A stretch of 64,000 nt of DNA from assembly GCA_014239365.1 (NCBI GenBank), contig JAAZZB010000084.1:21980-85979 (forward strand), given 5' to 3'. Positions 1 through 64,000 of the stretch are shown here, piece after piece (position 1 is the stretch's first letter; each line of letters starts with the position of its first letter). The translations under genes and the position numbers were made by a program. Below the pieces are notes generated by a model, which saw nothing but the letters and a program-made list of their open reading frames with translations, searched no databases and was not told the origin of the DNA. This DNA comes from Verrucomicrobiia bacterium. GTDB lineage: Bacteria > Verrucomicrobiota > Verrucomicrobiia > Limisphaerales > UBA1100.

Positions 1-1
1 T

Positions 2-721
2 GCGGGCGTGTCCGAGGGCAAACCCATCGTTTTCTGGAACGCTCTGCCGATGCAGCAACAGGTCGATTTGAAAGGGTTATTGCGGGTCGCCGGCCAATAC
101 TTATCTGCTGAGGATCATCGCCGCCTCTTTGTTGTGCTTGGGCGAATCGCAAAGCTAATGCGCGAGAAAAAAACCGAACTCATCCCCTTGGCCCCGGAAG
201 AGTTGCGGCCCTATTGGGACACCGCTGCGGTGGTGCTGGGCACGCTTGCGAAAAGTGAATTCGCCGATCCCAAGTGGTTTGAAAAACCGGATGTGCCCAA
301 ATTGCTCAACGGAACGGGGGCCAGTCTTTGTGCAGAATTGTTGAAACACAAAAAAGTGTATCCGTGGCAGTGGAATGATTTGCGGGTTGTGCCCGTCAGC
401 GAATCGGGCGATGAAGCGGTCGTGGAAATGTGGGCTAACAATCAATCCAAACGACTTGTGCTGCACCGAGTGGAGGGCAAGTGGTTGCCCGTAGTTTGGG
501 TTGCGACTTGGGGCGCGGCCATTGCCGATGCCAAAAAAACTTTGGGCGAACCCGAGGTGCCGAGTGATGCGCGCGATGCTTTTTTGCGTCACTTGGGCGT
601 GTTAGAAATTGGGTTGGAACAGTTGGATACCTCTGAGAATGAAGATCAATTCAAAGCGCGCGCCCAAGGATTGCTAAAAGCGTTGCTGCCAAAACCACCC
701 AACGAAACCAACGAACCTTAA
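2..721 (+). CDS. hypothetical protein, 5'-partial (frame open to window edge)
   Basis: ORF track 8..721; the frame continues upstream of the GTG at 8 to the window start, so the true start is probably outside. Confidence 0.6.
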   Translation, partial: AGVSEGKPIVFWNALPMQQQVDLKGLLRVAGQYLSAEDHRRLFVVLGRIAKLMREKKTELIPLAPEELRPYWDTAAVVLGTLAKSEFADPKWFEKPDVPKLLNGTGASLCAELLKHKKVYPWQWNDLRVVPVSESGDEAVVEMWANNQSKRLVLHRVEGKWLPVVWVATWGAAIADAKKTLGEPEVPSDARDAFLRHLGVLEIGLEQLDTSENEDQFKARAQGLLKALLPKPPNETNEP

Positions 722-722
722 A

Positions 723-2132
723 CTATTCCGTGCCCGTGTTCTCCAGCGGGCGTACTTCTTCAAACACGGGTGCGGGCCGGTACGCACGCGCCAATCGCAC
801 GGCTTCCACTCGCTCTGCTTCGGTCATTTCTTTATCCAGTAACCCCCGCAATTCCTCGGTTTTCTCATTGCCAATTTGGGCGGCCAACAACACCCATTTG
901 TAGGCTTGCACCAAATCGCGTTCTCCCAGCCGACCGGTCCCGTGTAAAATCGAAAGCTGCAGTTGGGCCACCGTGAGGCCCTGTTGTGCGGCGTGTTCGT
1001 ACCATTCCGCGGCCTTCAGAAAATCTTTGCTGACGCCTTCGCCGAGTTCGTACATTTCCCCCAGCGCCGCCTGCGCATAAACATTGTCGGCGTTGGCGGC
1101 GCGTTGGATCCAGTCCGCCGCCGTGATGAGGTCGCGCTTCACGCCGCGGCCTTCGCGAAATAAAATGCCAAGATTATACATACTCATCGTGTAGCCGCTT
1201 TCCGCTGCGCGTGTGTAATACTGAATCGCCAATCGATAGTTGCGCGGCACGAGCCGCCCTTGTTCATATAGCCAAGCCATCGCGTGCAGCGAGAGGGGAT
1301 TGCCTTTTTCAACCGCAAACGCGTAATGCTTGAGCGCTTGTTGGACGTCGCGTTTTATGCCGATGCCTTTTTCGTGAATGAGCCCGAGGTTGTGATGCGC
1401 GTGGGAATTTTCTTGTGCGGCGGATTTGCGGAACCATCGGATGGCCTCCTGCGCCTGTGCTTTGCCGCCCAGCCCGTCGCGCAATAACCGGCCGAGATTA
1501 TTCTGCGCCATCGATTGGCCGGGCAGGCTTTTGCCGGTGGAAAAATCTTTGCGATCGCGCGCGGCGCGTTCGTAGTAGTGGCGTGCCTTTACGTAATCAC
1601 GCTTCAACCCAAAGCCGCGTTCGTACATCCAGCCGAGATTGTTTTGCGCGTGCTCATTTCCTTTCGCTGCAGCCATTTGAAATAACTGCACCGCGGTGCG
1701 GTGATCTTTGATGACGCCCCGCCCATCGCGATACAGACAACCGAGATTGTTTTGGGCCATCGAAATGTCGCCGCGTTCGGCGGCCACGCGATAGAGCCGC
1801 GCTGCTTCGGTGGGGTCGGCCTTCACTTCGTAGCCGGTGTCGTAACGCCAGCCCAGCTGCATCATCGCCATATATTCGCCCGCCTTCACGCGTGCCTCGA
1901 GATTTTTCAGCGGCGTGTCTTTCAGTCGCCGGATGGCTTTGTAATCGCCTTTGCGCGCCATCGCCAGCAATTCCTTGCGGGATTTGCTGTTGTAATAATC
2001 TTCGGACGAAGCGAACGGATCCGTGGGGTCAAACGTCTCGCACGCCATCAGCGCAAGCACGCCGACGGCCATACAAATGTTTTTGAGATTCCCCCCCATC
2101 ACCTTTTTCATCGTGCTGTTTTCATTTCTCAA
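723..2132 (-). CDS. Sel1-like (TPR-type) repeat protein, probably exported
   Basis: Repeated motifs such as AQNNLGxLYRDGRGVxKD and AAxWYxxAAxQG; hydrophobic N-terminus. Confidence 0.85.
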   Translation of the reverse strand: MRNENSTMKKVMGGNLKNICMAVGVLALMACETFDPTDPFASSEDYYNSKSRKELLAMARKGDYKAIRRLKDTPLKNLEARVKAGEYMAMMQLGWRYDTGYEVKADPTEAARLYRVAAERGDISMAQNNLGCLYRDGRGVIKDHRTAVQLFQMAAAKGNEHAQNNLGWMYERGFGLKRDYVKARHYYERAARDRKDFSTGKSLPGQSMAQNNLGRLLRDGLGGKAQAQEAIRWFRKSAAQENSHAHHNLGLIHEKGIGIKRDVQQALKHYAFAVEKGNPLSLHAMAWLYEQGRLVPRNYRLAIQYYTRAAESGYTMSMYNLGILFREGRGVKRDLITAADWIQRAANADNVYAQAALGEMYELGEGVSKDFLKAAEWYEHAAQQGLTVAQLQLSILHGTGRLGERDLVQAYKWVLLAAQIGNEKTEELRGLLDKEMTEAERVEAVRLARAYRPAPVFEEVRPLENTGTE

Positions 2133-2222
2133 CTCAAGCGAAAATCATTCACATTTCGCCGTCTCATTTCGCGTTGATCGCGCCGGATTGATTCCGGGGC
2201 CGTTCTGTGCCATCCTCCGCGT

Positions 2223-3305
2223 ATGGGGAATTCTTTTGGCGAACTCTTCCGCATCACCACCTGGGGCGAAAGCCACGGCGGCGGCGTGGGCGTGGTGATT
2301 GACGGCTGTCCACCGCGCCTCGCGTTGACCGAAAAAGATCTCCAACCCGACCTCGCCCGGCGTCGGCCCGGCCAATCCCGCATCACCACCCAACGGCAGG
2401 AAACGGATGCCGTCCGCATTTTGTCCGGCACATTCGAGGGGAAGACGCTCGGAACACCCATTTCGTTACTGGTGGAAAACACCGATCAACGCTCCGAAGC
2501 CTATACGGAGATGCAAACGAAATACCGCCCGAGCCACGCTGATTACACTTACGATGCCAAGTATGGCATTCGCGCCTGGCCCGGCGGCGGCCGCACCAGC
2601 GCGCGCGAAACCATCGGACGCGTGGCCGCCGGAGCGATTGCCAAAAAGATTTTGAAAAAACTTTTTGGCGTCGAAGTGCTCGCGTGCGTCCAGCAAGTGC
2701 AGAAAATTTCTGCCGAAATTAATCCAGATAAATTTACGCTCAAACAAGTCGAAGCCAACATCATCCGTTGCCCGCACAAGGCGACGGCGGAGAAAATGAT
2801 CCGTCTCATCGATCGCACGCGCAAGGCAGGCGACAGCGTGGGCGGCGTGCTCCTTGGCGTGGCGCGCGGTGTGCCCGTCGGTTGGGGTGAACCGGTCTTT
2901 GACCGCCTCGAGGCCGATCTCGCCAAAGCGATGCTTAGCCTTCCCGCCAGTAAAGGATTTGAAATTGGCTCCGGCTTCGGCGGCATCGCGATGAAGGGCA
3001 GCGAACACAACGACCCCTTCCGAATGCGCGGCGGCAAAGTGCGCACCACCGCCAACCGTTCCGGCGGCGTCCAAGGCGGCATCAGCAATGGCGAGACTAT
3101 TTACTTCCGCACCGTCTTCAAACCCACCGCCACTATTTTGCAAAGCCAAGACACCGTGAGCGCCGCTGGCAAAAACGTGAAACTCAAAGCCCGCGGCCGG
3201 CACGATCCATGCGTTCTCCCTCGCGCCGTGCCGATGGTGGAAGCGATGACGGCGTTGGTGTTAGTGGATCACGCCCTGCGCCATCGCGCGCAGAATGGGA
3301 AGTAA
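2223..3305 (+). CDS. aroC: chorismate synthase
   Basis: [68 protein letters not shown]. Confidence 0.97.
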
Positions 3306-3310
3306 TTTTC

Positions 3311-3374
3311 AGACACGGATTACACAGATTTTCATGGATTAAAAAATCTGTGTGAATCTGTGTAATCCGTGTCT
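3311..3374. repeat. long inverted repeat / hairpin (agacacggattacacagatt ... aatctgtgtaatccgtgtct)
   Basis: Near-perfect inverted repeat read directly, between convergent aroC and prepilin peptidase genes. Confidence 0.75.
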
Positions 3375-3379
3375 CTTTT

Positions 3380-4561
3380 CTAAACCGGCCCCAAGCTTTT
3401 CCACCACCATTGCCACAGCGCGTAGCCGCCGAAGATCCAGCCGACTGCGGCGAGCGCGATGTATGGGCCGTAGGGGATGACGTTCGCTTTGTCGCGGCGC
3501 AGGAGCATCATCAGCGAACCCACCACGGCGCCCACCATCGCGCTGGCCATTAGGCCGAAGAGGGTGGCTTGCCAGCCGAGGAACGCGCCGATGGCGGCCA
3601 TAAATTTCACATCGCCAAAGCCCATCGCCTCGCGCGGGATGGTGACTTCGCGGGTGAGCACTTCGAGGTGCGGCACTTCGCTTGCGGAAAAATCCATCTC
3701 GCCGATGGTGAGCGTATCGGCATTGAGCGCCACGGACTTGTCCCAATAACAACAGTCTACGAGTTCCACGTGTTCGGCGTGCAGCGTTACGGTGTCGCCT
3801 TTGCGATAAAACACATCCTCGAATGGAATCACTGTGTCCTCCTCACCCGGTTCGCCGCCGAGGCACATATAGTCCGTGCAAAAAGAAACCGTCACCGGCA
3901 CGTCGCTGTTGTACGTTTGTTTGCCAAACATCGCTTTGCCCAGCCGCACCACCGCGTACACCACCGCGCCGCCCACCGCCATGCCCAACACGCTGAGCCA
4001 AAGCGCCTGCGCGTGGCTCACGGGTTCGCCAAGAAACGCCCCGTGCAATTGCGGCAGCGCGACGGAGAAAATCGCGCCCATCACCATCCCGCCTTTGGTT
4101 AATTCATCCGGAATAATAAAATGCTCAAAATCAATAAAGGTGGACGCAATCAATCCCGCCAACAAAGTGACGAGCGCCATCGAAACGCCCGCTGCGATGA
4201 GTGGGTTTTTGATGGGCGCCTCGTAGCCTTGCGTAAATTGAAAGTACACCAACAACCACGCGCCCAGAAAAGCCACGCCGGTGAGGAACTCCACCAACAC
4301 ATAGCGCGCGGGAATGCGCGCCTCGCAGCCGGCGCATTTTCCGCGTTGCCACAGCCACGTGATGAGCGGCACATTTTGATACCAAGGAATCGAGTAACCG
4401 CACTGCGGACAATGCGAGGGCGGATGCAAAATACTCATCTCACGCGGCAGCCGATGGATGACGACGTTCAAAAAACTGCCCACGATGCAGCCGAGCACAA
4501 AGAACACCATCGAGAACAGCGTCAGTTCGCTGCCAAAAAACTGGATCAATTGGTCAGCCAT
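3380..4561 (-). CDS. prepilin peptidase (A24 family) with an extra domain before the GxGD motif
   Basis: N-terminal GSFLNVVIHRLP, two CxxC pairs (CPQCG, CAGCE), C-terminal GFGDVKFMAAIGAFLGW. Confidence 0.92.
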   Translation of the reverse strand: MADQLIQFFGSELTLFSMVFFVLGCIVGSFLNVVIHRLPREMSILHPPSHCPQCGYSIPWYQNVPLITWLWQRGKCAGCEARIPARYVLVEFLTGVAFLGAWLLVYFQFTQGYEAPIKNPLIAAGVSMALVTLLAGLIASTFIDFEHFIIPDELTKGGMVMGAIFSVALPQLHGAFLGEPVSHAQALWLSVLGMAVGGAVVYAVVRLGKAMFGKQTYNSDVPVTVSFCTDYMCLGGEPGEEDTVIPFEDVFYRKGDTVTLHAEHVELVDCCYWDKSVALNADTLTIGEMDFSASEVPHLEVLTREVTIPREAMGFGDVKFMAAIGAFLGWQATLFGLMASAMVGAVVGSLMMLLRRDKANVIPYGPYIALAAVGWIFGGYALWQWWWKSLGPV

Positions 4562-5468
4562 TGACAGCCTCCTCCAACGCAGCGCGCATTAGTTTGAGCG
4601 GCGCGGCTTGGCCGCTCCAAATTTCCAGCGCCTTCGCGCCCTGATGCAGCAGCATCCCGAGGCCGTTGGCGGTTTGGCAACCGGCGGCACGCGCGGCGGT
4701 CAGCAGCGGCGTCTCGGCCGGTTGATAAATCATATCGTACACCGCGCGCGTTTTATCCAATGAAAACTGATCGGTGTCCAGCGGCAGCGCGTCGCCCGTG
4801 GCGAGCCCAAGCGATGTGCAGTTGAGCACGAGATCCACATTGCCGCCGGGATAGCCCACCGAAACGGCCACCGCCGGAAAGCGCGTGCGAATTTCGTGGG
4901 CAATCGCTTCGGCCTTGCTTTCGGTGCGGTTGACGATGTGCAGCTGCCGCACGCCTGTGGCCGCCATTTTCAATGCCGCCACGCGACCGGCACCGCCCGC
5001 GCCAAGCAACAGCACATTTTCCCCGCGCACTTCCATCCCCAAATCTTCGCGCAAACTTTGGGTGATGCCGTCTGCATCTGTGTTAAATCCGTGGCTGCGC
5101 AATTGGTGCGGCGCGGTTTCGAAATCGCGTAACGCGCGCCAGTCGCCGTGGTCATCCTGTCCTTCAAAGAGAATCGTGTTGACCGCGCCCCATTCGCTTG
5201 CGCTTTCGTCGAGCACATCCACCATGTCCATAGCCAGCAATTTATGCGGCACGGTAAGGTTGATGCCGATATAATGCATCGCCTGCGCGCCGGCGATCGC
5301 TTCGCGCAGTTGCTCCGGCCGCACCTCGGCGGCGGTGTAGCGCCAGTCGAGCCCCAGCTCCGCGATGCCCGCATTTTGCATCGGGGGCGAAGCCGAGTGC
5401 CCCACGGGAAACCCATACACCGCGCAAAGACGCGTGCGGGCGGAAACAGGATGTGCGTGGCCGGACAC
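4554..5468 (-). CDS. aroE: shikimate dehydrogenase
   Basis: [46 protein letters not shown]. Start inferred (GTG about 5468); the track ORF to 5669 would overlap divergent acs. Confidence 0.9.
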
Positions 5469-5571
5469 GCGCGCAATGTACCGAGGCAAAGTGCCGAGGT
5501 CGAGATTGGAGTGGCTTGACGGCGGGGCGTTGCTTTCCCACAATGCGCGCCCGAAATTATTTGATTTTACA

Positions 5572-7512
<1,941 letters not shown>

Positions 7513-7541
7513 TGTAGCCCGGGCCGGTGGCCCGGACTACA
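7513..7541. repeat. palindromic repeat (tgtagcccgggcc-ggt-ggcccggactaca)
   Basis: Inverted repeat read directly, immediately after the acs stop. Confidence 0.75.
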
Positions 7542-7556
7542 GCGCTGCATCATTTT

Positions 7557-7606
7557 GGTAGGGACACGCTGCACGTGTCCACGGACGCGCACAGCGCGTC
7601 CCTACC
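7557..7606. repeat. nested palindromic repeat (ggtagggacacgctgcacgtgtcc ... ggacgcgcacagcgcgtccctacc)
   Basis: Outer arms pair as inverted repeats and each arm is itself hairpin-forming. Confidence 0.8.
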
Positions 7607-7659
7607 GTGTGAATGTCTAATCCTTGCACCGCCTTCCCCCGCGCCCTAACTTCGCGGCG

Positions 7660-8934
7660 ATGAAATGGTTGCCCTTTGAGTTTGCGTTGGCGCTGCGGTA
7701 TTTGCGGCCCAAACGCACCTCGGTTTCGTTCATCACACTCATCTCGGTGGTGGGCGTGATGTTGGGCGTGGCGGTGCTCATCATCGTTACTTCGGTGTTT
7801 TCCGGCTTCCATTTGCAACTGAAGAAATCGTTTTTCCAATTCTCGGCCGACCTCACCGTGCGACCGATGAGCGGGCCGATTGTGGAATACGAGGCGCTGT
7901 CCGATCGCATTGGAAAAATTCCGGGCGTCACCGGCGTCTCCCCAATCATCGGCGGCAAGGTGATGATGGAGACCGACCCGGAATTCGGCGCGCCGGCATT
8001 CGATGCGCCGGTGCTGTTGGGCGTGGATCCCGAGCGAATGAAAACCGTCAGCCAAGTGCCGGAACATTTGGAGGCGGGCGAATTTAATTTGCGCGGTAAT
8101 CGGCTGGTGATTGGCTACAATTTTGCGCGATCCGATGGCGAGTTCCGGTTGGGCGTGGGCGATCGTGTGCTGATCCATTCGCCCAAGATGATTCAGGAAA
8201 TGCGCGAGGCCCAAAAAGCTGGCGAGGAGTTGGGCATTTTTCCGGAAGAATACATCGTGGCCGGCGTGTTCGATGCGGGCCAAAAAGATCTCAACGATTT
8301 TATATTCTGCAGCCTCTACAACGCGCAGGATTTGTATGGCCTCGAGGAAGGCGCGGCGATGTTGTGGGTGGAAACCACCGACCCGCTGCAGCTCGGCCCG
8401 CAGCAGGCGGCGTTGGAAAAAATGCTTGGGGAGGGCTTTAGCATCGGCACTTGGAAAGATCTCAATCCGGTGCTGCTCGCGCAGGTGCAGGTGGAGAAAA
8501 TGATCAACCAATTCCTGATGTTTTTTATCGTGGTAGTGGCGGCGTTTGGCATTGCGAGTTCGTTGATTATTTTTGGCGTACAAAAAACCAAAGAGATTGG
8601 TTTGCTCAAAGCGCTGGGCGCGAGCAATGGGCAGGTGAGTTTTGTGTTTCTCATTCAAAGTGCCGTGGTGGGATTGCTCGGCACGGGGATGGGCATCGCG
8701 ATGGGATTATTGGTGCTCAAATATCGCAACCAATTTTTGGGGTTTCTGCGCGGGCACGATGTGGAGTTGTTTCCGGAAAAACTTTATGGCTTTCGCGAAC
8801 TCCCCGCCCAAGTGGTGCCGGGCGATCTCGTGGTCATTTGTGGCGTCTCGATTTTAATTTGTTTGCTGGCCGGATTATTGCCGGCTTGGAATGCGGCCCG
8901 TTTGCGGCCGGTGGAGGCTTTGCGTAGTGAGTGA
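7660..8934 (+). CDS. lipoprotein-releasing ABC transporter permease (LolC/LolE family)
   Basis: MKWLPFEFALALRYLRPKRTSVSFITLISVVGVMLGVAVLIIV; FtsX-like C-terminal TM region; followed by a LolD-like ATPase. Confidence 0.9.
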   Translation: MKWLPFEFALALRYLRPKRTSVSFITLISVVGVMLGVAVLIIVTSVFSGFHLQLKKSFFQFSADLTVRPMSGPIVEYEALSDRIGKIPGVTGVSPIIGGKVMMETDPEFGAPAFDAPVLLGVDPERMKTVSQVPEHLEAGEFNLRGNRLVIGYNFARSDGEFRLGVGDRVLIHSPKMIQEMREAQKAGEELGIFPEEYIVAGVFDAGQKDLNDFIFCSLYNAQDLYGLEEGAAMLWVETTDPLQLGPQQAALEKMLGEGFSIGTWKDLNPVLLAQVQVEKMINQFLMFFIVVVAAFGIASSLIIFGVQKTKEIGLLKALGASNGQVSFVFLIQSAVVGLLGTGMGIAMGLLVLKYRNQFLGFLRGHDVELFPEKLYGFRELPAQVVPGDLVVICGVSILICLLAGLLPAWNAARLRPVEALRSE

Positions 8935-9604
8935 CGCAGTCTTGAAAGCAAATGGCGTGGGGAAAACCTACCGAATGGCGGGCCAACCTTTGACGGTGCT
9001 TAATGGCGTCGATCTCGCGTTGGAACGCGGCGAGTTTGTGGCGTTGCAGGGGGCTTCCGGTTCGGGCAAGAGCACGCTGTTGCAATTGCTCGGCGGGTTG
9101 GATGCGCCTTCGGAGGGGGAAATTATTTTTAAGGGTAAGTCGATGCGTTTGCAATCGCCTTTGGACGCAGCAATCTTTCGCGGGCTGCACATCGGCTTTG
9201 TGTTTCAGGCGTATCATTTGTTGCCGGATTTGGACGCACTGGAAAATGTGTGCCTCCCCGCGTTAGTGCAGCGCGCGCCCCAAGCCCAAGCGGAAACCCG
9301 CGCGCGGGAATTGCTGGCGGCCGTGGGGCTGGCGGATCGGATGACGCATTTGCCTACGGAACTTTCCGGCGGCGAACAGCAGCGCGTGGCCATCGCGCGG
9401 GCGTTGATGAATGAACCGGAAATTATTTTGGCCGATGAACCCACCGGCAATCTCGACACCGGCACCGAGGCGGAAATCATCGCGTTGCTCGCTCAATTGC
9501 ACCGCGAACATAATCTGACTTTGCTCGTCGCCACGCACGATGATGTGGTCGCCGCCGCCGCCGAGCGCATTGTTCGGCTGAAGGATGGAAGGGTTGCTGA
9601 CTGA
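8927..9604 (+). CDS. lolD: lipoprotein-releasing ABC transporter ATP-binding protein
   Basis: [53 protein letters not shown] start overlapping the upstream permease. Confidence 0.88.
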
Positions 9605-9647
9605 AGGATTGCCCCGCCGCGCGCGTTGCGGCACTCTCCGCCGACCG

Positions 9648-10514
9648 ATGAAGGTTTACATAAACGGAAAATTTGTGGATGAGGCCAAAGCCTCCGTGTC
9701 AGTTTTTGATCACGGGCTGCTTTATGGCGATGGATTATTCGAAGGCATTCGCGCTTATAACGGCCGCGTGTTTCGCTTGGAAGAACACATCGACCGCCTG
9801 TTTTATTCCGCCAAAGCGATTTTGATGAAGCTGCCGATGAGCCACAAAGCGCTGTGCGCGGCCGTGGTGGAAACGTGCCGCCGCAATAAAGTTCGCGATG
9901 GCTACATCCGGCTGGTGGTCACCCGCGGCACGGGCACGCTGGGGCTCGATCCCAATCGCTGCAGCAATCCGCAGGTCATCATTATCACCGCGAACATCCA
10001 GCTTTATCCCAAGGCGTTCTACGATAAAGGGCTGACGATTGTCACCGTGCCCACCACGCGCAACCACACCAACGCGGTGAACCCGGCCATTAAATCGCTG
10101 AATTACCTCAACAACATTCTCGCCAAAATCGAGGCTACCAACGCCGGTTGCGTCGAAGCCATTATGCTCAACTCACAGGGTTACGTGGCCGAATGCACGG
10201 GTGACAATATTTTTATGCTCAAGGACGGCAAAATGTTTACGCCCTCGCTGGCCTCCGGCGCGCTGCACGGCATCACCCGAACCGTGGTGATGGAACTGGC
10301 TGAAGGATTGGACATCGAAGTCACCCAACCCAATCTCACCCGCTACGATTTATACAACGCCGATGAATGCTTCATTACCGGCACCGCCGCCGAAGTGGTA
10401 CCCGTGGTAAAAATCGACGGCCGAAAAATCGGCACCGGCCGCCCCGGCAAACACACCAAAGCCTTCATGCAAGCCTACCACGCATTGACCAATGCGTCGG
10501 GATCGGCGATTTAA
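9648..10514 (+). CDS. ilvE: branched-chain amino acid aminotransferase (class IV PLP)
   Basis: MKVYINGKFVDEAKASVSVFDHGLLYGDGLFEGIRAYNGRVFRLEEHIDRL; AECTGDNIFML. Confidence 0.9.
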   Translation: MKVYINGKFVDEAKASVSVFDHGLLYGDGLFEGIRAYNGRVFRLEEHIDRLFYSAKAILMKLPMSHKALCAAVVETCRRNKVRDGYIRLVVTRGTGTLGLDPNRCSNPQVIIITANIQLYPKAFYDKGLTIVTVPTTRNHTNAVNPAIKSLNYLNNILAKIEATNAGCVEAIMLNSQGYVAECTGDNIFMLKDGKMFTPSLASGALHGITRTVVMELAEGLDIEVTQPNLTRYDLYNADECFITGTAAEVVPVVKIDGRKIGTGRPGKHTKAFMQAYHALTNASGSAI

Positions 10515-10537
10515 ACAAATAGTGCCGTACAAAAATT

Positions 10538-11875
10538 ATGAAAACAAAAAAATCATTTCTCAATCGGTTTACCAGATCGTTGTCGGCGTTGCTTCTGACG
10601 TTAACGTTTCTGATCCCCACGGCCAAAGCTGAGGTATATGGCTATCGACAAGGGAATTTTTTGGATTCCCTCAAGTATGGAGCCTATTTTGAATCCACCG
10701 ACATTAATATGATGAACTTGGTTTTGGCCGAGATTTTCGGTCAACAATCGGGTGTTATTGATAACATAATGGTAGATGAGTTCTCATTAGAATTCGGTTC
10801 ATCGCCAATGCGAATGCCGGTTCTTATGGCGTCAGTAATGTTGGTGCGTGACTCAAAGGAGGGAGGTGTATGGGTGGAATACGCCCGAACTTGGGAGCAG
10901 CTTGTGGATGGCGAACCACGAGTGCAAACCCTTGCAGTTCACATTTCTGCTCGTGGTAACGTGGATGCGGTGGAAGAGTTGGATTCAGTCTGGAATTATT
11001 TGGAGGCTCATACCGCATCAGAGCGGATTTGGCAGGAAACCCTCGGAGATCCGGATAAAGGCCCCTTGGATTATTATTTTTCAGTGGACCTTGCGAGCCC
11101 TGAAGAATCGATGGGTTTCTGGGATCGATTCTTGTTAGGTGCTTATTTGGGGGATACAGCAGAAATTGATTTAGGTTGGGCAGGAGTAGGCGGTCAAACT
11201 GCTGGCGGATTGGTTCCATACGCAGGCCAAGTGGCAGATGCTCGCGATGCTTCTGTGGCACTGAATACCCTTTGGGAAAGTGGTGGGGCCGATGGGAAAT
11301 TGGACACCACTTTGGCCGTCATTGCAGCATTTCCCGGTGCCGGTGATTTTGTGAAGGGGAGCGTGCGAATGGCCACTAAAGCCAGCAAACACGCCGCCCA
11401 AGAAGTCGGAGGTGCGCTCGCCAAAAAAATTGACGACTTTGTCGGTAAAGCAGGGAAATCAACCCCTCCGAAGGGAAGGTCTCCTAAAAGCCCCAATGGA
11501 AGCAGCAGTGGTGGTGCTAGACAGAATGCTTGGGGTAAAGGCACGGAATTCAATGGAAAAAAAGTATTTCAAAGGAATGATTTAATTGATCTGAAACTAA
11601 TCGATGACCGTGGGCGTACAAATTTGCAACGAATGAAACAAGGGGTGGCTCCTATTGGGCCAGATGGGAACTCAATCAATTTGCATCATCTAACACAAAC
11701 TAATGACAGTCCAATCGTGGAAATGACAGCAACTATGCATCAAAAGAACCATAAGAAATTGCACAAGAACACTGGTCAATCACCGTCCCAAATTGATCGT
11801 CCCAAATTTGATTCTTGGCGTCGTAAGTACTGGAAGGAAAGATCAAGCCAATTTGAGAAGGAGATGACACAATGA
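10538..11875 (+). CDS. secreted polymorphic-toxin-like protein with C-terminal HNH/Endo VII-fold LHH nuclease domain
   Basis: Signal-peptide-like N-terminus; pre-toxin-like DARDASVALNTLWESGGADGKLDTTLAVIAAFPGAGDFVKG; C-terminal INLHHLTQTNDSPIVEMTATMHQKNHKKLHK...DRPKFDSWRRKYWKER. Confidence 0.85.
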   Translation: MKTKKSFLNRFTRSLSALLLTLTFLIPTAKAEVYGYRQGNFLDSLKYGAYFESTDINMMNLVLAEIFGQQSGVIDNIMVDEFSLEFGSSPMRMPVLMASVMLVRDSKEGGVWVEYARTWEQLVDGEPRVQTLAVHISARGNVDAVEELDSVWNYLEAHTASERIWQETLGDPDKGPLDYYFSVDLASPEESMGFWDRFLLGAYLGDTAEIDLGWAGVGGQTAGGLVPYAGQVADARDASVALNTLWESGGADGKLDTTLAVIAAFPGAGDFVKGSVRMATKASKHAAQEVGGALAKKIDDFVGKAGKSTPPKGRSPKSPNGSSSGGARQNAWGKGTEFNGKKVFQRNDLIDLKLIDDRGRTNLQRMKQGVAPIGPDGNSINLHHLTQTNDSPIVEMTATMHQKNHKKLHKNTGQSPSQIDRPKFDSWRRKYWKERSSQFEKEMTQ

Positions 11876-12342
11876 ACGCAAATGATTTTGAACAATACTT
11901 GGAAGAGTTAGCATCCAATCCTTCGGGTGATTTCGAAGGGTTCAAACCCGAGTCATTAGTTGCACTGGCTGAAGATGCATTGTCCTTGCGCTTCTCGCCT
12001 TCATACCGGCAATTTCTGCTGCGGCTGGGTTGTGGTGATATTAACGGATTGGAAATCTATGGGGTCATCCGTGATAGCTTCGTCAATGCCAGCATCCCCA
12101 ATGGCATTTGGTTGACGTTGGAATTGCGGCAGTCCTCGGGGTTGCCGGTGGATATTATTCTTTTTCAGGAAACGGGGGTGGGCGGTTATTACGCAATCGA
12201 CTTGGGGCAGTCCACGGAAGACGGCGAGGCGCCGGTTGTGGAATGGATTCCCGGCGCGGACAATCCGCGACCGTGTCCGATCATTGCCGAAAACTTTGGC
12301 GTGCATCTTCAGGAACAAGTCAAGGCGTACAGCGAGGATTAG
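11872..12342 (+). CDS. SMI1/KNR4 (SUKH)-like protein, predicted cognate immunity protein
   Basis: SUKH-like pattern (LVALAEDALSLRFSPSYRQFLLRLGCGDINGLEIYGV...); ATGA overlap with the toxin gene. Confidence 0.8.
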   Translation: MNANDFEQYLEELASNPSGDFEGFKPESLVALAEDALSLRFSPSYRQFLLRLGCGDINGLEIYGVIRDSFVNASIPNGIWLTLELRQSSGLPVDIILFQETGVGGYYAIDLGQSTEDGEAPVVEWIPGADNPRPCPIIAENFGVHLQEQVKAYSED

Positions 12343-12498
12343 TCGCCTGAAAAAACGCCGAAGCTTTGCCTCGCGCGATATGATTTGATCAATGCTGTGG
12401 GATGGTTCATCATTCGTGCGGCGACGGTTCATCACGCCCCAGCCACCATTCAAGCCTCCCCTGAATCGGGTGGAGAAATTTTGTGATATATTAAACCC

Positions 12499-13062
12499 AT
12501 GCAATGTTGCCAACCAGATTGTGAGAACGAGGCCACGGTTCATTTGACTGAGATTGTGGATGGTCAGATGAAGAAGATTGATCTCTGCGAGGAGTGCGCC
12601 AAGGAACAGGGGGTCACCGATCCGAAAGGATTCGCGCTGGCGGATTTGTTGCTGGGCTTGGGCGCGGCTTCGGAGATGGAGTCGGGCAGTGGGGAATTGG
12701 AATGTCCCTCGTGCGGGTTTGCGCAGGCGGATTTTAAGAAGAGCGGGCGGCTGGGTTGCTCCGATTGTTATGCGACGTTTGCGGAGCCTTTGGAGGGGAT
12801 GCTCAAGCAAATGCACAAGGGCACGCAGCACGTGGGCAAGGTGCCCAAGGCGTTGCGGCAGGAAATGGATTTCACCAAACACCGGCAGCAATTGGAAAAG
12901 CAATTGAAAAAAGCCATCGATACGGAGGACTACGAGCAGGCGGCGCAGGTGCGGGATCAGTTGCGGGGATTGGATGTGCCGCCGGAGGATCCGGTGGAAC
13001 CGCTTGAGCCAAAGGCAAAAGGAGCGAAGAGCGCAAAGAGCACGAAGGGAGGAGAGGCTTAA
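12499..13062 (+). CDS. mcsA: McsA-like protein arginine kinase activator (UvrB/UvrC motif)
   Basis: Paired CxxC motifs (CCQPDCE, CEECAKE, CPSC, CSDC) and a UvrB/C motif LEKQLKKAIDTEDYEQAAQVRDQLRGL; adjacent mcsB. Confidence 0.9.
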   Translation: MQCCQPDCENEATVHLTEIVDGQMKKIDLCEECAKEQGVTDPKGFALADLLLGLGAASEMESGSGELECPSCGFAQADFKKSGRLGCSDCYATFAEPLEGMLKQMHKGTQHVGKVPKALRQEMDFTKHRQQLEKQLKKAIDTEDYEQAAQVRDQLRGLDVPPEDPVEPLEPKAKGAKSAKSTKGGEA

Positions 13063-14135
13063 TGGAATTGCGAAAATTTTTGAGCAGCACCACCGAGTTG
13101 TCCAATTGCGAAGGGCCGCAGGATCACGTGGTGCTGTCGAGCCGCGTGCGGTTGGCGCGTAACGTGACGGGGCGGCCATTCCCGGGGCGCGCGAAGAAGG
13201 CGAGCCGGGTGGAGACGTGCGATTTTATTCAGCCGGCCATCGCAGCGGCCTCGGCGATGCGCGGTGGGTTTTCGGAATCGATGAAGCCATTGCAGGCGCT
13301 GGATAAGCAACTGCTCGTGGAGCGGCATCTTATCAGTCGCGAGCACGCGGCCAAGGGCGCGGGCAGCGGGTTGGTGCTCAGCAAGGACGAAACGTTGAGC
13401 GTAATGATCAATGAAGAGGATCACTTGCGGATGCAGGCGTTGCTGCCTGGGTTACAGGTGAAACAGGTTTGGCAAAAGATGGATCGGTTTGACACGAGTT
13501 TGGAGAAGAAACTGGATTTCGCGTTTGACTCGCAACTCGGTTATCTGACCGCGTGTCCCACCAATCTTGGTACGGGCATTCGCGTGAGCGCGATGTTGCA
13601 TTTGCCGGGCTTGGTGTTGACGGATCAAGTGAATCAAATTGTGCAAGCGGTCACCAAGCTGGGCCATGCGGTGCGCGGGTTGTACGGCGAAGGCACGGAG
13701 GCGCTGGGGCATTTGTTCCAGGTGAGCAACCAAATGACGCTGGGCGAAAGCGAGGCGGACATCATCGAGCGCATTCACAAAGTGGTGTTGCAAGTGATCG
13801 AGCACGAAGAAAACGCGCGGCAAACTTTGCTGCGCACGAAGGCTAAGGAGTTGTACAACCACATCGGGCGCGCGTACGGCACGCTGGCGCACGCGCATAT
13901 TGTGAGCAGCAAAGAGACGATGAACCAGTTGTCGTTGCTGCGGCTGGGCGTGAAGCTGGAGCTGTTCAAAGGGCTGACCACGCCGATGTTGGACGAGCTG
14001 TTTTTGCTCTCGCAACCGGCGCATATGCAGGAATTGGTAGGGGAAAAACTTTCCGGTGAAGAGCGCGACCTCCATCGCGCGGATTTATTGCGCAAACATT
14101 TGGGCAAGGTAAAGGGGCTGAAACTGCCGGAATAA
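13062..14135 (+). CDS. mcsB: protein arginine kinase McsB
   Basis: VVLSSRVRLARNVTGRPFP; phosphagen-kinase-like LGYLTACPTNLGTGIRVSAMLHLPGL. Confidence 0.93.
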   Translation: MELRKFLSSTTELSNCEGPQDHVVLSSRVRLARNVTGRPFPGRAKKASRVETCDFIQPAIAAASAMRGGFSESMKPLQALDKQLLVERHLISREHAAKGAGSGLVLSKDETLSVMINEEDHLRMQALLPGLQVKQVWQKMDRFDTSLEKKLDFAFDSQLGYLTACPTNLGTGIRVSAMLHLPGLVLTDQVNQIVQAVTKLGHAVRGLYGEGTEALGHLFQVSNQMTLGESEADIIERIHKVVLQVIEHEENARQTLLRTKAKELYNHIGRAYGTLAHAHIVSSKETMNQLSLLRLGVKLELFKGLTTPMLDELFLLSQPAHMQELVGEKLSGEERDLHRADLLRKHLGKVKGLKLPE

Positions 14136-14249
14136 GCCGTCAAATGGCTAATGACACGATTGAGCCGTAAAAAAGGGCTCATTTGGGCATAAGTTGGCAT
14201 CAGGAATGCTCGACAAAATAGGCGAAAACAGCCAAGATTTATCAAGAAA

Positions 14250-16763
14250 ATGAGTGACGAAGGAATGAGTAATTTTACGCCACGCGCCCAACAGGTGCTG
14301 GCATTGGCGCGCAAGGAAGCGGATCGATTCAACCACAACTTTGTGGGCACCGAGCATTTGTTGCTGGGGCTCATCAAGCTCGGCCAAGGCGTGGCGGTTA
14401 ACGTTTTGCAAAAGATGGGGCTGGACCTCGAGACCGTGCGGTTGGAAGTCGAGAAACAAGTCGGCACCGGGCCGGATCAAAAACAGGTCGGCAACATTCC
14501 GTACACGCCGCGCGTGAAAAAAGTCCTCAACCTCGCCTCCAAAGAAGCCAAGCAACTGCAACACACGTACGTGGGCACGGAGCACATTTTGCTCGGTCTC
14601 CTGCGCGAAGGCGAAGGCGTGGCGGCGCGCGTGCTCAAGAATCTCGACATCGACATCGAGCAAACACGTCAGGAAATTTTGAAGGAACTCGATCCGAACT
14701 TCGCAATGGGCGAGGACGACATGGACGAGGAAGGCGAAACTGCCCCAACCAAGGGCGGTGGAAAAAAAGGCAACAAGACGCCAGCGCTGCGCGCCTTTGG
14801 CCGCGACCTCACGGAGATCGCCCGCAAAGGCGAGATGGATCCGGTGATTGGCCGCGAAGACGAAATCGAACGCGTCATTCAAATTCTCTGCCGCCGCACG
14901 AAGAACAATCCAGTGTTGCTCGGTGAAGCGGGCGTGGGCAAAACCGCCATCGTCGAAGGCCTCGCGCAGGAAGTGGTGAAAGGCAACGTGCCGGAACTGT
15001 TGCGCGATCGCCGCGTCGTGACGTTAGATCTCGCGCTGATGGTGGCCGGCACCAAGTACCGCGGGCAATTCGAGGAACGCATCAAAGCGGTGATGGACGA
15101 AATTCGCCGCGCGAAGAATGTCATTTTATTCATCGACGAGCTGCACACCATCGTGGGCGCTGGTTCCGCCGAAGGCACGATGGATGCCAGCAACATCATC
15201 AAGCCCGCATTGAGCCGCGGCGAGTTGCAATGCGTGGGTGCCACCACGCTTACCGAGTATCGCAAGTACATCGAGAAAGACGCCGCGTTGGAACGCCGTT
15301 TCCAAAATGTAAAAGTGGAGGCGCCATCCATTGAGGAAGCCATCGAAATTCTCAAGGGATTGCGGATCAAATACGAGGAGCATCACAAAGCCGAGATCAC
15401 CGATGAAGCGGTGGAGGCGTCCGTCAAACTTTCCGATCGCTACATCACCTCACGTTATTTGCCGGATAAAGCCATTGATGTGATGGACGAAGCCGGTTCG
15501 CGCGCGCGCATCCAGGCGATGACGCGGCCGCCGGAAATCAAGGAACTTGAGGCTGCCATTGACGAGATCAAAACCCGCAAGGAAACGGCCATTAAAGAGC
15601 AGGATTTTGAAGGCGCAGCCTCGATGCGCGACGAAGAAAAGCACGCCAAGGAAAACCTCGAAAACACGATGGCCGAATGGAAAGCCGCCAGCGAGGAAAC
15701 TAAGGTGGTCATTTCTGATGAGGACATCATGCACGTCATTTCCAAGTGGACCGGCATCCCGCTGCAACGCATGGAGAAAGACGAAATCAAAAAGCTTCTC
15801 AGCATGGAAAAGGAGCTGGAGAAAGTGGTCATCGGCCAATCCGCCGCAGTCACTTCACTCAGCAAAGCCCTGCGCCGCTCGCGGGCTGATCTCAAGGATC
15901 CTGTGCGTCCGATCGGGGCCTTTGCCCTGATGGGCCCCACCGGCGTGGGCAAAACGCTTTTAGCCAAGACCATCGCCGAACAATTGTTTGGCGATTCCAA
16001 GGCGCTTATTCAAATTGATATGAGCGAGTATATGGAAAAATTTGCCAGCTCGCGCCTTATTGGTTCGCCTCCCGGCTATGTTGGTTTCGAGGAAGGCGGC
16101 CAGTTGACTGAGCAAGTGCGGCGCAGGCCGTACTCGGTGGTGCTTTTTGATGAAATCGAAAAGGCCCATCCGGATGTGATGAATATGCTCCTTCAAATTT
16201 TGGAGGAAGGCAAACTCACCGATAGTCAGGGCCGCACGGTTGATTTTCGGAATACCATTATTTTGCTTACATCCAATGTGGGCTCCGAGAGCGCCAAGAA
16301 GAGTACGGCCATCGGATTCAATAATTCGGGTAATGAAGTCGATTACGAAAAAATGCGTGAGCTGATTATGGACGAAGCTAAAAAGGCATTCCGTCCGGAA
16401 TTCTTAAACCGGCTGGACGATGTAATTGTGTTCCACTCATTGGTGAAAAAAGATCTCAGCGAAATTCTGGACCTCGAACTCAACAAAGTTACCGAACGCC
16501 TTAAGGAAAAAGAAATCGATCTCGTGCTCGACAAAAAAGCGCACGACTTGCTGGTTGAAAAGGGGTACGACCCTGAGTACGGCGCGCGGCCCATGCGGCG
16601 CGCGGTGGAGCGCTTCCTTGAGGATCCGCTGGCTGAGGAAATTTTGCGCGGAACTCTAGTTGGGGGCGATCCCATTAAAGTTTCCACCAAGAACGATAAG
16701 TTGACGTTCAAACAAAAAGCTTCCACCGAAACCGAAGAGAAAACGGTTTCCGCCGGCGACTAA
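14250..16763 (+). CDS. clpC: ClpC-type AAA+ chaperone
   Basis: N-terminal Clp repeats; [18 protein letters not shown]-like linker; second Walker [56 protein letters not shown]. Confidence 0.96.
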
Positions 16764-16805
16764 TCGCGCCGCAGCCGTGGGGGCGGCAACACATAAGGGG
16801 GAGAG

Positions 16806-17585
16806 GTGTCCACACACACCATCGGGGGAGGATTATCCAGTTTCGCAACGAGTATGGGGAGCATTATTTTGCTCGCCGGCGAGGTCTTTCGTTCTCTCTT
16901 CACCACTCGCCTTCATTGGGATGAGTTCATCAAGCAACTCCACTTTGTTGGATGGAAATCCCAAGTCATCGTCCTCACCACCGGCGCGTCCACCGGCATG
17001 GTTTTTTGTGCGCAGACATTTTTTCAATTTCACAAAATGAAAATGGACAACGCCACCCTCACCGTGGTGGGCGTGGCAATGATCACCGAGCTCGGCCCCG
17101 TGTTGGCCGGACTGATGGTGGCCGGACGCGTGGGCGCGGCCATCAGCGCCGAGCTGGGCACGATGCGCGTCACCGAACAAATTGACGCCCTCCGCACGAT
17201 GGCCACGCATCCGGTGGATTACCTTGTGGTGCCGCGTTTCCTCGCCACGGTTATCGCGATGCCGCTGCTCACGGTGCTCGCGTGGGGCGTGGGCATCGCG
17301 GCGGCGTATCTCTTGAGCGTCACCGTGCTGGGGCTCGAAGGCTCGTACGGCCTCCGGCATCTTTATTTTTATGTGGATGAACACGACGTGTGGCTTGGCT
17401 GTATCAAAGCGTTGTTCTTTGGCGGCGTCATCGCATTGGTTGGCTGTTATCGCGGGCTCAATTGCGGCGAAGGCGCGGAGGGCGTCGGCCGCGCCACCAA
17501 CGAGGCGGTGGTACAATCCTGCATTGCAATTTTGGTTAGCAATTTTTTTCTCACCCTATTGTTGCGCGGGATTTTGTATCCCTAA
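16806..17585 (+). CDS. mlaE: MlaE-family ABC transporter permease
   Basis: ITELGPVLAGLMVAGRVGAAISAELGTMRVTEQIDALRTMATHPVDYLVVPRFLA. Confidence 0.93.
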   Translation: MSTHTIGGGLSSFATSMGSIILLAGEVFRSLFTTRLHWDEFIKQLHFVGWKSQVIVLTTGASTGMVFCAQTFFQFHKMKMDNATLTVVGVAMITELGPVLAGLMVAGRVGAAISAELGTMRVTEQIDALRTMATHPVDYLVVPRFLATVIAMPLLTVLAWGVGIAAAYLLSVTVLGLEGSYGLRHLYFYVDEHDVWLGCIKALFFGGVIALVGCYRGLNCGEGAEGVGRATNEAVVQSCIAILVSNFFLTLLLRGILYP

Positions 17586-17594
17586 AATTTCCTG

Positions 17595-18344
17595 ATGATT
17601 GAAGTAAAAAACATCAGCAAAAGTTTTGGCAGCAACAATGTGTTGCGCGATGTGTCCTTCAAAGTGGCGGAAGGGGAAAGCCTCGCCATCATCGGCCGTA
17701 GCGGCACGGGCAAAAGCGTGTTGCTCAAGCATCTGGTCGGACTGCTCATGCCCGATGCCGGCACGGTGAGCGTGCGGGGCGTGGAGATTAACAATATGCC
17801 CGAGCGCGAATTGCTTGATGTGCGGCGGCAGTTCGGGATGTTATTTCAAGGCGCGGCTTTGTTTGATTCCATGAACGTGTTTGAAAATGTCGCGTTTCCG
17901 CTGCGCCGCGCGGGCGAGACGGATGAACCGGAAATCCAACAACGCGTTTCGGAAATGTTGCGCCTCGTGGAAATGCCCGGCGTGGAAGAGAAGTTGCTCT
18001 CGGAACTCTCAGGCGGAATGCGCAAACGCGTCGGCCTCGCGCGGGCGATCGTCCATCGGCCGGCGATTATTTTGTATGACGAACCCACCACGGGGCTGGA
18101 TCCAGTGGTGTCCGACAGTATCGATCAGCTGATCTTGCGCGTGCGCGATCAGTTTAATATCACTTCCATCGTCATCACCCACGACATGCGTAGCGCCCGC
18201 CGTATTGGTCAGCGGATTATTTACCTGCGCGAAGGACAAGTTTATCTGGACGCCCCTGCGGATGAAGTATTTAATTCGGAAGATTTGCTCGTCAGCCGAT
18301 TTGTGAAAGGCGAGGCGGATCTCAAGGAGGTGGAATTATTATGA
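17595..18344 (+). CDS. mlaF: MlaF-family ABC transporter ATP-binding protein
   Basis: GRSGTGKSVLLKHLVGLL; LSGGMRKRVGLARAIVHRPAIILYDEPTTGLDPV. Confidence 0.93.
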   Translation: MIEVKNISKSFGSNNVLRDVSFKVAEGESLAIIGRSGTGKSVLLKHLVGLLMPDAGTVSVRGVEINNMPERELLDVRRQFGMLFQGAALFDSMNVFENVAFPLRRAGETDEPEIQQRVSEMLRLVEMPGVEEKLLSELSGGMRKRVGLARAIVHRPAIILYDEPTTGLDPVVSDSIDQLILRVRDQFNITSIVITHDMRSARRIGQRIIYLREGQVYLDAPADEVFNSEDLLVSRFVKGEADLKEVELL

Positions 18345-19513
18345 GCGCCAGCCGTTTGGAATTAAAAGTAGGGATGTTCGTCATCGTGCTGCTGGGGATT
18401 GCTGCGGTGATGACGCTGCGTTTCAGTGAAACGGGCCTCGGCCTGACCAAAACAATTCCCCTCAAGCTCCATACCGCCAGCGCGGGCAACGTCATTGCCG
18501 ATGCCCCCATTCAATTGAGTGGCGTGAAAATTGGCGTAGTCGATAAAATCACCCTCAACAATGACGGGCGCGGCGTCGTCATTCACGCGGAAATATTTGA
18601 GGAATATTGGGAAACCTTGGACAGCAAAACGCAATTTAGGATTAACGTCACCGGCCTGATGGGCGATGAATACATCGCAGCCATTCCCGGCGCTGAGAAA
18701 GGCGAGGCACTCAAGTCCGGCGCGAAGCGGGATTGCGAAGCGCCCTTTGATCTCATGAGTGTCGCGCGCGACGCTCAGCATCTCATCCGCCGTGTCGATA
18801 ACAGTATGCTTACGCTTGATTCCGCGATCAATCGCCTGGATCAAACCGTGCTTAGCACCGAGACGCTCACCAACCTCACTGCCGCCATCGCTGAATTTCG
18901 GATGACCTCCGAGAGCATCCACGCCTTTGCCGATAACCTCACCACCAACATCGCCCCCAACGTGGATCTCACCGTGCAGAAATTTCACGATGCTGTGTCG
19001 CGCGTGGACACGATGCTCGCCAACAACACCAACACCCTCCAGGTGAGCCTCAACAATTTCGCGCAATTCACAAAACGCCTTGATACTTCCGCCAGCCATT
19101 TGGAAACCCTCATTGCCACCAACGCACCGATGGTCAGCAGAGTCTTTACCAATCTCACTGCCATTTCCGCCAGCCTCAAAGTCAGCACAGAAAAATTACA
19201 GGCCACCATTTCCACTAATCAAATCAGCATCGATGTCATTGTCAAAGATGTCGCCGCCGTCACTGCCAATCTCAAACACTTCACCCAAAACGCCGATCGC
19301 ATCGTGGCCCAGCTGGAAGCGGGCAAGGGCCTCGCCGGCGGATTATTGAAGGACGACGCGTTGCGCACGGAATTTTCACGACTGATGACCAACCTCAACA
19401 GCGCCGCCGGAAATTTTTCTATCCTGGCCAGTAATCTCAATTCCCGCGGGTTGTTATACAAACCGCCGCCCACGAATAACCGCGCTCCACCCAAGAGCGG
19501 ACGCTCAAGGTGA
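18341..19513 (+). CDS. mlaD: MCE/MlaD family protein
   Basis: N-terminal TM, PIQLSGVKIGVVDKITLNNDGRGVVIHAEI, MGDEYIAAIPG, long C-terminal helical region. Confidence 0.88.
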   Translation: MSASRLELKVGMFVIVLLGIAAVMTLRFSETGLGLTKTIPLKLHTASAGNVIADAPIQLSGVKIGVVDKITLNNDGRGVVIHAEIFEEYWETLDSKTQFRINVTGLMGDEYIAAIPGAEKGEALKSGAKRDCEAPFDLMSVARDAQHLIRRVDNSMLTLDSAINRLDQTVLSTETLTNLTAAIAEFRMTSESIHAFADNLTTNIAPNVDLTVQKFHDAVSRVDTMLANNTNTLQVSLNNFAQFTKRLDTSASHLETLIATNAPMVSRVFTNLTAISASLKVSTEKLQATISTNQISIDVIVKDVAAVTANLKHFTQNADRIVAQLEAGKGLAGGLLKDDALRTEFSRLMTNLNSAAGNFSILASNLNSRGLLYKPPPTNNRAPPKSGRSR

Positions 19514-19516
19514 CGG

Positions 19517-19741
19517 ATGGATCGCGTTACGGTGTTCACCTCGTTCAGCGGGCCCGAGGCGCAATTAGTTTCCGCGCGGCTGCGCACTGCCGGTTTTCAA
19601 GCCACCGTCGAAGGCGAGGCGGCGGCCTTCAGTATGGAAGGATACTCGCTTGCCACTGGCGGCATTCGTGTGCAGGTTCCCGAAAACGAACGCGACGATG
19701 CGCGCGCGTTAATTAAATCGATTGAATCGGATGAACCTTAA
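19517..19741 (+). CDS. DUF2007-like small protein
   Basis: MDRVTVFTSFSGPEAQLVSARLRTAGFQATVEGEAAAF; C-terminal RDDARALIKSIE. Confidence 0.7.
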   Translation: MDRVTVFTSFSGPEAQLVSARLRTAGFQATVEGEAAAFSMEGYSLATGGIRVQVPENERDDARALIKSIESDEP

Positions 19742-21104
19742 ACTCTGGAAACGCCTCCAACGCCAACTTTCCCCCGGCGAACTGCGCCTCGACGAATCGA
19801 CACTTGCCGCGCATGCCGGCGATAAATGGTTTGCCACCGGCACACCCGAAGCCGTGGCTCTGCCGCGTAGTGCCAAAAGTGTCAGCGCCATTTTGCGCTT
19901 CGCTCATCGGCATCAAATCCCCGTCACCCCGCGCGGTGCGGGCTACGGTTACGTCGGCGGTTGCGTGCCGATGCGCGGTGGCATTGTGCTGAGCACCGCT
20001 CGGATGCGCCGCATTCGGGAAATTAACGAGCACGATTTTGTGGCCGTCATTCAGCCGGGCGTCATCACTGCCGATTTGCAAAACAAGGCTGAGGCGAAGG
20101 GGTTGTATTACCCGCCCGACCCCGCCAGCCGCGCGGACTGCAGCCTCGGCGGCAACATTGCCACCAACGCCGGCGGGCCACGCAGCCTCAAATACGGCGT
20201 CACCTCCGACTACGTCCTCGGCCTGCAATTCGCGTTGCCCGATGGCACGCTTGTGCGCGTGGGCGGGCGCGCGCACAAAAACAAAACCGGCTTTGATTTC
20301 CCGCGCTTCTTCACCGGCACCGAAGGATTGCTCGGCATCGTCACCGAAGCCACGTTGAAGCTCTTGCCGTTGCCGCCCTTTCGCGCCGCGTTATCCGTGG
20401 GGCTCGGCTCCATGCGCGCTGCTACGCGCGGCATCGCGGCGGTATTCAAGGCGGGTTATCTGCCCAGCGCGTTGGAGGTGGCTGATGAATTTACACTGCG
20501 CGCTGCCACAAAACGCACCGGCAGTGATCGCTTCAACGGCTGCCGTGCGCACCTCATTATTGAGCTGGACGGACAGGAAAAAAGCGTGCGCTCCGAGCTG
20601 CGCGATTTGAAAAAACTGATGGCCCCTCTCAAGCCGCGTTTCATTGACGCCGCGTTGGGCGCAGAAAAGGTCGAGGCCATTTGGCAACTGCGCCGCGAGT
20701 TTTCGTATTCACTGCGCGACACCGGTTTGGTGAAATTAAATGAGGATATTGTCGTCCCGCGCGGCAAGTTGGAGGAACTCTTTGCCTTCGCCGCGCGTTT
20801 GCAGAAAAAGCATGCGATGCCCATCGCCTGTTTCGGTCACGCCGGCGATGGCAACATTCACGTGAACGTGATGGTGGACGAATCAAAACCCGGGCACGCG
20901 CGTCGACGCGATGCGGCGTTGGATGAGTTGTTTCGATGGGTGCTCAAACACGATGGCGTGATCACCGGCGAACACGGCATCGGCCTTGCCAAAAAACGTT
21001 GGTGGCCATTGGCCGCGCCTACTGAAGTGCGGCAACTGCATCAAAGAGTGAAAGACGCCCTCGACCCGAAAGGCATAATGAATCCGGGGAAGTTTTTGAG
21101 TTAA
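19728..21104 (+). CDS. FAD-binding oxidase (GlcD / D-lactate dehydrogenase-like)
   Basis: VTPRGAGYGYVGGCVP; SLGGNIATNAGGPRSLKYG; CFGHAGDGNIHVNVM; GEHGIGLAKKRWW. Confidence 0.92.
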   Translation, partial: RMNLKLWKRLQRQLSPGELRLDESTLAAHAGDKWFATGTPEAVALPRSAKSVSAILRFAHRHQIPVTPRGAGYGYVGGCVPMRGGIVLSTARMRRIREINEHDFVAVIQPGVITADLQNKAEAKGLYYPPDPASRADCSLGGNIATNAGGPRSLKYGVTSDYVLGLQFALPDGTLVRVGGRAHKNKTGFDFPRFFTGTEGLLGIVTEATLKLLPLPPFRAALSVGLGSMRAATRGIAAVFKAGYLPSALEVADEFTLRAATKRTGSDRFNGCRAHLIIELDGQEKSVRSELRDLKKLMAPLKPRFIDAALGAEKVEAIWQLRREFSYSLRDTGLVKLNEDIVVPRGKLEELFAFAARLQKKHAMPIACFGHAGDGNIHVNVMVDESKPGHARRRDAALDELFRWVLKHDGVITGEHGIGLAKKRWWPLAAPTEVRQLHQRVKDALDPKGIMNPGKFLS

Positions 21105-21159
21105 CACAGATATTCACGATGCACAGGATTGAATCCTGAATATCCTGGAAATCTGTGTT
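21103..21159. repeat. hairpin-forming intergenic repeat (aacacagat ... atctgtgtt)
   Basis: Inverted repeat read directly, between convergent genes. Confidence 0.6.
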
Positions 21160-21162
21160 CAA

Positions 21163-21405
21163 TCAAGGCCGTGCGAGGCACACGCTGAGTTCGCGGCCTT
21201 CGAATTCTTGTCCATTGAGTGACTCCACTGCTTTCGCTGCGGCCTCGTCATCGTTCATGGTGATGAAACCGCAGCCTTGTGAGCGGCCGCTGTCGCTCTG
21301 GCGCACGTGATGCACCTCGGCCACTTCGCCGGCGGTGGCAAAGTGGGCGGCGAGGTCTTCATCGGAAATTTTGAAGGGCAGATTGCCCACGTACAAAACG
21401 CTCAT
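21163..21405 (-). CDS. RRM-type RNA-binding protein
   Basis: RNP2-like MSVLYVGNLPF and RNP1-like RSQGCGFITM; start set at the internal Met. Confidence 0.9.
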   Translation of the reverse strand: MSVLYVGNLPFKISDEDLAAHFATAGEVAEVHHVRQSDSGRSQGCGFITMNDDEAAAKAVESLNGQEFEGRELSVCLARP

Positions 21406-21454
21406 TGGCGGGAGGGAACCACGATGCGCCCGCGCGCGCAAGCTCAAGCCGAGC

Positions 21455-22147
21455 TTAGGTGGTTCGTTGCACCAGCGCCACGAATTCGCCTTTCGGTTTG
21501 CGTTCGGCGTAATGGGCGAGTAATTCGGCGGGTGTGCCGCGCAGGAATTCCTCAAATTTTTTGGTCAACTCCCGTGCCAACACCACTTGGGCTTCGGGCC
21601 AAAGGCCATCGAGTTCGCCCAGAAATTTCACCACGCGATGGGGCGATTCATAAAAACATAAAGTGCCGGGCACTTCTGCGAGCGCTTCCAACTGCCGCAA
21701 ACGCGCGCCGCTTTTATGCGGGAGGAAACCCACGAAATGAAACTCGGCTGTTGCCAATCCGCTCGCGGGCAGTGCCGTCGCCAACGCGCACGGGCCGGGC
21801 ACGGGTTCCACGCGATACCCGGCAGCGAGCACGGCGCGCACGATGCGTTCGCCCGGATCGCTGATGCCCGGCGTGCCGGCGTCGCTCACCATCGCGATGG
21901 TTTCGCCGCGTCCCAAACGCTCGAGCAATTCGCCGGAGCGTTTGGCTTCATTGAATTTATGGCAACTCAGCGTGGGCCGATCGATATCGTGTGCGCGCAT
22001 CAATTGCCGTGCACGACGGGTATCTTCCGCGGCCACGATGGTGCACTCGCGCAAGGTGCGCAGCGCGCGCAGGGTGATGTCCTCGAGGTTGCCAATGGGC
22101 GTGGCCACGAGATACAAAGTGCCGGGCTGGAGTGGCGCGGGAGGCAT
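21455..22147 (-). CDS. rsmI: 16S rRNA (cytidine1402-2'-O)-methyltransferase
   Basis: GTLYLVATPIGNLEDITLRALRTLRE; AAEDTRRARQLM; VSDAGTPGISDPG. Confidence 0.95.
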   Translation of the reverse strand: MPPAPLQPGTLYLVATPIGNLEDITLRALRTLRECTIVAAEDTRRARQLMRAHDIDRPTLSCHKFNEAKRSGELLERLGRGETIAMVSDAGTPGISDPGERIVRAVLAAGYRVEPVPGPCALATALPASGLATAEFHFVGFLPHKSGARLRQLEALAEVPGTLCFYESPHRVVKFLGELDGLWPEAQVVLARELTKKFEEFLRGTPAELLAHYAERKPKGEFVALVQRTT

Positions 22148-22232
22148 GGCGGAGGAAACCACGCCGCCCGCCTTGCGCGCAACCAGATTCGCATTGCATT
22201 TTCGCTGAGTGGGATTATCCTTTCGCCCTCCC

Positions 22233-22436
22233 ATGATGCCTCCGGACAACGCGCCTGAATCACTGCCCACGTATCGTTGGCCGTATTTTTTGGGGGCCTT
22301 AGTGCTGCTGGGAATTGTGATTGGGATTATGTGGACGCTTTGGAGTATCCGAATGACCACCGATCAACGGAAAGAACGGGAGAGACTGGATGACTTCGGC
22401 CATCCCAAAACGCAAACCAACGAAGTGGTGCAGTAA
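22233..22436 (+). CDS. small single-TM hypothetical protein
   Basis: One hydrophobic segment (YFLGALVLLGIVIGIMWTL); short spacing to the FGE gene. Confidence 0.5.
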   Translation: MMPPDNAPESLPTYRWPYFLGALVLLGIVIGIMWTLWSIRMTTDQRKERERLDDFGHPKTQTNEVVQ

Positions 22437-22440
22437 AGCA

Positions 22441-23532
22441 ATGAAACTGATTTTAATTTTAACACTGGCAATATGGATTGCCGGTTGCAAACCCGCCGAA
22501 GAGAGTGGCGGCTCAGCTGCGCCTGCAAATTCTTCCGGCGGGAAAAATTTTGATAACACCGGCATGGCATGGATTCCATCCGGCACATTCAAAATGGGTT
22601 GGGCGGATGGCCCCGCCGATGAGGCGCCGGTGCATCCGGTAAAGCTCGATGGATTTTGGATGGGCGCACACGAGGTGACTAATGATGAGTTTGCCAAGTT
22701 TATCGCCGCCACAAAATATGTGACCGTCGCGGAGCAAGTGCCCACTGCCGAGAGCCTCGGCATTCTGCCGGAGGAGTTTGCTAACATTCCCGAGGACAAA
22801 ATCGTGCCCGGGTCGATTGTGTTCACGCCCCCCAATCAGGAAATTCCTGTGAATATGCTCAAGCAGCATAATATGTGGGGCAAGTGGTGGCGGTATGTGG
22901 CCGGCACAAATTGGCAACATCCCGAGGGGCCGGAATCGGATATTACCAAGCGGGGCAATCATCCGGTGGTGCATATCAATTGGGATGATGCGCGCGCTTA
23001 CTGTGCGTGGCTCACCGATCGCACCGGCGTGAAGCATCGGCTGCCCACCGAGGCGGAGTGGGAATACGCCGCGCGCGGTGGGCTCGACGGCAAAGAATAT
23101 GTGTGGGGCGAAAAACAACAGCCCGGCGAAAAGCCGCTCGCCAATATTTGGCACGGTCGGTTTCCGCGCGAGAATACAAAAGAGGATGGCTTTTACAGCA
23201 CGGCCCCGGTGGGCACGTTCCCTCCCAACGGCTACGGCTTGTACGATGTGGCGGGCAATGTTTGGGAGTGGTGCGCGGATTGGTACGCGCCGAGGTATTA
23301 CGGCAAAAGCCCGGTGAAAAATCCAAGCGGCCCGTTGCAACAGGATAGCTTCGACCCCAATGACGGACGCAAACGCATTCCTAAACGCATCCAGCGCGGC
23401 GGTTCTTATTTGTGTACGGATCTTTATTGCGGCGCATTTCGGCCATCGCGTCGGATGAAAAACACGCCGGATTCAGGTTCACAACACGCGGGTTTTCGCG
23501 TGGTGGCCGATGGGCCTGCGCCGGTGAAATAA
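22441..23532 (+). CDS. formylglycine-generating enzyme (SUMF1/FGE) family lipoprotein
   Basis: Lipobox-like AIWIAGCKP; MAWIPSGTFKMG; GNVWEWCADWY; RGGSYLCTDLYCGAFRPSRRMKNTPDSGSQHAGFRVV. Confidence 0.93.
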   Translation: MKLILILTLAIWIAGCKPAEESGGSAAPANSSGGKNFDNTGMAWIPSGTFKMGWADGPADEAPVHPVKLDGFWMGAHEVTNDEFAKFIAATKYVTVAEQVPTAESLGILPEEFANIPEDKIVPGSIVFTPPNQEIPVNMLKQHNMWGKWWRYVAGTNWQHPEGPESDITKRGNHPVVHINWDDARAYCAWLTDRTGVKHRLPTEAEWEYAARGGLDGKEYVWGEKQQPGEKPLANIWHGRFPRENTKEDGFYSTAPVGTFPPNGYGLYDVAGNVWEWCADWYAPRYYGKSPVKNPSGPLQQDSFDPNDGRKRIPKRIQRGGSYLCTDLYCGAFRPSRRMKNTPDSGSQHAGFRVVADGPAPVK

Positions 23533-23536
23533 AAAA

Positions 23537-23558
23537 CGCCCGGCCTTTCAGCCGGGCG
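23537..23558. terminator. GC-rich hairpin terminator between convergent genes
   Basis: cgcccggc-ctttca-gccgggcg, preceded by an A-run giving a U-tract on the minus strand. Confidence 0.7.
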
Positions 23559-23595
23559 GTGTTGTGATATTAGCGATACCAATCCTGCCGGACAG

Positions 23596-25128
23596 CTATC
23601 TGCTGGCAGATTTTTTTGGAGCCGCGCGGAGCGGCCAGTAAGTTGATTTCACCCGGGCCACGGACAAGTGTTCTTCAAGAATTTTAATTACGCCCGGATG
23701 TTGCGCGGCTACGTTGCGCGTTTCTCCTTTGTCCAATTTCAGATTGTAAAGCTCCAGCGGTTTGCCCGGCGCGGTGCGCACAGCTTTCCAGTCGCCATAG
23801 CGCACGGCTTGTTGTGAACCGGTTTCGTGCACTTCCCAGTACAGAAAATTGTGCTGTTGTTTTTGTGGCAATCCGATGAGCGTGGGCAGTAGCGAAATGC
23901 CGTCTGTCTCGCGCGGGGTGGGTAGCTTCGCCACTTGCAGCAGCGTGGGCAGCATATCCCAAAACGGAAAGGGCTGTTCGGTCACGGCACCGGCTTTCAC
24001 TTTGCCTTTCCATTTTACAATCATCGGCACGCGGATGCCGCCTTCGTAAAGGCTGCGTTTGATCCCGCGGAAGGGCCCGGCGCCCCGGAAAAATTTCGGG
24101 TCATTGCCGCCTTCCATGTGTGGGCCGTTGTCGCTGGTGAACAGGATGATGGTGTCCTCCTCAATATCATACTCGCGCAGCTTGGTGAGGATTTGGCCGA
24201 TCGCTTGGTCCATTCGGGTGATCATCGCCGCCTTGTTGCGTTCCGGGCGCGGCCAGCGTTCGCCGGCGTAGGGGTTGTTGAAGGCGGGCACTTCCATTCC
24301 GTTGCGCGTCTTTTGCGCCAGCCCATTGTTTGCGTGCGGCGCGGTGTAGGAGACGTACAGGAAAAAGGGTTTGTACTGGCTTTCCGGCGCGGGCTTGTAA
24401 ATGCGGATGGCGTTCAGTGCCGCTTTGGTGATGATATCCGTGCTGTACTCAACGCGTCGCCCGCCGGCGTTGGCGTGGATTTTGATGTCGCCATTGAATT
24501 GGTTGATGCCGCCAATGCCCGGCTCGAATCGCCATAAGTAAGTGGGGTAATAATTATTGGCGTGGAGTTGATCGACGAATCCGGCCCAGTGGCGGAAGCC
24601 TTTGCGGAAGGGTTCGCCGGTGGTGCCTTTTTCGCCAAGATTCCATTTGCCGAGCGCGATGGTTTCGTAGTTGGCGGCCATTAGGATTTGCGGGAGGGTG
24701 ATGTCAATGGCGCGAAGGGGCACGCGGCGATTGCCGCGGATGTACGCGTGGCCGGTGTGTTTGCCGGTGAAGAGCGAGCCGCGCGAGGCATCGCCAATGG
24801 AGCTGCCCGCGTAGGCTTGGGTGAAGCGCATTCCTTCAGCCGCCATGCGGTCGAGATGGGGCGTCTTGATAACCGGCTGGCCGTAGCTGCCCAGTTCACC
24901 CCAGCCGAGGTCATCGGCCATAATCAAAATAATGTTGGGCGAGCTGGGCCCTTTGCGTTTTTGTGACTGCACGTCCAGCGGAAAGGTTGGCGCATTGGGC
25001 TGGGGTGTGCCCAACCCGGGGCGTGGCGCGGGGATGCGAATGGGTTGTGGTGTGGGTTGAGCCCAAGCGGGGGCGGTTACGGCAAACAAGCAAGCAAACG
25101 CAATGCTCTTGCGAATCAATTTTTCCAT
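23596..25128 (-). CDS. sulfatase-family protein with Gly at the formylglycine position
   Basis: NIILIMADDLGWGELGSYGQPVIKTPHLDRMAAEGMRFTQAYAGSSIGDASRGSLFTGKHTG; FTSDNGPH; signal peptide. Confidence 0.93.
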   Translation of the reverse strand: MEKLIRKSIAFACLFAVTAPAWAQPTPQPIRIPAPRPGLGTPQPNAPTFPLDVQSQKRKGPSSPNIILIMADDLGWGELGSYGQPVIKTPHLDRMAAEGMRFTQAYAGSSIGDASRGSLFTGKHTGHAYIRGNRRVPLRAIDITLPQILMAANYETIALGKWNLGEKGTTGEPFRKGFRHWAGFVDQLHANNYYPTYLWRFEPGIGGINQFNGDIKIHANAGGRRVEYSTDIITKAALNAIRIYKPAPESQYKPFFLYVSYTAPHANNGLAQKTRNGMEVPAFNNPYAGERWPRPERNKAAMITRMDQAIGQILTKLREYDIEEDTIILFTSDNGPHMEGGNDPKFFRGAGPFRGIKRSLYEGGIRVPMIVKWKGKVKAGAVTEQPFPFWDMLPTLLQVAKLPTPRETDGISLLPTLIGLPQKQQHNFLYWEVHETGSQQAVRYGDWKAVRTAPGKPLELYNLKLDKGETRNVAAQHPGVIKILEEHLSVARVKSTYWPLRAAPKKSASR

Positions 25129-25195
25129 AAGATGTTTTTCCCTCCTTAAGTTGCTGGAATCAGCAACCGGAATGAGTATGGGTAATTCAGCCCGT

Positions 25196-25219
25196 TTGTG
25201 AATAAAAATTTATTCACAA
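25196..25219. promoter_or_regulatory. perfect AT-rich 24-bp palindrome (ttgtgaataaa-aa-tttattcacaa), possible operator or terminator element
   Basis: Two 11-nt perfectly complementary arms; upstream of sulfatase, downstream of larA-like gene. Confidence 0.5.
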
Positions 25220-25229
25220 TTGCCGGTGT

Positions 25230-26495
25230 TCATTCCGTCAAATACGGAATCGTCAACGGCCCTTGTGGCAGCACGGCCACGCGGGCATCGGGGCCGTGGC
25301 GTTCCAGTTCTGACGCGACCATCGCGCTGATGTCTTCGCACGGCGTGAGGTGCGCGGCGCGCAGGGTTTCGGCATCGAGCGAACTGTACACGCGCACATC
25401 GGCGCGTTGCTGGATGAGTGCCTGGATTTGCGCCTGCCATTGTTCGGGTTTTGTAAATCCCGGCGTGGCGAGGAGGCTTAGCACTTCTTCAGGACTGCGC
25501 GCGGTGCGCAGTAGTTGATCCATCGGGCTGTGCTCGGGCACGCCTTCGCGGCATTCGCAGGCGAGGATGAGCGTGCCGCCTTCTTTCACAATCCGCGCCC
25601 CGGCGCTCATGCCTTTCACGCCTTGATATAAATTGAGGTCCAACGGATAACCACTGTTAGTCGTCACCACCACGTCGAAGGGTTTTTCCACCGGTTGCAT
25701 CGCAGTGCGCGCCACAAACTCGCAGCCTGTTTTGTGCGCTTCGATCAGATTACCGGCAAACACATTGGTGATTTGGCGTTGCTCATTCAGCGTGACATTC
25801 AGCAAAAAACTCGGGCCGGGCCGTTGGGCGATGGCGAGCATTTCCTCCCAAATCGGATTGCCGTACGTGACGCCAAACGTGCTCTTCGGATTACTGATGT
25901 GGCTTGCGCCGTGATTACTCATCACCGTTTCCAACGCCGCCACGCCGGGCATAATGCCTTTGGGACCTCCGCTGTAGCCGGCGAAAAAATGCGGCTCGAT
26001 GAAGCCGGTGACGATGCGCAAATCCGCCTCCACCGCGTGGCGATGGATGAGCGCGGGCGTGCCATCGTGGGTGGTGCCCAGCGCGATGTGGGCATCGGGG
26101 TTGTTCGGCTCGGCATTGACCACGCGATAATTATTGACCACTTCGCGCGTGAGCATTTGCTCCATCTCCGCGCGCGAATTAGGCCGATGCGTGCCGAGTT
26201 GGTTCAGTAGCAAAATGTTTTCGCGCGGCACGTGGGCCAAGTGTTCTAGCAACCACGGGATGATGCGCTCGTTGGGCGTGGCGCGGGTGAGGTCGGTGAA
26301 GAGGATGCAGATTTTGGTGTCCGCTTTGATCAACTGCTTGAGCGGTTTTTCGCTGATTGGATTTTCCAGCGCGGTCAATAACGAGGCGCGTTCATCGGGC
26401 AAGCCTTCGCGCGGGGAGGGGGTGATGACCGTCGTGCGGTCGTCCGGGCATTCAATGGGCAACTGCCCTTCGCCGTATGCGAGTTGGATTTCCAT
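25230..26495 (-). CDS. LarA-like nickel-dependent racemase family (DUF2088)
   Basis: MEIQLAYGEGQLPIECPDDRTTVI; LFTDLTRATPNERIIPWLLEHL; GTHRPNSRAEMEQML; GFIEPHFFAGYSGGPKGIMPGVAA. Confidence 0.87.
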   Translation of the reverse strand: MEIQLAYGEGQLPIECPDDRTTVITPSPREGLPDERASLLTALENPISEKPLKQLIKADTKICILFTDLTRATPNERIIPWLLEHLAHVPRENILLLNQLGTHRPNSRAEMEQMLTREVVNNYRVVNAEPNNPDAHIALGTTHDGTPALIHRHAVEADLRIVTGFIEPHFFAGYSGGPKGIMPGVAALETVMSNHGASHISNPKSTFGVTYGNPIWEEMLAIAQRPGPSFLLNVTLNEQRQITNVFAGNLIEAHKTGCEFVARTAMQPVEKPFDVVVTTNSGYPLDLNLYQGVKGMSAGARIVKEGGTLILACECREGVPEHSPMDQLLRTARSPEEVLSLLATPGFTKPEQWQAQIQALIQQRADVRVYSSLDAETLRAAHLTPCEDISAMVASELERHGPDARVAVLPQGPLTIPYLTE

Positions 26496-26580
26496 CCGCG
26501 CGCAGTATGCCGTTCGCGCCGCGCGGGGCCAAGGCAAATGCGGTGCTTGAACAATTCGGTGATTTTCGTATGCTCCGCCA

Positions 26581-27615
26581 ATGAAGTTGTGGAAACACAT
26601 TCAATGGTTGAGCTTGGCCGCGTTGATGGCGGGGTTGACGGCTTGCACGACTGTTCCGGAGACCGGCCGCTCGCAGCTCAATCTGATTTCCCCCTCGATG
26701 GAGCGGGGGATGGGGCGCGATGCGTTTATCAATTTGAAAGGAAGCGCGTCGCTGAGCAGCGACCAAAACGCCACCGCGATTTTGCAACGCGTGGGCAGTC
26801 GCATCGCCGCCGTGGCGGATTTGCCCAAGGCGCAGTGGGAGTTTGTGCTGTTCGAGAACAGCCAAGCCAACGCGTTTTGTTTGCCCGGCGGTAAGGTGGG
26901 CGTGTACACGGGTATGTTGCAAATCACCCAAACCGAAGCCGGCCTCGCCACGGTGTTGGCGCACGAAGTGGCACACGCGGTGGCGCATCACGGGGCCGAA
27001 CGCATCAGCCGCGTGCTTGTGGTGAATGGCGTGGGGATGGCGTTGATTTCGCAATTCACCAAAATGGATGCCGCCAGTAAAAATGCGTTGATGCTCGCGT
27101 ACGGCCTCGGCACCACGCTCGGCACCGAGCTGCCGCACAGTCGGTTGCAGGAAAGTGAGGCCGACCGCATCGGGCTGATTTATATGGCGCGGGCGGGGTA
27201 CGATCCGGCGGAGGCGATTAAGTTTTGGGAACGCTTCGCCGAATATAACCGCGCCCAAGGCGGCAGCAGCACGCCGTGGTTTCTGCGCACTCATCCACTG
27301 GATGAACAACGCATCGAAGATCTCAAACGCCTCCTGCCGGAAGCCCAACTCCAATACCGTCCGCGAGGAAAAGAAGATCCGCCCACCCCCACGCCAATTT
27401 TGCCAAAAGAAATTTCCAAAACCATCACCCTCATCAACCCCAAAACCGGCGCGCGCAAAGTCATCGAGTGGAAACCGGGAATGACCATTTACACCGCCCG
27501 CCGCAAAGCCGGCATTCGCCCCACCGGCCCGCCCCAACTCACCCGCGCCGGAAAACTCCGCCCCGCCAAACCCGCCACCACATTAAAAGCCGGCGACGTA
27601 GTGCGCTGGAAATAA
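26581..27615 (+). CDS. M48 family metalloprotease, putative lipoprotein
   Basis: HEVAHAVAHHGAE (HExxH); QESEADRIGLIYMARAGYDP; lipobox-like AGLTACTT. Confidence 0.92.
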   Translation: MKLWKHIQWLSLAALMAGLTACTTVPETGRSQLNLISPSMERGMGRDAFINLKGSASLSSDQNATAILQRVGSRIAAVADLPKAQWEFVLFENSQANAFCLPGGKVGVYTGMLQITQTEAGLATVLAHEVAHAVAHHGAERISRVLVVNGVGMALISQFTKMDAASKNALMLAYGLGTTLGTELPHSRLQESEADRIGLIYMARAGYDPAEAIKFWERFAEYNRAQGGSSTPWFLRTHPLDEQRIEDLKRLLPEAQLQYRPRGKEDPPTPTPILPKEISKTITLINPKTGARKVIEWKPGMTIYTARRKAGIRPTGPPQLTRAGKLRPAKPATTLKAGDVVRWK

Positions 27616-27750
27616 ATTTAGCGTCGGCTTACGGCTCCCGTTCAACAGGGGTCATTCTGTGAATAACAATTTTTTCTCTCGTTTGACTTTGGCTCAACAC
27701 CTAACTAATTTCAGTTAGTTTATCGAAGCAATACGAACCGTATATTTTCA

Positions 27751-29130
27751 ATGAAACCCATTTATATATTTTTCTGTGTAATCGGAGTTTTGATCGGGGT
27801 TGCCGGTTCACAGATGTTTTCCGGCCCCGCAAACCGCGTTGAAACATCGTCAGTTCGAACCGCCAAAGAGCGAAGGGAGCACCTGCGTGTGGAGCGTCAA
27901 CAACGGGCGGAGCAACGGCAATTGGATGCAGTTTTGTTTCCTCCCGCTCCAATGCTGTCAACGACCGAGCCCGGGGAAGTGGCAGTAGAGATAATTGAAA
28001 AACTGAGGGTGCTGAAAAATGATGATTCGAGAATTTTTCAGCGTCGCATCATCCATTATTTTGAAAGCCTTTTGGAATTAGGGCCGGCATCGGTGCCGGC
28101 AATGATTGCTTTTTTGAATGAAGTGAATGATGTGATCTTTTTTGATCGTGAGCATTACAAACAAATTTCAATTGTCGGTACGTTTCAAATCCATCCCTCC
28201 TCTGGGCTGGTGGGTCTTTATGGTTTGAAGGGCGAGAAGCCGGATCCAATTTATTATCGTTCCAATAAGCGGCTGCCCAGTTTGAAGGGGATTGTTCCTT
28301 GGGCTTTTGTGCCCAAAAGTATGCGGCTGGGCATTGTTGAAACATTGGTAATGATGGGTGGGGATGAAGCGCGCGCCGGATTGGTAGTAGCCTTGAACAC
28401 CACGCGCGATGGGTTTGAGGTTGCGATGCTGGACGTGTGTTTTAGAATGATGGAAACCCCAAACCAAAAAGAACTGGTAACAAATGTGATCCATAAAATT
28501 CTGAATGAATTTCCAGATTATCCGCAAACAAATTTTGAACAAAGTTCGCGTGAATACCTGTTCACGTTGTTGGTGAAATATAATGACCACCGGTATGTGC
28601 CGGTCGCAAAGGACAGAATTGTGGATGAAGCCACCGGACGGATGAATCCAAACTCTGTGGAATATTTAATTTCAACACTCGGTCCGGATGCGTTGACAAT
28701 TCTGGGGCCGTATTACTTCGGTAACCTTCTTTCAAACGAATGGGATCGGCGTGGGTTAAGGAATAAAATGCTTCCATTTTTGGGTCATCACCCAATCGCT
28801 GCGGATGTCTTTCGCCGTGCGATGGGGGAGGTTGGGAAGGGTGAATCTAAATTGGAAAAGGCAGATTTTCTGGCAACGTTGTGGTCATCACGGGAATTGC
28901 GAGCAGTCCGAAACGCTGATTACAAGCAAGTGATGAAGAATCGGATTAAAATATACAGCGAATTAAAACGATTCCCACCGGCTGCATATCATGAATTAGT
29001 GGATTCCTCGTTTAACACGACAATTTCCAAGATGCAAAAAGAAATGCGCGATATTCTTGATCGAGAATTTTTTGTTACCTCCGGGGGCGTAGTGTTGCTT
29101 ATAGAAGAAACGCGAACGGAAACCCAATGA
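27751..29130 (+). CDS. hypothetical exported/membrane-anchored protein
   Basis: 459-aa ORF with N-terminal hydrophobic segment; family not recognised. Confidence 0.7.
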   Translation: MKPIYIFFCVIGVLIGVAGSQMFSGPANRVETSSVRTAKERREHLRVERQQRAEQRQLDAVLFPPAPMLSTTEPGEVAVEIIEKLRVLKNDDSRIFQRRIIHYFESLLELGPASVPAMIAFLNEVNDVIFFDREHYKQISIVGTFQIHPSSGLVGLYGLKGEKPDPIYYRSNKRLPSLKGIVPWAFVPKSMRLGIVETLVMMGGDEARAGLVVALNTTRDGFEVAMLDVCFRMMETPNQKELVTNVIHKILNEFPDYPQTNFEQSSREYLFTLLVKYNDHRYVPVAKDRIVDEATGRMNPNSVEYLISTLGPDALTILGPYYFGNLLSNEWDRRGLRNKMLPFLGHHPIAADVFRRAMGEVGKGESKLEKADFLATLWSSRELRAVRNADYKQVMKNRIKIYSELKRFPPAAYHELVDSSFNTTISKMQKEMRDILDREFFVTSGGVVLLIEETRTETQ

Positions 29131-29274
29131 AACCCATTTATATATTTTTCTGTCTGATCGGAGTTTGATCAGGGTTGCCGGTTCACAGATTTTTTCTGAT
29201 CCTACAATCCGCGTGGATGAAACGCCAAACCCGCCACCACATCAAAAGTCGGCGACGTAGTGCGCTGGAAATAG
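29127..29274 (+). pseudogene. chimeric duplication scar: 5' end of the 27751 gene fused to the 3' end of the M48 gene
   Basis: 29127-29219 resembles 27751-27845; 29223-29274 matches 27564-27615 with 3 mismatches over 52 nt by eye. Confidence 0.9.
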
Positions 29275-29311
29275 TGTGGGGCTTGTTTCAATCACTTCTT
29301 TAAACTAGCCT

Positions 29312-30675
29312 TTGGCTATGTCCAGCACTGGCCCTCAGGATGCGCCGACTCATTGGCGCGGGATTCTTCGGCATCTTGGCCCGGGGCTAATTATCACGGC
29401 TTGTATCGTGGGCTCGGGGGAGTTGATTGCCACGCCGATGGTGGGGGCGGAGTATGGGTTTAGTTTGCTGTGGTTTATCATCGGCGGCTGTATGATCAAG
29501 GTGCTGGTGCAGGTGGAGCTGGGGCGGTTTGCAATTTCAAAGGGGATGACGACGCTGGAGGCGATGAACACGATTCCGGGGCCGCGGCTGGTGGTGTCTT
29601 GGTTGGTGTGGTGTTGGCTGTTTATGTTTGTGGGGATTTTGTTTCAGCTCGGCGGCATTGTGGGCGGGGTGGGGAAGGTGGTGGCGGAGTTGGGATGGTT
29701 CGAGGAATTTGGGGGCACGGGAATTTTTACGTTGGATCGGCTGATCGCGCTGGCAGTGTCGGCGGCGACGGTGGCGATTTTGGCTTCGGGCAAGTACAAA
29801 CCGGTGGAGGTGTTTTCGACGATCGTGGTGGTGTTGTTTATGGTGGCGACGTTGTTTGCGTTGGGGAGTTTGCAATGGTCGCCGGAGATGGCGGCGCATT
29901 CGATTTCGTGGAGCGATCTTCGTGAGGGATTTCAGTTTCGTTTGCCGGGGGATTTTTCCACGGCGTTTGCGGCGTTCGGCACATCGGCGTGGGGGCGTCG
30001 GAGTTGATTTATTATCCATATTGGTGTTTGGAAAAAGGCTACGCGCGCAATGTCGGCACGCCGAATCCCACGAACGTTTGGTACAAGCGCACGCAGGGTT
30101 GGCTGCGGGTGATGCGGATCGATGCGTGCGTGTCGATGGTGATTTACACGGGGGCGACGGTGGCGTTTTTTCTGCTCGGCGCGGCGCTGCTGCACGGCGC
30201 TTCGGGGGTGAGCAATGACACGATGATCGCGGATCTCTCCAAAATGTACGCGCCACTCGGCAAGGCGGGGTTGACGGTTTTTCTGCTGGGCGCGTTTGTG
30301 GTTTTGTTTTCCACAATGGTGACGGCGTCGGCTTCGAACGCGCGATTGTTGGCGGATGGGTTGGTGCTGTTTCAACTCAAGAAACCGCGTAGCGAAAAGG
30401 AGCGCACGAAGTTGCTGAGCCAATGTTGCATCGCAGTGCCGATGGTGTGCGCGGGGGTGTATTTATTTGTGGGCGCGCCGGTGTCGTTAGTGCTGGTGGG
30501 CGGCGTGGCGCAGGCGTTGATGCTACCATTCCTCGCGGGCGCGGCGTTGTATTTCCGCTATAAACAAACGGACAAACCGCTGCAACCGGGCAAGGTGTGG
30601 ACGGCGTTGCTGTGGGTTTCGGCCCTCGCGATGGCGGCAGTGGGGTTGTTTCAGTTTTATCAAAAGTTGACTTAG
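29312..30675 (+). pseudogene. Nramp-family divalent metal transporter, frameshifted
   Basis: 29312..30007 and 29989..30675 are two halves; adding one base at about 29981 restores AAFGTIGVGASELIYYPYW. Confidence 0.88.
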
Positions 30676-30746
30676 CCGCTCCGTCGATTGGTTTTTCTTT
30701 TGCCAAACGGCGGAAGATTGAACAGTCTCCGGCCCTGCCGAATATT

Positions 30747-31562
30747 ATGACTTTGCCAACTGTGAAAATGACCGAGGGCATCCACGTGATGCATTTGTTT
30801 TATCGCGTGGATCGAATGGCGTGGGATGAGCTTTCCCCGCGCGAAAGCGAGGCCGCGCGCGAACGCCTTGAAGCCCTCTGCGCCGCCAACAGCGATGCCT
30901 CGCATCCGCTCTTGCGCTGCTACGCCAATGTGAGCGGCAAGGCGGATCTTGCGTTTTGGCTCTTCCACGAAGACCTCGCGCAGCTCGCGCAAATGCATCG
31001 CGACCTCGAGGCGTGCTTTCCGGCGGGCAGTATCGATTTGGTTTACAGTTACTTCAGCGTCACGGAGTTGACGGAATATCAACCGACCGAAGATGACCTC
31101 AAAGCGCGCGCGTTGCGAGAGTTCAAGCTCGAAGAAGGCACGCCGGAGTTTGATGCCAAAATGGAAGAGCTGATGGCGTGGAAAGTGGATTACGAAAAAT
31201 TCCGGCTCTACCCCGAAATGCCCGATTGGGATGTGATGTGTTTTTATCCAATGCTCAAAAAACGGCAGGGCGAGGACAACTGGTACAGTCTCGATTTCGA
31301 CACGCGCAAAAAACTAATGCGCACCCACGCCATCACTGGCCGCAAATACGCCGGTCGCATCAGCCAGCTCATCACCGGCAGCACTGGTCTCGATGACTGG
31401 GAATGGGGCGTCACGCTGATGGCCAAAGAAGTCGCCTCAGTAAAAGACATCGTCCACGAAATGCGCAAAGACGAAGTGACCGCCCGCTACGGCGAGTTCG
31501 GACCCTTTTACATTAACCTCCGTCTTGAGCCGCCCGCGTTGTGGGCGCATTTGGGGTTGTAG
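30747..31562 (+). CDS. hemQ: HemQ-type (chlorite dismutase-like) coproheme decarboxylase
   Basis: HVMHLFYRVDRMAW; CFYPMLKKRQGEDNWYSLDFDTRKKLMRTHAITGRKYAGRISQLITGSTGLDDWEWGVTL. Confidence 0.9.
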   Translation: MTLPTVKMTEGIHVMHLFYRVDRMAWDELSPRESEAARERLEALCAANSDASHPLLRCYANVSGKADLAFWLFHEDLAQLAQMHRDLEACFPAGSIDLVYSYFSVTELTEYQPTEDDLKARALREFKLEEGTPEFDAKMEELMAWKVDYEKFRLYPEMPDWDVMCFYPMLKKRQGEDNWYSLDFDTRKKLMRTHAITGRKYAGRISQLITGSTGLDDWEWGVTLMAKEVASVKDIVHEMRKDEVTARYGEFGPFYINLRLEPPALWAHLGL

Positions 31563-31620
31563 ATTTGAACCGCCCAGCTTCGCGCTTGACCATCGCCGCT
31601 GCCGGTTGTTTTCTCCCCGC

Positions 31621-32886
31621 GTGGAACGACTACCCGGATTTCGTGATTTTTATCCCGAGCCCTTGCCCGACGGCGAGGCTTGGAGTGCCAACGTGCGCAA
31701 ACACATTTTTGACGTGTGGCACGAGATCGCCGAATTCTACGCGTTCCAACCCTACGACGGGCCGCCGCTGGAGCCGCTGAGCTTGTTCACCGCCAAGAGC
31801 GGCCAGGAAATTGTCGGCCAACTTTACAACTTCGAAGACAAAGGCGAACGCGCTGTGGCCCTTCGTCCAGAGATGACCCCCACCGTGGCGCGGATGGTCG
31901 CCGCCCGCGAGCGGCATTATAAGAAGCCGCTCAAATGGTATTCCATCCCTCAACTCTTTCGCTATGAGCGCCAGCAAAAAGGCCGACTGCGCGAGCACTT
32001 CCAATTTAATGCCGACATTTTTGGCGAAGCCGATCCCGCCGCTGATGCGGAACTCATCGCAATGCTCATCGATTTGTTGCGGGCATTCAAACTCACTGCC
32101 GAGGATTTTGTCATTCGCCTCAGCAGCCGCAATGCGTGGCAGGATTTCTACAATCAAAATGGTGGCGACGAATCAAAGGCGTACGATTTTTATCAAGCCG
32201 TCGACAAACTCGAACGCACCGCGCCCGAAGAAAGCGAAAAGAAATTCCAAGCCCTCGGTTTCACGCTGGAGCAAGTTCGCAATTTCATCGCTGCCGGTGA
32301 ACCCACCGAAGAACTCCAAGCCGTGCTCGACAACCTTGCCGCACGCGGGATGAGCGATTTTGTGAAGATCGATTACAACGTCATCCGCGGCCTTGCGTAT
32401 TACACCGGCGTCGTCTACGAAGCTTTCGATCGCAAAGGCGAATTTCGCGCCATTGCCGGTGGCGGCCGCTACGATCAATTGGTGAATCTCGTTTCAAAAG
32501 GCAAAAAGAACATCCCCGCCGCCGGCTTTGCGATGGGCGATGTGGTGTTGGTGGAGTTGCTGAAAGAACGGGGATTGATGCCGGAAACTCAAGGCAACAT
32601 CGAAGTCTATGCCCTGATTGAGGATGAAACTAAACGTCCCGCCACACTGTCGGTCGTTCAGATGCTACGTGAGGAAGGGTGGAGTGTGGATTATCCGTTC
32701 GCCCCGATTAAGCCGGACAAGCAAATCAAACGCGCCCTCGAAATTGGAGCCGAATTTTCCGTCCGAATTGTGGACGATGAGTTTGCTCTGTTGAAAAATT
32801 TTGAAACTAAACAAGAGGAAAAAGTTCCCTTCGGTGAGTTGGGAGAGCGAATGATTCAAATCATTTGCGCCGACGATTCGGAGTAG
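31621..32886 (+). CDS. hisS: histidyl-tRNA synthetase
   Basis: VERLPGFRDFYPE; ALRPEMTPTVARMVA; FRYERQQKGRLREHFQFNADIFGE; GLAYYTGVVYEAF; AGGGRYDQL; GTG start. Confidence 0.93.
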   Translation: MERLPGFRDFYPEPLPDGEAWSANVRKHIFDVWHEIAEFYAFQPYDGPPLEPLSLFTAKSGQEIVGQLYNFEDKGERAVALRPEMTPTVARMVAARERHYKKPLKWYSIPQLFRYERQQKGRLREHFQFNADIFGEADPAADAELIAMLIDLLRAFKLTAEDFVIRLSSRNAWQDFYNQNGGDESKAYDFYQAVDKLERTAPEESEKKFQALGFTLEQVRNFIAAGEPTEELQAVLDNLAARGMSDFVKIDYNVIRGLAYYTGVVYEAFDRKGEFRAIAGGGRYDQLVNLVSKGKKNIPAAGFAMGDVVLVELLKERGLMPETQGNIEVYALIEDETKRPATLSVVQMLREEGWSVDYPFAPIKPDKQIKRALEIGAEFSVRIVDDEFALLKNFETKQEEKVPFGELGERMIQIICADDSE

Positions 32887-32893
32887 CCATCCA

Positions 32894-34423
32894 ATGCGCG
32901 AACTGTACCTCGGCATCGACAGCGGCACGCAATCCACCAAGGCGTTGGTGGTGGATGCCAAAAACGGCAAGGTGCTCGGCAGCGCCCAGCGCGCGTACGG
33001 GCTCATCGCGGGCCTGCCCGCAGGCGCGAAGGAGCAGCATCCCGAAACTTGGAAACGCGCCACGGCGGCCACCATCAAAGCCGCACTTAAACAAGCCAAA
33101 GCCAGTGCGGCCGAGGTGAAGGGCATCGGCGTCAGTGGCCAACAACACGGCTTTGTGCCGCTCGATAAAAAGGGCGCGGTCATTCGTCCCGCCAAACTTT
33201 GGTGCGATACCACCACCACCGCCGAGTGCGAAGCCATCACTCAAAAACTCGGCGGCCTCAAAAAAACCATTGCGCGCGTGGGGAACGCGATGTTGCCGGG
33301 ATTCACCGCGCCAAAGATTGCATGGCTGAAAAAGCACGAGCCAAAAAATTACAAACGCCTCGCCACAGTTTTGTTACCGCACGATTACCTAAACTTTTGG
33401 CTCACCGGAAATGCCGTGATGGAATATGGCGACGCCAGCGGCACGGCGTTGCTCGATGTCAAAAACCGCAAGTGGTCAGCCGCCGCCATCAACGCAATCG
33501 ATCCCGCATTGGCAGACAAACTACCGCCGCTCATCTCCAGCGATCAACCCGCCGGAAATCTTTCCGCCGCCACAGCAAAGTCGCTTGGCCTTTCCACTGC
33601 TACATTGGTGAGCGCCGGTGGCGGCGATAATATGATGGGCGCCATCGGCACCGGCAACACGCGTCCGGGAATTGTCACTGCAAGTTTCGGAACGAGTGGA
33701 ACGATTTACGCGTGCGCGGCAAAACCAGTGATCGATCCTCAAGGCGAGATTGCTGCGTTTTGCGATTCCACCAATCGTTGGTTGCCGTTGCTTTGCACGA
33801 TGAACGTTACCGTGGCCACTGAAATGGTGCGGAACCATTACGGCCTCTCGCACGCGCAATTTGAAAAAGCGGCCGCCAAAGTGCGTGCCGGAAGCGATGG
33901 CCTCATTCTGTTGCCGTACCTCGAAGGCGAGCGCACACCGAATGTGCCCGACGGCACGGGCGTGTGGTTTGGCGCGAATACAAAAACGCAAAGCGCGGGT
34001 CACTTCGCACGCGCGGCGATGGAGGGCGTCACACTCGGGATGAATTACGGCTTGCGCCGCCTCGCCACTCTCGGCGTGAAGCCCAAACAAATCCGCGCCA
34101 CCGGCGGCGGTGCGCAATCCAAACTCTGGCGGCAAATGATGGCGGATGTCTTCGATGCCGAAGTGGTCACCCTCGCCGTCAGCGAAGGTGCGGCATACGG
34201 CGCCGCCCTCCAAGCGATGTGGTGCGTGGCCAAAAATCGTTGTGAAAAACTCTCCATAAATGACTTTTCCGATCAATTTGTGAAACTTAACTCGCGCCAA
34301 ACCGCCCAGCCCAAAAAGGCAAATGTAGCTGTTTACCGACAAATACAGGCGATTCAAGGCGAATTGTCTACGGGCCTTCGCAGCACATTTTCCCGCCATC
34401 GCAAGTTTTTGGATTATGAATAA
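32894..34423 (+). CDS. xylB: xylulokinase (FGGY family)
   Basis: LYLGIDSGTQSTKALVVDAKNGKVLG; GVSGQQHGFVPLD; ASGTALLDVKNRKWS; RATGGGAQSKLWRQMMADVFDAEV. Confidence 0.92.
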   Translation: MRELYLGIDSGTQSTKALVVDAKNGKVLGSAQRAYGLIAGLPAGAKEQHPETWKRATAATIKAALKQAKASAAEVKGIGVSGQQHGFVPLDKKGAVIRPAKLWCDTTTTAECEAITQKLGGLKKTIARVGNAMLPGFTAPKIAWLKKHEPKNYKRLATVLLPHDYLNFWLTGNAVMEYGDASGTALLDVKNRKWSAAAINAIDPALADKLPPLISSDQPAGNLSAATAKSLGLSTATLVSAGGGDNMMGAIGTGNTRPGIVTASFGTSGTIYACAAKPVIDPQGEIAAFCDSTNRWLPLLCTMNVTVATEMVRNHYGLSHAQFEKAAAKVRAGSDGLILLPYLEGERTPNVPDGTGVWFGANTKTQSAGHFARAAMEGVTLGMNYGLRRLATLGVKPKQIRATGGGAQSKLWRQMMADVFDAEVVTLAVSEGAAYGAALQAMWCVAKNRCEKLSINDFSDQFVKLNSRQTAQPKKANVAVYRQIQAIQGELSTGLRSTFSRHRKFLDYE

Positions 34424-34480
34424 CTTGTGAATAGATGGGCGGGAAGTGTTAATAAGTGAGCATCTTTTTTCTCCGATTCA

Positions 34481-34509
34481 TTGGCGAAATCCTAAATGTG
34501 TGGTATATT
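34481..34509 (+). promoter_or_regulatory. putative sigma70-type promoter for hpf: TTGGCG-N17-TATATT
   Basis: Spacing and hexamers read directly; -10 lies 8 nt before the hpf ATG. Confidence 0.4.
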
Positions 34510-34517
34510 GACCGCAT

Positions 34518-34871
34518 ATGAAGTTGGTTCTGTCTACTCATAAAGTTACCCTAACCGATGGTCTCAAGGATCATGTTCGCATATGCATCGAGAAGCTTGA
34601 TCACCAGGAAACGCATGCGCTTGCTGCATTCGTGAATCTCGAGCGCGATCATATAGGTCACCCCGACAAACGATACACGTGCACAATGAAGGTGGCCTTG
34701 CCCGGCCAGAATCTCATCGCTCGTGATGCCGAAGATGATCTGTACGCAGCCATCGATCTCGTCACCAAAAAAGTTCAGGCGCAATTGCGCAAACGGCACA
34801 GCAAGTTCAAAGCCCGTAATCACAAACAGGCAGCTCAAATAAAGAGCGGACTTCAGGCCGTGGCGGCTTGA
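34518..34871 (+). CDS. hpf: ribosome hibernation promoting factor (RaiA/HPF family)
   Basis: VTLTDGLKDHVRICIEKLDH; DAEDDLYAAIDLVTKKVQAQLRKRHSKFKARNHKQ. Confidence 0.9.
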   Translation: MKLVLSTHKVTLTDGLKDHVRICIEKLDHQETHALAAFVNLERDHIGHPDKRYTCTMKVALPGQNLIARDAEDDLYAAIDLVTKKVQAQLRKRHSKFKARNHKQAAQIKSGLQAVAA

Positions 34872-34912
34872 CATAGGTTGACCGCGACGCGGGTTCCCCG
34901 TTAGCGTGGCGC

Positions 34913-36151
34913 GTGCTCCTGCGCGCGCGCATTGTTGTTCCCGTTTCCCAACCGCCCATCGCGGATGGCTTCGTGCGCGTGCATGGCAACCGCATTACCG
35001 CCGTGGGCAAATGGGCGGAGGCGGAACATAAAAGTGAGGCGGATGATCTCGGCGAAGTGATTCTCTTGCCGGGGTTGGTCAATGCCCACTGCCATCTGGA
35101 CTACACCGATTTCGTGGGCGCCATTCCTACGCCGCGATCCTTCACGGATTGGATCAACGCCATCGTTGATCTCAAAGCCGATGTGAATGACACCGCCCAT
35201 TGCGAATCGTGGTTGCACGGCGCAGCCCAATGCCTCCGCCACGGCACTACCACACTCGGCAACATCGAGACGCGGCCGGATTTGCTGCCGAAACTTTGGG
35301 CCGCAACGCCGTTGCGGATGGTTTCGTTTTTGGAACTCATTGTCATCCGCGCCCATAGCGATGCCGCCCAAGCCGTGGCCGATGCGACGGACTGGATCGT
35401 CAACCACAAACCGCCGCGCGGGCGCGCAGGTTTGTCGCCGCACGCGCCGTACACCACCAAGCCGGACTTGCTCGAAGCGTGTGCTGGCACTGGATTGCCG
35501 ATGGCAATGCATTTGGCGGAATCCGCCGAGGAAGATGAAATGTTCCGCCAAGGCACGGGCGCGCTTTACGAACGCCTTGCCGCCGCGGGTCGCGAGATGA
35601 CCGATTGCGGCAGCGGCTCGCCCATCGCCCACGCGCAACGCAACGGGGTGTTGCGTAAAAACCTCCTCGCCATTCACGGGAATTATTTGGATGACGATGA
35701 CCTTCATTTGCTCGCGGAAAATCAGGTAAGCCTCGTTCATTGCCCGCGCAGTCACGCGTACTTTGGTCACGCGCCGTTTCGCGCCGAGGCGTTGCGTGCG
35801 GCGGGCGTGAATCTTTGTCTCGGCACCGACAGTCTCGCCACGATGCGCGATGGCGATGCGGAGTTAAGTCTGTTCGACGAACTCCGCGTCCATTACGAAG
35901 AGTTTCCGGATGTGTCGGCAGAAACATTGTTGCAACGCGTCACCACCAATCCCGCGCGTGCGTTGGGGATGGTCGGACAAGTGGGCGAGTTGGCGACGGA
36001 TGCATTCGCGGATTTGATTTCATTGCCCTTTAGGGGCCCAGTCGAAAAGGCAATCGAAACCACCGTGAACCACACCGCCCCCCCTCAAGCGGTTATGCTG
36101 GATGGACAATGGGAAGTGCCACCACCATTGTTTGTGAAAGGCGAGCAATGA
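34913..36151 (+). CDS. amidohydrolase (ATZ/TRZ or aminodeoxyfutalosine-deaminase-like)
   Basis: ILLPGLVNAHCHLDYTDF; LSPHAPYTTKPDLL; MHLAESAEEDEMF; VHCPRSHAYFGH; LCLGTDSLAT; GTG start. Confidence 0.88.
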   Translation: MLLRARIVVPVSQPPIADGFVRVHGNRITAVGKWAEAEHKSEADDLGEVILLPGLVNAHCHLDYTDFVGAIPTPRSFTDWINAIVDLKADVNDTAHCESWLHGAAQCLRHGTTTLGNIETRPDLLPKLWAATPLRMVSFLELIVIRAHSDAAQAVADATDWIVNHKPPRGRAGLSPHAPYTTKPDLLEACAGTGLPMAMHLAESAEEDEMFRQGTGALYERLAAAGREMTDCGSGSPIAHAQRNGVLRKNLLAIHGNYLDDDDLHLLAENQVSLVHCPRSHAYFGHAPFRAEALRAAGVNLCLGTDSLATMRDGDAELSLFDELRVHYEEFPDVSAETLLQRVTTNPARALGMVGQVGELATDAFADLISLPFRGPVEKAIETTVNHTAPPQAVMLDGQWEVPPPLFVKGEQ

Positions 36152-36186
36152 GCCGAAAAAATCTTCGAGAAGAAATGGCGTGTTAT

Positions 36187-36250
36187 GTGCTGCCGGCATC
36201 TTGTCGGCAGATCCGGAGTCACCCATCTGTCGGCAAGATGCCGGCAGCAC
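36187..36250. repeat. inverted-repeat element (gtgctgccggcatcttg ... caagatgccggcagcac)
   Basis: 17-nt perfect terminal arms plus imperfect inner stem, in the gap before bioF. Confidence 0.8.
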
Positions 36251-36284
36251 GCAACCCGCAAGGCGATTTCTCAGATAATCTTCA

Positions 36285-37472
36285 GTGAACATGAACGATT
36301 CATTTCAGGGAAAAATGGCGAGTGAGTTGGCCGGAATTGATTCGGCCGACTTGCGCCGGACGATGCGCGAAGTGGCTTCGGCGCAGGGCGCGCGAGTGCG
36401 GTTGAATGGCCGCGAGGTTTTGAATTTTTCTTCGAACGATTATTTGGGGCTCGCCAATCATCCAACATTGAAAGAAGCCGCCGTGGAGGCGATTGAAACA
36501 TTTGGTGCGGGCGCGGGGGCGGCGCGGCTCATTAGCGGTTCGCAGTCGCCGCATCACGAATTAGAAAACGCGTTGGCGAAATTCAAAGGGACCGAAGCCG
36601 CGCTGGCGTTTTCTTCGGGCTATGCGGCGGCGCTTGGGACGATTCCGGCTTTGGTTGGCGCGGGCGATGTGGTGGTGGTTGATAAACTCGTGCACGCGAG
36701 TTTGGTGGATGCCGCGAAACTTTCGGGGGCGAAATTGCGCGTGTGCAAGCACAACGACCTTGCCGATCTCGCGCGCATTCTCGAATGGGCGGCGGGGCAG
36801 GGCGGGCGCACGTTGGTGGTGGCGGAGAGTGTGTACTCGATGGACGGCGACCTCGCGCCGTTGCTGAATTTGGTGGAATTGAAAGAGCAACACGGCGCGT
36901 GGCTAATGCTCGATGAAGCGCACGCGACGGGATTGTACGGCGAAGGGCGGCGCGGCGTGGCAGAGGAATTTGGCGTGGGCGATCGCGTGGAAATTCAAAT
37001 GGGCACACTCGGTAAAGCGCTCGGCGCGGCGGGCGGTTATATTTGTGGCTCAAATGAGTTGATTGATTTGCTGCGTCATCGGGCGCGGAGTTTTGTATTT
37101 TCCACAGCACCGATGCCCGCGCAGGCGGCGGCGGCGCGGGCGGGGATTGAAGTGGTGCAATCGGCGGAAGGCGAAGAGCGCCGGACGCGTTTGTGGAGTT
37201 TGGTGGATGAATTAAAAAACGGCCTCATCGCGCGTAGTTGGAAATTGCCCGTGGTGCAAAGCGCGATCTTGCCGCTGATGATCGGCACCGAAGTCGAGGC
37301 GGTGGCGTTGTCGGAACGGTTGTTGGAAGCGGGCGTGTTTGTGCCGGCCATTCGTTATCCGACCGTGGCCAAAGGCGAAGCGCGGTTGCGGATCACAGTG
37401 AGCGCGGCGCATTCGCCCGAGGACATCAAAACATTATTGGAGACTTTAGGTGAAAGCAAAAGTGATGCATAA
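36285..37472 (+). CDS. bioF: 8-amino-7-oxononanoate synthase
   Basis: LNFSSNDYLGLANHP; GSQSPHHELENALAKF; LMLDEAHATGLYGEGRRGVAEEF; GTLGKALGAAGGYICG; adjacent bioA. Confidence 0.92.
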   Translation: MNMNDSFQGKMASELAGIDSADLRRTMREVASAQGARVRLNGREVLNFSSNDYLGLANHPTLKEAAVEAIETFGAGAGAARLISGSQSPHHELENALAKFKGTEAALAFSSGYAAALGTIPALVGAGDVVVVDKLVHASLVDAAKLSGAKLRVCKHNDLADLARILEWAAGQGGRTLVVAESVYSMDGDLAPLLNLVELKEQHGAWLMLDEAHATGLYGEGRRGVAEEFGVGDRVEIQMGTLGKALGAAGGYICGSNELIDLLRHRARSFVFSTAPMPAQAAAARAGIEVVQSAEGEERRTRLWSLVDELKNGLIARSWKLPVVQSAILPLMIGTEVEAVALSERLLEAGVFVPAIRYPTVAKGEARLRITVSAAHSPEDIKTLLETLGESKSDA

Positions 37473-38892
37473 ACTGGCGCGGTTGGATCAAAAATATGTG
37501 TGGCATCCGTTCACGCAAATGCGCGATTGGGCCAAGCGCGAGCCCATCGTGTTGGCAAGCGGAAAGGGGGCGGTACTGGAAGATGTGCGCGGCAAAAAAT
37601 ATCTTGATGCCAATGCGAGCATTTGGACGAATCTGCACGGGCATAATCATCCGAAGCTTAACGCGGCGTTGCAGCGGCAGTTGAAAAAAGTAGCGCACAC
37701 TTCGGCGCTGGGATTTGCCAATGAACCGGCGGCGTTGTTGGCGAAGCGTTTGGTGAAGGTAGGGCGCGCTGTCCCAGCGCGCCGCAATGCAACCGGAATC
37801 GCAGGAGCTTCGCCCTCCCGGAAAGGGTTGGCGAAAGTTTTTTTCTCAGACGATGGTTCCACCGCGTTGGAGGTGACCTTGAAAATGTCTTATGAATTTA
37901 CGCGGCGCACGGGGCGTTCGCGTGCGCCGAAGTTTCTTTCGCTGCAAGGGGCGTATCACGGTGACACGGTGGGGGCGGTGAGCGTGGGGCACATTGATTT
38001 ATTCCATAAAGCGTACGGCGGATTGCTTTTCAAAAGTGATCAAGTGATGTCGCCGTATTGTTATCGGTGCCCGTTTAATCGGGCCAAACCGGAACGGACG
38101 GATGCTCGAGTAACACGCAAATGCAACTGGGAATGCGTGGGTAAAGTGGAGGCGAAATTGAAGCGGCGGAAGTACGCAGCCTTGGTGGTGGAGCCGCGCG
38201 TGCAAGGGGCGGCGGGGATGATCGCGCATCCGGAGGGTTGGTTGAAGCGCGTGGGCAAAGCGGTGCGCGCGAGTGGGGCGCAGTTGATCGCCGATGAGGT
38301 GATGACGGGGTTTGGCCGAACGGGGTCGATGTTCGCCTGCCACAAGGAAACGGTGACGCCGGATTTCTTGTGTGTGGCGAAGGGGCTTACGGGCGGGTAT
38401 TTGCCGATGGCGGCGACGTTGACGACGCAGAACGTGTTTGATGCATTTCTCGGCGAGTACGAGGAGTTCAAAACTTTTTTTCACGGGCACAGTTATACGG
38501 GCAACCAATTGGGCGCAGCGGCGGCGTTGGCGAGTTTGGAAATTTTGCAGGGGGCGGAATCCAAAAAGAAACGGCGCGCGTTGGAGAATAATTTGCGTGA
38601 TGAATTGAAAACGCTGTGGCCGCTTGCCGCGGTGGGGGATGTTCGGCAGGAAGGCTTGGTGGCGGGCGTGGAGTTGGTGGCGGATTGGCGAACGCGCAAG
38701 GCGTTTCCGCTGAAGGCGCAAGTGGGCATTCGCGTGTGCGAAGCGATGGCGCGGCGCGGGGTGTTGACGCGGCCGATTGGAAATGTGATTCCGCTGTTGC
38801 CGCCATATTGCACGACGGCGGCGCAGTTGCGTAAAATGGTGCGGGCGTTGCGGGAAGCGATTGTGGAGGTGTTGGGCGGGGCGAAAGTTTAA
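37450..38892 (+). CDS. bioA: adenosylmethionine-8-amino-7-oxononanoate aminotransferase, with an in-frame insertion of about 22 aa
   Basis: YVWHPFTQMRDW; LDANASIWTNLHGHNHPKLNAAL; FFSDDGSTALEVTLKMSYE; LIADEVMTGFGRTG; HGHSYTGNQLGAAAALASL. Confidence 0.93.
   Translation: MKAKVMHKLARLDQKYVWHPFTQMRDWAKREPIVLASGKGAVLEDVRGKKYLDANASIWTNLHGHNHPKLNAALQRQLKKVAHTSALGFANEPAALLAKRLVKVGRAVPARRNATGIAGASPSRKGLAKVFFSDDGSTALEVTLKMSYEFTRRTGRSRAPKFLSLQGAYHGDTVGAVSVGHIDLFHKAYGGLLFKSDQVMSPYCYRCPFNRAKPERTDARVTRKCNWECVGKVEAKLKRRKYAALVVEPRVQGAAGMIAHPEGWLKRVGKAVRASGAQLIADEVMTGFGRTGSMFACHKETVTPDFLCVAKGLTGGYLPMAATLTTQNVFDAFLGEYEEFKTFFHGHSYTGNQLGAAAALASLEILQGAESKKKRRALENNLRDELKTLWPLAAVGDVRQEGLVAGVELVADWRTRKAFPLKAQVGIRVCEAMARRGVLTRPIGNVIPLLPPYCTTAAQLRKMVRALREAIVEVLGGAKV
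37758..37820. repeat. palindromic repeat inserted in frame within bioA
   Basis: ggtagggcgcgctgtcccagcgcgcc ... gcaggagcttcgccct; 8-bp perfect hairpin ggcgcgct-gtccc-agcgcgcc; arm resembles the 7557-7606 repeat. Confidence 0.75.
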
Positions 38893-40793
38893 TCGCCCGG
38901 CGTGCGGATGCGTTCGACTAATTCTTGGACTTCATTCGGGGGTGGACCGAATTTTTTTGAAACGGCAAAGGCGACGGCGAAGTTGACGGCTGCACCCACT
39001 GCGCCAAAGGCATTTGGGGTGATGCCGAAGAACCAATTTTCTTTCAAGTCGCCCAAGAACGAAGTGCCGGGGATGAACATAATTCCTTTGTGTTGGAAGA
39101 CGTAGAGCAACGTGACGCCGATGCCGGCGATCATTCCGGCGATTGCGCCTTGGCGGTTCATGCGCTTTGAAAAGATGCCCATCATCAGCACGGGGAAAAT
39201 GGATGAGGCGGCAAGGCCAAAGGCGATGGCGACGGTGCCGGCGGCGAAGTCGGGCGGGTTGAGGCCGAAATAACCGGCCATCAAAATCGCACCGACCATC
39301 GCGATGCGGCTGGCTTTGAGCTCTTCTTTTTCGGTGATGTTCGGGCGCATAATTCCTTTTAGCAAATCGTGTGAAATGGCGGAGGCGATGGCGAGCAAGA
39401 GTCCGGCGGCGGTGGAAAGGGCGGCGGCCAAACCACCGGCGACGACGAGGGCAATCACCCAGCCGGGGAGCTTGGCGATTTCGGGGTTGGCGAGTACGAT
39501 GATATCTTTGTCGACTTTCACCATTTCGTTGCCTTGCCAGCCGTGTTGGGCGAAAGGGGTTTTGGCGTGTTTGGTTTTAGCGGCAGCAATTTGTTTTTTA
39601 GCCGCGATGATGGCGGCTTGAGTTTCGGCAATGAGTGTGGCCGCGTTTTGATCTTTTGAAGATTCAGCTGTGGCGAGTTGGGCTTGAGCTTTTTCGAGGG
39701 CAAAATGCGCTTCACCCAATCCGCTTGGGTCGTTGTAATATTGGATGCGGCCGTCTTGGTTCCAATCGCGAAACTCAAGGAGGCCGGTTTTTTCCCAGTT
39801 CTTGAACCACTCGGGGCGTTTCTCATATTCGAGGTTGCCTTCGAGTGCGCCGACTTTTCCGGTTTGGATTGTTTGAGTGAGATTAAGGCGCGCCATCGCG
39901 GCGACGGCGGGGGCGGTGGTGTAAAGGATGGCGATGAAGATGAGCGCGTAACCCGCGGAGAGGCGGGCGTCTTTGACTTTGGGCACAGTGAAAAAGCGAA
40001 TGATGACGTGCGGCAAACCGGCGGTGCCGATCATCAGCGAAAGGGTGTACGCAAACATATTCAGTTTGCTGCCCATCACGTCGGTGGTAAATTGATTGAA
40101 GCCGAGGTCTTGGATGACGGTGTCGAGCTTTGCCAAAAGCGGCGTGCCGTCAACATCGCCTCCGAGGCCGAATTGGGGGATGGGGTTTCCGGTCAATTGA
40201 AGTGAGATGAAAATTGCGGGGACGGTGTACGCGAAAATCAAAACGACGTACTGGACGATTTGGGTGTAGGTGATGCCTTTCATGCCGCCGAGCACGGCGT
40301 AAAAAAAGACGATGCCCATTCCGACGAAGAGGCCGGTGTTGTAATCGGTTTCAAGAAAGCGCGAGAAGACGACGCCGACGCCTTTCATTTGGCCGATGAC
40401 GTAAGTGACCGAAACGAGAATGAGGCAGACGACAGCCACCACGCGGGCGGTTTTGGAATAAAAGCGTTCGCCGATGAATTCCGGCACGGTGAATTTGCCG
40501 TACTTGCGAAGGTAAGGCGCGAGCAATAACGCGAGCAAAACGTAGCCGCCGGTCCAACCCATCAGAAACACCGAACCGCCGTAGCCGGAAAAGGCGATGA
40601 GCCCGGCCATCGAAAGAAAGGACGCGGCGCTCATCCAATCGGCCGCGGTGGCCATTCCGTTGGCGAGCGGACTCACGCCGCCGCCGGCCACATAAAATTC
40701 GCTGGTGGATTTCGCACGGCTCCAAATCGCGATGCCGATGTACAGCGCGAATGTGATGCCGACGATGAGGTAAGTCCAGGTTTTGACGTCCAT
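38889..40793 (-). CDS. sodium:solute symporter (SSS family), large subunit
   Basis: Multiple TM segments; SEFYVAGGGVSPLANGMATAADWMSAASFL; paired with a DUF4212-like small subunit. Confidence 0.92.
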   Translation of the reverse strand: MDVKTWTYLIVGITFALYIGIAIWSRAKSTSEFYVAGGGVSPLANGMATAADWMSAASFLSMAGLIAFSGYGGSVFLMGWTGGYVLLALLLAPYLRKYGKFTVPEFIGERFYSKTARVVAVVCLILVSVTYVIGQMKGVGVVFSRFLETDYNTGLFVGMGIVFFYAVLGGMKGITYTQIVQYVVLIFAYTVPAIFISLQLTGNPIPQFGLGGDVDGTPLLAKLDTVIQDLGFNQFTTDVMGSKLNMFAYTLSLMIGTAGLPHVIIRFFTVPKVKDARLSAGYALIFIAILYTTAPAVAAMARLNLTQTIQTGKVGALEGNLEYEKRPEWFKNWEKTGLLEFRDWNQDGRIQYYNDPSGLGEAHFALEKAQAQLATAESSKDQNAATLIAETQAAIIAAKKQIAAAKTKHAKTPFAQHGWQGNEMVKVDKDIIVLANPEIAKLPGWVIALVVAGGLAAALSTAAGLLLAIASAISHDLLKGIMRPNITEKEELKASRIAMVGAILMAGYFGLNPPDFAAGTVAIAFGLAASSIFPVLMMGIFSKRMNRQGAIAGMIAGIGVTLLYVFQHKGIMFIPGTSFLGDLKENWFFGITPNAFGAVGAAVNFAVAFAVSKKFGPPPNEVQELVERIRTPGD

Positions 40794-41099
40794 TTAGGCG
40801 TCCTCCTTTTTGTCGGTTTCCGGTTCATCCTCTTTGTCGAAACCGTATTTTTTATCCAACTTGTTCATCAATCGGACGTACACGAAAATGAGCACAACGA
40901 AGACGTAGATGGAGCCCTGCTGCGCCATCCAAAAGCCGAGCTGAAATCCGCCGAGCGAAATTTTGTTGAGTTCTTCAACAAATAAAATGCCGCAGCCGTA
41001 GGAGACAAAAAACCACACGGCGAGCAGCCAAGCCATGATGCGGAGGTTTTCCCGCCAATAATCGCGGCGACGTTGTTGAGAGGATTCGGAATCAGCCAT
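40794..41099 (-). CDS. DUF4212-like symporter small subunit
   Basis: YWRENLRIMAWLLAVWFFVSYGCGILFVEELN...GFWMAQQGSIYVFVVLIFVYV; adjacent to symporter. Confidence 0.87.
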   Translation of the reverse strand: MADSESSQQRRRDYWRENLRIMAWLLAVWFFVSYGCGILFVEELNKISLGGFQLGFWMAQQGSIYVFVVLIFVYVRLMNKLDKKYGFDKEDEPETDKKEDA

Positions 41100-41170
41100 A
41101 GCGCGTCGCGCAAACGTTGCGGGGTTGTAACAGAGAGGGGTTCTGAAGGCAACGGGAAATAGGGTTTATG

Positions 41171-41210
41171 AACACAGATTTTTAGGATCTTCAGGATGAG
41201 CATCTGTGTT
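41171..41210. repeat. hairpin-forming intergenic repeat (aacacagatt ... catctgtgtt)
   Basis: Inverted repeat read directly. Confidence 0.55.
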
Positions 41211-41257
41211 TGCTCTTTCCAATCTTGTGTGACTGGCGTACCGTCCGCCGTCCGGAA

Positions 41258-42616
41258 ATGCCGAGTGTTTACATCAAAACTTATGGGTGCCAAATGAACG
41301 AGCGCGACAGCGAAGCCGTCGCCGCGCAGCTCGTGGCCAAGGGTTATGCCGTCGCGCCGGAGGAGGCGGATGCGGATGTGATTTTGCTCAACACTTGCAG
41401 CGTGCGCGATGCTGCTGAGCAAAAAGCGATTAACAAAATGCAAACGCTCATCGGTCAATCGCGTAAACATAATCCCGATGCGGTGCTCGGTTTCATGGGT
41501 TGCATGGCGCAAAGCCGCGGACAGGAATTGATTGATCAATTGCCTGACGTCGACCTCGTGCTCGGCACGCAAAAATTTCATCGCGCGGGCGAATATCTTG
41601 ATGACCTTCTCGGCAGTCGGCGCGACAAGATCGTGGACACCGCCGAAGAAACCGGCAGCGAAGCCACCATCCGCGAGCATCTCTCGTTGGGCGCGAGCGA
41701 GGCAAAGGCGATCACCGCCTTTGTTAGCATTATGCAGGGCTGCAATCAGTTTTGCACATTTTGCATCGTGCCCTACACGCGCGGGCGCGAGCGTTGTCGC
41801 AGCATTGAAGATATTGTCGCCGAGTGCCGCGAGTTGGTGGCGGGCGGCGTGCGGGAAATTACTTTGCTCGGCCAAATCGTTAACAGCTACGGCAAACGCG
41901 AAATCGGCGTGCGTGATGGCAAAAGTGCCTTCGTGCAACTCATCGAAGCCGTGCACGAAATTGATGGGCTCGAACGCGTTCGGTTTACCTCGCCGCATCC
42001 GAAAGGTTACGGCGATGATTTGGTGGAGGCGTACGCGCGACTGCCCAAGCTCGTTGAGAACGCGCATCTCCCGGTGCAAAGCGGCAGCAATCGAATGCTC
42101 AAGCTGATGCATCGCGGCTATACCCGCGAGCGGTTTGTGGAGTTGGTGGGCAAGCTCCGCGCCACGCGGCCGGAGATGGGGATTGGCACGGATATCATTG
42201 TGGGTTTCCCCGGCGAAACGGAGGCGGACTTCGATGAGACGCTGAGCCTTTGCGCCGAAGTGGAATTCGATAACGCATTTCTTTTTAAATACAGCCAACG
42301 CCGCGACACGCCGGCGGCCGCGATGCCGGATCAATTGCCCGAGTCGGTTATTGAAGAACGTCACGCGCGTTTGCTTGAGGCGGTGGACGTCATTCGCGTA
42401 CGCAAGCTGAAAGAATACATCGGCCAACGAATGGAAATTTTAGTGGAAGGCCCCAGTCGCCGCAACGCCGCGCGGCTCGAAGGTCGCACGCGGTGTAATA
42501 AAATTGTGGTGTTCGAGGGTGGCGAACGTTTCATCGGCCAAGTGATGGACGTGCAAATTGCCGATGCCACCAAAACGACTCTGTACGGCGATCCCGCCAT
42601 TTTGAATTTGAACTGA
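41258..42616 (+). CDS. miaB: tRNA-2-methylthio-N6-dimethylallyladenosine synthase
   Basis: VYIKTYGCQMNERDSEAV; radical-SAM MQGCNQFCTFCIVPYTRGRERCRS; C-terminal TRAM-like region. Confidence 0.95.
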   Translation: MPSVYIKTYGCQMNERDSEAVAAQLVAKGYAVAPEEADADVILLNTCSVRDAAEQKAINKMQTLIGQSRKHNPDAVLGFMGCMAQSRGQELIDQLPDVDLVLGTQKFHRAGEYLDDLLGSRRDKIVDTAEETGSEATIREHLSLGASEAKAITAFVSIMQGCNQFCTFCIVPYTRGRERCRSIEDIVAECRELVAGGVREITLLGQIVNSYGKREIGVRDGKSAFVQLIEAVHEIDGLERVRFTSPHPKGYGDDLVEAYARLPKLVENAHLPVQSGSNRMLKLMHRGYTRERFVELVGKLRATRPEMGIGTDIIVGFPGETEADFDETLSLCAEVEFDNAFLFKYSQRRDTPAAAMPDQLPESVIEERHARLLEAVDVIRVRKLKEYIGQRMEILVEGPSRRNAARLEGRTRCNKIVVFEGGERFIGQVMDVQIADATKTTLYGDPAILNLN

Positions 42617-42617
42617 T

Positions 42618-43169
42618 ATGCCTGAAATTTCTCTTGCCAATTTGTCGCTCGCGCTTGGCGCGTTGATGGTGCTGACCGCCGCCGTGGGATTGGCCAAGCC
42701 GGAGGGCGCGATGGATTGGATCAAAAAATTCCCGCGCAACGAAACCGCCGGTTGGGCGCTGATGCTCGCGGGGATGGCGTGGTTTCTTTGGGTCCTTAGC
42801 GACGAGACGCTGGCCGATTTCGAAAGATTCCGCACGCAATTTCAGGTCTTCATTGTCGCCACCGGCGTGGGCGCGTGTTTTTTTCTGAAAGACTTTCTTG
42901 CCGTGCGCGGCTTGGCGGTGGTGCTCCTGATGCTCGCTAAGCTCATCGTGGACACCGCTCGTTGGCATCCAAGCGATTGGCGCCTCGTGCTCGTGGTGCT
43001 CGCCTACGCGTTGGTGGTGAAGGCGATGTGGTTCACCGTGGCCCCGTGGCGGATGCGCGACATTCTCGATTGGGCAACCGCCAGCGAACGGCGCTTCAAA
43101 ATGATGTGCAGCGTGCGGTTGGTGTTTGCAGTGTTGTTGGTGGTGCTGGGTTTGACGGTCTTCAAATAA
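42618..43169 (+). CDS. hypothetical multi-TM membrane protein
   Basis: Several hydrophobic segments; close behind miaB. Confidence 0.6.
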   Translation: MPEISLANLSLALGALMVLTAAVGLAKPEGAMDWIKKFPRNETAGWALMLAGMAWFLWVLSDETLADFERFRTQFQVFIVATGVGACFFLKDFLAVRGLAVVLLMLAKLIVDTARWHPSDWRLVLVVLAYALVVKAMWFTVAPWRMRDILDWATASERRFKMMCSVRLVFAVLLVVLGLTVFK

Positions 43170-43193
43170 TTTAAAAGTGCGTGACCGCGCGGA

Positions 43194-43384
43194 CATTCCC
43201 GAAGGGAATGAACAACAATAGCCACGGGTGAAACCCGTGGGAAAACGAATTGAAACAATGCAACCTCGAAGGGTTGAATTTGGGTCGTTTTGTTCGACCC
43301 CTTCTGGGTCGATTTGTATTTCACGTTTGTACCCCGGGTTTCACCCGCGGCTATTATTGTTTGTTCCTTTCAGGAACCTGAATG
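43194..43384. repeat. multi-hairpin intergenic element with long inverted terminal arms
   Basis: Left cattcccgaagggaatgaacaacaatagccacgggtgaaacccgtggg pairs imperfectly with right ccccgggtttcacccgcggctattattgtttgttcctttcaggaacctgaatg; internal hairpins. Confidence 0.85.
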
Positions 43385-43414
43385 TGCGCCCAGCCGTTGG
43401 TGCTTGTTTCCAAT

Positions 43415-43445
43415 AAAAAAAGCCGCCCTTGCGGACGGCTTTTTC
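43415..43445. terminator. bidirectional intrinsic terminator
   Basis: aaaaaa-agccgcc-cttgc-ggacggct-tttt type stem with A-run and T-run. Confidence 0.8.
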
Positions 43446-43463
43446 AGGGGGATGGAGATTTGC

Positions 43464-44354
43464 CTAGCGGCGTTTCTCCAAATGTTTTTGTAACTCGCGC
43501 AGGGCGTTTCGCATTTCGTTCATTTCGCGGCGCAATTGATTGATGTCGCCGTTTCCTTCGTCCTCGCCGTGCTCGTGTTCGTGACGCTCGTGGCGGTGTT
43601 CGGGTTCTTCGCGATCCCTATGCCCTTCGCGGGTGTGGCCTTCGCGTTCGCCTTTATTCATCCGTCGGGCGTGGGCGGCCAGTTCTTCGGCCCAATCGCG
43701 CATTCCGGCGGCTTGCAAATGTTCGATGGCAGCGCCGATGTGTTTCATGCGCGCTTCATTGCCGCCTTCGCGTTCGCGTTCGCCGTGTTCACGTTAACGA
43801 CCTTCGCCGCGTTCGCGGCGTTCGCCTTGGCCTCGGAATTTGGCGATGGCGTCTTGCACGTGTTTGAGCACGTGAGCGGCTTCTTCTTTTTTGCCGGCCT
43901 TGCGCAACTCGGCGATGCGGCGTTCTTGTTGGTTGACCCATTTGCCGAATTCTTCGTTGTCGCCGCCTTCACCGTGGCCGTGGCCGTGTTCACCGTGTTC
44001 ACCGTGCTCGCGATGCCCGCGTTCTTCGCGGTCGCCTCGGTTGCGGTTGGCCATTGCCTTGCGATGTTTGGCTAATTCTGTGCGGGTGCGCTCGGCGAGG
44101 GCTTCGGCTTGGTCGGGCTTGCCTTGCTTGCGCAGGGCGTTGATTTGTTTTTCGCGTTGCTCGAGCCACGCTTCGATTTCGTGTGCTTGGCCGTCGCGTT
44201 CACGATCGCCTTCGCGGGCTCGTTCGCGTTCGCCTTCGCGGGGTTTGTCACGATCGCCGTCGCGGCGTTTGTCGTCGTCGAAGGACCGTGCGGTCCAAGT
44301 GAAACACACGCCTGCAATGAGCAGTGTGGCCATTAGGGGAATCCATTTTTTCAT
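43464..44354 (-). pseudogene. exported, highly charged (R/E/H/G-rich) repeat protein interrupted by an in-frame TAA
   Basis: Track ORFs 43794..44354 and 43464..43748 share one frame; codons after the stop read REHGEREREGGNEAR into MKHIGAAIEHLQ. Confidence 0.82.
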
Positions 44355-44418
44355 AGGGGTGCTTTTGTTTAGGGATTGAATGGGTTAACTTCCCCTCAGG
44401 CTACCGGCATTCCGGCGT

Positions 44419-45369
44419 TTGTCCAGTGGGAAACTAACTTTTATGAAGGGGACATTCAGCACGCCCCGCCGCATCCTCGTGGTGCGGGGCGGGGCGATTG
44501 GCGATTTTGTGCTAACGTTGCCGGTATTGGCGGCGTTGCGTGCGGCGCATCCGCAAGCGGGCGTGGCGGTGTTGGGGGCGCGGGAGTGCGGCGAAATGGC
44601 TGTGGCGGGCGGTTTGGCGGATGAAGCGCGGCCATTGGAAGCACGCGAATGGGCCGGTTTTTTTGTGGAAAATGGCGCTTGCGATAAAGGGGCGTGTGAA
44701 TGGCTGGCGGGGTTTGATTGGGTGATTTCTTTTTTGCACGATCCGGAAGGGGTTTTCAAAGCGAACATGTGTGCTGCGAGTGGCGCGCGGTTTTTGACGG
44801 GCTGTCATCGGCCGGCGGATGGTTCGGGCGTGTCGGCGGCAAACGTGTTGCTGCGGGCGTTGGAGCCTTTGGGCATTTCTGGGGCGAGCGCGGTGCCGCG
44901 GTTGGAGCTTTCGATTGTTGATGAAAAACAAAATGTGTTGGCGGTGCATCCGGGCAGTGGCAGCACGGCCAAGAATTGGCCGGAAGAACACTGGGCGGTT
45001 TTTCTTTCGGAGTGGCTAGAGCAAACGGACGTTGATGTATTATTAGTTGGCGGCGAGGCGGAAGCGGAACGGGTATCGCGTTTGAGTGCGGGGCTTCCTC
45101 GTGAACGCCATCGGGTGTTGCTGCGCGCGCCGTTGGTGGAAGTGGCGCGGGTGTTGAGTGGGTGCCGTGCGTTTGTGGGGCACGATTCGGGGATCACACA
45201 TTTGGCGGCGGCGGTGGGGTTGCCGGGAGTGGTGTTGTGGGCAGCGACGGATGCGATCGTGTGGCGACCGCCGAGTGATGCGATCGAGTTGATGCAACAA
45301 CCCATCGAGCCGGATGCGGTGTTGTCGGTGTTGCCGGTGTTGCGTAAGGTGAAAACTTTTTTCAAATAA
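44419..45369 (+). CDS. glycosyltransferase family 9 (heptosyltransferase-like)
   Basis: RRILVVRGGAIGDFVLTLPVLAALRAAHP; VHPGSGSTAKNWPEEHW; GHDSGITHLAAAVGLPGVVLW. Confidence 0.9.
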   Translation: MSSGKLTFMKGTFSTPRRILVVRGGAIGDFVLTLPVLAALRAAHPQAGVAVLGARECGEMAVAGGLADEARPLEAREWAGFFVENGACDKGACEWLAGFDWVISFLHDPEGVFKANMCAASGARFLTGCHRPADGSGVSAANVLLRALEPLGISGASAVPRLELSIVDEKQNVLAVHPGSGSTAKNWPEEHWAVFLSEWLEQTDVDVLLVGGEAEAERVSRLSAGLPRERHRVLLRAPLVEVARVLSGCRAFVGHDSGITHLAAAVGLPGVVLWAATDAIVWRPPSDAIELMQQPIEPDAVLSVLPVLRKVKTFFK

Positions 45370-45443
45370 ATTCATTGCCTCCATTGACAACTCAGAAATG
45401 TGTGGCACGTTGTAGTAGGCAATGAAGCTGCGCTGACACAGCG

Positions 45444-46682
45444 GTGCGGCAAAGCCGGTTGGAGTTTTTTGGCATGAAGACTAACCAGCGTATCTCAACA
45501 AAAGTGACCGTCCGTTTTTCCTGTCCCCGCCGTTTGCATTCGTTGCATCGTGCGGGGTTTACTTTGACGGAATTATTGGTGGTCATTGGAATCATCGGCG
45601 TGTTGGCGTCGATTCTTTTTGTGGCGATTGGTCGTGCGCAGGTCAAGGGGCACGGGGTTTTTAGCCGGAACAATCTCAAACAACTCAGCACGGGTTACAT
45701 CGGGCACGATGTGGAGCTGGGCGAATTTATGCCACACGCCAAGGTGGCGGCGGGGACTTGGGTGGAGACACTGACGCGGCGGGAGGGTTATGGGCAGGAG
45801 GTATTTCACAGTCCGGCGTGTTCGCCGAATCAAAATATTAGCTCAGGGCACTCGAAGATGGCGTGGCGCACGACGAGCCCGGAGAGCACTTATGAACATC
45901 TGACCCGTGTCTGACCGTCCGTTTCTTGGCAGTCTGCCAAGCGCATTGCGGAAGGTCGCGGCGGGAAGTTGGTGACCATTGAGGATGACGCGGAATGGAA
46001 CCGGTTTGTGGAAGCGGCCAAGCATTTTCCGCCACGGCTCTCGTGGGTGGGGGTGTTAAACGAAAACGAATCGGGCGCAGTGGGCGGCGGCGAGTGGGTT
46101 TGGAATGAGGAAGGCAAGCCGCAGTGCGGGCAAGAGTATTTTGCCTCGGGCGAATTTGAGGATGCCGCGAAAAAGGAGGGCGAATATTTCGGCGCGATGG
46201 TGCCGCTGCGTAATCCAAAGAAAAACACCGAAGGGATTTACGCGAAACAAAACATCCACAGTATGCCGAGCTTTGATTGGAAAGTGACGGGGATGATTGT
46301 GGAGTATCAAAAAAATCTGAGCAGCACCTACACCCTCAACGGCTGGGCGGTGTCGGATCATTCGCGGATCAACGGCAAAGTATCGAATCACTTTTATCGC
46401 GGGATGGAAGAGGGCGGCAGCGAAGCGCCTTTGTTCAGCGAAGGCACAGGGCCGGTGGTGATGCCGATGGAATCCAATCGGCCGGCAAAGGATTTAGAGT
46501 ACGGCGGCCAAACGGGGCAGGGGCTTTCGCGGTTGTGCATTGATCGCTATCACAATGGCGCCAACAACGTGACCTTTATGGATGGCAGCGTGGATGCGGT
46601 GAAGCTGGCGGATTTGTGGAAACTGAAATGGCACAAGCAATGGAAAGCGCCGCGCACTTTGCCGCGCGTGCCATTGAAATAA
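45444..46682 (+). pseudogene. type IV pseudopilin-like protein with a C-type-lectin-like region, interrupted by in-frame TGA at 45912-45914
   Basis: AGFTLTELLVVIGIIGVLASILF; downstream same frame WQSAKRIAEGRGGKLVTIEDDAEWNRFVEAA...WVGVLNENESG...GEWVW; C-terminal RYHNGANNVTFMDGSVDAV. Confidence 0.8.
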
Positions 46683-46683
46683 G

Positions 46684-47415
46684 ATGAGCATTTACATCGC
46701 CAAAGAGGGAAAGAATTGGGGGCCGTTTGAGTCCAAACAGGTGAGCGTGCTGGTGGAGCGTGGGTCGTTCGCGGAAAACGATTGGGCGTGGATTGAGGGC
46801 GAGCCGGATTGGGCGCCGGTCAGCGAAGTGCTGAAGGAATGGGAGGCGGCCGAGGCGGCGGGTCGGGAATTGGAGTTTCAAAAAGAAGTGGCGAAGTTGG
46901 CGGAGGAGGCTGAGGCGCACGAAGTGGCGGTAGTGAAGGAAGTGCCCGTTGAGGAACCCGCGCCAGTGAAACAGAAACTGCGCGGCACTTCGTGGTGGAG
47001 TCGGCATTTTTTCCTCGTCGCCTTTGGCTTGGGCACGGTGGGGTTGATCGCGCTGCTTGTGCTTCGTCCGTCGGCAGTGGCGGATTACAATTTACTGCAA
47101 ACCCGCGAGGGCCTTGCTTTTGAGCCGAACGCGAGCGAGCCCTTCGAGGGCAAGGCGGTTTCGCATCATCCCAATGGGCAGCTGATGTTCAAGGCGGTTT
47201 ATCGCGCGGGGAAACAACACGGGGAGATGGTTTCGTTTTTTGCCGATGGCCAAAAACAAAGTGTGGGTACGCTGGTTGACGGACAATTTCACGGGAAAGT
47301 CGTCTATTACCATCAGAATGGCGAAGTGCAGAGCCATTACGTCTACCAAAATGGCGAGGCCATCAGCCGCAAAAACTGGGATGCGGCGGGGAATATGGTC
47401 GATCGCGGCCAATAA
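46684..47415 (+). CDS. GYF-domain-like protein with TM and MORN-like repeats
   Basis: IYIAKEGKNWGPFESKQVSVLVERGSFAENDWAWIEGEPDWAPV; single TM; HPNGQLMFKAVY and HQNGEVQSHYVY repeats. Confidence 0.75.
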   Translation: MSIYIAKEGKNWGPFESKQVSVLVERGSFAENDWAWIEGEPDWAPVSEVLKEWEAAEAAGRELEFQKEVAKLAEEAEAHEVAVVKEVPVEEPAPVKQKLRGTSWWSRHFFLVAFGLGTVGLIALLVLRPSAVADYNLLQTREGLAFEPNASEPFEGKAVSHHPNGQLMFKAVYRAGKQHGEMVSFFADGQKQSVGTLVDGQFHGKVVYYHQNGEVQSHYVYQNGEAISRKNWDAAGNMVDRGQ

Positions 47416-47459
47416 AACCCCCGCAACTCGAAAATACTTCATTTTTTCCGAGAAATCGC

Positions 47460-47488
47460 TTGCCACCCAATGGGGGTGTTCATACACT
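47460..47488 (+). promoter_or_regulatory. putative sigma70-type promoter for rpmI operon: TTGCCA-N17-TACACT
   Basis: Hexamers and 17-nt spacing read directly. Confidence 0.4.
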
Positions 47489-47522
47489 GCGCGCCCATTT
47501 TGAGGGAAACAGAAGGAATTTA

Positions 47523-47732
47523 ATGCCAAACAAAGTAGTCAATAAAACGCGGAAAGCAGTCTCCAAGCGGTTCAAAGTCACCGCCAGTGGCAAAGTGAAG
47601 CGTAACCGCCAAGGCAAGCGACACCTGTTGTCATCCAAAAATGCCAAGCGCCGACGCCGCCTTCGCACCGCCACTTATGTGGTGAAAGACGATATGCGCC
47701 GCATCACCGAGAGCCTTCCCTTTAGCCACTAA
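47523..47732 (+). CDS. rpmI: 50S ribosomal protein L35
   Basis: KTRKAVSKRFKVTASGKVKRNRQGKRHLLSSKNAKRRRRLR. Confidence 0.95.
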   Translation: MPNKVVNKTRKAVSKRFKVTASGKVKRNRQGKRHLLSSKNAKRRRRLRTATYVVKDDMRRITESLPFSH

Positions 47733-47760
47733 GAGCCACTAATTTTCAGGAGAATTTACC

Positions 47761-48129
47761 ATGCGCACCACTAACGGACCCGCCTCACGTCAACGCCGCA
47801 AACGCTGGTTGAAAGCCGCCAAAGGCTTTCGAATGCGCCGCAGCAAACTTTACCGCTACGCCAAAGACGCGCTCGACCACGGTCGGCAGTACGCCTATCG
47901 CGATCGCAAAAACAAAAAGCGCACCTTCCGCGGCCTGTGGAATGTGCGCATCAATGCCGCGTGTCGCGCGAACGAAATGACGTACAGCCGCTTCATCGAG
48001 GGCCTCAAGGCCGCCGAAGTTGAGGTCAACCGCAAGGTGCTCGCGGACATCGCCGCGCAGGACGAGGCGGCGTTTACCGAGTTGGTCAAGGTCGCCCAAG
48101 GCGCCTTGGAAGCGAAGGCCGCCAAGTAG
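47761..48129 (+). CDS. rplT: 50S ribosomal protein L20
   Basis: RRKRWLKAAKGFRMRRSKLYRYAKDALDHGRQYAYRDRKNKKRTFRGLWNVRINAACR. Confidence 0.97.
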   Translation: MRTTNGPASRQRRKRWLKAAKGFRMRRSKLYRYAKDALDHGRQYAYRDRKNKKRTFRGLWNVRINAACRANEMTYSRFIEGLKAAEVEVNRKVLADIAAQDEAAFTELVKVAQGALEAKAAK

Positions 48130-48145
48130 ACGGCACACTTTCAAG

Positions 48146-48178
48146 ACGGGCGGCCAATTCAAGGTCGCCCGTTTTTTT
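48146..48178 (+). terminator. intrinsic terminator after rplT
   Basis: acgggcggcc-aattca-aggtcgcccgt followed by TTTTTTT. Confidence 0.75.
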
Positions 48179-48219
48179 GTTTATAGCCGCAAGCGTCTCC
48201 ACTACATTCCCCGCACAAG

Positions 48220-49224
48220 ATGTCATTGCTTGACGAAATCGAACCGTTGAAGGCCGAGGCCTTGGCCGAGCTAAACGCCGCCACCGACCAAGCCATGCTC
48301 GACCACGCCAAGGGCACGTGGCTCGGCCCGCAAGGTCGCTTCACCGGCCTCATGAAACAAATGGGCTCGCTCAGCAAAGAAGAGCGCCCGCTCGCGGGGA
48401 AATCCATTAACGCCGCCAAAGGCGAACTCGAAGCCGCACTGCAAACCGCGCGCGACCGTATCGAGCTGGCCGCCGCCGCGCCTACTGAGGCGACTGATTT
48501 CACCGCGCCCGGCCGTCGCCGAGCCTTGGGCAAGCTGCATCCCCTCACGCAAGTGACCGAGGATATCGTGAAGAGCTTTCGCAAACTCGGCTTCGCCGTC
48601 GCCGATGGCCCCGAAGTGGAGGACGAATATCACTGCTTCGATGCCCTCAACACCCCCGCTGATCACCCCGCCCGCGACGCGCAAGATACATTTTATGTGG
48701 CCACCGATGGGCGTCCACTCCTGCGCACCCACACTTCCAGTGTGCAAATCCGCGTGATGAAGGAACAGAAACCGCCCGTGCGCATCATTGTGCCCGGGCG
48801 TGTGTACCGCCGCGACACCGCCGACGCCACGCACAATCCCACCTTCCATCAAGTGGAAGGATTGTACATCGACAAAAACGTCACCGTCGCCGACCTCAAA
48901 GGCACCGTCGAATTTGTCTTTCGCGATTTGATGGGCCCGAAAACCCAAATCCGTTTTCGCCCGCACTATTTCAGTTACACCGAGCCCAGCTTCGAAATCG
49001 ATTTCGCCAACTCACTCACCCGCAAGATGGGCAAAGACTGGCTCGAAATCGCCGGCTGCGGAATGGTGCATCCGGCAGTGCTGGAAGAAGTCAATCTCGA
49101 CCCCGAAGAATGGACCGGCTGGGCCTTCGGCTTCGGCATCGAACGCATCGCCATGCTCCGCTACGGCATCAACGACATCCGGCTCTTTTACGAAAACGAC
49201 TTGCGGTTTCTGCGGCAGTTTTAG
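48220..49224 (+). CDS. pheS: phenylalanyl-tRNA synthetase alpha subunit
   Basis: HPLTQVTEDIVKSFRKLGFAVADGPEVEDEYHCFDALNTPADHPARDAQDTFY; GFGIERIAMLRYGINDIR. Confidence 0.97.
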   Translation: MSLLDEIEPLKAEALAELNAATDQAMLDHAKGTWLGPQGRFTGLMKQMGSLSKEERPLAGKSINAAKGELEAALQTARDRIELAAAAPTEATDFTAPGRRRALGKLHPLTQVTEDIVKSFRKLGFAVADGPEVEDEYHCFDALNTPADHPARDAQDTFYVATDGRPLLRTHTSSVQIRVMKEQKPPVRIIVPGRVYRRDTADATHNPTFHQVEGLYIDKNVTVADLKGTVEFVFRDLMGPKTQIRFRPHYFSYTEPSFEIDFANSLTRKMGKDWLEIAGCGMVHPAVLEEVNLDPEEWTGWAFGFGIERIAMLRYGINDIRLFYENDLRFLRQF

Positions 49225-49230
49225 CGGTGG

Positions 49231-49259
49231 TTGACAAATGGCATCGATAGGGTTACCGT
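49231..49259 (+). promoter_or_regulatory. putative promoter for the TA module: TTGACA-N17-TACCGT
   Basis: Perfect -35 hexamer, 17-nt spacer, weaker -10; just after pheS stop and before vapB-like start. Confidence 0.35.
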
Positions 49260-49279
49260 TGAACGAATAAGAGATCGAT

Positions 49280-49486
49280 ATGAATGCTGTAACTGTTTCC
49301 TCCAAATATCAAGTGGTCATCCCGAAGGGAATTCGGGATGCATTTAAAATCAAGCCGGGCACCAAGATGGCAGTGGTGCCGTTCGGAGAGACAATCCATC
49401 TCGTCCGTATCCGCCCAATCAAAGAGTTGCGGGGCATTTTGAAAGGTATGGACACGACTATTGAAAAGGAACCGGATCGGTTGTGA
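49280..49486 (+). CDS. vapB: AbrB/SpoVT (VapB-like) antitoxin
   Basis: VSSKYQVVIPKGIRDAFKIKPGTKMAVVPFGETIHLVRI. Confidence 0.88.
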   Translation: MNAVTVSSKYQVVIPKGIRDAFKIKPGTKMAVVPFGETIHLVRIRPIKELRGILKGMDTTIEKEPDRL

Positions 49487-49866
49487 ATGTGGTGGACTCA
49501 TCGGGCTGGTTGGAGTACCTGACAAGCGGCCCTCAAGCGAAGTTTTTTGCTGCTGCTTTAGAAGATCAGGATCAGTTAATCGTGCCCTCGATCACTGTGC
49601 TGGAGGTGTTTCGAAAAGTGAATCGCGAAATGGGAGAAGAATTGGCCAGAAATATGGTGGGCCAAATGAAACATGGAGGGCTTTTAGTGAATTTGGATTT
49701 TCGTCTGGCGATTGAAGCCGGGCGATTGGGGCAGAAGTACGGGTTGCCTTTGGCGGATTCAATTATCTATGCCACTGCACGAATCTATCACGCGACGCTT
49801 TGGACGCTGGACGCAGATTTCAAGGGATTGCCCAAAGTGAAATACAAAGCAAAACAAAAGAAATGA
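49483..49866 (+). CDS. vapC: PIN-domain (VapC-like) toxin
   Basis: NVVDSSGWLEYL; LEVFRKVNREMG; LPLADSIIYATARIYHATLWTLDADFKGL; GTGA overlap with antitoxin. Confidence 0.9.
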   Translation: MNVVDSSGWLEYLTSGPQAKFFAAALEDQDQLIVPSITVLEVFRKVNREMGEELARNMVGQMKHGGLLVNLDFRLAIEAGRLGQKYGLPLADSIIYATARIYHATLWTLDADFKGLPKVKYKAKQKK

Positions 49867-52268
49867 AAGTCACTTACAATTGGCTCAAGGAATATGTCGA
49901 CTTCGAGTGGTCGGCGGAGGAACTCGCTGAGCGGATCACCATGCTTGGCGTGGAGGTCGAAGGCATGGAAGAAACGGGCGGTGCGTTTGATGGCATCGTG
50001 GTTGGGCAAGTCGTCACGCGTGACAAGCATCCCAACGCCGACAAATTGACGCTCTGCAAAGTGACCGATGGTAAAAGCGAACTTCAAATTGTTTGCGGTG
50101 CCACGAATTTTCAAGCGGGCGACAAAGTGGCTCTGGCGCAGGTCGGCACGTCGATGCCGGTGGAAGAGGGAGAGAAACCCTTCGTGCTCAAGGAAGGCAA
50201 AATCCGTGGCGAGCTGTCACAGGGGATGATGTGTTCCGGCCGCGAACTGAAACTCAACGACGACCACGAAGGCATTTTGATTTTGCCAGCCGACGCCCAA
50301 CTCGGCCAGCCTTACGCCGAGCACCTCGGCCGCGCGGGGAAGGATGTGGTTTTCGATTTGGAAGTGACGCCCAATCGCCCCGACCTCAACGGCGTCATCG
50401 GCCTCGCCCGCGAGATCGCTGCGTTAACGGGCAATCCGCTGAAGCGGCCAGAAATTTCCTTCAACGCTTCCGATCAAAAAGCGGATGACCTCGTCGCCGT
50501 TCAAATCAACGACCCCGATCTCTGCCCGCGCTACAATGCCCGTGTGGTTCGCGGTGTGAAAATTGGCCCGAGCCCCGATTGGCTCCGCGCGCGGCTGGAA
50601 AGCGTCGGCATCCGCCCCATCAGCAATGTGGTGGACGTCACCAATTTCGTGATGATGGAAACCGGCCAACCACTGCACGCGTTTGATTTGCATTTGCTCG
50701 CAACGGAAAATGACAAACCCACTGTGGTCGTGCGCCGCGCCACGAGTGGCGAAAAATTCACCACGCTCGATGAAGCTGAACACGAGCTGACCGCCGACAA
50801 CCTCCTCATTGCTGATCCCGAAAAAGGCATCGCGCTGGCCGGCGTGATGGGCGGGATGAACACGGAAATTAATGACACCACGCAGGACGTTCTTTTGGAG
50901 ACTGCGTATTTCAATCCGCAAAACATCCGCGCCACATCGAAGGCCACCAAATTGCAAACCGATGCGAGCTACCGTTTCGAGCGCGGTGCGGACATTGGCG
51001 TCACCGAATGGGCCAGCCAACGCGCCGCACAGTTAATCGCCGAAACCGCAGGCGGCACCGTGGCCGAAGGCGCTGTGGATGCGTTCCCGCAACAGCCCGA
51101 GCCAATCGAAATCACTTTACGCCACGCGCGCACCGATGCGTTGCTGGGCATCACCATTGAGCCCGCGAATGCGGTTTGCTATTTGGAAGGGCTTGGTTTG
51201 GAAACAGTTTCAAGCGATGACGATTCGGCAATTTTTCGCATTCCCGCGTGGCGGGTGGATTTGAAACGCGAGGTGGATTTGATCGAGGAAGTGTGCCGCG
51301 TGCACGGTGTGGATAAAATTCCGGCAACGCCGCCAATGGGTTGTCGTGGCGAAAATGAATTTGATGCTACGCACGATGCTATTGCTGAAACACGCGGCAT
51401 CCTCGCCGGACTTGGCCTCAACGAAGCGCAGGGCCAAACACTCATTAGCGGCACCGCTGCTCAGCTCGTCACCAGCGAAATTGTGGAATTGGAGTATCCG
51501 CTCTCCAGCGATATGAATGTTTTGCGGCCGAGTTTGTTGCCGGGCTTGCTGGATTCGCTTCGCAATAATTTAACACGCCAAAATCACGATGTGGCGTTGT
51601 TCGAAATCGGTCGTGTGTTTGCGCCCAATCAACCGGAACATCGCGCGGTCGCGCTGTTGCTCACCGGCCAACGCCACGCGGCATTCTGGCAAGGCGATGA
51701 TGCCAAGCTCGATGCGATGGATTTGAAGGGTGCGGTGGAAGCACTACTCGAAAACCTTGGCGTCTTTGGCGTGCAATACGAACGTCGCGCGGAAGCAACG
51801 GCGTTGTTCCTCGAATCGGCTGAATTGAAAATGGGCAAAAATGTCATCGGCCAAATGGGCCAATTGCTGCCGCCGCTCGGTAAACAATACGAAGCGCGCG
51901 ATGCGGTTTACCTTGCCGAGCTGGATCTCGACATTTTGCTCCAGCGACGCACCACCAACAAATCGTTCAAATCGCTGCCGCAATTCCCCGCGAGCGAACG
52001 CGACGTGGCGATGCTTGTGCTAGAGTCGGTGACGCATTCCGACGTGCTTGGCATCGTAAAAAAAGCTAAGCCCGCCAATCTTGTCGACACGAAACTTTTC
52101 GATGTCTTCCGCGGCAAGAACGTGCCCGACGGTCAAAAGAGTCTCGCCTATTCGTTCACCTATCGCAACGCGGAGAAAACCCTCACCGACAAAGAGGTTA
52201 ACAGCGCGCACGATTCTTTGGTGACCGCGCTCAAGGCTCAACTCGGTGCCACCATTCGCGACAACTAA
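49863..52268 (+). CDS. pheT: phenylalanyl-tRNA synthetase beta subunit
   Basis: MKVTYNWLKEYVDFEWSAEELAERITMLGVEVE; VTPNRPDLNGVIGLAREIAAL; ATGA overlap with the upstream PIN gene. Confidence 0.96.
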   Translation: MKVTYNWLKEYVDFEWSAEELAERITMLGVEVEGMEETGGAFDGIVVGQVVTRDKHPNADKLTLCKVTDGKSELQIVCGATNFQAGDKVALAQVGTSMPVEEGEKPFVLKEGKIRGELSQGMMCSGRELKLNDDHEGILILPADAQLGQPYAEHLGRAGKDVVFDLEVTPNRPDLNGVIGLAREIAALTGNPLKRPEISFNASDQKADDLVAVQINDPDLCPRYNARVVRGVKIGPSPDWLRARLESVGIRPISNVVDVTNFVMMETGQPLHAFDLHLLATENDKPTVVVRRATSGEKFTTLDEAEHELTADNLLIADPEKGIALAGVMGGMNTEINDTTQDVLLETAYFNPQNIRATSKATKLQTDASYRFERGADIGVTEWASQRAAQLIAETAGGTVAEGAVDAFPQQPEPIEITLRHARTDALLGITIEPANAVCYLEGLGLETVSSDDDSAIFRIPAWRVDLKREVDLIEEVCRVHGVDKIPATPPMGCRGENEFDATHDAIAETRGILAGLGLNEAQGQTLISGTAAQLVTSEIVELEYPLSSDMNVLRPSLLPGLLDSLRNNLTRQNHDVALFEIGRVFAPNQPEHRAVALLLTGQRHAAFWQGDDAKLDAMDLKGAVEALLENLGVFGVQYERRAEATALFLESAELKMGKNVIGQMGQLLPPLGKQYEARDAVYLAELDLDILLQRRTTNKSFKSLPQFPASERDVAMLVLESVTHSDVLGIVKKAKPANLVDTKLFDVFRGKNVPDGQKSLAYSFTYRNAEKTLTDKEVNSAHDSLVTALKAQLGATIRDN

Positions 52269-52346
52269 TTTCGCGCACTGTAAAATCCGCGCGGTTTTGT
52301 AATTGATTCCACTTGAGAAAATCTGGAAATAGGTTAAATTAGCTCT

Positions 52347-52964
52347 ATGGATACGTGGCAAATCATCTTGAGCGTCATGGCCGGTGTGGGCCTCAGTGCG
52401 GCGTGCGGTTTTCGCATTTTCATTCCGCCGCTTATCATCGCCATCGCCGCCAAGGCGGGGCACGTGAATCTCGGCACCGAATTTGCCTGGATGAGTTCCG
52501 ATGTCGCTCTCGTGGCGTTTGGCCTCGCGGCGGTGCTCGAAGTGGGTGCTTATTATATACCGTGGCTCGATAACGCATTGGACACCATCGCCGCTCCCGT
52601 GGCCGTGGTGGCCGGCACGCTTACTTCCGCCGCTGTGTTTGGAGATATGAGCCCGTGGTTGAAATGGACTTTGGCTGCCATCGCCGGCGGCGGTGCGGCG
52701 GGGGCAGTGCAGGTGACCACCACCGTGACGCGCGGTGCTTCCACCGCACTCACTGGCGGTTTAGGAAACTGGGTTGTTTCCACTCTCGAAGGCATTGGCG
52801 CAGTGGTAATGGCCGTGCTGGCCGTTGTAATCCCAATTTTGGTTTTCTCACTGTTCGTTCTCTTCGTCGGATTCCTCATCTGGAAAAACCCGGCCAAACT
52901 CTACCGCAACTGGCGCGCCCGCAAAGATCGCCTGCGCGAACCGCCTTTGCTTGCGGCTTCCTGA
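52347..52964 (+). CDS. DUF4126-like membrane protein
   Basis: LSVMAGVGLSAACGFRIFIPPLIIAIAAKAGHVNL...LEVGAYYIPWLDNALDTIAAPVAVVAGTL. Confidence 0.8.
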   Translation: MDTWQIILSVMAGVGLSAACGFRIFIPPLIIAIAAKAGHVNLGTEFAWMSSDVALVAFGLAAVLEVGAYYIPWLDNALDTIAAPVAVVAGTLTSAAVFGDMSPWLKWTLAAIAGGGAAGAVQVTTTVTRGASTALTGGLGNWVVSTLEGIGAVVMAVLAVVIPILVFSLFVLFVGFLIWKNPAKLYRNWRARKDRLREPPLLAAS

Positions 52965-52998
52965 TTGACCCCGCTGTGTTTTCCGTTAGCCTTGCGGG

Positions 52999-54273
52999 AT
53001 GAATGCGGCACGAATGATTGGCGCGCTGGCGCTTTGGGTTTCTTTTTTTCACGCGAAAGTTCACGCGGATAATTGGCCGGCTTGGCGCGGGCCTTTGGGC
53101 ACGGGGATTTGTGCGGAGAAAAATTTCCCCACGAAGTGGGCGGTGAACCAAAACACCAAGTGGCGCGTGCCGTTGCCGGAGCGCGGGAATTCGTCGCCGG
53201 TGGTTTGGGGGAATCAGGTTTTCATCACCCAAGCCATCGAGGCGCAGGGGTTGCGGCAGTTGATTTGTTTTGATCGGCGCACGGGTCGGCAATTGTGGAA
53301 GGCGGCGGTGGAATACAAAGTGAAGGAACCGACGCATCGGACGAATCCCTTTTGTTCCGCTTCGCCGGTGACCGATGGCAAGCACGTGATTGTGTCGCAT
53401 GCTTCAGCGGGATTGTTCTGTTACGACATGAAGGGCAAACAACTGTGGAGCCGCGATCTCGGCGTGCAACATCACGTGTGGGGCAACGCGGCGTCGCCGG
53501 TGATTCACGGCGATCTGTGCATCATGAATTTTGGCCCCGGCGAACGGACGTTTTTGATTGCCGTCAGTTTGAAAGACGGCTCCACCGTTTGGCAGCACAA
53601 TGAGCCGGGCGGCAGTTCAGGCATTCCGAAGGAAGGCGGTGCGCGCGGCAAATGGGTTGGCTCGTGGACTACGCCGATTTTGATGGACGCCAAAAGCGGG
53701 CCGCAGTTGCTGATGTGTTATCCCAACCGCGTGGCGGTGTTTGATCCCCTAAAGGGGCGCGAGCTGTGGAGTTGCGCGGGGCTCAATCCGCTGACCTACA
53801 CTTCGCCAATTTACGGGAACGGCATCGTGGTAGCGATGGGCGGCTTTCGCGGAACGGCGATGGGCGTGCGTATGGGCGGCAAAGGTGACGTGACCAAGAC
53901 GCATCAACTTTGGACGCGTCCGCGTGAAAAACAGCGCATCGGTTCCGGCGTAATGGTAAACGGCCACGTTTATATTTTGAACGAAGACGGCGTGGCGCAG
54001 TGCATCGAGGCGCGCAAAGGAAAAGTGGTGTGGGCCGAACGCCTGCGCGGCCCGGGTGGGAACGGAAAATCGTGGTCATCGATGGTGGCGGCGGGCGACA
54101 AGTTATACGCCATCAATCAATCGGGTGATGCGTTCATCCTGCGCGCGGCGCCGCGTTATCAGTTGTTGGCAGTGAATTCGTTGGGCGAAATGACGCAGTC
54201 GTCGATGGCATTTTCCAACGGCGAAATTTTCATTCGCACTTACAAAAGCCTATGGTGCATCAGCGGCAAGTAA
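52999..54273 (+). CDS. PQQ-like beta-propeller repeat protein
   Basis: NWPAWRGPLGTGI; NSSPVVWGNQVFITQAIEAQGLRQLICFDRRTGRQLWKA. Confidence 0.87.
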   Translation: MNAARMIGALALWVSFFHAKVHADNWPAWRGPLGTGICAEKNFPTKWAVNQNTKWRVPLPERGNSSPVVWGNQVFITQAIEAQGLRQLICFDRRTGRQLWKAAVEYKVKEPTHRTNPFCSASPVTDGKHVIVSHASAGLFCYDMKGKQLWSRDLGVQHHVWGNAASPVIHGDLCIMNFGPGERTFLIAVSLKDGSTVWQHNEPGGSSGIPKEGGARGKWVGSWTTPILMDAKSGPQLLMCYPNRVAVFDPLKGRELWSCAGLNPLTYTSPIYGNGIVVAMGGFRGTAMGVRMGGKGDVTKTHQLWTRPREKQRIGSGVMVNGHVYILNEDGVAQCIEARKGKVVWAERLRGPGGNGKSWSSMVAAGDKLYAINQSGDAFILRAAPRYQLLAVNSLGEMTQSSMAFSNGEIFIRTYKSLWCISGK

Positions 54274-54305
54274 CCCCGAGGCGGTTAGATTCGTAACCGC
54301 AAATA

Positions 54306-55646
54306 ATGATGAACATTCTCAAAACACTTTTGCTGGTTGCGATAACCGGCAATGTCGGAGCGGCAGAAAATTGGCCGCAGTTTCGCGGGCCCAATGCGAT
54401 GGGCGTGGCCGAACACGCGAGACTGCCGGATCTTTGGAGTCCCACGGAAAATGTGGTTTGGAAACAAGACGTGCCCGGGCGGGGTTGGTCTTCGCCGGTG
54501 GTGTGGGGCGAGCGGGTGTTTATTACCACGGTGGTTACCGAAGGCAAGGCGTGGGAAGCGCGCAAGGGATTGTACTTCGGCGGTGAACGGTTCAAGCCGC
54601 CCGCGGGTAAACATCATTGGAAAGTCATTTGCCTGAGCCTCAAGACCGGCAAAGTGGTTTGGGAAAAAACCGCGCACTCGGGTATCCCGCAAGGTAGCAT
54701 TCACATCAAAAACAGTTACGCCTCCGAGACGCCCATCACCGATGGCGAGCGCGTCTACGCCTACTTCGGCAATCAAGGGCTCTACTGCTACACCGTCGGC
54801 GGTAAGTTTTTGTGGAAAAAAGAATGGCCCGCGTACAAGACGCGTTTTGGTTGGGGGCTCGCGGCCTCGCCGGTATTGCATCAAGGGCGGTTGTACATTG
54901 TGAATGACAACGAGGAGGAATCGTTTCTGGTGGCGCTTGACGCGAAGACAGGAACTGAAGTTTGGAAAGTAAAACGCGAAGGCGAGAAGAGTAATTGGTC
55001 CACGCCATTCATTTGGGAAAATAAATTGCGCACGGAAATTATCACGCCGGGGTCGCGCAAAAATCGGGCGTACGATTTGGATGGCAAATTGCTGTATCAA
55101 TTCAGCGGCAATTCCTCCATCACCATTGCCACGCCGTACGCGAAATTTGGTTTATTGTATGTGACTTCCGGTTACGTGGGGGACCGCAGAAAGCCGGTGT
55201 TCGCTATCCGCCCCGGGGCCAAAGGCGACATTTCGCTCGAATCGGATGAGGACAGCAATGAACATGTTGCGTGGTGCCAGCGCCGCGCCGGGCCGTACAA
55301 TCCTTCCACGATCGTTTATGGCGACCTCATGTATGTGCTGTTGGATCGCGGGCTCGTCGCTTGTTACGAGGCGAAGACCGGCAAACACGTTTACGGGCCG
55401 GAGCGCGTTGTGCCGCGGGGCGGGGCGTTCACTAGTTCGCCTTGGGCGTACAACGGAAAAATCTTTTTTCTCGATGAAAGTGGTGTGGCTTATGTGCTGA
55501 AGGCCGGCCGTGAATTCAAACTGCTTCGCGCCAATCGGCTGAATCCCAAGGAAGATATGTGTATGGCCACTCCGGCTATCGTGGACGGCAAATTGCTCAT
55601 CCGCACGGACGCGCGAATTTATTGCTTCAGCAAATCTAAAAAGTAG
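54306..55646 (+). CDS. PQQ-like beta-propeller repeat protein, tandem paralogue
   Basis: NWPQFRGPNAMGVAEHARLPDLWSPTENVVWKQDVPGRGWSSPVVWGERVFITTVV. Confidence 0.87.
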   Translation: MMNILKTLLLVAITGNVGAAENWPQFRGPNAMGVAEHARLPDLWSPTENVVWKQDVPGRGWSSPVVWGERVFITTVVTEGKAWEARKGLYFGGERFKPPAGKHHWKVICLSLKTGKVVWEKTAHSGIPQGSIHIKNSYASETPITDGERVYAYFGNQGLYCYTVGGKFLWKKEWPAYKTRFGWGLAASPVLHQGRLYIVNDNEEESFLVALDAKTGTEVWKVKREGEKSNWSTPFIWENKLRTEIITPGSRKNRAYDLDGKLLYQFSGNSSITIATPYAKFGLLYVTSGYVGDRRKPVFAIRPGAKGDISLESDEDSNEHVAWCQRRAGPYNPSTIVYGDLMYVLLDRGLVACYEAKTGKHVYGPERVVPRGGAFTSSPWAYNGKIFFLDESGVAYVLKAGREFKLLRANRLNPKEDMCMATPAIVDGKLLIRTDARIYCFSKSKK

Positions 55647-55654
55647 GCGCAGGA

Positions 55655-56242
55655 TTATTCCTTGAGCACCATATCAATGCACATCACTGCGGCGAGGATG
55701 AGTTGGCGGGCTACGCTTTCGGCGGGGACGTTTGCAGAAATTTCCAAAACGTAATTATCCGCGCTGGTAAACATTTCTTTGCCGAGGCCGGCCCATTTTT
55801 TGGTGACATGCGCCAGCTCGACTTCGCCAGAGAGAAACCGAAAATCCCAGCCGGTCCATTTCCCTTTGAGTTCGCACACCGGTTGTTCGTTGGCGTCCAA
55901 AACAGTGAACGCGCCGCCGAATGAAAATAACTTCTGTTTAAACCCACCGATGTATTGATTGTTAGCATCAAAGACTTCCACTTTTGACAGGAAGAGGGAG
56001 CCGCCACGTTTCACTCGCACAACCTGTTGCCCATCAGGTGTGCGGATGAGGACATCAAAGGGAGTCATTCGTTTGAAATCCGTAAACCGAAGCAGCTTGG
56101 TGAATCCGCCGAGATTTTCTTCGCGGCATTCCATAATAATCTGGCCGGTGGCGGGATCGTGGATGTCGTAATTGTTGGCGGCCTTGAAGATGCCGGTGTG
56201 TTCTTTTACAAAGAAAATATTGTGGGATAGGATTTCGTTCAT
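55655..56242 (-). CDS. scramblase/LURP-one-like protein
   Basis: Start set at MNEILSHNIFFVKEHTGIF; GGFKQKLFSFGGAFTVLDANEQPVCELKGKWTGWDFRF. Confidence 0.6.
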   Translation of the reverse strand: MNEILSHNIFFVKEHTGIFKAANNYDIHDPATGQIIMECREENLGGFTKLLRFTDFKRMTPFDVLIRTPDGQQVVRVKRGGSLFLSKVEVFDANNQYIGGFKQKLFSFGGAFTVLDANEQPVCELKGKWTGWDFRFLSGEVELAHVTKKWAGLGKEMFTSADNYVLEISANVPAESVARQLILAAVMCIDMVLKE

Positions 56243-56392
56243 CGTTGGATTTTTCGCATGGTTGGGCGCTGGTGGGTTGAGGCTAGTTATTGGACGGAAA
56301 TCAGTCAAGTTTCGGACGAGGGTTTTGCGTTGTGTGATTGAATAAAAACAAGGAAACTCAACTCTCATTCAGAGCCACCCGCAAAAATCCGA

Positions 56393-58306
56393 TTGATGAA
56401 AAAAACCTCCCTTGCACCTCGAATCGCAGCGATTGCGCTGTGCATTTTTCAACTGGCCATCCTCCAAGCCGCTTCGGCCGCATTGTTTAAGACGGAGGGC
56501 GACCGAATGTTTGCCGCGTATTTCAAACATCAAACCGATCAGCTCGCGGCCAAGTCGCTTTCAGAAATCAAAACGATTGAAGACTGGAAGTCGCGCAAGG
56601 ATCAATACCGTCGGCAAATGCACGAGATGCTCGGGTTGGATCCATTCCCAAAACGCACGGCGTTAAAGGCAACGGTCACGGGGAAATTGCAACACGCGGA
56701 GTTTGAAGTTTGGAAAGTGCATTTTCAATCGAAGCCGGGGCTGTACGTCACTGCGAATCTGTATGTGCCCAAGGGCATCAAGAAACCGGCTCCCACAATT
56801 CTTTATGTGTGCGGCCACGGGCGTGTGAAAAAAGACGGCGTGAGTTTTGGCAACAAAGTGCATTATCAGCACCACGGAGTTTGGTTCGCGCGCAATGGTT
56901 ATGTGTGCCTTGTCATCGACACGCTGCAATTGGGTGAAATTGAAGGCATCCATCACGGCACTTATCATCACGATATGTGGTGGTGGAACTCGCGCGGCTA
57001 TTCATCCGCCGCAGTGGAAGCATGGAACTGCATTCGCGCGCTGGATTATTTGGAGACGTTGAAGTTCGTGGACAAGAATCGCTTTGGGGTCACCGGTCGC
57101 AGCGGCGGCGGGGCGTATAGTTGGTGGATTTCCGTGCTCGACGAACGCATCAAAGCTTCCGCGCCGGTGGCCGGCATTGCGGATTTGAAAAACCACGTGT
57201 ACGCCGGTTTCCCGAACAGCGGCCGCCTCGCGCACGGAGTGGTGGAAGGGCATTGCGATTGTATGTTTCACGTGAACACGTACCGCTGGGATTTCGGCCA
57301 AGTCGCCGCGCTTGTTGCGCCTCGGCCTTTGCTGATTCTCAATACGGACGATGATCGCATCTTTCCGCTCGATGGCGTCACGCGCGTGTTCAATGGTGCC
57401 CGCAAAATTTATGACCTCCACGGCGCGCGCGACAAGCTCGGCCTCGTTATCATCCCCGGCGGCCACAAGGATACGCAACCGCTGCGCGTGCCCGCCTTCA
57501 ATTGGTTCAATCGCCATCTCAAAGGCAAGGAAACGCCCATCACTCTCACCGCCGAAAAACTTTTTGAACCGGAACAGTTGCGAGTTTTCAAGAAACTCCC
57601 CGCCGATGAGATCAACACAAAGATTCAGGAAAGTTTCACGCAATTAGCACCTGCAAAACAAAAAGTCGGCAAAGACACCATCGCGCTACTGCGGAAGAAA
57701 ACCTTCGGCGGTTGGCCTGAAAAGGATGTGCCGTTGAATGTGAAACAGGATGTGTTCTTCGAAGACTGCGGGTTTGTCGTTGAGAAATATAAATTTGATA
57801 GTCAGGGAAAAATCCGGTTGAGTGTTTTTCTGAGTTATCTGAAGGGGCAAAAGAAACCCGAAAAAATTGTGTTGGAGGTGGCCGATGGGGAATGGGATTG
57901 GAAGCAGGAGGAAGAGCCCAAAGAGGGTGTGCTTTATGTGACGTTCGCTCCGCGTGGCGCGGGCGAAACGGCGTTGAGCGATGACAAAACCCATCGCACC
58001 CAAACTCGCCGACGGTTTATGTTGCTCGGCCAAACGCTCGCCGGAATGCAAGTGTGGGATGTGCGGCGCTGCGTGCAAATGCTGCGCGAACTGGGCTACG
58101 ATTGCCCCGTTACTTTAAGCGGCGAAGGGGATGCCGCGAGCCTTGTTTCGCTGGCCGCGCTATATGAAAAAGTTGAAACGGTGCGGGTGAAAAATTATCC
58201 AAAAGATGACAAATCCCAGCCGGATTATTTGAACATCTCGCGCATCGTGACCCCCGCGCAAGTGCTTGACCTCGTGCGGCAGCGTTCCAAAGTGGTTAAC
58301 CGGTAA
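56393..58306 (+). CDS. alpha/beta hydrolase (acetyl xylan esterase-like), exported
   Basis: PTILYVCGHGRVKKDG; Ser nucleophile GVTGRSGGGAYSWW; PLLILNTDDDRIFPLDG. Confidence 0.82.
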   Translation: MMKKTSLAPRIAAIALCIFQLAILQAASAALFKTEGDRMFAAYFKHQTDQLAAKSLSEIKTIEDWKSRKDQYRRQMHEMLGLDPFPKRTALKATVTGKLQHAEFEVWKVHFQSKPGLYVTANLYVPKGIKKPAPTILYVCGHGRVKKDGVSFGNKVHYQHHGVWFARNGYVCLVIDTLQLGEIEGIHHGTYHHDMWWWNSRGYSSAAVEAWNCIRALDYLETLKFVDKNRFGVTGRSGGGAYSWWISVLDERIKASAPVAGIADLKNHVYAGFPNSGRLAHGVVEGHCDCMFHVNTYRWDFGQVAALVAPRPLLILNTDDDRIFPLDGVTRVFNGARKIYDLHGARDKLGLVIIPGGHKDTQPLRVPAFNWFNRHLKGKETPITLTAEKLFEPEQLRVFKKLPADEINTKIQESFTQLAPAKQKVGKDTIALLRKKTFGGWPEKDVPLNVKQDVFFEDCGFVVEKYKFDSQGKIRLSVFLSYLKGQKKPEKIVLEVADGEWDWKQEEEPKEGVLYVTFAPRGAGETALSDDKTHRTQTRRRFMLLGQTLAGMQVWDVRRCVQMLRELGYDCPVTLSGEGDAASLVSLAALYEKVETVRVKNYPKDDKSQPDYLNISRIVTPAQVLDLVRQRSKVVNR

Positions 58307-58318
58307 CCGCGAAACCAC

Positions 58319-59557
58319 TTACCATTTCAATTTCCCAATCCGCTCCGCAACTTCCTCGGCATTGGCGCGGCTGTTGAAGGCGCTGATGCGGAAGTAGCCT
58401 TCGCCTGCATTGCCAAAGCCCGCGCCGGGGGTGATGACCACGGCGGCTTCGTTGAGGACGCGATCGAAGAGATCCCAGCTTGGGGTGCCATTGGGGGTCT
58501 TGAGCCAAATGTACGGGGCGTTGGTGCCGCCGAACACTTCGAGGCCCGCAGCGATGGCGGCTTCGCGCAAAATTTTGGCGTTGCCCATGTAGTGCGTGAT
58601 GAGTTTCTGCACTTGGGTTTTGCCCGCATCGCTGTACACGGCAGCGGCGGCTTTTTGGATGGGATAGCTTGTGCCGTTAAATTTAGTGGCGGTGCGCCGT
58701 GACCATAATGCGTGGAGGCTGTGCGCGTTGCCTTCGGCGTCGGTGCCGGTGAGTTCTTTGGGGATCACAGTGAAGGCGCAGCGAGTGCCGGTGAAGCCTG
58801 CGTTTTTGGAGAAGCTGCGAAACTCAATGGCGCAGTCGCGCGCGCCGTCGATTTCATAAATCGAATGCGGGATGTCGGCGTCTTGGATGAATGCTTCGTA
58901 GGCGGCATCGTATAAAATGAGTGCGTCGTTTTCCTTCGCGTACGCCACCCAAGCGGCGAGTTGCTCGCGCGTGGCGGTGGCGCCGGTGGGGTTGTTGGGG
59001 TAGCACAGATAAATGATGTCCGCTTTTTCATCGGGGGTGGCGGGTACAAAATTATTCTCTGCGGTGCACGGGAGATAAATGATTTTGCCGTATTGGCCTG
59101 CGTCATCGGCGGCATCGGTGTGGCCGGCCATCACGTTGGTGTCGAGGTACACGGGATACACGGGATCAGTGATGGCGATGCGGTTTTGGTGGCCGAGAAT
59201 GTCGAGGATGTTCGCGGTGTCGCACTTGGCGCCGTCGGACACAAAAATTTCATCGGCGGTTACATTGACACCGCGCGCTTGAAAGTCGTTTTCGGAAATC
59301 GCCTCGCGGAGAAATTCATAGCCGTGCTCCGGGCCGTAACCTTTGAAAGTTACCCGATCGGCCATTTCGTCCACGGCGGCGTGCAGTGCCTCGGTGCAAG
59401 CCAATGGCAGCGCTTCGGTCACATCGCCAATGCCGCAGCGGATAAGCCGCGCGGCGGCCACGGGATTGGTCTCGGTAAATTCCTTCACGCGGCGGCTAAT
59501 CTCAGGGAAGAGATAGCCCGCCTGCAGTTTCAAATAATTTTCGTTAATGAATGCCAT
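58319..59557 (-). CDS. dapL: LL-diaminopimelate aminotransferase
   Basis: [75 protein letters not shown]. Confidence 0.95.
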
Positions 59558-59605
59558 CGGAAGCGCGGACGTTAGCGGAAGCGGGCGGGCGAATCAAGTG
59601 GTTCC

Positions 59606-59668
59606 CTCTGTGCTCCCTGTGCCTCTGTGATTAGAATTATTTACCACAGAGGCACAGAGAGCACAGAG
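59606..59668. repeat. long hairpin-forming inverted repeat (ctctgtgctccctgtgcctctgtg ... ccacagaggcacagagagcacagag)
   Basis: Near-perfect arms read directly. Confidence 0.75.
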
Positions 59669-59670
59669 AA

Positions 59671-62600
59671 TTATTTAATCATCAAAAACGCAAACAAGTC
59701 CCGCACTTGCTGCGGCGTGAGTGCATCGAGCAATCCTTCGGGCATCAGCGAGACGGGCATCGCCTGGAGGTCTTTGATTTCGTTGCGGGGGAGGGTGATC
59801 GAGTTTTGGGCGAGGTCGCGCAGCACGATGAATTTCGGCGCAGTTTGGGCGATGAATCCGGTGAGGCGTTGTTTGTCTTTGGTCACCACAGTGAATCCGG
59901 CGTACTCCTCACGAATGCCGAGGCTCGGATCCACCACGGCGGGGATGAGAAATCCCGGGTTATTCAACTGATACGCATCGAGGCTCGGGCCGATGTTGCC
60001 GCCTTGGCCGCGTAGGCGATGGCACGCGGCGCAGGCGATTGCAAAAACCAGTTTGCCCGCCTTGGCGTCGCCTTTGTTTTCGGCGATGAGCGCGGCGACG
60101 GCTTGCATCCGCTGCTGCTTCGCTTCGGTGCTTTGGCGCAATTGGCCCCAATGTTTTTTGACGAGCGCGTTGATGGTTTTTTGTTTGTGGCTTTGCATCG
60201 CCAACACCGTGGCGGGACGGACGTCTTCGCGTTTGATTTTGCCCGCGTCGATGGCAGTGATGAATTCCAACGACCAATTCGCGCGGCTGCTTAAAATATT
60301 CTGCGCGGACTCACGCTCGCGTTGTGGCGATTCCGCATAGCGCGTCAGTAACGCCGTGCCCACTGAATCATTTTCAAAACGCTGCAGCGCGGTCATCAAC
60401 TCGATGCGGCGGCCGCTGTTCTTTTCCGTCTTGAATTGCGCGAGCAACAAATCCAGCGCGTGGTCGCTGCGGCGTTCGGAAAGCAGTTTGGTTAATGCGC
60501 GCCGTTCAGTGGCGGAGGTCTTTGGGTTTTTCACCAGCGCGATGGCTTCGTCCATTGCTTCGGGCAGGCCCAATCGTGTGGCGAGGCTGATCAACGTCGG
60601 CGTGTGTTTGCTGGTGTTCCACAATTTGCCGGTCTCGGCCAACAACGTCTTGGGCGGGTTTTGCACCGCATTGCCGCGGAGACCTTCTTCCATTCCGGCG
60701 GCGAATTGGATGCGGTCCGCAGCGGTGGGGGCGAGGGCGAGTAAGCGGGCGGCGGTTCTGAGATTGGCGGTGGTTGGCTCGGCGGTGAAGCGTTGGCCGA
60801 GGCGTTTGATGAGGTGCGTTTGGGTCATCGGCGCTGCCCAAAGGGATTTGTCGGCAAGCAGTTTGGTGAGTTGCTGGCTGTCGCTGACGGCTTTGTTTTC
60901 GATGGCCCACCAAATGAGCAGCGGGATGTGTTTGTCGTTTGTGTCCTCATTACGGCGGATGAGCGCGGCGAGGATTGGGAAACTATCCTTGGCGGCCCAG
61001 CGTTTGCAGGAGGCGGCGAGGCAACTGCGGACTTCAGAGTGCGTTTCGGTTTTTGCCAGTGCGATGAGTTTGACGCGGAGAATGGGGGTCATCGTGTGGT
61101 CATCGCCGAGGAAGCGGATGGTCCAGTGGCGGATGAACGGATGCGAGTGAGTGAGGGTGTGTTCGGCAAGGTATGGGTTGAAGCCGCCGCAATGATTGAT
61201 GGCCCAGAAACATTCGAGGGCAAATTGGCCTTTGCCTTTCATCATCAAACTAGTGAGGAGGGGCACGATGGATTGATCGCGGCGATCGGCAAGTAAACGC
61301 TGGGCGGTTTGGCGGTGCCATTTGTTTTTGTGTTTTAAAACATTGATGAGTTGGCTGCTGGTGAGTTTGCCGAGGTTGGAGGGTTTGCTGGGCTTTGCGT
61401 TTTTGGCGTGCATTCGGTAAATGCGGCCGCTGGATTTGTGCCACGTGTCGCGTGGGTCGAGATGGCTCAGGCGGCTGTCGTACCAATCGGCAAAGTACAC
61501 CGCGCCATCGGGGCCGGCTTTGGTGTCCACGATGCGGAACCAGCGATCGTCGGTGGTAACCATCGGTGGCGTGTCGACGGTGCGGAAGGTGGAAGTGTCC
61601 GCGTAGAGTTTGCTGGCTTGCACGCGATTCACCAGCGACATACCGGCGATGATGTGGCCTTCGTAGTTCGGCAGCGCGCCGCCTTCGTAAACAATCATCG
61701 ATTGTGGAAACCGCTTCGTGTAGCCCTCGTGCGCCATGTGTTTGTAAAACCCAAACGCATGCGGGTTGATCAGCGGCCCGTGCTTGGCCCAGCCTTTGAT
61801 GTAGCAACCCCCTTGCACGTAGTGGACGCCGCGGGTGTTGCCGTAGTTGGTGCCGGAGAGCGTTCGGCCGTTGCGATCAAAATCGAGGCAATACGTATTG
61901 CCGCCGCCCTCAGCAAAAACCTCAAAGCGTTTGGTCGGCGGATGATAGCGCCAAATCGCTTGGCCGAGAAATTTGATGCCCTGAATTTCCGCCGTGCACG
62001 TGCTGCCGTGCGCGCCGTAAATCCAACCGTCCGGCCCCCAGCGTAGGCTGTTTGCGCCGGAGTGGGTGTCCTCCAATCCAAAGCCGGTGAGGTGCACCGT
62101 GGGATCGCCATCGGGAATGTCGTCGCCATTTTTGTCCGGATAAAAAAGCAAGTACGGCGGCATTAACACCCACGCGCCGTCGCGGCCGGTGATGACGCTG
62201 CGCGCCATATTCAAGCCGTCGAGGAACGTCTTGTGTTTGTCGAAAACGCCATCGCCGTTGGTGTCCTCGTGGATGGTGATTTTGTCTTTGCCGCGAAAAT
62301 GATTGGGCGGCGGCGGCGGCACCTTGTTGTACACCGCGCGCAGATACTTATCGTACTCTAAAATTTTGATGCCCGCCGGAAAGGGATACTGCAAATACTG
62401 CGTCACCCACATTCGCCCGCGCTCATCGAAATACATATTGAGCGGCTGCGCCACCGCCGGTTCGTGTGCCACCACCTGCATCGCCAGCCCCTCGGCCATT
62501 TTTAATTTCTTAATGCCCTCGGCGGGAGTGGAAGGCATCGACCCATCCGTCAACGCCCCGCGCCCTTTGAAGTTCTCAACAAACGGCTTCAGCGAATCGC

Positions 62601-62697
62601 CAAACTTTTCCTTCGGCTTATCCGCCCCAACCAAACAAATTGAAATCGTGAGAAAGCAAACAACAATCAATCGGTGCATCCGAGGAGTGTGCCGCAC
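59671..62697 (-). CDS. PVC-type c-type cytochrome / membrane-bound dehydrogenase-like protein
   Basis: Beta-propeller-like N-terminal half, HEAT-like middle, C-terminal FAIACAACHRLRGQGGNIGPSL heme-binding CxxCH. Confidence 0.92.
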   Translation of the reverse strand: MRHTPRMHRLIVVCFLTISICLVGADKPKEKFGDSLKPFVENFKGRGALTDGSMPSTPAEGIKKLKMAEGLAMQVVAHEPAVAQPLNMYFDERGRMWVTQYLQYPFPAGIKILEYDKYLRAVYNKVPPPPPNHFRGKDKITIHEDTNGDGVFDKHKTFLDGLNMARSVITGRDGAWVLMPPYLLFYPDKNGDDIPDGDPTVHLTGFGLEDTHSGANSLRWGPDGWIYGAHGSTCTAEIQGIKFLGQAIWRYHPPTKRFEVFAEGGGNTYCLDFDRNGRTLSGTNYGNTRGVHYVQGGCYIKGWAKHGPLINPHAFGFYKHMAHEGYTKRFPQSMIVYEGGALPNYEGHIIAGMSLVNRVQASKLYADTSTFRTVDTPPMVTTDDRWFRIVDTKAGPDGAVYFADWYDSRLSHLDPRDTWHKSSGRIYRMHAKNAKPSKPSNLGKLTSSQLINVLKHKNKWHRQTAQRLLADRRDQSIVPLLTSLMMKGKGQFALECFWAINHCGGFNPYLAEHTLTHSHPFIRHWTIRFLGDDHTMTPILRVKLIALAKTETHSEVRSCLAASCKRWAAKDSFPILAALIRRNEDTNDKHIPLLIWWAIENKAVSDSQQLTKLLADKSLWAAPMTQTHLIKRLGQRFTAEPTTANLRTAARLLALAPTAADRIQFAAGMEEGLRGNAVQNPPKTLLAETGKLWNTSKHTPTLISLATRLGLPEAMDEAIALVKNPKTSATERRALTKLLSERRSDHALDLLLAQFKTEKNSGRRIELMTALQRFENDSVGTALLTRYAESPQRERESAQNILSSRANWSLEFITAIDAGKIKREDVRPATVLAMQSHKQKTINALVKKHWGQLRQSTEAKQQRMQAVAALIAENKGDAKAGKLVFAIACAACHRLRGQGGNIGPSLDAYQLNNPGFLIPAVVDPSLGIREEYAGFTVVTKDKQRLTGFIAQTAPKFIVLRDLAQNSITLPRNEIKDLQAMPVSLMPEGLLDALTPQQVRDLFAFLMIK

Positions 62698-62716
62698 CCC
62701 CGCTGCGCGTCAAAGA

Positions 62717-62926
62717 AAAACCCCCGCCAACCTCGGAAACTGCTTCGCCAAGCTCGGCGAAGTTCACGCAGCGTCCAGCATGGTAATTGCCGACAGTGGT
62801 AACGCCCTCGCCGTTCACGGAAACGCCTTCGCCTCCCTCGGCGAAGCCTTCGCCGGCCTTGGAAATGCCCTCGCCAACCTCGGCGACCTCCTCGCCATCA
62901 ACGACAAAACACCCGCCAGAACCAGA
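62717..62926. repeat. 21-bp tandem repeat array, about 10 degenerate units
   Basis: Units such as aacgccttcgcctccctcggc, gaagccttcgccggccttgga, aatgccctcgccaacctcggc at 21-nt spacing. Confidence 0.85.
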
Positions 62927-62937
62927 AACCGTGTGCG

Positions 62938-62954
62938 TTGGGTTCGATTCCCAA
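62938..62954 (+). other. tRNA T-arm-like hairpin (ttggg-ttcgatt-cccaa)
   Basis: 5-bp stem, 7-nt loop with GGTTCGATTCC; no complete tRNA cloverleaf found upstream. Confidence 0.35.
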
Positions 62955-63043
62955 AACACATCCTACTCTTTTCCACACTATCCCAATTGAAATCTGTGGG
63001 TTCCTTGGATTCTTTGGATTTGGCTCAGAGAGTGGTCAGGGGA

Positions 63044-63670
63044 TTATCCCCCTATTCCCCGTAGTCTCCATTTGCCTTGAGTCTTTCTGATGATGTAAAT
63101 GAAGGCTTTTTCGTACTTCACCATTCTTTTACCCCCGTCTTTAGGCTTACTTGCATCGCAATACATGTCACCCGCTTGTGGTTTATAGAACCTCATTAAC
63201 CTCATGGCATTGAAATCCCCTTGCTCGGCCGCTTTGCGGATGTTCGTAAGAAACTCGCTGTCTTCGACTGGGGAAAGCTGAATCTTCAATTTGCTAGCAA
63301 TAGCATCTTTGGGAGCGTCTTCCTCAAAAGCAATTTCCGCAAATTTAGGCCACATCTCCTTGAATCGTTCTTGGGGGTATTCCTTGCCAGAGTCTATTGC
63401 AATGACTTTATCAGACAAATCAAAGGACATCTGTTTGCCACCATCAGCCAATGATTTAATGACTTCAGTGACAAACTCTTCTGCTGTTAACTCTTTAACT
63501 AGCTTTGCTGTAGTGCTGTTTTTGTCATCAACCTTAGATGGAGTTTCTTTTTCTACCTTCTTCTTGGCAGATTTTTCAGGAGTATTGTTGCTCTCTTTGG
63601 TGTTAGTGGGTTGCTCCTTCCCACAACCAACAACCAACAAACCTATCAAAATTGGAATCAGTACTTTCAT
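63044..63670 (-). CDS. hypothetical lipoprotein
   Basis: MKVLIPILIGLLVVGCGKEQ lipobox; K/E/T-rich linker; AT-richer than the rest of the window. Confidence 0.7.
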   Translation of the reverse strand: MKVLIPILIGLLVVGCGKEQPTNTKESNNTPEKSAKKKVEKETPSKVDDKNSTTAKLVKELTAEEFVTEVIKSLADGGKQMSFDLSDKVIAIDSGKEYPQERFKEMWPKFAEIAFEEDAPKDAIASKLKIQLSPVEDSEFLTNIRKAAEQGDFNAMRLMRFYKPQAGDMYCDASKPKDGGKRMVKYEKAFIYIIRKTQGKWRLRGIGG

Positions 63671-63763
63671 CTCTGAGAGAATCCTACCCCACCATCCTGA
63701 TTCAGAGAAGCTCAGAAGACCAAGAGAATTCAAATAAGACAGATAATCAGGGATAAACAGCCA

Positions 63764-64000
63764 TTACACCACACCCAGTCTCTTCAAGATCATGTACTGA
63801 ACCCATTCGTCAGGTTCAGCATTTCTCGCCAATTCCATGTCGATCTGGTTCTGTCTCATACCCTGCCACCTACGAACCTGTTTTTGCTTCTGGACTCGTT
63901 CTTCCTTCTTCTGTTGACGTTTGTGTTTGAACGGAGTCAGGAGGGAGTCTCTCTTTTCCTTGTCGATCAATCCCCGATGATACATCTCCCAGACATCGGG
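63764..64000 (-). CDS. hypothetical charged protein, 5'-partial at window edge
   Basis: Frame remains open upstream of Met 63985 to the window end. Confidence 0.55.
   Translation of the reverse strand, partial: PDVWEMYHRGLIDKEKRDSLLTPFKHKRQQKKEERVQKQKQVRRWQGMRQNQIDMELARNAEPDEWVQYMILKRLGVV

What the first reader, a model, noticed from the sequence alone, without database searches (positions are those of the whole stretch)
10538..12342. Secreted LHH-nuclease toxin with overlapping SUKH-like immunity gene
Seen: an ORF with a signal-peptide-like N-terminus and a C-terminal LHH...HxKNHKKLH...DRxKFDxWRRKYWKER pattern, followed by a SMI1/KNR4-like ORF sharing an ATGA stop/start. Known: LHH is an HNH/Endo VII-fold toxin domain and SUKH proteins are common immunity proteins in polymorphic toxin systems. 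Inference: this is a compact toxin-immunity pair with no obvious T6SS, Rhs or CDI carrier. Its roughly 330-aa N-terminal half, which may define the export route, looks undescribed to me.
Basis: partly seen in the sequence, partly recalled or inferred. Interest (0 to 1): 0.75.

Follow-up and report, generated by a model that had tools for sequence, protein, structure and literature searches.

The report
Secreted nuclease toxin with immunity gene
A bacterium has picked up, between two housekeeping genes, a two-gene cassette for an exported DNA- or RNA-cutting toxin and the partner that protects its owner; both working parts belong to well-known families, and only the middle of the toxin, which must get it into rivals, is unfamiliar.

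Summary
The finding is real. The 445-aa ORF (10538-11875, +) has a Sec-type signal peptide and a C-terminal LHH nuclease domain (Pfam LHH, 93.5 bits, cut-off 23.3) with every residue listed for Tox-LHH. The 156-aa ORF sharing ATGA with it (11872-12342) is a SUKH immunity protein (SUKH_5, 60.3 bits, cut-off 27). The tip+SUKH cassette recurs on Rhs, LXG/T7SS, PAAR-like T6SS and other carriers; Tox-LHH with Imm-SUKH was catalogued in 2012. This is a new member of a known kind: a Sec-exported polymorphic toxin, closest in layout to Neisseria MafB/MafI. I add three points. (1) The pair is a ~1.97-kb low-GC insertion between a class IV aminotransferase gene and mcsA; all 11 relatives that could be compared have nothing there. 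(2) The 'undescribed N-terminal half' is two things: residues 32-193, with no relative found in several hundred related genomes and no confident fold, and residues ~194-310, a pre-toxin module shared with other polymorphic toxins, including a 429-aa signal-peptide protein of the same genus with another tip. (3) The genome has no detectable T6SS sheath or RHS repeats but has secretins. How the toxin enters target cells is unknown.

The parts
10538..10630 (+). Sec-type signal peptide, residues 1-31, predicted cleavage TAKA|E
   Evidence: read from the sequence; hydropathy. No trained signal-peptide predictor was available
10631..11116 (+). N-terminal domain, residues 32-193, alpha/beta by low-confidence prediction, no relatives found
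   Evidence: matches begin only at residue ~183; structure pLDDT 44
11117..11461 (+). pre-toxin module, residues 194-308, GGLVPYAGQVADARD...AAFPGAGDFVKG
   Evidence: shared with L004 (same genus), L005 and L009
11531..11875 (+). LHH (HNH/Endo VII) nuclease tip, residues 332-445; N-LHH...E...H...H...W motif
   Evidence: Pfam PF14411 93.5 bits; alignment A2
11872..12342 (+). SUKH-superfamily immunity protein, 156 aa
   Evidence: PF14567/PF14568/PF09346; similar to Lin2918 2icg and YobK 2prv
10506..12474 (.). inserted segment, absent from 11 relatives that have the aminotransferase gene followed directly by mcsA
12433..12473 (+). possible decayed copy of the aminotransferase gene 3' end at the right border of the insert (tentative)
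   Evidence: imperfect 28-nt repeat, 75%, collinear with 10452-10479 (shuffle p 0 to 0.02 where this repeat is the best match, but it is not the best match against every congener)

Best explanation
This is a horizontally acquired polymorphic toxin-immunity pair. The toxin is exported by Sec through its cleaved signal peptide, reaches the outside by a route not identified here, and its C-terminal LHH metal-dependent nuclease domain is delivered into neighbouring, probably closely related, cells, where it cuts nucleic acid (DNA more likely than RNA). The SUKH protein, made from the overlapping downstream gene and kept in the cytoplasm (it has no signal peptide), binds the LHH domain and protects the producer and its immune siblings. 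Shown by sequence: domains, catalytic motif, gene overlap, insertion, cassette recurrence on other carriers. Inferred: export, entry, nuclease activity, neutralisation.
For: LHH and SUKH profile hits; all residues named for Tox-LHH (N, LHH, E, H, H, W; PMC3482391) present; the tip is immediately followed by an SMI1/KNR4 gene on the other carriers examined: Bacillus plasmids, Streptomyces, T6SS DUF4150 effector beside VgrG, Rhs of the same class, Chlamydiales and Woeseiaceae MAGs with SUKH 44-45% identical to this one. In B. subtilis, induction of the LXG toxin YobL, whose operon partner YobK is a SUKH-type relative of this immunity protein, causes loss of chromosomal DNA, and antitoxin expression rescues the competition defect of deletion mutants (PMC8321402). 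Clean insertion absent in 11 relatives with GC 40% at the tip against 56% for the window. Same-genus L004 carries signal peptide + same module + a different tip + an overlapping small downstream gene.
Against: No activity, export or immunity has been measured. No relative of the N-terminal domain was found, so the delivery step is unsupported. Both structure predictions were of low confidence.
Confidence: 0.86

Rival explanations
1. An intracellular toxin-antitoxin or phage-defence module in which the nuclease acts inside its own cell after SUKH inhibition is lifted.
For: Two-gene overlap and horizontal spread are also typical of toxin-antitoxin modules; SP-beta-type phages carry LHH proteins.
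Against: Signal peptide, pre-toxin module and cassette swapping onto secreted carriers; no PADLOC hit.
Confidence: 0.07
2. A secreted effector aimed at eukaryotes (protists) rather than bacteria, the SUKH protein guarding only against leakage.
For: Polymorphic toxins and host-directed effectors share toxin domains and secretory pathways including T2SS (PMC3482391).
Against: A cognate immunity gene is the mark of inter-bacterial toxins; some host-directed effectors are told apart only by its absence (same paper).
Confidence: 0.04
3. A decaying or orphan insertion whose carrier part is no longer functional.
For: N-terminal domain has no relatives found; the pair is present in one genome of its genus only.
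Against: Both frames are open, catalytic residues are intact, the gene overlap is kept.
Confidence: 0.03

Closest known systems
Tox-LHH / Imm-SUKH polymorphic toxin systems (Zhang et al. 2012, PMC3482391)
   Same: Toxin domain, motif residues, SUKH immunity partner, and T2SS/Sec among the listed export routes.
   Different: The N-terminal domain 32-193 matches no carrier domain named there that Pfam holds (MAFB-N, APD1, APD2, MicroscillaN and others are listed in the paper).
YobL/YobK and other LXG toxin pairs of Bacillus subtilis (T7SS; PMC8321402)
   Same: LXG toxins of Bacillus carry LHH tips next to SMI1/KNR4 genes; YobK structure 2prv is a sequence match to this immunity protein. That YobL itself bears the LHH tip is my recollection, consistent with the B. 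subtilis control hit.
   Different: LXG domain and T7SS there; here a Sec signal peptide and an unrelated N-terminus.
MafB/MafI of Neisseria (PMC4287609)
   Same: Layout: signal peptide, conserved N-terminal domain, swappable C-terminal toxin, downstream immunity gene; some MafI have SMI1 domains.
   Different: No DUF1020/PF06255 hit; no genomic island with cassettes, single locus.
L004 protein of a same-genus genome (G461)
   Same: Signal peptide, pre-toxin module, overlapping small downstream ORF, similar length.
   Different: Different N-terminal domain, different tip (no Pfam hit), partner without Pfam hit.
L041, Clostridia MAG
   Same: Signal-peptide-like start, about 390 aa, LHH-type tip, followed by a SUKH-like ORF.
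   Different: No similarity outside the tip.

Membership tests
Tox-LHH nuclease (PF14411) | profile match over curated cut-off | tested here: met
   93.5 bits vs 23.3
Tox-LHH nuclease (PF14411) | N, LHH, E, H, H, W residues | tested here: met
   INLHH, E, MHQ, KLH, YW present; H52, H53, E64, H70, W101 of the tip invariant in 8 sequences
Tox-LHH nuclease (PF14411) | nuclease activity | not testable with these tools
   needs expression
SUKH superfamily immunity protein | profile match over curated cut-off | tested here: met
   SUKH_5 60.3 vs 27; SUKH_6 55 vs 27; SMI1_KNR4 40.4 vs 25.4
SUKH superfamily immunity protein | neutralises adjacent toxin | not testable with these tools
   needs co-expression
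Polymorphic toxin system | C-terminal tip on swappable carriers, with adjacent immunity gene | tested here: met
   same tip on LXG, PAAR-like, Rhs carriers; same module with another tip in L004
Sec/T2SS-exported polymorphic toxin | signal peptide, no other secretion signature | tested here: met
   signal peptide by inspection and hydropathy only; no LXG, PAAR, TPS or RHS domain
Sec/T2SS-exported polymorphic toxin | actual export | not testable with these tools
   needs fractionation or a PhoA fusion
MafB | DUF1020 (PF06255) N-terminal domain | tested here: not met
   absent from Pfam scan at E up to 1
T6SS effector | T6SS apparatus in genome | tested here: not met
   no VipB in the 93.6% complete genome
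Rhs toxin | RHS repeats | tested here: not met
   none in protein or genome

The most novel reading that the evidence does not exclude
Residues 32-193 are a new delivery domain that lets a small Sec-exported toxin cross the envelope of other diderm cells without a T5SS, T6SS, T7SS or Rhs shell.
Probability: 0.12. Interest if true: 0.55.

Novelty: new member of a known kind. Interest (0 to 1): 0.3.

Why it matters
It extends a known nuclease/immunity pairing to a compact Sec-exported carrier in a lineage where such pairs are rare (LHH over cut-off in 4 of 384 genomes of the class), with a clear empty site in close relatives. The open question it sharpens is general: how do small signal-peptide-only polymorphic toxins get into target cells?

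Tried and rejected
Structure of the N-terminal region alone (pLDDT 44) and of the full toxin with four aligned sequences (pLDDT 38): too poor for a fold search, so none was run. Scan of species genomes with the full protein found nothing; an LHH-tip alignment was too variable to search with; the single tip found three loci. A sharp recombination boundary at the insert, suggested by 90% versus 97% identity on the two sides in one congener, was rejected: identity swings by similar amounts all along the window. L003 and L006 module hits lie in frames that overlap ordinary genes and were dismissed; the 14-residue viral hit L045 likewise. PDB profile search with the module: nothing. No promoter-like site above chance. 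The L004 tip and its partner have no match in plasmid records.

Full report
Observation. The first has PF14411 LHH at residues 361-436 (E=9.3e-27); the second matches three SUKH families over cut-off and two solved SUKH-type structures, Lin2918 (2icg, 1.1e-11) and YobK (2prv, 1e-4). The N-terminus reads as a Sec signal peptide ending TAKA|E; it is the only strongly hydrophobic 19-residue stretch. No trained predictor was available.

Anatomy of the toxin. Four pieces: signal peptide (1-31); an orphan domain (32-193); a pre-toxin module (about 194-310); the nuclease tip (about 330-445). The module, with the signature GLVPxxGQxxDxxD...PGxGDxxKG, is found in a 429-aa signal-peptide protein of the same genus (L004), in a 719-aa protein of the order (L005), and together with an LHH tip in an Rhs-like end of the class (L009; residues 222-437, 31% identity). 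A profile of it adds one distant match: L033, a 273-aa protein with a signal-like start, a bare Rhs core end and another tip. The orphan domain has no match in 388 genomes of the phylum, 196 of the order, 20 of the family (overlapping samples), nor in plasmid records.

The tip as a cassette. tblastn against plasmids finds essentially only the last ~115 residues (one match reaches back to residue 249), on LXG toxins of Bacillus, plasmid proteins of Listeria, a DUF4150 (PAAR-like) protein next to VgrG, a hemagglutinin-repeat protein of Rhizobium, and a large Streptomyces protein. In the four annotated cases opened, the next gene is SMI1/KNR4. In species genomes the best relatives are an Rhs-type protein of a Woeseiaceae MAG and a Chlamydiales MAG protein, with SUKH partners 45% and 44% identical to this one, and a Clostridia MAG whose ~390-aa protein also begins with a signal-like sequence. 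An alignment of eight tips keeps the HH pair, E, H, YW and R.

Insertion. mcsA was used to fetch the region in relatives. In four congeners, six other family members and one member of the order, the class IV aminotransferase gene is followed at once by mcsA. The window holds ~1.97 kb more (about 10506-12474), with GC 40% at the tip and 47% in the N-terminal part against 56% for the window. The congeners end the aminotransferase gene in GSEIL*; the window ends it in GSAI* and keeps the congeners' AAATTTTGTGATATATTAA on the far side of the insert, so the insertion lies at the gene's 3' end and supplied a new stop. A weak collinear copy of the gene's 3' end at the right border may be a relic of the old end; I hold this loosely. 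Loss from all the relatives instead of gain here is possible but needs more events.

Secretion context. No T6SS sheath and no RHS repeats were found in the 93.6% complete genome; three secretins over cut-off are present, so a T2SS or a type IV pilus is possible. No other SUKH_5 gene was found in this genome or in four congeners, and LHH is rare in the class (4 of 384 genomes over cut-off).

Mechanism. Most likely an inter-bacterial toxin: Sec export, unknown outer-membrane step, unknown entry, nuclease attack; cytoplasmic SUKH immunity. YobL, an LXG toxin of B. subtilis, removed chromosomal DNA when induced in B. subtilis although its C-terminal domain had been reported as an RNase in E. coli (PMC8321402), so the substrate is left open with DNA favoured.

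Known or new. Zhang et al. 2012 (PMC3482391) list Tox-LHH with exactly these residues, Imm-SUKH as its partner and T2SS among its routes. MafB/MafI (PMC4287609) has the same layout with another N-terminal domain. The pair is a new member of a known kind. What is not accounted for is the 162-residue N-terminal domain and the entry step.

Noticed in passing
L027:9083-10700 (-) (same-genus genome G461): A second compact signal-peptide toxin-like gene (429 aa, same pre-toxin module, unrecognised tip) with an overlapping 123-aa partner; neither has Pfam or plasmid matches, so both may be new families.
   Followed up: partly
L033:975-1796 (-): 273-aa protein: signal-like start joined directly to a bare Rhs core end, then pre-toxin module and tip; followed by an overlapping 145-aa ORF. 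A compact Sec version of an Rhs toxin.
   Followed up: no
27600-30500: Stretch absent or poorly conserved in the closest congener, including a 459-aa ORF at 27751-29130 without any Pfam hit.
   Followed up: partly
L005:523-2682 (+): 719-aa protein with the pre-toxin module and an HNH-like C-terminus (DAHHIFE) but no Pfam hit.
   Followed up: no
12499-16763: mcsA-like (UVR motif), mcsB-like (ATP:guanido phosphotransferase) and clpC-like genes in a row, an arrangement I know from Firmicutes.
   Followed up: no
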